Positions 1-35,031 of a stretch of DNA of 35,031 nucleotides are shown in pieces. This stretch comes from Acidobacteriota bacterium (lineage in GTDB: Bacteria; Acidobacteriota; UBA4820): assembly GCA_029559035.1 (NCBI GenBank), contig JAKQCT010000015.1:1-35031 (forward strand), given 5' to 3'. A model generated the notes under the pieces. That model was not told the DNA's origin and searched no databases. It saw only the letters and a program-made list of their open reading frames with translations. A program made the translations under genes and the position numbers. Position 1 is the first letter of the stretch, and each line of letters starts with the position of its first letter.

Positions 1-235
1 CTCGCTCATCCGATGCGCCAGACATCGGCCTTCGTTCGCTTCCGCGCCATGCATCTCCGACAACTACCGTCGCGGCCATGTCTTATTTCCGGATAGGCTC
101 TTAGCAGGGAGAGCGCGGCAGGCGTCAGTCAAGCACGCTGCGCCTGCATTGAAAATTGAAGATTGAAAAGTGAAAAGTAAAATATTGAGGAATCATTTTC
201 CTTATTGAACTTCAGATCTTCAGCACTCTTGCAGC
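1..235. other. Window edge, no gene recognised; ends in repeat copy
   Basis: No open frame here looks like a real gene. Bases 1-135 hold nothing I recognise. From about 136 to 235 the minus strand reads as one copy of the dispersed intergenic repeat seen elsewhere in the window: a 'ctgaag' run, 'ttcaataagg', an AT-rich 'ttcaatcttcaatttt' part and an imperfect 'gcaggcgcagc' hairpin. An overlapping minus-strand frame (129-404) runs into the signal peptide of the next gene and is a shadow. Confidence 0.5.
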
Positions 236-281
236 GATGTTGGGAGTGGTAATAGAATATAGCGGTCATAGGATGCTGCAA

Positions 282-1772
282 ATGAAGAGAGGAATGTTGT
301 GTCTCGTTCTGGCTTTGGCTTTTTGCATCATCGGGCCGGCGGCTTTGGCCCAGCTGAACCCCGACCCGCCCTCGGTGCCGGTAAGGCTGATCTTCATCCA
401 CCACTCAACGGGCGAGAACTGGCTCTCCGATGACAACGACAACGCCGGCCATCTCGGACTTTCCCTGATGGGCAGTAATTATTTCGTGAGCGACACCAAC
501 TACGGCTGGGGTCCCGACGGAATCGGCGACCGGACCGACATAGGGAACTGGTGGGAGTGGTTCCGCGGCCCGGAAAACGGCAGTTACATGGCGGCTCTTT
601 ACGCCGAGAGCAACCAGACCTGCTACTACTCGCGCCTTTCGACAAACCCCGGAGGCGAGAACGAGATAGTCATGTTCAAGTCGTGCTTCCCAAACTCCCA
701 GCTGGGAGGCAACCCTTCGGACCCCGTCCCCTCAATCAACGACAACCCGCTCAAGGGACAGGACGCATACTCGGAATACATGACCGTCGCAAACGCCAAA
801 GGCATATACATCGACATCCTCAACTACTTTCAGTCACACCCCGAGAAACTGTTCATAATCATCTGCGCGCCTCCGCTCCGGCAGGCGGACACAGACGACG
901 TGCGCGCGGCCAATGCCCGGGCTTTGAACAACTGGCTCGTCAATGATTACCTGGCGGAATATCCCCTCCATAATGTTTTCGTCTTCGATTTTTACAACGT
1001 CCTGACTTCGAACGGAGGCGGCGCGAATGTGAACGACCTGGGGGCCTCCTCCGGCAACCATCATCGCTACAAGGACGGCGAGATCGAACACCAGCAGACA
1101 GTCTCCAACAATTTCTCCTCCTACCCCAGCGGGGACAGCCATCCATCCTCGGCCGGAGGGCAGAAGGCCAGCGGAGAATTTTCCCAGCTGCTGAACATCG
1201 CATACCACTGCTGGAAGGGCGACGGCGGCTGTCCTTCTGGCGGAACCTGCACGCTCTCATGCAGCGCCACGGTGCCCGCTTCATCCCGGATCGACGAGCC
1301 CGCGGCGTTCTCCGCGTCTGCGACCCCCTCCAGCCTCTGCACAGGGAGCGTCGCCTACGACTGGGATTTCGGCGACGGCAGCCCTCACTCCTCGGCGCAG
1401 GATACGACTCACACCTACACAGGCGAGGGGTCTTACGCCTGGGCGATGACCTCATCCATAGGCGATGTCACGTGCAGGTCTACAGGAACTATCGCCGTTC
1501 GGGGACCCCAACCGCCGCCGTCTGTGAGCTCCGTCACGAAAATCGGGAGTCCTTTCAGGTTGAAGGTCTATGGTTCCGATCTCGACCCGGCCATCCTCGT
1601 ATACATTGCCGGAGACAGTTCCCCGTGGCCTGCGGTCAAGTTCAAGAGCTCTTCCTCCCTGGTGATCAAGGGCGGGACTTCCCTCAAGTCGCTTTTCCCA
1701 AAAGGAGTCGGGGTGCAGATCCGTTTCGTGAACCCCGACGGGCAGGAGGCGACGTTCATCTACGCGAGATAG
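282..1772 (+). CDS. Secreted SGNH-hydrolase-like protein with PKD domain and TIG-like C-terminal module
   Basis: The likely start is the ATG at 282, preceded by an AGGA and directly followed by a signal peptide (residues 1 to about 23, cut after ALA). An upstream in-frame ATG at 237 would put 15 polar residues before it. Residues about 30-320 form a globular domain with HHSTG at 40-44, a hydrophobic strand followed by APPL and an NARALNNWL segment, and a late GDSHPSSAG motif. This pattern resembles SGNH/GDSL hydrolases, with Ser42 and the late Asp/His as candidate catalytic residues; that is an inference. A PKD domain follows (WDFGDG near residue 360), then a TIG/IPT-like module (about 415-496) ending in YAR at the very C-terminus. 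The same end module occurs in the proteins at 14915 and 31709. The substrate is unknown. Confidence 0.7.
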   Translation: MKRGMLCLVLALAFCIIGPAALAQLNPDPPSVPVRLIFIHHSTGENWLSDDNDNAGHLGLSLMGSNYFVSDTNYGWGPDGIGDRTDIGNWWEWFRGPENGSYMAALYAESNQTCYYSRLSTNPGGENEIVMFKSCFPNSQLGGNPSDPVPSINDNPLKGQDAYSEYMTVANAKGIYIDILNYFQSHPEKLFIIICAPPLRQADTDDVRAANARALNNWLVNDYLAEYPLHNVFVFDFYNVLTSNGGGANVNDLGASSGNHHRYKDGEIEHQQTVSNNFSSYPSGDSHPSSAGGQKASGEFSQLLNIAYHCWKGDGGCPSGGTCTLSCSATVPASSRIDEPAAFSASATPSSLCTGSVAYDWDFGDGSPHSSAQDTTHTYTGEGSYAWAMTSSIGDVTCRSTGTIAVRGPQPPPSVSSVTKIGSPFRLKVYGSDLDPAILVYIAGDSSPWPAVKFKSSSSLVIKGGTSLKSLFPKGVGVQIRFVNPDGQEATFIYAR

Positions 1773-1795
1773 CGTAAATTTAAAAAATTATTTAA

Positions 1796-1960
1796 CCATT
1801 TGAGGTCGCAGAGAGCACAGAGCGAGGGGTGCTTTTTCGAAAACCGCTCTTTGCTCAAATATCTGAAAATTTAACATCTTTGCTTCAAAGAAATCTCATT
1901 GTCAGAACACAAGAAAATAATCTTGCTTCGTGTCCTCTGTGTCTTCGTGGTGAATGATTC
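1796..1960. repeat. Intergenic 'cacagagg/acgaag' type repeat DNA
   Basis: The gap between the convergent genes 282-1772 and 2024-4354 contains two stretches of the low-complexity repeat type seen between genes of many environmental bacteria. One lies at 1801-1828 (gaggtcgcagagagcacag and following). The other is at 1929-1954, which on the minus strand reads 'tcaccacgaagacacagagg'. No gene or clear terminator hairpin is visible here. Confidence 0.5.
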
Positions 1961-2023
1961 TTGTCTTTTTCTTTCCTCCTTCTGCTCTTCAGCTCTTGCG
2001 CCAGCAATCAGCTCTAACTAGTT

Positions 2024-4354
2024 TCAGCCGGCTGGACCGTTCCCGCAGGAGTTCCGCGCGAACACCTTGTAGAACTTGACTCCCGACGGCATCGCGGCGG
2101 TGAGGCCGGTCACTCCCGTCGCCGCAGTGCCTGTGATGGTCGTGAAGCTCCCGTTCGCCAATGTGTCCTCGACAACGCCGTAATCGACGGCACCCGTTAC
2201 ATCGGTCCATGTCCAGTTTATCTGCGAACCGCCGTCGTTCTTCCCGACATGCATTTCGGGAACCGCGGGCGGCGCTTCCAGGCACATCCTGCCCACCGCC
2301 AGGCGCGCCGACCGCGCCGGCATTTCAACGGTGAAGGCTCCGGCTGACTGGGAGAGAGAGCCCATGGCCGATAGACGGCTGCCGCTGTCGAAGCCGTAGA
2401 TGGATACGCTCCCGACAAGCCCCCCCGCGACGCTCACGGTGGTACTGCGTGTCGATGTGTCCTTGTTGAAGAGAAGCACATAGAGCAGGCCCGAACCCTC
2501 GGGACCGCGCACGGCGTAAGTCCCCACTGCGTCTCTGTTCGAGCTGACGGCGCGCACGCTCTCGCCCGTCACGTTGGCGCCGGTGCCATCGTAGTTAAGG
2601 TAGAGCCTGAAGGCATCCTCCACCAGGCTGTCCGTATCGGGGACGACCCATCGGTTCGCCGCGTAGACCCCTTCGCGCCCGAAGATGGCCAGCGCCTCAG
2701 CCTGCGCGAGCGCGCTCGAGATGCCGTTGTCGGCGTCGCCGAAATTATATTCCGTGATGGCGAGCTTCGTGCCGGGCGCGTGCGCGTCGATCCATGACCT
2801 CATCCTGGGGATAAGGTTCACGGGCTGGCCGATCCAGGACTCGTCAGAATAGGAAGGATCGTAAAGGCTCTTGAGGCTCCTGAGGCGTAGCGCCGAGGTA
2901 CCCGCCGATTCGTCGGACGAATAGACATTGCCTGACTGCGGATAGTAGTGGATGTCGAGGTAGTCGACGAGGCGGACGCCGTGAACCTGCCGGTAGGCTT
3001 CCACCTGGTCGAGGTACCATGGCAGGAAATCTCCGTGGGCCGCGTGGTCTTCTCCCGGGCCGCACCCGTCGGCGGCCGAGTAGAAATATGCGCACCAGCC
3101 CCAGACCACGGGGCCGAAGATCTTCGCGCCTGGGTCCCCTGCCTTGAGGACCGAAGCGTAGTCCAGTGTCCTGCCCCAGATCTCGTCGTAGTCCACAGGC
3201 GTCGGATGAACGTCGCGGTGGGTCGAGTTCCAGAGCATCGGCTCGTTGTCTAGAGCGTAGAAGGACACGCCGCCCGATGCCGCCGCCCCGAAGGTCGAAA
3301 CGAGGTGGGTCAGCCAATTGCCTGCGAAGCTCGATGTCACGGGAGCGTAGCAGTCGGTCGGGTCGTTCCCTGTGAGCGGCGTTCCGCTCGGGAGGACTCC
3401 GTTCCCCGCGTCGGGATTGCACCACGACGGATCACCCTGCGTACACTCCGTCTCCTGCTGGGCGCCGTACTTGGCTACCGAAAATGACCATCGCCGGACG
3501 CTGTCCTTCGGGGTCCACCCTATCATGGGAATCGATATCAGCGGGGCTTCCCCCCTTTCCAGGCAGTCATTGACCACGCAGTCGGAGCGTGTTCCGCAGG
3601 AGGCCGCGTCGTCGGTATAGCTTATCCAGTACCAGTCCATGCCCACGTTGCGGGTGTCTGTCTCCCAGTTGTAGGTGGTGGTCCAGTTACCGCCCCACCT
3701 TCGCAGTGGGTAGTGAAGGGTGCCCGCGGGAACGACATCAAGGGTGCTCACCCCGTAGATCAGCGGGTCGATCGGACGGCGATCCAGTTCGGGAGATATG
3801 GCCGCGGAGACCGGGTCTCCTGAAGGAGGCTCGCCCGATCTTGTCGTCAGCTTCAGGTCGTCGAAATAAACGGTGGGCTGTAAGGAAGAAGTGCCCGCCT
3901 GGAAGACTATCTCGTTGAAGCTCGCCGTCCCCAAGCCGCAATCGTCGAAGGGGATCCTCACCGCGCTCCAGCTCCCCGCGACCGGGCCGCCCGGGAGGTA
4001 GTCGCTCAGAAGCACCGTTGCCACAGTTGTCCCGTCAAGCCAGAAGATGACATGGAGGATCTGCCCTCCGGACGTTCCTCCGTGGACGAAGAACTCGAAA
4101 CCATCGAAGGCCGTCCCGCTGAGGCCGCCGTTGTAGTGTAGATAGGTCCCGTCCCAGTTGTCCGGGACCATCGATATGCTGTAAGTCCCCGCGTGTACGG
4201 GGCTCGTGTTAGTCAGGCTGTGCGTTCCCCAGCCCCAATCCTCCCACCCGGAAGCCAGAGCGTCGGAATATATCTCGTGGTCCTGCGCGGAGAAGGCTAA
4301 GGGAGCTATCAGGATAAGAACACAAAGAGCAAGTACATTTCTCTTGGATTCCAT
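2024..4354 (-). CDS. Secreted GH44 endoglucanase-like glycoside hydrolase
   Basis: This is a retaining glycoside hydrolase of family 44, which cleaves beta-1,4-glucan or xyloglucan outside the cytoplasm. A signal peptide covers residues 1-23 (cut at AFSA/Q). A beta-rich jelly-roll domain of carbohydrate-binding type lies at about 25-165, the GH44 barrel at about 180-620 and an FnIII-like domain at about 690-776. Family landmarks are the LRRWGGN strand with a following YNWE, the acid/base Glu371 in LDNEP and the nucleophile Glu535 in ITEYN. An AGGAGG lies 12 bases before this ATG and only 3 before a GTG at 4363, so the start is uncertain by three codons. The protein ends inside or just after the FnIII domain and lacks the TIG-like end module of other secreted proteins here. 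Confidence 0.88.
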   Translation of the reverse strand: MESKRNVLALCVLILIAPLAFSAQDHEIYSDALASGWEDWGWGTHSLTNTSPVHAGTYSISMVPDNWDGTYLHYNGGLSGTAFDGFEFFVHGGTSGGQILHVIFWLDGTTVATVLLSDYLPGGPVAGSWSAVRIPFDDCGLGTASFNEIVFQAGTSSLQPTVYFDDLKLTTRSGEPPSGDPVSAAISPELDRRPIDPLIYGVSTLDVVPAGTLHYPLRRWGGNWTTTYNWETDTRNVGMDWYWISYTDDAASCGTRSDCVVNDCLERGEAPLISIPMIGWTPKDSVRRWSFSVAKYGAQQETECTQGDPSWCNPDAGNGVLPSGTPLTGNDPTDCYAPVTSSFAGNWLTHLVSTFGAAASGGVSFYALDNEPMLWNSTHRDVHPTPVDYDEIWGRTLDYASVLKAGDPGAKIFGPVVWGWCAYFYSAADGCGPGEDHAAHGDFLPWYLDQVEAYRQVHGVRLVDYLDIHYYPQSGNVYSSDESAGTSALRLRSLKSLYDPSYSDESWIGQPVNLIPRMRSWIDAHAPGTKLAITEYNFGDADNGISSALAQAEALAIFGREGVYAANRWVVPDTDSLVEDAFRLYLNYDGTGANVTGESVRAVSSNRDAVGTYAVRGPEGSGLLYVLLFNKDTSTRSTTVSVAGGLVGSVSIYGFDSGSRLSAMGSLSQSAGAFTVEMPARSARLAVGRMCLEAPPAVPEMHVGKNDGGSQINWTWTDVTGAVDYGVVEDTLANGSFTTITGTAATGVTGLTAAMPSGVKFYKVFARNSCGNGPAG

Positions 4355-4534
4355 CGCTTTCACAAACCTCCTGTCACATTACAACAATCCTTCTTTTTTT
4401 ATTTTATTTCATGGGCTTGATGATTGCAACGATGAATTTTCAGCGGGGGGGTGTCATCGCGTTCCCCCTTCCGGAAAGGGAGAATCCGCGGAGGCCCGGG
4501 AATTTAGCCGGCACACCGCAGTTTGCCCCTACGG

Positions 4535-5125
4535 TTAGCCGCGGGCCTTTACCGCTACAAGCTCGCCGTTGCCTACCGGGACATCCGCCGAGACGAACTC
4601 CCTGCTCCTCTCCACAAGCTTCATGAATCCGGCCATTTCCCCGGCATGGGTGAGGGTGTTGTCGGCGACGAGCAAACCTCCCGGACGCAGGACCCTTTTC
4701 ACCTCAGGCCACCATCCCACATAGCTGTCCTTGAAGGAATCGAGGAAAACGACATCGAACGATGCAGCTTTCCTCTTCTTGAGAACGAGGCCCCCGTCAC
4801 CCCGTACCTGCCTTATGTACCGAAAAAGCCCCGCCCTCCTGAAGTTTTTCTCCGCCAGGGAGATCTTCCAGTCCGAGACCTCCACCGTTGTCACCATTCC
4901 TTCGGAAGCGCGCGCCGCTTCGGTCCACCAGAGTGTTGAATAGCCGTTGGAGGTGCCTATCTCAAGGATATCCTTCGCATTTACCGCCCTCGCAAGCACG
5001 AAAAAGAGTTCTCCCGTCTCCCTCGTTATGTTCAGCATGCAGCGGCTGACGTCCTTCGCCGCGCGATCGTTCCTTTTTCCGAACCTTTCCAATTCCGCAA
5101 GCAGTTCAGCTAGAGTTTTTCTCAT
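4535..5125 (-). CDS. SAM-dependent O-methyltransferase (class I, CCoAOMT-like)
   Basis: Rossmann-fold methyltransferase of about 196 residues. The SAM-binding motif I is ILEIGTSNGYST near residue 53-64. An acidic motif II follows (VTTVEVSD), then the FLDSFKD segment expected for the metal/acceptor Asp and the VLRPGGLLVADN strand. This order is typical of caffeoyl-CoA/catechol-type O-methyltransferases, which use a divalent metal; the substrate cannot be told from sequence. I chose the second ATG (5125) because a GGAG lies six bases upstream; the ATG at 5137 has no Shine-Dalgarno. It stands alone, and its stop lies about 180 bases upstream of the GH44 gene on the same strand, so co-transcription is possible but not shown. 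Confidence 0.8.
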   Translation of the reverse strand: MRKTLAELLAELERFGKRNDRAAKDVSRCMLNITRETGELFFVLARAVNAKDILEIGTSNGYSTLWWTEAARASEGMVTTVEVSDWKISLAEKNFRRAGLFRYIRQVRGDGGLVLKKRKAASFDVVFLDSFKDSYVGWWPEVKRVLRPGGLLVADNTLTHAGEMAGFMKLVERSREFVSADVPVGNGELVAVKARG

Positions 5126-5510
5126 TTGAGTCTCCATAAAGAAGTCAACTTGAGCTTGGCGAGAATATTCCCGGGAATGTTTTCAATTCACTTGGTGGAA
5201 TCCCCTTCCCTATTGAACTTCAGCGCTTCCGCTCTTCCGTCCTAGTGTGCCTTCCGCACTCTTGTTTCCCCTTCGCAGAGGGGGAGAGTGGTAGCGTGGA
5301 GGGGGGCTAACAAGCTTCGCTTTCATAGTAAAAGCCCCCTACAAGGAGCGGGGGCTTTATGAACCGGGCCTCTTCAAGAAACCATGTTCTCTCTAATCTC
5401 CTTTTTTCTTTTTCGCTTTTAATAGCGCCCCCAGATCGCCTCACTTCTACTTTCTTCTATCTCGACGTAACGCTTATCTTTTCTTCCGTTATTTGTGCTA
5501 ATTCATGTCT

Positions 5511-5525
5511 GCAGGCAAAGCCTGC
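5511..5525. repeat. Triloop mini-hairpin GCAGGC-AAA-GCCTGC
   Basis: Perfect 6-bp inverted repeat with a three-base loop. It is one of four copies of this stem in the window, with loops AAA, ACA, GCA and GGG. Confidence 0.75.
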
Positions 5526-5574
5526 CAGGACATGACCACAGCCAAAGGCGATGGATTACCAAGGAGTATTTAAA

Positions 5575-5593
5575 ATGCAGGCACAGCCTGCAT
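5575..5593. repeat. Triloop mini-hairpin ATGCAGGC-ACA-GCCTGCAT
   Basis: Perfect 8-bp inverted repeat with loop ACA, about 100 bases upstream of the chosen start of the membrane TPR gene. Confidence 0.78.
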
Positions 5594-5692
5594 GGATCAC
5601 GCCATGTATTATCGCCTTCGTTCTTGAATCGGAAGCAAAAGGGAAGTAGAATTTCGGCTCAGGCTGATCGTGAGGCCTCGGAAGGCGGCAGG

Positions 5693-7765
5693 ATGGGCAA
5701 TGTCAGAGAAAAATCGACCTCGACCCCGGCCCCCGGGCAGAAAAATCGGGGGGTGATCCTGGCTTTTCTGTGTCTCGTCCTCGCGTCGGCCACATTCATT
5801 TGCTACTGGCCGGTAACGACGATGCCTTTCGTTCAGTGGGACGACCCCGACTATGTCTTCGAGAACCCTCACGTCCGCAGTGGACTGACGGCGGATTCCG
5901 CTGCCTGGGCTTTCCGTTCGATCGAATACGCCAACTGGCATCCCATAACCTGGCTTTCCCACATGCTGGATGTCGAGATGTTCGGCCTCGACGCGGGAAA
6001 GCATCACCGGACCAGCCTGATCTTTCATGTCGTCAACGTACTGCTCCTTTTCTTTCTGGTTCTCAGGATAACTGAATCTCTCAGGTCCGGCACGCTCGTG
6101 GCGGCGCTTTTCGCCCTGCATCCCCTCCATGTCGAATCTGTAGCCTGGATATCGGAGCGCAAGGACCTTTTATGCGCGATGTTCTGGTTCCTTGCGATCA
6201 TCGCCTGGCTGCGTTTTGCCGATTCCAGAAAGCCTCTTTGGTATCTTCTGACCCTTGGGGCTTTCTCAGCCGGCCTGATGTCAAAACCGATGATCGTGAC
6301 TTTCCCCTTCACCCTCATGCTGCTCGATATCTGGCCGCTGGGGCGCTTCCCGATGAAAATGGGGCGGTTCGCCGGCAGGCTATTCCCGCTCGTCCTTGAA
6401 AAGACCCCTTTTTTCCTGCTTTCGGCGGTATCCGGCATCGTCGCGTTCGTGGCTCAGAAAAGCACTGGAGCCGTCCAGTCCATGGAGATCATTTCTCTTT
6501 CCAACAGGCTTGCAAACGCGATTTGGGCCTACTGCGCCTACATGGTGAAAATGATCTTCCCGTCGGGGCTTGCCGCTTTTTATCCCTACGCGCCAAGACC
6601 GTTAGTGTCAGTTGCCGTTATCGGATCTTTCCTTGTTTTGGCTGGAATAACGATGTTCGTCCTCCTGAATCGGGAAAAAAAGCCTTACATTGCATTCGGT
6701 TGGCTGTGGTTCCTGGGCACTCTGGTCCCCGTGATCGGCATCGTTCAGATCGGGGGCCAATCCATGGCCGACCGTTACACTTATGTCCCCCTGACTGGAC
6801 TCTTCGTAATTGCCGCCGTGGCTCTTGACGAAATTATAAGAACATTCCCGAGGATCCGGGTGTCGGTTACTATTGGTTCCCTGCTTCTTATTCTTCCTCT
6901 CTTCGCCGCCACAAGGGTGCAGCTTGGGTACTGGGAAGGCGACAAGGAAATTTGGGAACGCGCCGCCGCCGTGACTAGGAATAATTTCGTCTCGGAAAAC
7001 AATCTAGGCTGCTATTACCTGGAGCGCGGCGAAACGGAGGAGGCTTTAACTCGATTCAATGCTGCTTCCGAGTATAACCCCGGGTATGCCGACGCTTGGA
7101 CGAACAAGGGAAAAGCCCTCATGAAACTGGGCGAGAAAGAAAAAGCTTTAGACAGTTTTAAAACGGCCGTTCAACTCGCTCCTCAAAACGCGGACGCGCT
7201 GCTCAATTACGGAGACGCTTTGGACGAAGAGGGCCGCGTCGAGGAAGCGCTCCATCAGTACGAGCGGTCTTTAACGATCAATCCCGGCTCGTCAGAGGTC
7301 TTGGACCGCATAGGCATCGCCCTGGGAAAATTGAACCGCCTTCCCGAGTCCGTGGAGTGGCTGAAAAGAGCCGCCGGAGCCGACCCGACATCCTCAAAGA
7401 TCGAGAACGACCTCGCGGTGGCGCTCGATCACTCCGGCAGGACCGACGAGGCCATCGAACATTTCCGACGCTCACTCGAAATCGACCCCGGATATTCCAG
7501 AGGCTGGTACAACATGGCGTTGACGCTCGCGAGGGCCGGCCGGTTATCGGATGCCGAGGAGGCGTTCCGCGAGGCGCTGAAGATCGAGCCCGACATGGCA
7601 GAAGCCCGCTATTACCTCGGCGCCACCCTGATAAAAGATAAAAGATACAGGGAAGCGTGGGAGGAATACCTGACGCTGGAACAGACCCATCCCGGCTACG
7701 AGCAGACGAGGGCCAATCTCGAAAAGCTCAATGCCATGCTTGGCTCCGAGCAGACTACGCCGTGA
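5693..7765 (+). CDS. TMTC-like multispan membrane protein with C-terminal TPR repeats
   Basis: Polytopic membrane protein of about 690 residues. The N-terminal half (about 20-410) has roughly ten hydrophobic helices. It carries the signature of the bacterial/TMTC-type GT-C-like family: a first-loop WDDPDYV motif, NWHPITWLSHMLD, and ALHPLHVESVAWISERKD. The C-terminal third (about 430-680) is about seven tandem tetratricopeptide repeats. Eukaryotic TMTC proteins are O-mannosyltransferases (GT105) that use a lipid-linked sugar; the bacterial homologues are mostly uncharacterised, so a sugar-transferase role in the envelope is an inference. I start at the ATG at 5693, just before a basic stretch and TM1, because upstream frame sequence is repeat DNA. 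The ribosome-binding site (GGCAGG) is weak. It has no operon partner. Confidence 0.8.
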   Translation: MGNVREKSTSTPAPGQKNRGVILAFLCLVLASATFICYWPVTTMPFVQWDDPDYVFENPHVRSGLTADSAAWAFRSIEYANWHPITWLSHMLDVEMFGLDAGKHHRTSLIFHVVNVLLLFFLVLRITESLRSGTLVAALFALHPLHVESVAWISERKDLLCAMFWFLAIIAWLRFADSRKPLWYLLTLGAFSAGLMSKPMIVTFPFTLMLLDIWPLGRFPMKMGRFAGRLFPLVLEKTPFFLLSAVSGIVAFVAQKSTGAVQSMEIISLSNRLANAIWAYCAYMVKMIFPSGLAAFYPYAPRPLVSVAVIGSFLVLAGITMFVLLNREKKPYIAFGWLWFLGTLVPVIGIVQIGGQSMADRYTYVPLTGLFVIAAVALDEIIRTFPRIRVSVTIGSLLLILPLFAATRVQLGYWEGDKEIWERAAAVTRNNFVSENNLGCYYLERGETEEALTRFNAASEYNPGYADAWTNKGKALMKLGEKEKALDSFKTAVQLAPQNADALLNYGDALDEEGRVEEALHQYERSLTINPGSSEVLDRIGIALGKLNRLPESVEWLKRAAGADPTSSKIENDLAVALDHSGRTDEAIEHFRRSLEIDPGYSRGWYNMALTLARAGRLSDAEEAFREALKIEPDMAEARYYLGATLIKDKRYREAWEEYLTLEQTHPGYEQTRANLEKLNAMLGSEQTTP

Positions 7766-8005
7766 AGGCTGACGATAGAGCAGAAGAGCGGAAGAGCTGA
7801 AGTTCGATAGGGAAATCAATTCCACGATTAATAAACTTCCCACGGGCTTACGCCCGGGGTTTTCTCTGTCGCGAGCAAGCTCGTCCGCCTTTGGCGGAGG
7901 GACTCCATCCCACGAGCTCACGCACGGGGATTTTAGTAAGGAATTCATTAAAATTTTCACTTTTCAATCTTCAATTTTCAATGAAAGCGAAGCTTGCAGC
8001 TCGCA
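7764..8005. repeat. Dispersed repeat copy interrupted by mini-hairpins
   Basis: The plus strand carries the 'gctgaag ... gggaaat ... attcca' unit (about 7776-7825) and the AT-rich 'ttcacttttcaatcttcaat' unit (about 7957-7981). Between them are several short inverted repeats: CGGGC-TTAC-GCCCG at 7843-7856, CGAGC/GCTCG at 7872-7883 and a perfect TCCGCC-TTT-GGCGGA at 7884-7898. The phrase 'cccacgggcttacgcc' recurs in altered form near 7910. No gene is visible. Confidence 0.6.
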
Positions 8006-8006
8006 T

Positions 8007-8720
8007 CTACTCCCCCCCGCCGAAAGTTTTTTCGTATTGCTCCCTATCGTGAAGAGCCGGGGTTTCCCGGGTGATGGTATAGCCGTCTATCAGGCATGAG
8101 GGTTCTCCTTCCGCGTTGAAAACATATACCGCCCCGGAAGGAAAATTCTCCTGCGGCCAGGCTCTTTCTCCGAACTCCGCCTCTATCTCTTCCACGGTGG
8201 GGATGGAACCTGATCTTTCCTTGTCCCGTTCGATCCACGATCGTTTTAACATATCCATTTTGTTGAAGCTGTTGGAGATCATCCCGCTCCAAGCGCGCCA
8301 TTCGGAATCGTCGAGACGCTCCCGAACCTGTTCAGGGTTCAGCATCGCTTCGAGGAATTCTCTCGGATCGCGTGATGTGTCCTTTTTCCACTCTTCCGCG
8401 AAACCGATTATCTCCCTCGGAGTTTTCCCGTCAAACCTGAAGGCAAGCTCCTCGAGTTGTTTCTCCTCTACTCCACTGCCGGGAAGGTTTTTCTGAATGA
8501 TCGCCATGGGGCCTACGGCGACAAGTTCTAGCGCTTCCGTGAACTTGTTCCTCTCGTCATCGTCCTTTATCGCCCTGGTGATTTTCAGGATGCTCTCCTC
8601 GTATTCCTTCATGTTCGATGCCTTTATCTTCATCTCCATCGGATCCTGCTTCGAACAGCCCGACATCAAGATCAGGCAAGTCAGGACAAAGGAAAGCAGA
8701 TGCGCGGAAAATCTCTTCAT
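8007..8720 (-). CDS. Predicted lipoprotein, DUF6694-like
   Basis: Protein of 237 residues with a lipoprotein signal peptide: a basic start, a hydrophobic stretch and Cys22 after MSG. The mature part is charged and mostly helical. The segment around residues 36-100, with regularly spaced KITRAI, RNKFTEALELVAV and a DGKTPREIIGFAEEW stretch, resembles the small DUF6694 lipoproteins of proteobacteria; I judge this by eye only. The C-terminal half (about 100-237) is longer than that family normally has and ends in a small beta-like part (GAVYVFNAEGE). It is flanked on both sides by repeat DNA and has no operon partner. Function unknown; attachment to a membrane is the only safe inference. Confidence 0.7.
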   Translation of the reverse strand: MKRFSAHLLSFVLTCLILMSGCSKQDPMEMKIKASNMKEYEESILKITRAIKDDDERNKFTEALELVAVGPMAIIQKNLPGSGVEEKQLEELAFRFDGKTPREIIGFAEEWKKDTSRDPREFLEAMLNPEQVRERLDDSEWRAWSGMISNSFNKMDMLKRSWIERDKERSGSIPTVEEIEAEFGERAWPQENFPSGAVYVFNAEGEPSCLIDGYTITRETPALHDREQYEKTFGGGE

Positions 8721-9054
8721 TGCGGTTCCTCCCTATTTCTTCAGTCCGCCTTCAAAGAATGCCTTCATGCCAATAGCTTACACCCGCAGCGGTTCATTAT
8801 CCAGAGCTGAAGGCTGACGAGAGAGCTGAAGAGCGGAAGCGCTGAAGCTCATTAAGGAAATGAATACCACCGATTTCAAATTTGAAATTTAATTTTTAAA
8901 ATGCAGGCGCAGCCTGCCAGGCTGAAGTTCAATAAGGAAGGGAATTCCACAATTGTCATATTTTCAATTTAGAATTTGAAATTTAATATGAAAGCTCAGC
9001 TTGCTTACCCCTCCCCATTTGCATTGTATTAAAAGCCGTTTTATCCTTATATGG
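8721..9054. other. Intergenic region made largely of repeat copies
   Basis: Between divergent genes. Two adjacent copies of the dispersed repeat lie at about 8805-8920 and 8921-9006, with a GCAGGC-GCA-GCCTGC hairpin (8903-8917) between them. The first 80 bases hold the ribosome-binding site of the minus-strand lipoprotein. A TTG-initiated frame from 9001 is an extension of the next gene into the repeat. No promoter stands out. Confidence 0.55.
8805..9006. repeat. Two tandem copies of the dispersed composite repeat
   Basis: The first copy has 'gctgaagagcggaagcgctg', then 'attaaggaaatgaatacc', then 'ttcaaatttgaaattta', and ends in the triloop hairpin at 8903-8917. The second copy starts with 'gctgaagttcaataaggaag', then 'ggaattccac', then 'ttttcaatttagaatttg', and ends with an AAGCTCAGCTT inverted repeat at about 8991-9001. 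Confidence 0.65.
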
Positions 9055-11505
9055 ATGAAGAAGCGGTGGCTGAAATTCGTCATACCTGTTTTGAGCGTCC
9101 TGTCGGTGGCGGGATACCTGCTGCTGGTGAATCCCCTTCTCGTCGATTCGCTGAACCTGAGGGAGTTCGACCGCACGGAGCTGAACGGCAAGGCGCTGGA
9201 GATAGCCTCGTCCCTGCTTGGCGAGGAGAAGCAGTTCCGCGTCAAGGAATCTATAACGGCAGACATGAACCTGCTGAAGAGCCTGGAAAGAAGCATCGGG
9301 CTCAAATCGGAGGCGGAGATCGTCTCGACGAAGCTTCCGGTCCAGATCTACACCGCCTCCTTCTTCCCCCGGGAAGGCAAGGACAGGCTCGGACTTTCCA
9401 ACGAAACACCGGTCCTGACCGTCAAGATAGACTCGCACGGCGGGGTTGCATCCCTCACCTTCAGGGACCTGGACGACAAGGACAACAAGCCGGTCTCATC
9501 CTCCGAAGCGGGAGGGAAGATCAAAAGGCTGGCGTCTCTGCTCAGCCTCGACCCGTCCACTCTCACCCAGGTCCAGCCGCAGGACATCGACAAGGAGGAA
9601 TGGGTCAACATCGGCGGAAAACCGCCCTCGCAGGGGGAGAAGGAGAGCGGAGAGTCCCTCGCGCGGGCCGAGCAGGAATTCATGTTCAACGAGAGGATCG
9701 AGGGAGTTCCGCTCGCCTCCTATACTCACAATTTCAGCTTCACGAGGAACGAGGTGGAGTATTCGAGGAACCTGCTGTTCAAGAAGGCGCTCTTCAACGA
9801 AGGCAGCAGCGGAGCGATCGGGTTTCTCGCCATAGTGACATGGTTCGCCATAGGCCTCCTGGGGTTGACGATATTCGGCCTGAAGATCAGGCGGGACGAG
9901 ATCGACTGGAGCCATTATTTCAGGTTCTCCTGCTTCGTGGCGGTCCTGACCTTCCTGACGGTCTCCTTCAGCGAAGGGGCTTTTACCGTCCTGAACTTCC
10001 TCGGGTCGCTTATCGTCGGGTTTTTCATAGGCTTCGGGCTTGGCCTGGTTTTCGCCGTGGCGGAGTCGAAAACGAGGGAGAACCACTCCGACACGCTGGC
10101 GGTCTCTGACGCGCTTTTCGGGGCCAACTTCAAGATCCGCGAGTTCGGCGGACTGCTCCTTTCGAGCTTTGCCTACGGCGGACTCTTCTTCATGATGCCC
10201 CTTGCCGCTTACATATTCAGCAGTTTCCACGAAAAGACGAGGCTCGTGATATGGACAGCAAACCCGATAGAGATAAGCGGCGTCATGCCCGTCACGATAC
10301 TGCTCCGTTCGATCGTCCAGCCGTCGCTTTACGCGTTCCTTCTTTCCGCGCCGATCTTCGGGATACTGGCTTCGCTTGTCTGCCAGAGGTTCCCGGGGAA
10401 GAGGGGGGCGATAGCGGTTTCCGCCATTTTCGCGGTGCTCTGCCTCTACCAGCTCGACACTACTCCCGCCGTCGTCTGGTTCATACTGCTTTTCTCGGCG
10501 AGCTTCCTTCTGTGCGTTCTATGGAAGGACGAAGGCTTCCCCGGCGTCCTTCTTTCGATATTCATCGCCCTCAGCCTGCAGAGGGCTTTCCTGCTGGTCC
10601 TCGCTAAGGATTCCCTCTTCGCCTTCGTCGGGCTGGTGATACTGGTCTTCTGGCTCTTCGTCTTCATCCTGGCGGTCTATCTCCTGAGGAAGGGCAAGCC
10701 CGTTTCCAAGATGGCGCCGTACGAACCGAAATACCTGAAGCGGATGAAGGAGAAGGAGCGGTTCGAGAGGGAGCTGGAGATCGCGAAGCACCTTCAGGAA
10801 AAGCTTCTGCCGAAGAACACGCCGGACCTCGAAAAGTTCGAGATCGCGACCCTTTGCGAGCCGGCCAACGAGGTCGGCGGAGACTATTTCGACTTCCTCT
10901 CGCTCGAGGGCGGCAAGATGCTGGTCTTCCTCGGCGACGTTTCGGGCAAGGGTATCAGGGCGGCGTTCTACATGACACTCGCCAAGGGGCTCCTGCACGG
11001 CTCGTTCAACCTGTGCAAGGACCACCTGGAACTGCTGACTCTTCTCAACAAGAGGTTCGGCGGGCTCTCGGAGGAGGGAGTGTTCCTGACGCTGATTACT
11101 CTCACGCTGGACACGGAGACGGGAGAAGTCCTGCTATCCTCCGCCGGCCACAACCCTCCCCTCCTTTTCAAGAAGGACACCGTCTGGTCTGTCCCGTCGA
11201 GAGGCCTCGTCATCGGCCCTATGCCCGAAGAGATTCTCGTGAAGAGCCTGAAGGACTTCAAGTTCAGGATGGAAGAGGGGGACGTCCTCCTGCTTTACAC
11301 GGACGGCGTCACCGAGGCTATGGACCACCACATGGAGGAGTACGGTACGGACAGGCTGAAGAAGGTCTTCCATGAGAGCGTGGACAAGCCCGCAGGCGAG
11401 ATCGTCAACTCGATAAGGAAGTCCGTCCTGGATCATACGAAGGGATTCACTCAGAGCGACGACCTGACGATCCTCGTCCTGAAAGCCAAGAAGGGCGCCG
11501 GCTGA
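9055..11505 (+). CDS. Membrane-anchored SpoIIE/PP2C-type serine phosphatase
   Basis: Protein of about 816 residues. One N-terminal transmembrane helix (about 8-27) is followed by an extracytoplasmic region of roughly 230 residues, then a cluster of about 8-10 membrane helices (about 255-555), a short helical linker (KRMKEKERFERELEIAKHLQ) and a C-terminal SpoIIE-type PP2C phosphatase domain (about 585-815). The domain shows the metal-binding acidic motifs GGDYFDF, GDVSGKGI, SAGHNPP, LLYTDGVTEA and SDDLT. This architecture is typical of stress or partner-switching phosphatases acting on an anti-sigma-factor antagonist, but no such partner is encoded next to it. I start at ATG 9055 because the earlier TTG lies in repeat DNA; there is no clear Shine-Dalgarno. 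It heads a tight operon with the next two genes. Confidence 0.85.
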   Translation: MKKRWLKFVIPVLSVLSVAGYLLLVNPLLVDSLNLREFDRTELNGKALEIASSLLGEEKQFRVKESITADMNLLKSLERSIGLKSEAEIVSTKLPVQIYTASFFPREGKDRLGLSNETPVLTVKIDSHGGVASLTFRDLDDKDNKPVSSSEAGGKIKRLASLLSLDPSTLTQVQPQDIDKEEWVNIGGKPPSQGEKESGESLARAEQEFMFNERIEGVPLASYTHNFSFTRNEVEYSRNLLFKKALFNEGSSGAIGFLAIVTWFAIGLLGLTIFGLKIRRDEIDWSHYFRFSCFVAVLTFLTVSFSEGAFTVLNFLGSLIVGFFIGFGLGLVFAVAESKTRENHSDTLAVSDALFGANFKIREFGGLLLSSFAYGGLFFMMPLAAYIFSSFHEKTRLVIWTANPIEISGVMPVTILLRSIVQPSLYAFLLSAPIFGILASLVCQRFPGKRGAIAVSAIFAVLCLYQLDTTPAVVWFILLFSASFLLCVLWKDEGFPGVLLSIFIALSLQRAFLLVLAKDSLFAFVGLVILVFWLFVFILAVYLLRKGKPVSKMAPYEPKYLKRMKEKERFERELEIAKHLQEKLLPKNTPDLEKFEIATLCEPANEVGGDYFDFLSLEGGKMLVFLGDVSGKGIRAAFYMTLAKGLLHGSFNLCKDHLELLTLLNKRFGGLSEEGVFLTLITLTLDTETGEVLLSSAGHNPPLLFKKDTVWSVPSRGLVIGPMPEEILVKSLKDFKFRMEEGDVLLLYTDGVTEAMDHHMEEYGTDRLKKVFHESVDKPAGEIVNSIRKSVLDHTKGFTQSDDLTILVLKAKKGAG

Positions 11506-11509
11506 CCTT

Positions 11510-12712
11510 ATGGGCGGGCCGGGCGCATCCTCCTGGACTAAATTCCTTAGAGGAAAAATAGAAGTTTTACAGCCCGAAGGAGGGCCGAAGTTCTCCATCG
11601 ATTCGGTCGTCCTCGCGGGCTTCAGCCACATCAGGGAGGGAGAGGATGTCCTCGACCTCGGGACGGGGACGGGGGTGATACCGGCCATGTTGAAGGCACA
11701 TTTCCATCCGTGCTTTATCGCGGGGATCGAGATAAACGAGAACCTGCGCGAGTGCGCCGCCGCCACCGCCGAGAGGAACGGCCTCGACCCCGGCGGGATG
11801 ATCCTCGGGGACATCCGCGATCAAAAGGTTCTTCAGGGCAGGAAGTTCGGCGTGGTCGTCTCGAACCCGCCATTCTTCGAGACCCACTCGGGAAGGCTGA
11901 GCGTGAGGGAGGACAGGAGGCTCACGCGCCACAGGGAGGCGCTTTCCCTCGTGGAGCTCTTCAGTGCCGGCGCGAGGTTCATGAAAGAGAAAGGGCGAAT
12001 GAACTTCATCCTCCCCTTCTCCGAATCTGACAAGGCGGTAAAGGCCATGAATGAAGCGGGCCTTCACCCGCGCCTGGCGAGAGCCGTCTGCGACTCCCCC
12101 GCGGGCGAGCCTAAGAGGGTGCTCATGCAGGCCGTCAAAGAAAGGCTTCCCTTCATCTGGCTCCCGCCGCTGATCCTGAAGAACGGAGACGGATCATACG
12201 GCGACGAGGTCAAGAGATGCCTGGAAGACATTCCTTTCGTCCCGTCCCCCGCCTTCTTCTGCGACGCGATGGTGGGGAGGCTGGCAAAGTACCTGCGCTT
12301 CGCAGGGTTCGACGCGGCTTACCTCAGGGACGCGGACGACGACTGGCTGATCGGAGAGTGCGAGAGGAGCTCGAGGATACTGGTCACGAGGGACCGCCCG
12401 CTGATCGCGAGGATGAAAAAGCGGGGCCTCGCCTGCTTCGAACCGGAAAGCGTCTTCCCGAAGGAGCAGTTCAGGGAATTGACCGCCGTTCATCCCTTCG
12501 ATGGCAGCTCTCCGAGGAGATGCCTTCTCTGCAACGCCGCCGTGATGAAGCTTGAAAGGGAAAAGGCGAGAGGGATCGTCCCCTACTACACCTTCAGGAC
12601 GAAAAGGGACTTTTTTATTTGCCCGTCTTGTGGCAAACTCACATGGGGAGGAACCCATCTTTCCCGCTTCAGAAAAGAGATACTCGAAGGCAACGACAGG
12701 GAGGACAGATGA
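11510..12712 (+). CDS. Fusion: TrmN6-like tRNA/RNA methyltransferase plus Mut7-C RNase domain
   Basis: Residues about 1-235 are a class I N6-adenine/amine methyltransferase like TrmN6 (YfiC), which methylates A37 of tRNA1(Val). They show the SAM loop DLGTGTGVIPAML (near 46) and the catalytic motif NPPFF starting at Asn119. Residues about 248-395 are a Mut7-C (DUF82) domain: CDAMVGRLAKYLRFAGFD with Asp252, the DADDD acidic cluster, VTRDRPL, and a C-terminal zinc-ribbon from CLLC and CPSC. Mut7-C is a PIN-like RNase fold. The gene starts four bases after the phosphatase stop and its stop overlaps the pyrE start, so the frame is continuous and the fusion looks genuine. Both parts probably act on RNA; the exact targets are unknown. 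Confidence 0.85.
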   Translation: MGGPGASSWTKFLRGKIEVLQPEGGPKFSIDSVVLAGFSHIREGEDVLDLGTGTGVIPAMLKAHFHPCFIAGIEINENLRECAAATAERNGLDPGGMILGDIRDQKVLQGRKFGVVVSNPPFFETHSGRLSVREDRRLTRHREALSLVELFSAGARFMKEKGRMNFILPFSESDKAVKAMNEAGLHPRLARAVCDSPAGEPKRVLMQAVKERLPFIWLPPLILKNGDGSYGDEVKRCLEDIPFVPSPAFFCDAMVGRLAKYLRFAGFDAAYLRDADDDWLIGECERSSRILVTRDRPLIARMKKRGLACFEPESVFPKEQFRELTAVHPFDGSSPRRCLLCNAAVMKLEREKARGIVPYYTFRTKRDFFICPSCGKLTWGGTHLSRFRKEILEGNDREDR

Positions 12713-13251
12713 CCGACAGAGAAAAGCTCAAGGACCTGCTCAAGGAAAGATCGCTGAAGATCGGGGATTTCGTCCTCGCTTCCGGCAAAAGGAGCAACTA
12801 CTATTTCGATTCGAAGCTGACGACGCTTACCGCCGAGGGTGCGTACCTCACCGGCAAATGCTTCTTCGACGTGGTCAGGAATGAAAAGATAGAGGCCGAT
12901 TACATCGGCGGGATGACGCTCGGGTCGGACCCGATCGTCACCGCGGCCGCGCTCGTTTCGAGGATCGAGGGAAAACCGATCGACGCCTTCATCGTCAGGA
13001 AAGAGGAAAAGGGCCACGGCACGAAGAAATGGATCGAAGGCCCCGCCGAAACCGGCAAGAGGACGATCATAGTCGACGACGTCGTGACGACCGGAGGATC
13101 GACCTTCAAGGCGATAGAGAAGGCCGAGGAGTTCGGACTGAAGGTGGTCGCGGTTATCGCGCTTCTCGACAGGGAAGAGGGAGGCGGCGAGGCCCTGTCC
13201 GCAAAGTATCCCTTCTATCCGATCGTCAGAAAAAGCGAGATCATGGGATGA
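12709..13251 (+). CDS. pyrE: Orotate phosphoribosyltransferase
   Basis: Enzyme of pyrimidine synthesis that joins orotate and PRPP to give OMP, in the cytoplasm. It has 180 residues, the usual size for the short bacterial form. The type I phosphoribosyltransferase motif IIVDDVVTTGGS lies near residue 123-134, and the YYFDSKLTTL segment and the flexible loop with RKEEKGHGTKKWIEG are typical of PyrE. The ATG at 12709 overlaps the stop of the preceding gene (ATGA) and is preceded by GGGAGG, which decides this start over the frame's earlier in-frame codons. It is the last gene of the phosphatase-methyltransferase-pyrE operon. Confidence 0.95.
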   Translation: MTDREKLKDLLKERSLKIGDFVLASGKRSNYYFDSKLTTLTAEGAYLTGKCFFDVVRNEKIEADYIGGMTLGSDPIVTAAALVSRIEGKPIDAFIVRKEEKGHGTKKWIEGPAETGKRTIIVDDVVTTGGSTFKAIEKAEEFGLKVVAVIALLDREEGGGEALSAKYPFYPIVRKSEIMG

Positions 13252-13270
13252 TCGGCAAGTGAGAATCGAG

Positions 13271-13400
13271 AAAAATGCAGGCGGGGCCTGCCCGGCTCAA
13301 GGCTGATGGCTGAAGAGCTGAAGTTGGATAAGGAAATGGATTCCAAAAATTTTAATTTTTCAATTTTCAATTTTCAATTTAAAATTCGCCGCAGGCGTTT
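13271..13400. repeat. Dispersed composite repeat copy between pyrE and permease
   Basis: Plus-strand copy with the GCAGGC-GGG-GCCTGC triloop hairpin first (13277-13291), then 'gctgaagagctgaagttgga', 'taaggaaatggattcc' and an AT-rich 'tttcaattttcaattttc' tail. It nearly fills the gap between pyrE and the permease gene. Confidence 0.65.
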
Positions 13401-13412
13401 CCCGGGGGGACT

Positions 13413-14837
13413 ATGAAATCGCTATTTCGAACAAAACCGATATCTGAGCTTTTAAAAAGCGCCGGCTCGGAAGAGAAAGGGCTCAAGAGGTCGCTGACCG
13501 CCTGGGACCTGGTCTCCTTCGGGATAGGATGCATAATCGGCGTCGGGATATTCGTCCTGCCCGGCCACGAGGCCGCCATCCACGCGGGCCCGGCGATCTC
13601 GCTCTCCTTCGCCCTCGCCGCCGTCGCCTGCGCCTGCGCGGCGCTCTGCTACGCGGAGCTCGCCTCGATGATACCTGTGGCGGGAAGCGCGTACACTTAC
13701 GGCTACGCGACCCTTGGCGAGATATTCGCATGGATAATAGGTTGGGACCTCGTCCTCGAATACATGGTGGGGGCGAGCCTCGTCTCGATAGGCTGGTCGG
13801 GGTATTTCGTCAATTTCTTCAACAAGACCTTCGAGAACTTCGGCGTGCAGTTCCCCGCCATGCTGGCTAACGGGCCGTTCCTCAAGGACCACCCCGGGCT
13901 CATTAACCTGCCCGCGGTGATCATCGTCTTCGTCCTGACAGCCCTTCTGGTCAGGGGCATCAAGGAAAGCTCCAACGTCAACAGGCTGGTCGTCATCATC
14001 AAGATCCTCGTGATCGTATTCTTCATCGCGATCGCGGTGTGGCACATCAACCCGACCAACTGGACGCCCTTCATGCCCTTCGGATTCAAGGGGGTTATGA
14101 CCGCCGCGGCGATCGTCTTCCTCGCCTTCGTCGGCTTCGACGCCGTCTCGACCGCTTCGGAAGAGGCTAAGAACCCGCAGAGGGACGTGCCGATCGGCAT
14201 CCTCGGATCTCTCTTCATCGCGACGCTTCTTTACATTTCGGTGGCCGCGATAATGACGGGAGTCGTCCCCTATCAGCAGTTCAAGGATGTCGCGGAACCG
14301 ATAGCGCTCGTCCTGAACGTGATCAACAAGCCGTTCGCCTCGATCCTAATAAGCATAGGGGCGATCGCTGGAATGACCAGCGTCATCCTGGTCCTCATCA
14401 TGGCCCAGCCGAGGATCCTTTTCGCCATGTCGAGAGACGGCCTTCTGCCGCCCTTTCTGGCCAAAGTCCACGAGAAATACAGGACGCCGTTCTGGCCCAC
14501 CATCATTACCGGGCTTCTGGTCGCCATAGCGGCGGGGTTCACGCCGATCGGCGTCGTAGCAGAGCTCTGCTCGATAGGGACGCTCGCCGCGTTCGCCATA
14601 GTCTCGGGGGGCGTTCTGGTCCTCAGGCTCAGAAGGCCGGAGTTCCCGAGGCCGTTCAAGGTCCCGCTCTTTCCGATCATCCCGCTTCTCGGGCTCGGGT
14701 CGTGCCTCGCCCTGATGTTCTCGCTGACCTTCGTCACCTGGATCAGGTTCCTCGTCTGGCTCGCGATCGGTTTCGTCGTGTATTTCGTTTACGGCAGGAA
14801 GGGCGCCCGGCAGAAGCTGGAGAACGGAACGGCCTGA
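13413..14837 (+). CDS. APC-family amino acid permease
   Basis: Polytopic inner-membrane transporter of 474 residues with 12 or more hydrophobic helices. The start of TM1 has GIGCIIGVGIFVLPG, the substrate-binding unwound helix typical of the amino acid-polyamine-organocation family, and a conserved acidic FVGFDAVSTASEEAKNPQRD segment lies after TM6. It most resembles the cationic amino acid transporter-like (CAT/YfnA-type) subgroup; the substrate cannot be fixed from sequence. Translation starts at ATG 13413 behind a run of six G. It is a single gene ended by the strong hairpin at 14870-14888. Confidence 0.88.
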   Translation: MKSLFRTKPISELLKSAGSEEKGLKRSLTAWDLVSFGIGCIIGVGIFVLPGHEAAIHAGPAISLSFALAAVACACAALCYAELASMIPVAGSAYTYGYATLGEIFAWIIGWDLVLEYMVGASLVSIGWSGYFVNFFNKTFENFGVQFPAMLANGPFLKDHPGLINLPAVIIVFVLTALLVRGIKESSNVNRLVVIIKILVIVFFIAIAVWHINPTNWTPFMPFGFKGVMTAAAIVFLAFVGFDAVSTASEEAKNPQRDVPIGILGSLFIATLLYISVAAIMTGVVPYQQFKDVAEPIALVLNVINKPFASILISIGAIAGMTSVILVLIMAQPRILFAMSRDGLLPPFLAKVHEKYRTPFWPTIITGLLVAIAAGFTPIGVVAELCSIGTLAAFAIVSGGVLVLRLRRPEFPRPFKVPLFPIIPLLGLGSCLALMFSLTFVTWIRFLVWLAIGFVVYFVYGRKGARQKLENGTA

Positions 14838-14861
14838 TATTGTCCGGCAAAACACAGAGAA

Positions 14862-14896
14862 AAGAAAAAGGGGCGGAAGATCCGCCCCCTTTTTTA
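14862..14896. terminator. Bidirectional Rho-independent terminator
   Basis: Perfect 8-bp stem GGGGCGGA / TCCGCCCC (14870-14877, 14881-14888) with loop AGA, followed by a T run on the plus strand and preceded by an A-rich run. It can therefore end both the permease transcript and the convergent minus-strand gene at 14915. Confidence 0.88.
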
Positions 14897-14914
14897 ATGG
14901 TCGTCAAAACTAGT

Positions 14915-16507
14915 TCACCTCTTGAATTCATAGCAACCCGAACGCCAGAGATAACGGTTCCCGTTGTTCACATAACTATGGATCTCGATGCAAACAGTCT
15001 CCCCTTTCGGAAGCATCTCTCTCAGGGCGGCGTCCTTCTTGGCGATTATTCTGGAAGGACTCTTGCAGGTTGTCACCGGAACAGGGACGTCGTCGATCGT
15101 GACTTCTACTTCGTTGTAATCTCCTATGGTCAGATTGTCGCCCAGGATTTCAAGCCGGAAAGGGTTTCGCAGTATGTTCACCTTGTCTATCACGGGGCAC
15201 AAGGAACCCGCGTGAAGGGAAAAAGTCCCGTGATTCGCCGTGACATAAGCGGAGGGATCGCTCGAGCTCATGGCCCAATCCTGAGATTCCTGATAAAGGG
15301 CTGATGACTTCAAATCCCTGACATCCCACGCAATCAAAGCTTCCTTCGAATCAGAACACCCGCCGGAAACGGCATTTCCTTCGCCGGTTTTTACGAGCGC
15401 CATTTCATGCTTATAACCCGTACTCGACGAACCGAAATCCATGGTCGTGACAAAAGCCGCGTTACCGTCGGGAGCTATAGTTCCGTAATGGTAAACCTGA
15501 TATGCCGGCCCTTCTTCATAGGGAAACATGAAATCCACGGCAGGCCCGGCAAATTCCCCATCGTCGTCAATTACCAAGATCCCAGAATTTTCGAGGATAT
15601 CGCGGAGCACGAGATATTTTCCGTCGGGACGGGTCAGTATCTCATTGAAGGTAAAGGATGTTCCCGAGCTTCTGCACCAGATCACCTCTCCATCATCCGA
15701 AATGAGCGTTACTCTGGCGAGCAGGTTGTCAGGCCAGAATCCCGAGCAGACAAGAATTCCTTTTCCCGGGACGCGGGCTATCCCGCTAATGACTCCTACC
15801 CTTTTGTCAAAAGTCTTTATCCACACCAGGCAGCCGTCCTTGTCGAACCTGCATATCCTTTCATCCATGACGGCAACGCAGCCGAGGTCTTCAAGAGGCG
15901 CCACCCCGCCGATCCCGCCACTCCAGTAACCTGACCATGTCTCGCTAAGCACCTTCTGCCAGAGGACGCTTCCATTGGGAGCCATCTTCATCAGCCATGG
16001 ATATTCCAACTCTCCATCATTCCATTTTCCCCTTCCTGCAATGAAATAATTCCCGTCGCCCACCGCGCAGACGGCACGAACCTGCGCCTTTGCGACGTAT
16101 CTCTGCCAGGCTATTTCGCCGTTGTCACGGATCTTCAAGATCCACGCGCCGATCCAGGCGCCGGGAACGCTCTGCGTGTAACCGGCGACCAGATAGCTTT
16201 CTTCGCCGGCCGCGATCATCACCGAAGGTTCTTCGTCGGCCGCCCCCCCGATCTTCTGGTGCCATAAAGGCTTTCCTTCCGAATCCACCCTGACGATCAG
16301 CGCATCGGAATCTCCGCTGATATCGCGCGTAGTTCCGCAAAGCAGGAATCCGCCTTCCGGGCTGTTGGCGACACTTACCGCCTCGTCCTCCCCTGTATCG
16401 CCGTAAGCAGACAACAGTTGCCCGGGCAAGGGTTCACAGTGAAAAGGAGCTACCGCGAAGAATGAAAGGAAAAACAGCGCCAACGCCGACCCTGTGCTTT
16501 TCCGCAT
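14915..16507 (-). CDS. Secreted beta-propeller-like repeat protein with TIG-like C-terminal module
   Basis: Exported protein of 530 residues with a signal peptide (about 1-24). Residues 30-400 contain degenerate repeats of about 45-50 residues of the form 'GGFLLCGTT ... DALIVRVDSEGKPLWHQKIG'. They alternate aromatic 'W..K' blade ends with glycine-rich turns, as in WD40/quinoprotein-like propellers found in secreted bacterial proteins. Residues about 438-530 match the TIG-like end module of the proteins at 282 and 31709 (an NPFRLEI strand, a late LPKGETV strand, and a final FKR). A GGGGGG precedes the ATG. Function unknown; surface binding or structure is likely. The transcript probably ends at the terminator at 14862-14896. 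Confidence 0.72.
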   Translation of the reverse strand: MRKSTGSALALFFLSFFAVAPFHCEPLPGQLLSAYGDTGEDEAVSVANSPEGGFLLCGTTRDISGDSDALIVRVDSEGKPLWHQKIGGAADEEPSVMIAAGEESYLVAGYTQSVPGAWIGAWILKIRDNGEIAWQRYVAKAQVRAVCAVGDGNYFIAGRGKWNDGELEYPWLMKMAPNGSVLWQKVLSETWSGYWSGGIGGVAPLEDLGCVAVMDERICRFDKDGCLVWIKTFDKRVGVISGIARVPGKGILVCSGFWPDNLLARVTLISDDGEVIWCRSSGTSFTFNEILTRPDGKYLVLRDILENSGILVIDDDGEFAGPAVDFMFPYEEGPAYQVYHYGTIAPDGNAAFVTTMDFGSSSTGYKHEMALVKTGEGNAVSGGCSDSKEALIAWDVRDLKSSALYQESQDWAMSSSDPSAYVTANHGTFSLHAGSLCPVIDKVNILRNPFRLEILGDNLTIGDYNEVEVTIDDVPVPVTTCKSPSRIIAKKDAALREMLPKGETVCIEIHSYVNNGNRYLWRSGCYEFKR

Positions 16508-16519
16508 CTCTGCCCCCCT

Positions 16520-16555
16520 AAAGGAAAAAGGCTCGCCCTACATGAAGGGCGGGCC
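16520..16555 (-). terminator. Terminator downstream of pap
   Basis: Stem GGCTCGCCCT / AGGGCGGGCC (16530-16539, 16546-16555, one G-U pair) with loop ACATGA. On the minus strand it is followed by TTTTTCCTTT. It separates the pap transcript from the next minus-strand gene. Confidence 0.8.
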
Positions 16556-16575
16556 AAATCTTGAAAAAGGAAACA

Positions 16576-18048
16576 TTACAGCTCTTTTTTCAAATGGCTT
16601 ATTATCGTCTTCAGGACCTTGATCCTGGCGAAGTTCTTGTCCTCGGCCTCGACGACGGTCCACGGCGCGTAGGGCATCGAGGTCTTCTCGAACATCTCTA
16701 TGGCCGATGCTTCGTAGGAATCCCACTTCGAGCGGTTGCGCCAGTCCTCCTCGGTGATCTTGTACTGCTTGTACGGGGTGATCTCCCTCTCCTTGAACCT
16801 CCTGAGCTGTTCCTTGGCGGTGATGGAGAGATAGAATTTGAGCACGATGATACCGGAATCGGAAAGCTCCTTCTCGAACTCGTTGATCTCGGAGTAGGCC
16901 CTCATCCATTCGTCATCCGTGCAGAATCCCTCGATCTTCTCGACGAGCACCCTGCCGTACCACGACCTGTCGTAAACGGTCACCTTGTCCCTTCTCGGGA
17001 GGTTGCGCCAGAAGCGCCAGAGGTACGGCCGCGCCTTTTCCTCGTCCGTGGGAGCCGCAACGGACATCACCCTGTAGTCCTTCGCGTTGAGGGCTTGCGT
17101 GACCCTCCTGATCGCCCCGCCCTTGCCCGCGGCGTCCGCGCCTTCGAAGACCAGGATGAGCGACCTGTCCTTGCTCTGCATCCTGTTTATCAGGCGGTGG
17201 AACTCGGCCTGCGCCTCGGGAAGCTCCTTGTCGTACTTCTTCTCGTCCAGTTTCCTCGTGTAATCGAGCGTCCTGAAGATGTTGCTCTGAGGCGGCTTGA
17301 AAGCCCTCGGCTTCAGAGGCGGCTTCTCGGCCTTCTCCTTGTCGGCGAAGCCTCTCTTGAGCTCCGCGATGAGCGTGCGTGCGACGGTCGTGTTCCTGTA
17401 CCTGTCGTCTTCCGCCTCGACGATGTGCCACGGGGCGTCCTTGGTGTTGGTCCTTCCGAGCGCCTCTTCGGAGACCTCCCTGAACCTGCCGTATTTCTTG
17501 ACGAACTTCCAGTCGTTCTTCGTCACGCGCCAGCTCTGGAGAGGGTCCTTTTCGAGCTTCTTCATGCTCTTGACTAGGGTCTTCTCCTTCACGTGGAGCC
17601 AGAACTTGACGAGCGTGACCCCTTCCCTCCTCAGCATCGTTTCGAAAAAGACCGCCTTGTCGAGAGCCTCGTCAAACTCCGATCTTTTCATCCCGCCGAA
17701 GGTCCTTTCGACTATGGGCCTCGTGTACCATGAACCCAGGAGTATCGTCATCCTTCCCTTCGGGGGTATCATCCTCCAGAAGCGCCACATCGGCGGCCTT
17801 TCGCGTTCCTCGTCTGTTGGTGCGTCGAGGGCGTGGGTCTCTATCCCGCGCGCGTCGAGCCATTCGAGCAGCTGGTTGACCGTCTCCGTCTTGCCCGCGC
17901 CTTCGACCCCGCCTATTATCACGATGGCGGAAGTCTTCGAGGCGGCAAGCTCCTTCTGGACAGCCAGGATATCCTCCCGAAGCTTGGCCAGCCCTTTCTT
18001 ATAGACACTTTTAGAGATCTTGTTCCCGACTTCAGCGGTTTCGAACAT
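16576..18048 (-). CDS. pap: Polyphosphate:AMP phosphotransferase (two-domain PPK2)
   Basis: Cytoplasmic enzyme of the PPK2 family that moves phosphate from polyphosphate to AMP to give ADP. It has 490 residues, two tandem PPK2 domains and the usual length for PAP. The N-terminal domain has the Walker A loop GGVEGAGKT at residues 46-54; the C-terminal domain has FEGADAAGKGG with Lys309. Each is followed by a DAPTDEE- or AAPTDEE-type lid motif and a PxxWRFWR segment. In known PAPs the C-terminal copy is the catalytic one; both copies keep their P-loop Lys here. It is a single minus-strand gene with its own terminator, 25 bases downstream of the GNAT-aminotransferase gene, so the two may be co-transcribed. 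Confidence 0.92.
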   Translation of the reverse strand: MFETAEVGNKISKSVYKKGLAKLREDILAVQKELAASKTSAIVIIGGVEGAGKTETVNQLLEWLDARGIETHALDAPTDEERERPPMWRFWRMIPPKGRMTILLGSWYTRPIVERTFGGMKRSEFDEALDKAVFFETMLRREGVTLVKFWLHVKEKTLVKSMKKLEKDPLQSWRVTKNDWKFVKKYGRFREVSEEALGRTNTKDAPWHIVEAEDDRYRNTTVARTLIAELKRGFADKEKAEKPPLKPRAFKPPQSNIFRTLDYTRKLDEKKYDKELPEAQAEFHRLINRMQSKDRSLILVFEGADAAGKGGAIRRVTQALNAKDYRVMSVAAPTDEEKARPYLWRFWRNLPRRDKVTVYDRSWYGRVLVEKIEGFCTDDEWMRAYSEINEFEKELSDSGIIVLKFYLSITAKEQLRRFKEREITPYKQYKITEEDWRNRSKWDSYEASAIEMFEKTSMPYAPWTVVEAEDKNFARIKVLKTIISHLKKEL

Positions 18049-18073
18049 TCGACACCCCCTTATGTCAAAAAGA

Positions 18074-19696
18074 TCAAGCGGTCTTGTTTACAATTTTTCC
18101 TATAATTCCGGGCAAAGCCTCTATTTCGTTCTTTTTGATCTCGCCGAGGATGCAGATCTGGATCCAGTTGCGCGCGAGCAGGTACTCGCTCATGTAGCTG
18201 ATGAGGTATCCCGTGCGCGCGAGCTCGTCGCCGATCTCCTTCGAGGATATCCCCTTGGGGATGACTATCGTGAAGACCGCGGGACTGGATTCCTCCCTGG
18301 GGACGAGGACCTTCAGGCCGTTCTCCGCGAGCCCCGACCTGACAACTTGGGACATCTCCTCGATGTCGTGGATCTTCTTGGTCAGGTCTATCCTGGAAAG
18401 CGCCGCCGCGAGCGCCGCGAAAAGGTTGGACGACTGGGTATAGGGAAGGCCGTGCTTCTCGGCGTACCTTCCGAGGTCGAGGTACCTCGGGAGTTTGCCG
18501 GGCCGGCTCTTGACCTCCCCGTTGTAGAAGACGAACGAAAGGCCGGGATAGCCGCCGACCGCCTTGCCGCTGAGGGATGTGGCGAGATCGACTCTGTCGA
18601 GTTTCATGGGGATGGTCGCGAAGGAGCTGATGCAGTCGACAGCGACGGCTACGCCCCTCTGCTTGCAGATGTCCGTGATCCTGTCAAGGTCGTGCAGGAC
18701 GCCGGTCGAAGTTTCGCAGTGGGTAAAGAGGCACCACTTGATCGCCTTGTCCCCGTCGAGTTTCTTCTCGACCTCTTCCGCGGTGATTTTCCGGCCCCAT
18801 TCCTTCTTTATCGTCGAGAAATCGAGCCTGAAGCGCTCTGCGTGGTCGATGAGCCTCTCGCCGAACTCGCCGTCGGCCAGGACCAGGCCCCTGCCGTCGA
18901 CGAGCGATAGCTGCCCCGTCATCACGTCGTTGGCGAGCGTCCCGCTGCCGAGGAATATCTCGACCTGCTTCGCCCCCGAGATCTCGAGGAGGAGCCTCTT
19001 GACCCGGTCGAAGGAGTCCATGAAGCCCTTCGCCCTGGTCGATATGGCGGGGCCGCCGATCGCGCTTTTGACGGACGCGTCCATCTCCACGGGCCCCGGA
19101 AGGAGGTTGCACGGCTCTTTCAGCTCTTCGTGCTTCTGTGCCATCTCCTCCAGGAGCACCTTGGCTTCCTGCCCCAGCCTCGAGAAGGTCTCCCGGAACG
19201 CCTCCAGCGTAAGGTACATGGGCTGGTAGGGCGCTTCCGCCGTCCCGACAAGTGGGCCGAACGGGACGAAGCCGATGTGCTTGTAGAGCTTTAGCTGGCG
19301 GGTCGTGCCTGAAATGACGGCCGTGTCGAATCCCTGGCCGAGGCAGTATTCCGCGGTCTTCTCCATCAGGTTCTTGAAGATGACGCCGTTCCTCGCTTCG
19401 GGCTTCACCGCGAGGAGTCGGATCTCGCAAACTTTCCTGTTGCGGGGCATCAGCTCGTCGAGGTTGTCTATCTTCTGGTCGAGCGAGAAGGGCCTCTGCC
19501 CCCTGACGGTTATCATTCCGACGACAGACTTTCCCCTGGCGCAGATGATGTAGGTGTTCTCCTTGTGGAACTTGTCTATCAGGCGCTGGTCGGGGGTCGA
19601 CTGGTGCTGGGGTATCTCCTCGACGAAAGTCTTATAGTTAAGTTTGTGTATCTCGTCAAATTCCCAAGGCTCGGAAGCTACTTTGAAAACCAGCAT
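18074..19696 (-). CDS. Fusion: GNAT/FeeM-like acyltransferase plus class V PLP aminotransferase
   Basis: One 540-residue frame. Residues 1-180 are a GNAT-fold domain: a FVEEIPQHQ segment like the N-acyl amino acid synthase (FeeM)/PEP-CTERM acyltransferase branch, VVGMITVRG, CEIRLLAVKPEARNG and an LYKHIGFVPFGP end strand. Residues about 205-540 are a fold-type I aminotransferase of class V: LLPGPVEM start, GSGTLANDV, THCETSTGVLHDL, VDCISSF and the PLP lysine Lys378 in SLSGKAVGG. The closest look-alikes are alanine/serine-glyoxylate or 2-aminoethylphosphonate aminotransferases. GGAG lies eight bases before the ATG. Both halves look intact. The reaction is unknown; making and then acylating (or the reverse) a small amine is an inference. 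Confidence 0.85.
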   Translation of the reverse strand: MLVFKVASEPWEFDEIHKLNYKTFVEEIPQHQSTPDQRLIDKFHKENTYIICARGKSVVGMITVRGQRPFSLDQKIDNLDELMPRNRKVCEIRLLAVKPEARNGVIFKNLMEKTAEYCLGQGFDTAVISGTTRQLKLYKHIGFVPFGPLVGTAEAPYQPMYLTLEAFRETFSRLGQEAKVLLEEMAQKHEELKEPCNLLPGPVEMDASVKSAIGGPAISTRAKGFMDSFDRVKRLLLEISGAKQVEIFLGSGTLANDVMTGQLSLVDGRGLVLADGEFGERLIDHAERFRLDFSTIKKEWGRKITAEEVEKKLDGDKAIKWCLFTHCETSTGVLHDLDRITDICKQRGVAVAVDCISSFATIPMKLDRVDLATSLSGKAVGGYPGLSFVFYNGEVKSRPGKLPRYLDLGRYAEKHGLPYTQSSNLFAALAAALSRIDLTKKIHDIEEMSQVVRSGLAENGLKVLVPREESSPAVFTIVIPKGISSKEIGDELARTGYLISYMSEYLLARNWIQICILGEIKKNEIEALPGIIGKIVNKTA

Positions 19697-19788
19697 TCTT
19701 TCTACTCCAAAGGAACATCATTATTATCACAAACCGCCTTAAAAAGCAAGATTAAAAGGCGAATCTACAAAAGAATTCGCCCCCCTGT

Positions 19789-19817
19789 TTTACAAAAGAC
19801 CCGCCTTGTCCTAGAAT
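19789..19817 (+). promoter_or_regulatory. Sigma-70-type promoter for the Crp-family gene
   Basis: TTTACA at 19789-19794, a 17-base spacer and TAGAAT at 19812-19817. Each box matches the consensus in five of six positions, and it is placed just upstream of the ribosome-binding site GGAAGG (19827-19832). Confidence 0.65.
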
Positions 19818-19840
19818 GGTTGCCTTGGAAGGCAGATAAG

Positions 19841-20521
19841 ATGAAGACAGCTGCGATGACCGCCAAAGAAAAACTCGACATGCTCCTGCAGTTCCCGCTG
19901 TTCAAGGAACTTGAGGAAAGGGAAGCATCCCGGCTGGCGGCGCTCTGCACGCCCAGGAAGTACGAAAAGGGCGAGAACCTGTTCATGGAGGACGACGAAG
20001 CATCGGGCTTTTTCCTCCTTTTCGAGGGAAAAATTAAAGTATCCAGGACTTCGAGGCAGGGAAAGGAGCAGATCATCCACATTTTCGAGCCTTTCACTCC
20101 CGTGGGAGAGGTCCCCGCGTTCGAAGGAGGATCTTTTCCAGCCGACGCCCGCGCCCTTACCACCGTCAAGGCTTTCCATCTTGACAGGAACGCCTTCCTC
20201 GAATTGGCCCGTAAGAACCCCCGCCTGCTCATGTCGATGCTGGCGATCCTTTCGAGAAGGCTGAGGACGGTTGTCGAGCTGCTGTTCGACCTCTCCTTCC
20301 GGGAGGTGACTTCAAGACTCGCGAAATACATTTCGGCGAGGCGGTCGAAAAGGTTCAGGCTGCCCGTTTCAAAAAAGACGCTTTCCGCGGAGCTGGGAAC
20401 TATTCCCGAAACTCTTAGCAGGTCCTTCTCCGCGCTCGAAAAGGAGGGCGCAATAACGATCGACGGTAGCGAGATAGTGGTGATCAACGAAAGGCAGCTC
20501 GAGAAGTTGTCCAACCTTTGA
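19841..20521 (+). CDS. Crp/Fnr-family transcriptional regulator
   Basis: DNA-binding regulator of 226 residues, the family's usual length. Residues about 10-130 are a cyclic-nucleotide-binding-type beta barrel (FKELEEREASRLAALC, a YEKGENLFMEDD strand, GKIKVSRTS, HIFEPFTPVGEVPAF). A dimer helix follows (about 130-160), then a C-terminal winged HTH with the recognition segment TIPETLSRSFSALEKEGAI. There is no N-terminal Cys cluster of the FNR iron-sulfur type; the ligand is unknown. The ATG at 19841 has GGAAGG eight bases upstream and a good promoter, which decides against the longer frame from 19565. It is followed 18 bases later by the dCMP deaminase gene. Confidence 0.88.
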   Translation: MKTAAMTAKEKLDMLLQFPLFKELEEREASRLAALCTPRKYEKGENLFMEDDEASGFFLLFEGKIKVSRTSRQGKEQIIHIFEPFTPVGEVPAFEGGSFPADARALTTVKAFHLDRNAFLELARKNPRLLMSMLAILSRRLRTVVELLFDLSFREVTSRLAKYISARRSKRFRLPVSKKTLSAELGTIPETLSRSFSALEKEGAITIDGSEIVVINERQLEKLSNL

Positions 20522-20539
20522 TCTCGGTATGGAGAAGGC

Positions 20540-20965
20540 ATGAGGAAATCGTGGGACGATTATTTCATGGACATAGCTAAGGAAGTGGCGACGAGGGCCA
20601 CCTGCGACCGGAAACTGGTCGGATGCGTCCTCGTCAAGGAAAAGTACATCATAGCGACGGGCTACAACGGTTCGGTCAGCGGGCTCGAGCATTGCGACGA
20701 GGCGGGCCACATGATGGTGAACGGCCACTGCGAAAGGACATCCCACGCCGAGGCGAACGCCATAGTGCAGGCCGCCAAACACGGCGTCTCCACCGACGGC
20801 GCGACCGCCTACATAACCGCGAGCCCCTGCTGGGGATGCTTCAAACTGCTGGCCTCGTCGGGAATAAAGAGGATCGTTTTCGGAGAGTTCTACCGCGACG
20901 AGAGGATCTTCGATTCGGCGAAAAAGCTGGGCATCGAACTGGTGGACCACTCGGAAAAGAAGTGA
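20540..20965 (+). CDS. Deoxycytidylate (dCMP) deaminase family protein
   Basis: Zinc-dependent deaminase of 141 residues that would turn dCMP into dUMP for dTTP synthesis. The catalytic HAE motif is at 69-71 (Glu71 the proton shuttle) and the zinc-binding PCWGC at 96-100. An extra Cys/His-rich stretch (EHCDE to GHCER, about 50-66) matches the dCMP deaminase/ComE-like subgroup rather than cytidine deaminases. GGAG lies close upstream of the ATG. The stop overlaps the GTG start of prmC, so the two are translationally coupled. Confidence 0.9.
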   Translation: MRKSWDDYFMDIAKEVATRATCDRKLVGCVLVKEKYIIATGYNGSVSGLEHCDEAGHMMVNGHCERTSHAEANAIVQAAKHGVSTDGATAYITASPCWGCFKLLASSGIKRIVFGEFYRDERIFDSAKKLGIELVDHSEKK

Positions 20966-21804
20966 CGTCTACTATCCGGAGCCTCCTTCAGAAGGGGTCT
21001 TCCAGGCTCAGGGATTCCAAGGTAAGAAAGTTCGATAGGGACGCGAGGATACTCCTGTGCCTCGCCCTCGAAAAGGACAAGGTCTTCATTCTCGCTTATC
21101 CGGAATTTGAAGTTTCTCTGAAAACCGAGCGGAAATACATCTCCTTCATCAAAAGAAGGGCTGCGGGAGAGCCGATCCAGTACATAACGGGAAAGCAGCC
21201 TTTCTGGACCACCGAGATCCTCGTGGGAAAAGGGTGCCTCATTCCGAGGCCGGAGACGGAAGTCCTCGTGGAAGAGGCTCTCGTTCTCGCTAAGGGAATG
21301 AAAGCGCCGGTGATCGCCGACCTCGGATGCGGCTCGGGCGCGATACTCAAGGCGATCTCGGAGAGCCGTGGTGACTGCCGGCTCGTCGGGATAGAAAAAA
21401 GCGCGGAGGCTCTCAGATGGGCTCGCAGGAACCTTTCGATGTACCCTAACGTGACGCTGATAAGGGGCGATTTTTTCAAGGCTCCGGAGACGGGAAAGCT
21501 GGACCTTATTTTGAGCAATCCTCCCTATCTGTCGGTAAAAGAGTTCGATTCGCTCCCCTTGGAAATTAAAGGATTCGAGCCGAAGGATGCCCTTCTCGCC
21601 GAAGACCCGATGGAGCCTTACCGGGCCATCGCCAAATTCGCCGAAAAGAACCTGAAGAAGGGCGGCTATCTTATCGTCGAGATGGGTTCGGAACAGGCTA
21701 GAAGGCACAGGGCGTTCAGGACACTATCGCCGTCACTGGAGCTATGCCGCTTCAGGAAAGACCTCGGCGGCAGGACGCGAGTTTCCGTTCTGCAACGTAA
21801 ATAG
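20962..21804 (+). CDS. prmC: Peptide chain release factor N5-glutamine methyltransferase
   Basis: PrmC (HemK) methylates the glutamine of the GGQ motif in release factors RF1/RF2. At 280 residues from the GTG at 20962 it has the family's usual length. It has an N-terminal helical domain with the ITGKQPFW/LIPRPETE substrate signature near residues 72-100, the SAM motif DLGCGSG starting at Asp120 and the catalytic NPPY starting at Asn186. The GTG overlaps the previous stop (GTGA), typical of coupled translation. An alternative far-upstream start in this frame would run through the deaminase gene and is rejected. Confidence 0.93.
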   Translation: MTSTIRSLLQKGSSRLRDSKVRKFDRDARILLCLALEKDKVFILAYPEFEVSLKTERKYISFIKRRAAGEPIQYITGKQPFWTTEILVGKGCLIPRPETEVLVEEALVLAKGMKAPVIADLGCGSGAILKAISESRGDCRLVGIEKSAEALRWARRNLSMYPNVTLIRGDFFKAPETGKLDLILSNPPYLSVKEFDSLPLEIKGFEPKDALLAEDPMEPYRAIAKFAEKNLKKGGYLIVEMGSEQARRHRAFRTLSPSLELCRFRKDLGGRTRVSVLQRK

Positions 21805-21837
21805 CATTGAATATTATGGCAGTAAAAAAGCTGTTTC

Positions 21838-21866
21838 TGGTCAATCAACCGGTTTTCTTATATACT
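21838..21866 (+). promoter_or_regulatory. Probable promoter of greA
   Basis: TGGTCA (21838-21843), a 17-base spacer and TATACT (21861-21866), seven bases before a strong GAGGAGG ribosome-binding site. The -35 box is weak, so this is moderately sure. Confidence 0.45.
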
Positions 21867-21888
21867 CTTTTCTGAGGAGGACGGGATC

Positions 21889-22377
21889 ATGGCGGGAGCC
21901 TCTAAAGGGATCGAAGCTACGAAAAAAAGCCTCTCGGAGGAGCTCAAGAAACTAGAGCACGAACTCACAGTCGATCTTCCGAAGGAAATAGACAGGGCGA
22001 GGCAGCTCGGGGACCTCTCCGAGAACGCAGAGTACCACATGGCCCTCCAGAGACAGCAGTATGTCCAAGCCAGGGTGAAGGAACTTCGGCAGAGGATAGC
22101 GGCGCTCGCCACCGTGAACCTCTCGTCGATCCCGAAGGACAGGGCCGCCTACGGCAGTCTCCTGAAGCTTCTCGACGTGGACAAGGACGAGGAGCTCGAG
22201 GTCAGGCTCGTCACGCACGAGGAGACGGACATCCAGAAAGGGCTTTACAGCGTCCAGTCCCCCATCGGCAAGGCCCTGCTGGGGAAGCAGGAAGGCGACG
22301 AAGTGGCCGTCGAGACGCCCGCGGGAAAAAGGAACTTCGAGATACTCTCCCTGAAAACCCTGCACGACCAGCAGTGA
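21889..22377 (+). CDS. greA: Transcription elongation factor GreA
   Basis: GreA binds RNA polymerase and stimulates cleavage of backtracked RNA. Of the 162 residues, the first 80 are the coiled-coil hairpin with the acidic tip (the LPKEIDRARQLGDLSENAEYH segment is a GreA hallmark, with Asp and Glu at the tip). The rest is the FKBP-like domain ending in IGKALLGKQEGDEVAVETPAG. The length is normal. GAGGAGG lies eight bases before the ATG. dtd follows after one base, so the pair is co-transcribed. Confidence 0.95.
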   Translation: MAGASKGIEATKKSLSEELKKLEHELTVDLPKEIDRARQLGDLSENAEYHMALQRQQYVQARVKELRQRIAALATVNLSSIPKDRAAYGSLLKLLDVDKDEELEVRLVTHEETDIQKGLYSVQSPIGKALLGKQEGDEVAVETPAGKRNFEILSLKTLHDQQ

Positions 22378-22378
22378 A

Positions 22379-22846
22379 ATGATCCTCGTCATCCAGCGCG
22401 TGAAATCGGCTTTCGTGAGCGTCGGCGGAAAAGAAGTGTCCCGCATCGGAAAAGGGCTTTTGGTGCTGGGCGCGGTCGAAAAAGGAGACACTTCCGCCGA
22501 GTTGGAGTGGTGCGCGAGGAAGGTGGCCGATATCCGGATCTTTCCCGACGAAGAGGACAAGATGAACAAAAGCGTCAAGGACGCGGGCGGCGAAGTTCTC
22601 GCCGTCAGCCAGTTCACGCTTGTCGGCAACCTTAGAAAGGGAACGAGGCCGTCGTTCTCCGACGCCGCTCCTCCAGAGGTGGCGAAGCCCATGTTCGACG
22701 ATTTCGTGAAAATGATGGAGAAAGAGGGGCTCAAGGTCTCGACGGGAGTTTTCCAGGCGATGATGGATGTAGGCCTCGTTAACGACGGGCCGGTCACCAT
22801 AATCCTCAGGCGCGGGCAAAAAGAAGACCGGGATGCCGAAGGCTGA
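22379..22846 (+). CDS. dtd: D-aminoacyl-tRNA deacylase
   Basis: Cytoplasmic proofreading enzyme that removes D-amino acids from tRNA. It has 155 residues, near the usual 145-150. The two cross-subunit motifs are present: AVSQFTL near residue 79-85 and NDGPVTI near 137-143 (the Gly-cisPro pair is the chiral filter). The ATG is one base after the greA stop, and the end overlaps the start of the recombinase gene by 14 bases. Confidence 0.95.
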
Positions 22847-23723
22847 GCTCCCTAATGAAGTAGAATCCTTCCTCAACTACCTGACCGTCGAAAGAGGCCT
22901 CTCGAACAATTCCGTGGAAGCATACAGGAACGACCTCGCCAGTTTCTTCTCGGAGGTGGCCAAGCCGCCCGTGGAAGTTAAAAGGGACGAGATAAGGCAG
23001 TACCTCTCGGGCCAGAAAAAGAACGGGATGTCGGGAAGTACGACTGCAAGAAGACTCGTCTCGCTAAGGAACCTGTACCGCTTCCTTCTCCTCGAGAAGA
23101 TCGCCGTCGAGGACCCGACCGAGAACATCGAGTCGCCGAAAAGCATAAAGCCCCTTCCATCCTACCTGACGGAGGACGAGGTCGAGCGACTTCTCGAGGC
23201 CCCCGATCTGAAAAAGCCGCTGGGCGTAAGGGACAAGACGATGCTGGAGCTTTTCTACGCGACCGGCATCAGGGTCTCGGAACTGGCGTCGCTGACCCTC
23301 GAAGGACTGAACCAGATGGCGGGCTACATACTCGTCATGGGAAAAGGATCGAAGGAGAGGATAGTCCCCTTTGGCGAGGTTGCGGGAGACTGGCTCAAGA
23401 CCTACATGGAAGGATCTCGGACGAAGATACTGAAAGATAGGGAGTCGAAGAGCATCTTCGTGACGGGCCGCGGCAAGGGGATGACGAGGCAGAATATCTG
23501 GATGCTTCTCGAAAGATACGCCCGCGCGGCGGGGATCACGAAGCACATGAGCCCGCACACTCTCCGCCATTCGTTCGCAACGCACCTTTTGAGACACGGG
23601 GCAGACCTGAGGTCTCTGCAGATCCTTCTCGGCCACTCCGATATCTCGACGACGCAGATCTACACCCACATCGAACAGGAAAGGCTCAAGGAGGTCTACA
23701 AGAAATACCATCCGAGGGCGTGA
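22833..23723 (+). CDS. xerD: Tyrosine recombinase XerC/XerD
   Basis: Site-specific recombinase that resolves chromosome dimers at dif. It has 296 residues, the typical Xer length, with an N-terminal SAM-like core-binding domain (about 8-95) and a C-terminal catalytic domain. The active residues are all present: Arg147 (GIRVSEL), a Lys in the GKGSKER turn, His242 and Arg245 (HTLRHSF), His268 (LGHSDISTT) and the nucleophile Tyr277. Its housekeeping context with greA and dtd, and the absence of attachment sites or phage genes, argue against a mobile integrase. XerC versus XerD cannot be told apart safely by eye. Confidence 0.9.
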
Positions 23724-23761
23724 ATGAAAGCTCAAGGCTTCCTGAGCCGAGGAGAAAAGAG

Positions 23762-24058
23762 ATGCAGGACAAGGGGATGAGGAGGTACATCGAGAACGCT
23801 CCGGTCGAAGTACAGGACTTCATCTACGAAGGCAACATCATCGAAGCGGCGAAGTTCCTGATGAACAATCTGGGCATGAGCCCCGGAGAGGCATACATGA
23901 AGGTGAAGAAATGGCGCGCCGAAATGTCCGCCCGCTTTCCCGAAGAGCTCCCTCCCCCGCCGCCTTATTACCTCGGCAGGATCATCATCTGGGCGACCCT
24001 GATCACGATGCTCCTCGCCGGCGTCGTAGCGTTCATAATCATCAGCAATTCAAAATAA
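23762..24058 (+). CDS. Small membrane protein, unknown function
   Basis: Protein of about 98 residues with one C-terminal transmembrane helix (about 72-94), preceded by a proline run. The cytoplasmic part (about 10-55) has a short helical pattern, IYEGNIIEAAKFL ... MSPGEAYMKVKKW. It recalls the C-terminal fold of ribosomal protein L7/L12 ('G-K-I-x-A-I-K ... G-L-K-E-A-K'); this is only a visual likeness. I start at ATG 23762, seven bases after GAGGAG. The longer GTG start at 23720 overlaps the xer stop. It is last in the plus-strand cluster before a hairpin terminator. Confidence 0.65.
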   Translation: MQDKGMRRYIENAPVEVQDFIYEGNIIEAAKFLMNNLGMSPGEAYMKVKKWRAEMSARFPEELPPPPPYYLGRIIIWATLITMLLAGVVAFIIISNSK

Positions 24059-24059
24059 A

Positions 24060-24092
24060 CAGGGGCGGACGACCATCCGCCCTTCAATAATA
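24060..24092. terminator. Hairpin between convergent genes
   Basis: Stem GGGCGGA / TCCGCCC (24063-24069, 24076-24082) with loop CGACCA. The following T tract is weak on both strands. It lies between the small membrane protein and proS and probably serves both. Confidence 0.6.
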
Positions 24093-24121
24093 ACTTCCGC
24101 GCTACCGAGCTTCCGCGCTTG

Positions 24122-25633
24122 TTAGTATGCCCTCGCCCAGAGCGCCTTCGTCTTAGCCTTTTCCCCGCAGACGAAGCACTTGTCCCCGAGCGTAGTTTCC
24201 TCGAAGGGGACAAGCCTGACCGTGGCCTTCGTCTCTTCCTTGACCTTCGCCTCGCACTCGGGGCAGCCGCACCAGTCGGCCCAGAAGAAGCCTCCATTCT
24301 CGAGCTTCGACTTGAACTCGTCGTAAGATGCGGCGACCGATGTCTTCGAATCTCGGAACTTCAAGGCTCTCGCGAACAGCGTCTTCTGGAACTGGTCGAG
24401 TATCTCGCCCACTTTTTCGGCGACCGAATCGAGAGGGATCGCGATTCTCGGGACCCTCTCCCCTTCTTTCAGCTCTGTGAGGGCTACCCTGGTGACGCCC
24501 TGGCATTCTCCCTTCTCGAGATCCTTGGGACCCAGTTCGATCCTGAGAGGCACGCCCTTCAGCTCCCACTCGTTGTACTTGAAGCCGGGGCTGACGTTGT
24601 CCCTGTCGTCGAGATGGACATCGAATCCGGCTCCCGCGAGCTTGCCGAAGATCTCGTTCGCTTTCGCGAGGATCGCCTCCTTCTGCGCGGCGTCGCGGTA
24701 GATGGGGACGATGACAGCCTGTATCGGGGCGAGCTTCGGGGGAAGAACCAGCCCCTTGTTGTCGCTGTGAGCCATGACGAGCGCGCCTATGAGCCTCGTC
24801 GAAACGCCCCAGCTGGTCTGCCAGCAGTATTCCCAGTCGCTTTTCTCGGTCTGGAACTTCACGTTGAACGCCTTGGCGAAATTCTGGCCGAGGTCGTGGC
24901 TGGTTCCCGCCTGCAGGGCTTTCCCGTCCTGCATCATCGCTTCTATGCAGGTGGTCTTCAGCGCTCCCGCGAACTTCTCGGAATCGCTTTTCACGCCCGT
25001 GAAAACAGGGACAGCCATCCACTCCTCGGCGAACCTTGCGTAGATGCCGAGCATCTTGACCACTTCGTCCCACGACTCCTCGTGGGTAGCGTGGGCGGTG
25101 TGTCCCTCCTGCCAGAGGAACTCGGTCGTCCTCAGGAAAAGCCTCGTCCTCATCTCCCAGCGCACGACGTTGGCCCACTGGTTGAGAAGAAGCGGCAGGT
25201 CGCGGTAGCTCTTTATCCATTTCGAATACATCGAATACATGATCGTTTCGGAAGTGGGCCTGACGATCAGCGGCTCTTCCAGCTTGCTGTCGGGCGTGGG
25301 CTCGACGCCTCCGCCCTCTTTCGCGCCCAGTCGATGATGAGTCACGACCGCGCACTCCTTCGCGAACCCCTCGACGTGCTCGGCCTCTTTCGAGAGGAAC
25401 GAGAGCGGTATGAATATCGGGAAGTAGGCGTTCTTGTGGCCCGTCTCCCTGAACATGGCGTCCAGCGCGTCGTGCATCTTCTCCCATATCCTGTATCCGT
25501 GCGGGCGGATCACCATGCACCCCTTCACGGGCGAATAGTCGGCGAGCTCCGCCCTCAGGACGATGTCCTGGTACCACTCGTTGTAATCCTTCTCCATCGG
25601 CGTGATCGCCTTTTCGTCTACTTTCCCGGCCAT
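24122..25633 (-). CDS. proS: Prolyl-tRNA synthetase (type 3, archaeal/eukaryotic-like)
   Basis: Class II synthetase that charges tRNA-Pro. It has about 503 residues. Class II motif 2 is [20 protein letters not shown] and the TSETIMY proline/ATP pocket stretch precedes it; motif 3 is [16 protein letters not shown]. The anticodon-binding domain follows, then a C-terminal zinc-binding extension with CGCPEC and CFVC and a final Tyr. There is no INS editing insertion between motifs 2 and 3. This is the type 3 (archaeal-like) enzyme, also found in several bacterial phyla. GGAGG lies seven bases before ATG 25633, which is preferred over 25651. It is a single gene. Confidence 0.95.
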
Positions 25634-25802
25634 TTCAGGACCTCCATGCACCTTAAAAATGCGTCTGCATTTTGTAAGGATTTTAAATTGTAAATTATAA
25701 ATTACAAATTGTAAATTTCAGGCTCCCGGATTTTCGCTTTCTATCTGTTCTTTCCCGATCCACGCGCAGGCGAAGCTGGCAAAAGAAAAACAGAAGGCGC
25801 AC

Positions 25803-25831
25803 TTGACACAAGACTCCTATAAGAGTATTAT
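25803..25831 (+). promoter_or_regulatory. Strong sigma-70-type promoter of the porin gene
   Basis: TTGACA (25803-25808, perfect), a 17-base spacer, and TATTAT (25826-25831, five of six). This is the best promoter match in the window, about 80 bases upstream of the porin start. Confidence 0.82.
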
Positions 25832-25848
25832 AAGAGCCTTATAGGAGT
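25813..25848. promoter_or_regulatory. 11-bp inverted repeat operator candidate over the porin promoter
   Basis: ACTCCTATAAG (25813-25823) and its exact reverse complement CTTATAGGAGT (25838-25848) flank the -10 box. TATAAGAG also repeats directly at 25818-25825 and 25829-25836, 11 bases apart, about one helical turn. This arrangement fits a repressor or regulator dimer site. If transcribed it could only partly form an RNA stem, because the start point lies inside it. The binding protein is unknown. Confidence 0.65.
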
Positions 25849-25909
25849 GCGGCCGAAAAGCCGCGTTTTCACATTGAAGGATCACTTTTTACCTGAAAGG
25901 AGAAAGGTA

Positions 25910-27283
25910 ATGAAGAAACTCTTACTGATCGCAAGCTTCGCGGCAATGCTCCTGGGCGCGGTCCCGGTCTTTTCCCAGGAACTCGACCCCCTGCTCCAGC
26001 TCCTCATCGAGAAGAAGGTCCTGACGCAGGACGAGGCCCAGTCCGTCCAGAAGGAATACAACAAGAAGAAGACCACCCAGAAGGAAGAGACGAAGAAGTG
26101 CGTCGAGGAAGCTGCGAAATCCTGCAAGGCCCCCTCGGCCGACTGGCTGAGCGGCCTCAAGATCGGCGGCACCTACTTCATCTCCTACCAGAACGGCAAC
26201 TCTTTCGACGCTTCGCAGGAGGACGGCAGCAAGGCTTACAACAAGTTCGTCCTGAAGAGGGGATATCTCGACGTCAAGAAGGATATCACTCCCTGGATGG
26301 GCGTCCGCTTCACTCCTGACGTCACCCTCGAATCCAGCGGCGACTACAAGCTCAGGATGAAGTTCCTTTACGCCGATTTCCACTGGAAGGGCAACTCCTA
26401 CTTTTCTCAGCCTCATCTCGAAGTCGGCATGATCCATTTCCCCTGGTTCGACCTCGAGGAAAGCGTCAACCTTTACAGGATGCAGGACAGCCAGTTCCTC
26501 GACAGGGTCGGCATGGCGGGCACGGCCGACCTCGGCGCGATGTTCGGCGTCAATTTCGGCGAGCCTCTTCCGAAGGAATACCAGGACACCGTTTCCAAGG
26601 CCTACCCGGGCAAATGGGGCTCCTTCGAGCTCGGCGTTTATAACGGGGGAGGTTACACTGCCAACGAAAAGAACACGAACAAGGTGATCGCGGGAAGAGT
26701 TTCCGTGAGACCCGTCCCGAGCCATCTTCCCGGCCTCCAGTTCCACATCTTCGGCGTGAACGGGAAGGGTAATGTTGCTGACAATACGAGGTACGCGACG
26801 GCGGGAGAGTTCTTCGACGAGGAGATTTATCCCGAGTGGAACCTCTGGGCCGGGATGATCACCTACCAGCACGAATGGTTCAACCTCAGCGCGGAATATT
26901 TCGAGGGGGACGGCAACGCCGCGGGAACCAGGTACTACACTCCTTCGGATTACATCCCGGGCCTCGTCGACCACGACGACATCTTCAAGGGATACGCGCA
27001 GAAGGGATACTCCTTCTTCGGCGAAGCGAAGCTGGGCGACGCGAAGAAGTGGAGCCTGATGGCCCGCTACGACAAGTACGACCCGGACACGAAGGACATC
27101 CTCGACGTCCAGGACAACAGGGACATCCAGAAGAGGTACATCTACGGCGTGGCTTACAAGCTTTACAAGAACAACGTCATACTTCTCGACTATCAGAAGC
27201 TGTCGCACTCGATCGACTACAAGCTCGACGAGAAGATCCCCGACGAGAACCGCTGGCAGCTGACGCTCCAGATCAAATTCTGA
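25910..27283 (+). CDS. Outer-membrane porin, OprO/OprP-like
   Basis: Exported beta-barrel protein of 457 residues. The signal peptide is at 1 to about 22 (cut at VFSQ). A short periplasmic part follows with LLQLLIEKKVLTQDEAQSVQKE, the N-terminal coiled-coil seen in phosphate-selective-type porins, and two Cys (about 64 and 71). The barrel (about 80-457) is made of alternating aromatic strands and ends in a Phe (IKF), the outer-membrane assembly signal. The match to the OprO/OprP (phosphate/pyrophosphate) family is by layout; the ion carried is not known. The ATG at 25910 follows a GGAGAAAGG site and begins a clean signal peptide. A strong promoter with a dyad and a TTCG-loop terminator frame it as a highly expressed, regulated single gene. 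Confidence 0.85.
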   Translation: MKKLLLIASFAAMLLGAVPVFSQELDPLLQLLIEKKVLTQDEAQSVQKEYNKKKTTQKEETKKCVEEAAKSCKAPSADWLSGLKIGGTYFISYQNGNSFDASQEDGSKAYNKFVLKRGYLDVKKDITPWMGVRFTPDVTLESSGDYKLRMKFLYADFHWKGNSYFSQPHLEVGMIHFPWFDLEESVNLYRMQDSQFLDRVGMAGTADLGAMFGVNFGEPLPKEYQDTVSKAYPGKWGSFELGVYNGGGYTANEKNTNKVIAGRVSVRPVPSHLPGLQFHIFGVNGKGNVADNTRYATAGEFFDEEIYPEWNLWAGMITYQHEWFNLSAEYFEGDGNAAGTRYYTPSDYIPGLVDHDDIFKGYAQKGYSFFGEAKLGDAKKWSLMARYDKYDPDTKDILDVQDNRDIQKRYIYGVAYKLYKNNVILLDYQKLSHSIDYKLDEKIPDENRWQLTLQIKF

Positions 27284-27310
27284 TTTGCACTCCATGAACT
27301 TCTTTTGATA

Positions 27311-27339
27311 TGGGGGACCTTCGGGTCCCCTCTTTTTTG
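27311..27339 (+). terminator. Rho-independent terminator after the porin gene
   Basis: GGGGACC-TTCG-GGTCCCC (27313-27330) followed by TCTTTTTT. Perfect 7-bp stem with a stable UUCG tetraloop. Confidence 0.92.
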
Positions 27340-27592
27340 AGCGCCATAGGCGCTCTTCCGAAGAAGGGAGCGCTCCGCTCCCTCCTTAGACGCGGGCTCG
27401 CTAATGCTCGCCTCGCTGATTCACCCCCAGATAAGAATGTGCCTTAGCGCGAAGTGAATTCGACGCACGGCACAACATCTAATCGAATAACAACATCTGC
27501 AGCTGAACGCAGTAAGCAGAGTTTGCCATTCGTGGATTCAAATACCCTGCAAAACATGAAATCAGAGATATAATAAGTAAAGGGAGGTTGTC
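27339..27592. other. Intergenic region with mini-hairpins and a near-leaderless promoter
   Basis: It begins with two perfect triloop hairpins: GAGCGCC-ATA-GGCGCTC (27339-27355) and GGGAGCG-CTC-CGCTCCC (27366-27382). The rest turns AT-rich. A perfect TATAAT at 27569-27574 lies just before GGGAGG (27582-27587) and the TTG start at 27593; the -35 region is poor. No RNA gene was recognised. Confidence 0.5.
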
Positions 27593-28132
27593 TTGGAAAG
27601 GAAAGATATTCTTTCACGAAACGTTTTTCGTTCTTTATCAGTTGTTGTCCTGTTAATGTTCCTGTTTTCTATTCTTTCTTGTGCGACAAAAACGAGAACC
27701 GTGGGAATCAACAACCAGTCATTGCCTATTGACGATCAGAAAGCCATATATGATCTTCTTGTAAAAACAGCTTTAGCAGAAATGAACAAAGATTTGTTTT
27801 GGCAAAGCAAAGATTGCTACGTGGAATTTCCCCTTAAAATAACGTTTGGAGATGAGATACTCTCTTCTTATGATTTTCCAACATCTCTGAGACCAGCTTC
27901 TGAATGTAAGTTAAAAGGAAAAGGGGCATTTGCGCGTATCTATGGGAAGAAAACTCATAGGGATGGGATTTTGCTCACTTTCGACAAAATAGACAAAATA
28001 GAAGGAAATGCAGTCCGTTGTGGATTCGGTTGGTATCATGCAAGTCTATCGAGTCATTCCTGGAGCTACCGGCTTGAAAAAATAGAGGGAACATGGGTAA
28101 TAAAGGAAACACTGCTTGAAATCATCTCTTAA
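27593..28132 (+). CDS. AT-rich hypothetical lipoprotein
   Basis: Protein of 179 residues with a lipoprotein signal (Cys30 after ILS). I do not recognise a family. The mature part has a beta-rich stretch (VEFPLKITFGDEIL ... GAFARIYGKK ... GILLTFDKIDKIEGN) ending in GTWVIKETLLEIIS. That pattern recalls small NTF2-like or lipocalin-like secreted proteins, but I cannot place it. Start TTG at 27593, five bases after GGGAGG. Codons are markedly richer in A/T than in all neighbours up to the tail of the window, suggesting recent acquisition. Hairpin-rich DNA lies on both sides. Confidence 0.6.
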   Translation: MERKDILSRNVFRSLSVVVLLMFLFSILSCATKTRTVGINNQSLPIDDQKAIYDLLVKTALAEMNKDLFWQSKDCYVEFPLKITFGDEILSSYDFPTSLRPASECKLKGKGAFARIYGKKTHRDGILLTFDKIDKIEGNAVRCGFGWYHASLSSHSWSYRLEKIEGTWVIKETLLEIIS

Positions 28133-28180
28133 CAAATATCCAACATATCCTAGACGATAATATGAATAAGGCTTGAAATT

Positions 28181-28216
28181 TAGCCCGGAGGCGGAGCCGC
28201 CGACGCATAGACGTCG
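28181..28216. repeat. GC-rich mini-hairpin pair upstream of arsC
   Basis: Short inverted repeats GGCGG/CCGCC (28190-28201, two-base loop) and CGACG/CGTCG (28201-28216) lie side by side. They are similar in style to the other mini-hairpins of the window. Confidence 0.4.
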
Positions 28217-28295
28217 AAAAGCTCTCTTAATGGCGGGGGGGTGGCTTCCGGGAATCTGGCGGGCGTGGGGCGTGTTTGTGCTCCTAGGAGCGCCG

Positions 28296-28718
28296 ATGCT
28301 GAAAATGATGTTCATCTGCGCGGGCAACACATGCCGTTCACAGATGGCGGAGGGTTTCGCCAGGCATTACGGCAGGGGTCTGATCGAAGCGCACAGCGCG
28401 GGCGTCTCGGAAGAAGGATCGGTCCATCCGCTCGCGGTAAAGGTCATGCTGGAAGCAGGGATAGACATCAGCGCGCGGAAGCCCAGGAAGATCGACCCGG
28501 ACCTGTTCGAACAGATGGACATCGTGATCACGCTTTGCAGCGACAGGAACCCCAATTGCCCGGCGCGCGGACGGAACCTAAGGCGCCTTCACATGCCGGT
28601 CGAGGACCCCGCGAGATTCGAAGGAACGGTGGATGAAAAACTGGCGGCGTTCCGGAGCGCGAGGGACGACATCGAAGGAAAGATAAATTCGCTCCTATCA
28701 GAGATCATGGGGCTTTGA
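28296..28718 (+). CDS. arsC: Arsenate reductase, thioredoxin-coupled LMW-PTP type
   Basis: Cytoplasmic reductase of 140 residues that would turn arsenate into arsenite. The phosphatase loop C-A-G-N-T-C-R-S begins at Cys8 (CX5R). The redox pair Cys81 and Cys88 in TLCSDRNPNC matches the Cys82/Cys89 relay of the Staphylococcus-type ArsC, which separates it from plain tyrosine phosphatases. TAGGAG sits five bases before ATG 28296, whereas the longer frame from 28173 begins in hairpin DNA. No arsenite pump or ArsR lies next to it. Confidence 0.85.
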   Translation: MLKMMFICAGNTCRSQMAEGFARHYGRGLIEAHSAGVSEEGSVHPLAVKVMLEAGIDISARKPRKIDPDLFEQMDIVITLCSDRNPNCPARGRNLRRLHMPVEDPARFEGTVDEKLAAFRSARDDIEGKINSLLSEIMGL

Positions 28719-28737
28719 AACAAGCCGGATTGAAAAT

Positions 28738-28768
28738 CAAAAGGGCGGACAACCGTCCGCCCTTATTA
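28738..28768. terminator. Bidirectional terminator between arsC and pgk
   Basis: Perfect 10-bp stem AAGGGCGGAC / GTCCGCCCTT (28741-28750, 28755-28764) with loop AACC. T-rich sequence follows on both strands (TTATTATT on plus, TTTTGATTTTC on minus). Immediately beyond, the minus strand shows the 'gaagttcaataa' piece of the dispersed repeat. Confidence 0.82.
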
Positions 28769-28801
28769 TTGAACTTCAACCTTTAGCCTTAAGCCGTCAG
28801 C

Positions 28802-29983
28802 CTATTGTCCTTTTTCGTAAAGTATTTCCACTCCCGGGAGCTTGTCCCCCGCGATCAGTTCGAGGGATGCCCCGCCGCCGGTCGAGATGTGGGTTATCCT
28901 GTTCTCGACACCGGCGACCTTGATCGCAGAGACCGAGTCTCCGCCGCCGACGATCTTGACCGCGCCGGTATCGGCTACCGCCTTCGCTATCTCGACGGTC
29001 CCTTTCCTGAACTGCTCCTTCTCGAACACCCCCATCGGGCCGTTCCAGACTATCGTCTTCGCCTTCTTTATCTCGGCGGCGAAGAGCGCGATTGTTTTCG
29101 GGCCGATGTCGAAAGCCGAGGAATTATCATCTATCTTCGCGGACTCCGTCGGGACGGGATCTTCCATCGAGGAGGCTATGACATGGTCGACCGGAAGGAG
29201 GAAGGGAATTCCTCTTTCAGCCGCCCTTTTCATTATCGCCGTCGCCGTCCCTACCATTTCTGTCTCGAGTATAGATCTGCCTACCTTCTCTCCCCTGGCA
29301 TAGAGGAACGTGTAAGCCATGCCTCCGGCTATCGCTATTCCGTCGACTTTTTCGACGAGGCTCTTGAGGATCGGGATCTTGTCGGAGACCTTCGCTCCGC
29401 CCAGCAGGGCGAAATATGGTCTCTCCGGCTTTTCCAGATTCTCCTTCAAGTACTGGATCTCTTTTTCGATCAGGAATCCGGCAAGCACGACGTCGAACAG
29501 TTTCGGAGCCTGGAACACGGAGGCGTGGGCCCTGTGGACGGCTCCGAACGCGTCGGTGACATAGACGTCGCCGAACTTCCTGATCTTCGCCGCAAGTTCT
29601 TCGTCCCCCTTCGTCTCGCCGGTCTCGAACCTGAGGTTCTCGAGAAGGAGCAGTTCTCCCTCTTTCAGCGCCGAGGCCTTCGAGAAAGCGTCGTCGCCGA
29701 CGACGTCGCCTGCGAAAACGACGTCGGTCCCGGGAAGAAGCTCGGCAAGCCTTTTTGCCACGGGAGCCAGCGAGAACTCGGGCGCAGGGCCGTTCTTCGG
29801 CCTTCCGAGGTGGCTCGCGGCCACGACCCTGGCGTTTCTTTCAAGAAGGTATCTTATCGTGGGAAGGGCTGCCGTGATCCTGGAATCGTCCTTGATCTTT
29901 CCTTCCTTGACGGGAACGTTCAGGTCCAGCCTCAGGAAAACCCTCTTGTTGGAAACATCGTATTCCTTCAGCTTCTTGAACAT
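28802..29983 (-). CDS. pgk: Phosphoglycerate kinase
   Basis: Glycolytic enzyme making ATP from 1,3-bisphosphoglycerate. It has 393 residues, the standard length. The N-terminal domain shows FLRLDLNVPVKEGKI, SHLGRPKNG and the LLLENLRF strand; the C-terminal domain shows GGAKVSDKI, WNGPMGVFE and the GGGDSVSA and STGGGASLEL nucleotide motifs. All the usual active-site motifs are present. The GGAGGGAG site overlaps the end region of the Big2 lipoprotein gene nine bases upstream, so the two are one operon. Here pgk stands apart from gap and tpi. Confidence 0.97.
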   Translation of the reverse strand: MFKKLKEYDVSNKRVFLRLDLNVPVKEGKIKDDSRITAALPTIRYLLERNARVVAASHLGRPKNGPAPEFSLAPVAKRLAELLPGTDVVFAGDVVGDDAFSKASALKEGELLLLENLRFETGETKGDEELAAKIRKFGDVYVTDAFGAVHRAHASVFQAPKLFDVVLAGFLIEKEIQYLKENLEKPERPYFALLGGAKVSDKIPILKSLVEKVDGIAIAGGMAYTFLYARGEKVGRSILETEMVGTATAIMKRAAERGIPFLLPVDHVIASSMEDPVPTESAKIDDNSSAFDIGPKTIALFAAEIKKAKTIVWNGPMGVFEKEQFRKGTVEIAKAVADTGAVKIVGGGDSVSAIKVAGVENRITHISTGGGASLELIAGDKLPGVEILYEKGQ

Positions 29984-29992
29984 CTCTCCCTC

Positions 29993-30829
29993 CTACCTTA
30001 CAGTCAGCGTGAGCGTATTGGTCGCTTCGCCGGCGCGGACCGTCACGTTCGTCGTTCCTTTCGCGACGCCCGTCACCTGCCCTACTTCGTCCGCCGTCGC
30101 CAGCCCCTCTTTCTCGAACTCCACCTTGACCGGGAACATGATCAGGGGGGTCCCCTTGGTCGATATGATCGTGTAGGGGAGATACGCCGTCTGTCCGACG
30201 CCTACGACGAAACGCGGGGAGTCCACCTTGACGGCCGACGGCCTCAGCACCGTTACAGGCACGTCGAGCGAGGCTTTCTGCTTGCCCACGGAAACCGTTA
30301 TCTTTACTGTTCCGTCTCCGAGAAGAGTCATCTCTCCTTTTTCGTTCACCGTTGCGATCCCGGGGTCGGAACTGCTCATTTTGAGGACTGAAGGATCGAC
30401 GTCTTCGCCCCGCTCGTTCTTGGCGGTGACCGAAAGCTGGAATGCCGACTTCTCAGGGCCCATGGCCTCGTATATCCCGGGCGTCGAATAATCAAGCTTG
30501 AGCTTGTCGACTATCATCACCGTGACGGGAATGGCCTTGGAAAGCTTCTTGTACTGCACGTTGATGTTGGTGTTTCCCGATGATTTGGCTGTCACCTTTC
30601 CCGCCGCATCCACCGAGGCGATGGAAGCGTCGTCGGAAGAATACTTCGGCTTGGCTTTTTCCATGGTTTTGCCCTTCTTGTCTTTTACCGTGGCTGCCAG
30701 CGAAACAGTGCCGTTCGCGTCGTAGATATCGATCCTGTCCTGTTTGATCTCTATTTCCGTCGGAGTCCGGAAGCAGGCCGTCATGGCGGCGCAAAGTATC
30801 AGAAGAGGAAACAACCTTGATAGCTTCAT
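29993..30829 (-). CDS. Lipoprotein with three Big2-type Ig-like domains
   Basis: Exported lipoprotein of 278 residues (Cys19 after MTA). The mature protein is three bacterial Ig-like (Big_2) repeats at about 24-105, 110-195 and 200-278. Each ends in the 'D/E-x-x-G-x-V/M-T ... G-x-x-x-I/V-x-V' pattern (ASVDAAGKVTAK, ATVNEKGEMTLL, ATADEVGQVTGV). Such domains usually serve adhesion or act as surface spacers. ATG 30829 has a GGGAGGG ten bases upstream; the TTG at 30838 is too close to it. It is the first gene of an operon with pgk, an unusual pairing. Confidence 0.8.
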   Translation of the reverse strand: MKLSRLFPLLILCAAMTACFRTPTEIEIKQDRIDIYDANGTVSLAATVKDKKGKTMEKAKPKYSSDDASIASVDAAGKVTAKSSGNTNINVQYKKLSKAIPVTVMIVDKLKLDYSTPGIYEAMGPEKSAFQLSVTAKNERGEDVDPSVLKMSSSDPGIATVNEKGEMTLLGDGTVKITVSVGKQKASLDVPVTVLRPSAVKVDSPRFVVGVGQTAYLPYTIISTKGTPLIMFPVKVEFEKEGLATADEVGQVTGVAKGTTNVTVRAGEATNTLTLTVR

Positions 30830-30911
30830 TTCAGTCAAACCCTCCCTTTCGATCAGAACGAAAAACTAAAATGTATTTTACCTCATGGGGGCGCAGTGTC
30901 AAGAATCGCTG

Positions 30912-30920
30912 TGCTAGAAT
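30912..30920 (+). promoter_or_regulatory. Extended -10 promoter candidate of kdsB
   Basis: TGC-TAGAAT (30912-30920) is an extended -10 element 18 bases before the kdsB start. No convincing -35 box is seen. The same TAGAAT -10 occurs before the Crp-family gene. Confidence 0.4.
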
Positions 30921-30938
30921 GTTTTTTGGAGGAAATGG

Positions 30939-31676
30939 ATGAAAGCTTTAGGAATCGTTCCGGCCAGGTTCTCTTCCAGCAGGTTCCCCGGGAAACCGCT
31001 CGCGATGATAGCGGGGAAGACCATGATTCAGAGGGTCTGCGAACGGGCCGGCATGGCCCGCTCCCTCTCGGGCGTCATCGTGGCGACGGACGACGATAGG
31101 ATATTTTCCTGCGTTTCCTCTTTCGGCGGGAAAGCGGTGATGACATCGCCGGCCTGCGCCTCGGGGACCGACCGGATAGCGGAGGCCGCGGCCGCGTTGG
31201 ATGCCGAGGTCATCCTGAACATCCAGGGTGACGAACCCCTTCTGGACCCCGCGGCCCTCGACCTCCTCGTATCGCTCTTCGAAAATGACTCAAGCCTCAG
31301 ATACGGCACGCTGGTAACGCCGGTCGTTTCGGAGAACGAGCTCGCCAGCCCGAATGTAGTGAAGACCGTCATGGGCAGGGACGACAATTGCCTCTATTTC
31401 TCGAGGAGCCCCATACCCTTTCTCAGGGACGGGTCGTTCCGCGATGTCCGGTTCTGGCGGCACATCGGCATATACGGCTTCAGGAGGGATTTCCTTTTCG
31501 AGTTCGGAAAGCTCCCCCAGGGGGATCTGGAAAAAGCCGAATCCCTGGAACAGCTCAGGGCCATCGAGAACGGAGTGCCCGTAAAGGCCGCCAGGATTCC
31601 GGATTGGAGGGGAATATCGGTCGACGCTCCGGAAGACCTTGTCACCGTGGAGGAGATAATAAAAAAGGGAGGCTGA
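30939..31676 (+). CDS. kdsB: CMP-Kdo synthetase (3-deoxy-manno-octulosonate cytidylyltransferase)
   Basis: Activates Kdo with CTP for lipopolysaccharide inner-core synthesis, so the cell is a diderm with LPS. It has 245 residues, the family's normal length. The nucleotide-binding start is IVPARFSSSRFPGKPL, with VATDDDRI, SGTDRIAEA, NIQGDEPL, the YFSRSPIPF segment and a late HIGIYGFR. GGAGG lies just upstream of the ATG. Its TGA stop sits in the loop of the terminator hairpin. Confidence 0.95.
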   Translation: MKALGIVPARFSSSRFPGKPLAMIAGKTMIQRVCERAGMARSLSGVIVATDDDRIFSCVSSFGGKAVMTSPACASGTDRIAEAAAALDAEVILNIQGDEPLLDPAALDLLVSLFENDSSLRYGTLVTPVVSENELASPNVVKTVMGRDDNCLYFSRSPIPFLRDGSFRDVRFWRHIGIYGFRRDFLFEFGKLPQGDLEKAESLEQLRAIENGVPVKAARIPDWRGISVDAPEDLVTVEEIIKKGG

Positions 31677-31690
31677 GCCTCCCTTTTTTC
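31661..31690. terminator. Bidirectional terminator overlapping the kdsB stop
   Basis: A-run plus AAGGGAGGC (31665-31673), loop TGA (31674-31676, the kdsB stop codon), GCCTCCCTT (31677-31685), then a T run. The symmetrical A and T tracts let it end both kdsB and the convergent C10 peptidase gene. Confidence 0.9.
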
Positions 31691-31708
31691 ATGCTTTCTA
31701 AGTAACCA

Positions 31709-33655
31709 TCACCTGGTATAAGAGAATTCCGAGGACACGCTGCCGTCCCCGTTGTCAACTGTCACCTTGACCGTGACGCCCTTGGGGCACATCGTCTTCA
31801 CGTCGGCGCCCTTCGCGACAAGCTTGGTCGAGTTCTTGAAGAGCGTCTGGGAAACCGCCTTGCCGTCAATCTTGACCTTGGCCGCCGGCAGGAAGTTGCT
31901 TCCCGTCACTCTAAGCCGGAAGGGGCTCGTCAGCTTCGTCACAGATGAGATCACCGGAGGGGGAACTGCCGGGGCGACTGTTATGGTCAGAGCGGACGCG
32001 GTGGTCTGCTGACCCACCGAGTCCTTCACGGTAAGGATGGCGGTGAAGGTCCCCGCTGTCGTGTATGTGTGGCTTACCGTCGCGCTCGACGTCGTCTCCG
32101 AGGAGCCGTCGCCGAAATTCCAGATATAAGAATAGGAAGGGGTGCCTCCCTGGGCCACGGCGGTGAAGGTCACAGCCAGCGGTGCCTGCCCGGAAGTGAC
32201 GCTTGCCTGCGCCGCGGCTGAAAGCCCGGTGCCTCCGGTGACGGTGATCACCAGGTGGGAATCAGTCGCGGTCTGGGAGAGCGTGTCGGTGGCAGTCAGA
32301 GTTACGGTATAAGCTCCGGCCTGCTGATATACGTGCGTCGGGAACTGGCCCTCGCCGGTCCCGCCGTCGCCGAAGTCCCAGCTGTAAGTGTAAGGACCTG
32401 CGCCCCTCTTGCCCTGCCCCGCGAATGAAACGGTTACGGGAGCTTTCCCTCCCATCGGCGAGGCTGAAGAAACGGCCTCTGCTGGCTGTGTCTCATTGGG
32501 CTTAATGGATCGAATTATTTGCTGCATGTCATCATACGAGAAATCGACACTGCCGGAAACGATGTTGTTGGTGGCGTAATATGCCGTGAGCCATCCGCCC
32601 CATCCCATGTTTATGTGGATAAGGTTCCCCGAATCTGTCCTGTAGCCGTCGCACACGACCGCGTGGCCCCCGCTCGGCCCCCTGATGGACATGAGGGCGG
32701 GCCTTCCCGCGTCCACCTCGTCCTTGAACAACTTGAACCAGGCATAATCGTCACCCGAGGGATAATCAACAGCAATTTCGTCGCTGTAATAGAAATAGCC
32801 GGGCATCACCGATTGCGCGTCCGTGGTGTAGGCTCCGGACCCGTCGGGATGGTAGTCCATGTTGTAGGCGATCCCCACGTCCGAGCCCAGCCTTGCAACT
32901 TCATCCTTCTGACTGTTGGTCGCGAAGTTGAGGCTGTCCGGCATATTCGCCCAGTCGTATGGATGGTTGAAGTCGGCGCTGAGGGTCTGCCCCCGCCAGG
33001 AATAACTGTGGCTTCCCGTTCCCTGAGGCGGCCAGCTCCAGTAACGCATGACCTGTATCGTGGCCGTCGCCACGCACCCGACGGGGCAGATCTCGCCCTT
33101 GTATTCCGGGCAGAACCTGTTGTAGGGATCCATCTGGTCCCAGTTCGTGGTCGTCAGGACCGGCGCCGGGATAGCTGAAATCGCGGGCAGCGATTCTATG
33201 TTGTATTCTTCCCTCAGCCATTTCCAGAGTTCGGCGTTCACCGGCATGAAGCGGACGCTTCCGGACGCTTCTCTCCTGAGGACGCTCACCACGTCGTTAA
33301 GTTCATCCCCGATCCACTCGGCGAAACCCTTAGATTCCGTGTTGAATATCGAGTCGGTGGAATATGCCTTGATGGGGGGAAGCTGGTCGTCCGAGGGAAC
33401 CAGGACGAATCCCAGCGGCGCCACATCGACCACATAGCCGACAAGCTCTCCCCGGACGAAGAACGGTTCTATCCTCGTAGCTTCAGCGCTCTTGAAGGCT
33501 CCCCAGGAGCCGTCGTTCCGCACGATATAGTCGATCCAGTTCTCCGCGACCTGCTGGGCGTCGTCAGGGCTTACCGGCCCGGCCCAGGCGGAGAAAGCGA
33601 GGACCAGCACGCTCAATACTGCCATGGATAGGATTTTCAAGGACTTACCGTTCAT
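31709..33655 (-). CDS. Secreted C10-family cysteine peptidase with two PKD domains and TIG-like end module
   Basis: Streptopain-type protease of 648 residues. The signal peptide is at 1 to about 25 (AWA/G), followed by a Spi-type propeptide (about 28-150) and the C10 catalytic domain (about 165-375) with Cys194 in PVGCVATA and His331 in GGHAVVCDGY. The late INMGWGG carries the expected Trp. Two PKD domains (WDFGDGG near 428, WNFGDGS near 513) and a TIG-like module (about 565-648, SPFRLRV near 580, last residues YTR) complete it. The module matches those of the proteins at 282 and 14915. ATG 33655 has GGAGG six bases upstream; the ORF could extend to 33697 but without an RBS. It would digest protein outside the cell. 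Confidence 0.9.
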   Translation of the reverse strand: MNGKSLKILSMAVLSVLVLAFSAWAGPVSPDDAQQVAENWIDYIVRNDGSWGAFKSAEATRIEPFFVRGELVGYVVDVAPLGFVLVPSDDQLPPIKAYSTDSIFNTESKGFAEWIGDELNDVVSVLRREASGSVRFMPVNAELWKWLREEYNIESLPAISAIPAPVLTTTNWDQMDPYNRFCPEYKGEICPVGCVATATIQVMRYWSWPPQGTGSHSYSWRGQTLSADFNHPYDWANMPDSLNFATNSQKDEVARLGSDVGIAYNMDYHPDGSGAYTTDAQSVMPGYFYYSDEIAVDYPSGDDYAWFKLFKDEVDAGRPALMSIRGPSGGHAVVCDGYRTDSGNLIHINMGWGGWLTAYYATNNIVSGSVDFSYDDMQQIIRSIKPNETQPAEAVSSASPMGGKAPVTVSFAGQGKRGAGPYTYSWDFGDGGTGEGQFPTHVYQQAGAYTVTLTATDTLSQTATDSHLVITVTGGTGLSAAAQASVTSGQAPLAVTFTAVAQGGTPSYSYIWNFGDGSSETTSSATVSHTYTTAGTFTAILTVKDSVGQQTTASALTITVAPAVPPPVISSVTKLTSPFRLRVTGSNFLPAAKVKIDGKAVSQTLFKNSTKLVAKGADVKTMCPKGVTVKVTVDNGDGSVSSEFSYTR

Positions 33656-33731
33656 CAAAGACCTCCATTGAACCCTTGTCGAAGGGCTTAAAATCAAATA
33701 TTATGCCTGAAAAACCATTTGTCAAGCAACT

Positions 33732-34241
33732 CTACCATCTTTCATTGTGGATCCTTTCCGGTTCGAGCCTCTCCGGGCGGGGAACGGCCGATGCTGGAAT
33801 ACCGACGGCTACGAGCGAATGGGGAGCTATCCCCGAAGGAAGATCCAGAAGAAGGGCGAGTTCTTTCGCCCGCTCCTCCTTCGGGTATATTCCGAGCCAG
33901 CAGGCGCCAAGGCCCGAGGCGTGAGCCGCAAGGAGCAGGTTCTGCGTGGCTGCCGCGCAATCGAGGACCCAGTACCCGGGATATTTTTCGCCGTTGGTGT
34001 CCGCCACCACGGCTATCGCCAGACAGGCATCCTTAAGCATACCCGCGTGGGGATGAAATCCCATTATCCTTTCGAGCGTCTTCCGGCTCCTTATGACGAC
34101 GAAGTGCCACGGCCTCTGGTTCCCCGCCGAAGGGGCATACATGGCAGCCTTGAGAATCTCCACCATGGTTTCATCGGGGATCTCTCCTTCCCTGAACTTC
34201 CTGACGCTCCTCCTGTCCAGCAGGCATTCGAAAGCTTCCAT
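33732..34241 (-). CDS. Nitroreductase-family FMN oxidoreductase
   Basis: Short FMN-dependent reductase of 169 residues. The RRSVRKF start of the family, MYAPSAGNQRPWHFVVI (FMN contacts), and the late ASGLGACWLGIYP and LVAVGIP segments are present. The length and motifs fit the compact nitroreductase subgroup common in anaerobes. Electron donor and substrate are unknown. AAGGAGG lies just upstream of the ATG. It is a single minus-strand gene. Confidence 0.9.
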   Translation of the reverse strand: MEAFECLLDRRSVRKFREGEIPDETMVEILKAAMYAPSAGNQRPWHFVVIRSRKTLERIMGFHPHAGMLKDACLAIAVVADTNGEKYPGYWVLDCAAATQNLLLAAHASGLGACWLGIYPKEERAKELALLLDLPSGIAPHSLVAVGIPASAVPRPERLEPERIHNERW

Positions 34242-34316
34242 CCGTTCCTCCTTAAAAAGCCGGATTATACCTTAACTTGACCTTTTCAACTCTTTTCTGG
34301 TAGTTTTTATTCCGCC

Positions 34317-34401
34317 GGAGAGATGGCCGAGCGGTCTAAGGCGGCGGTCTTGAAAACCGCAGTCCCGCAAGGGACCGGGGGTTCGAATCCCTCCTCTTCC
34401 G
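34317..34401 (+). tRNA. tRNA-Ser(UGA), composite or damaged
   Basis: The anticodon loop CTTGAAA puts anticodon TGA at 34351-34353. The anticodon stem GCGGT/ACCGC, D-stem GCC/GGC and the long variable arm GTCCC-GCAA-GGGAC are intact, so the 5' part is a good class II tRNA-Ser. The acceptor stem is not: 5' GGAGAGA faces 3' CTCTTCC, giving two A.C mismatches and two G.U pairs. The 3' strand would pair perfectly with GGAAGAG, and the 5' strand with TCTCTCC. The T-stem (GGGGG/CCCTC) also shows a G.U where GAGGG would fit. No CCA is encoded. The two halves appear to come from two different tRNA-Ser genes joined near the T-loop (34377-34393). Confidence 0.85.
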
Positions 34402-34599
34402 AAACAAGATTCATGAAGATTAAAATTTTCTTGAATAAATATTTAACAAACCTTTATAAATAGTGTCTTTCACTAAAAATAAGGGTAAAGTGAAGAAATT
34501 TTTAAGATTGCAAGTTTTTTTCTTTACAGAATTTAGACTTTGTTGATAAGATTTGCCAATCAATTTAACTAAACTATCCAATCCACGGAGGAAATTACT
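34402..34599. other. AT-rich intergenic region after the tRNA
   Basis: Composition drops sharply to very AT-rich. A possible promoter, TTTACA (34523-34528) with TAAGAT (34547-34552) and an 18-base spacer, precedes a good GGAGG (34587-34591). Nothing here resembles the repeats of the rest of the window. Confidence 0.4.
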
Positions 34600-35031
34600 A
34601 TGAAACTAGAAATGCCAAATATGGATACAGCAAAACAAGCCGGAATGAACCTAGCTTTTGCTGCTATCGGCAACATGCTCCTTTTCGGTGCTTCTAAGTA
34701 TGTAAAACAACTTCCACTTCCAGCAGTTAGCATGAATTCAGCGATTGCTTCTACAGTTGTTAGTGGTCTTGCAGCATCTGCTGCTCAAGGTCTTTACAAT
34801 GCTTACACTGAAGGCGACCAAGCTAAAGAGAGCCCTTACATTAAACTAGCTGCTCTAGCTGCTTTAGTGATCGGTTCTAACATGCTTCTTACTGTTGATG
34901 CTCTTAAGAGCAAAGTTAGCTTCCTAGATATGGATCTAACATCTTCTGCAATGCATGGCGCAACTAGCTTAGCTGCTGTTGTTCTTGGTGTTTACATGGC
35001 AACACCAAAACCAGCATGGGTTGGTGGAGTA
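34600..35031 (+). CDS. Partial hydrophobic protein of unknown function, foreign composition
   Basis: Open to the window's end; 144 codons are visible. The ATG at 34600 has GGAGG eight bases upstream. The protein is Ala/Leu/Val-rich with about four hydrophobic segments: about 18-32, 47-65, 83-98 and 116-131. It has few charges apart from short loops (YTEGDQAKESPYIK), suggesting a small integral membrane protein. I do not recognise a family. Codons end mostly in T or A (gct, ctt, tct, gca), very unlike the C/G-ending codons of the genes before the tRNA, pointing to a different source genome or a transferred segment. Confidence 0.6.
   Translation, partial: MKLEMPNMDTAKQAGMNLAFAAIGNMLLFGASKYVKQLPLPAVSMNSAIASTVVSGLAASAAQGLYNAYTEGDQAKESPYIKLAALAALVIGSNMLLTVDALKSKVSFLDMDLTSSAMHGATSLAAVVLGVYMATPKPAWVGGV

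Follow-up and report, generated by a model that had tools for sequence, protein, structure and literature searches.

A single gene of an Acidobacteriota genome encodes, in one chain, a COG4123/TrmN6-like methyltransferase followed by a Mut7-C domain. This fusion is genuine, not an artefact, and has been passed down throughout an order of uncultured bacteria. Our preferred explanation, whose chances we put at about even, is that the product is a single-chain RNA adenine-N6 methyltransferase, acting most likely on tRNA A37, in which Mut7-C would bind RNA and so keep hold of the substrate. In what follows, the window is the whole stretch of DNA analysed (35 031 nt), and the coordinates of the gene, its parts and its immediate neighbours are all on the + strand.

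The fusion gene (11510–12712) is a single unbroken frame of 400 amino acids, running from ATG to TGA and kept in eight other genomes. As the original prediction had claimed, both domains lie in this uninterrupted frame, where Pfam and NCBIfam find them, and the operon borders are tight: the upstream gene, for a SpoIIE-type phosphatase (9001–11505), a conserved neighbour outside the protein itself, stops at 11505, and the ATG of a downstream pyrE-like phosphoribosyltransferase gene (12709–13251) shares bases with the fusion's stop codon in the string ATGA (12709–12712). The methyltransferase domain (residues 15–238; 11552–12223) has full-length PDB matches in 3lpm and 7wm5/7wm6, and the class-I methyltransferase family MTS (PF05175) matches residues 43–132 above its cut-off (E 6.3e-10). 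The Mut7-C domain (PF01927, residues 248–389; 12251–12676) is matched with E 8.7e-33 and 113.9 bits, against a Pfam gathering cut-off of 23.3 bits, over positions 2–144 of the 146-position profile; used as a profile, this half also matches the worm MUT-7 domain 8q66 (E 5e-6). It is the sole Mut7-C of the source genome. Both domains are thus complete and joined end to end through a linker of ∼10 residues (about residues 239–247; 12224–12250). An AlphaFold2 model made from the single sequence had a mean pLDDT of 32.9 and gave no confident structure.

The key residues are where the original prediction placed them, namely N119-P-P-F-F, D252, D274-A-D-D-D278, C338/C341 and C371/C374. In the methyltransferase half these belong to an NPPF motif IV of the N6-adenine type (residues 119–122; 11864–11875), of which N119–P121 are invariant in fused and separate copies. 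The predicted SAM-binding motif I, DLGTGTG (residues 49–55; 11654–11674), is intact at the level of sequence, where nothing points to a methyltransferase half deprived of SAM binding. In the Mut7-C half they comprise Asp252 (12263–12265), the cluster DADDD (residues 274–278; 12329–12343) and the four-cysteine zinc ribbon with its pairs C338-LL-C341 (12521–12532) and C371-PS-C374 (12620–12631); to these we add the TRD at residues 293–295 (12386–12394), with Asp295.

Conservation across the fusion proteins extends to both halves. They are only 33–63% identical per half, yet their motif residues are retained in both; mean pairwise identity is 52% for Mut7-C versus 44% for the methyltransferase. 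Where sequence is present, D49, G51, G53, E74, D101, N119, P120, P121 and R140 are invariant in the methyltransferase, as are D252, D277, D295, C338, C341, C371 and C374 in Mut7-C. Among separate Mut7-C proteins the matching Asp and Cys positions, that of Asp277 included, are invariant or nearly so, and the fused Mut7-C does not, therefore, look degenerate. Spacing is conserved as well: the linker varies by one residue only, and Glu233 and Asp252 are 19 or 20 residues apart in all fusion proteins. Near the C-terminus (residues 378–383; window 12641–12658) the sequence LTW or ITW marks the fusion proteins, a substitution specific to them: Y, F or L precedes that Trp in most separate Mut7-C proteins.

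The fusion is found in 9 of the 13 genomes analysed from the order (G000, G002, G003, G005, G006, G007, G008, G010 and G011), which span two families and six genera. In each carrier the matched stretches cross the join without a stop, the reported stops being the ends of the proteins, although contig ends cut three of the nine copies (G003, G008 and G011). A fusion confined to this contig, with a frameshift at the join, was accordingly not found, and recurrence in other genomes puts the joining far beyond chance. The order SpoIIE-type phosphatase, fusion, pyrE is kept wherever contigs reach, a housekeeping-like setting; G005 has a LarB-like (AIRC) gene between phosphatase and fusion. The four genomes without the fusion also lack an intact pyrE (no match in G001, G004 and G009; a truncated fragment in G012), which makes absence of the locus from these assemblies the probable cause. 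Gene loss, which we considered for this patchy absence, is less likely for the same reason. In trees of each half, which took in six complete fusion proteins, the fusion proteins form one branch (100/99 for the methyltransferase, 86/94 for Mut7-C); this is consistent with one origin of the fusion.

Beyond the order, none of the matches listed from 396 genomes of the phylum spans both halves. The original prediction holds for the identity of the domains and for how rare the architecture is, only separate proteins being found elsewhere in the phylum among the matches listed. No match to plasmids or phages covered 80% of the query, and viral contigs, when scanned, yielded two weak methyltransferase fragments but no fusion; one further scan of genome contigs returned only two Phycisphaerae Mut7-C proteins.

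An AIRC-domain (LarB-like) gene adjoins not only the fusion in G005 but also a separate Mut7-C gene in G043 (L039:1565–2386, L050:3816–4562). Elsewhere in the window, a 540-aa frame at 18077–19696 (–) combines FeeM/GNAT-type acyltransferase and class-V aminotransferase domains, and a 490-aa frame at 16579–18048 (–) holds two PPK2 (polyphosphate kinase 2) stretches.

By motif and best family match, we class the methyltransferase half as COG4123-like, not as TrmN itself. Its best NCBIfam match is TrmN (NF047853; residues 27–236, 71 bits), as for all four fusion proteins scanned (71–102 bits). The equivalog cut-off is 350 bits, well above these scores; since only 47 bits go to a Listeria protein that carries the annotation tRNA1(Val) methyltransferase, this threshold seems narrow and does not decide membership. 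The structural matches 7wm5/7wm6 are Mycoplasma TrmM. The Escherichia coli enzyme acts on tRNA-Val(UAC) with A37, and the source genome encodes a tRNA of this type, with A at position 37. Since A37 is present in most tRNAs of the genome, this does not single out a particular tRNA; judging from the TrmN6 family, the substrate is probably tRNA A37. As an observation on the assembly, the 16S gene binned with G000 (contig C68, L081:184–1720) is up to 91% identical to those of Betaproteobacteria (Caballeronia, Niveibacterium); C68 may be a foreign contig, and tRNAs from it need care.

A 2006 study placed Mut7-C with the PIN RNases and proposed nuclease activity from that similarity (PMC1779556). 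The 2024 crystal structure is TOPRIM-like, has no significant similarity to PIN, and was accompanied by a demonstration of RNA binding, reported for worm and human Mut7-C proteins (PMC11347159). Tightly bound RNA came along when Rv0579 was purified, and whether this protein has RNase activity could not be established (PMC7052010); the studies consulted demonstrate no nuclease activity for a prokaryotic Mut7-C (PMC7052010, PMC11347159). The 'nuclease fold' of the original prediction is hence uncertain, agreeing with the 2006 placement but not with the 2024 structure.

Under our preferred explanation, the N-terminal half, from the COG4123 group (TrmN6/YabB/TrmM), would use SAM to methylate adenine at N6, most likely at A37 of a tRNA. 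With its TOPRIM-like core and its zinc ribbon, the C-terminal Mut7-C would grip the substrate RNA, and the short linker would keep the spacing between the two halves almost constant. Metal-dependent cleavage by the conserved Asp triad might also occur but would be secondary. Methylation, its substrate and the holding of RNA are inferred; what the sequences show directly is intact motifs in both halves, one branch in the trees, conservation throughout the order, a linker of nearly constant length and a conserved gene order. We favour holding over modifying and cutting because the 2024 structure did not confirm the PIN similarity and the question of RNase activity in Rv0579 could not be settled. 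Against a role in mere holding stands the invariance of the acidic triad, which is easier to explain by catalysis than by binding alone.

That triad sustains the strongest rival, to which we would give roughly one chance in four: a bifunctional protein that both modifies and cleaves, with Mut7-C cutting either the unmethylated or the methylated RNAs, in tRNA quality control. The fusion proteins all keep Asp252, Asp277 and Asp295, and separate bacterial copies keep them always or almost always, which counts in favour of modify-and-cut. When the worm domain is aligned, moreover, the residue at the position of Asp295 is not Asp (TVP), and the animal, RNA-binding version of Mut7-C may have lost a catalysis that bacteria kept. 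There is also a parallel in COG4123 methyltransferases paired with GIY-YIG nucleases (PMC1564403). The absence, in the studies consulted, of a demonstrated prokaryotic Mut7-C nuclease, Rv0579 included (PMC7052010), and the loss of structural support for a PIN fold (PMC11347159) weigh on the other side. The more specific proposal, that Mut7-C cleaves tRNA or other RNA according to whether its own methyltransferase half has set the N6-methyl mark, as a modify-or-destroy check, we consider improbable.

Two independent housekeeping enzymes might instead have been joined for co-expression only, sharing no substrate. Elsewhere in the phylum the separate methyltransferase and Mut7-C genes are on different contigs wherever both are among the matches listed, with no linked pair, a point in favour of this reading. 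Nor does their co-occurrence argue for a partnership. Separate TrmN-type and Mut7-C genes occur together in 55 genomes of the phylum (odds ratio 15.6, p 2e-19; 20/21 by family), but the unrelated control gene rtcB is about equally associated, with odds ratios of 14.3 with TrmN and 11.1 with Mut7-C; within rtcB-positive genomes the TrmN/Mut7-C odds ratio is 7.8, in a statistic that ignores relatedness. Co-occurrence thus mostly reflects lineage, and we discarded it as support for a functional link. (In one genome, G228, the rtcB RNA ligase gene and a separate Mut7-C gene are ∼250 bases apart on contig C260, on opposite strands, at 6662–7957 and 8206–8631.) Mere co-expression nonetheless sits poorly with the short, near-constant linker and with the persistence of the fusion in all genomes whose assemblies include the locus, and we regard it as unlikely. 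Least credible, and very improbable in our view, is a restriction-modification-like defence protein directed at DNA or phage RNA, as proposed in 2006 for COG4123/GIY-YIG: it could draw on the arrangement of methyltransferase and nuclease-like domain (PMC1564403) and on the methyltransferase half weakly matching type II methyltransferases, but the fusion is one branch in both trees with a fixed position beside pyrE, was not found in viral contigs, phages or plasmids, and gave PADLOC matches to the methyltransferase only, none to the Mut7-C half.

Mut7-C is ancient, occurring in bacteria, archaea and animals, and the fusion offers a testable lead on the role of this poorly understood domain. Conserved joining to a known methyltransferase family suggests a substrate class for it, RNA adenines and probably tRNA position 37, and makes the RNA-binding and nuclease hypotheses testable on one protein.

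Among known systems, the N-terminal half shares full length, motif I and NPPF/Y with TrmN6/YfiC/YabB (COG4123), the tRNA1(Val) A37-N6 methyltransferases; the known ones are stand-alone, whereas the fusion carries Mut7-C and falls below the NCBI equivalog cut-off. The ubiquitin-like/Mut7-C proteins Rv0579 and TM_0779 (PMC1779556) likewise have a C-terminal Mut7-C with zinc ribbon behind another domain, but in them that N-terminal domain is of the beta-grasp type rather than an enzyme. In animal MUT-7/EXD3 (8q66; PMC11347159) an RNA enzyme also ends in a Mut7-C, which contributes RNA binding; there, however, the partner is a DEDDy exonuclease, and the worm domain has a zinc-ribbon insertion and no Asp matching Asp295.

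The original prediction knew of no characterised enzyme joined in this way. For this pair of partners that stands, our literature search having turned up no description of a TrmN6-type methyltransferase/Mut7-C fusion; for the kind of arrangement there is a precedent, since COG4123 methyltransferases fused to or beside GIY-YIG nucleases, with fusions in Lactobacillales, were described in 2006 (PMC1564403), and we see the two-gene pair in four Bacillota loci. As far as we searched (one phylum, plasmids, phages and viral contigs), the arrangement is thus of a known kind and the Mut7-C variant is new. The fusion itself has no Pfam match to GIY-YIG, and its neighbours are SpoIIE and pyrE. The partner domain being unrelated to GIY-YIG, the two represent separate joining events, and in this phylum no linked two-gene stage is seen among the matches listed. 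In both, a methyltransferase is joined N-terminally to a small nucleic-acid-acting domain; Mut7-C would be the second such partner for COG4123, after GIY-YIG, which suggests that the pairing is a useful one.
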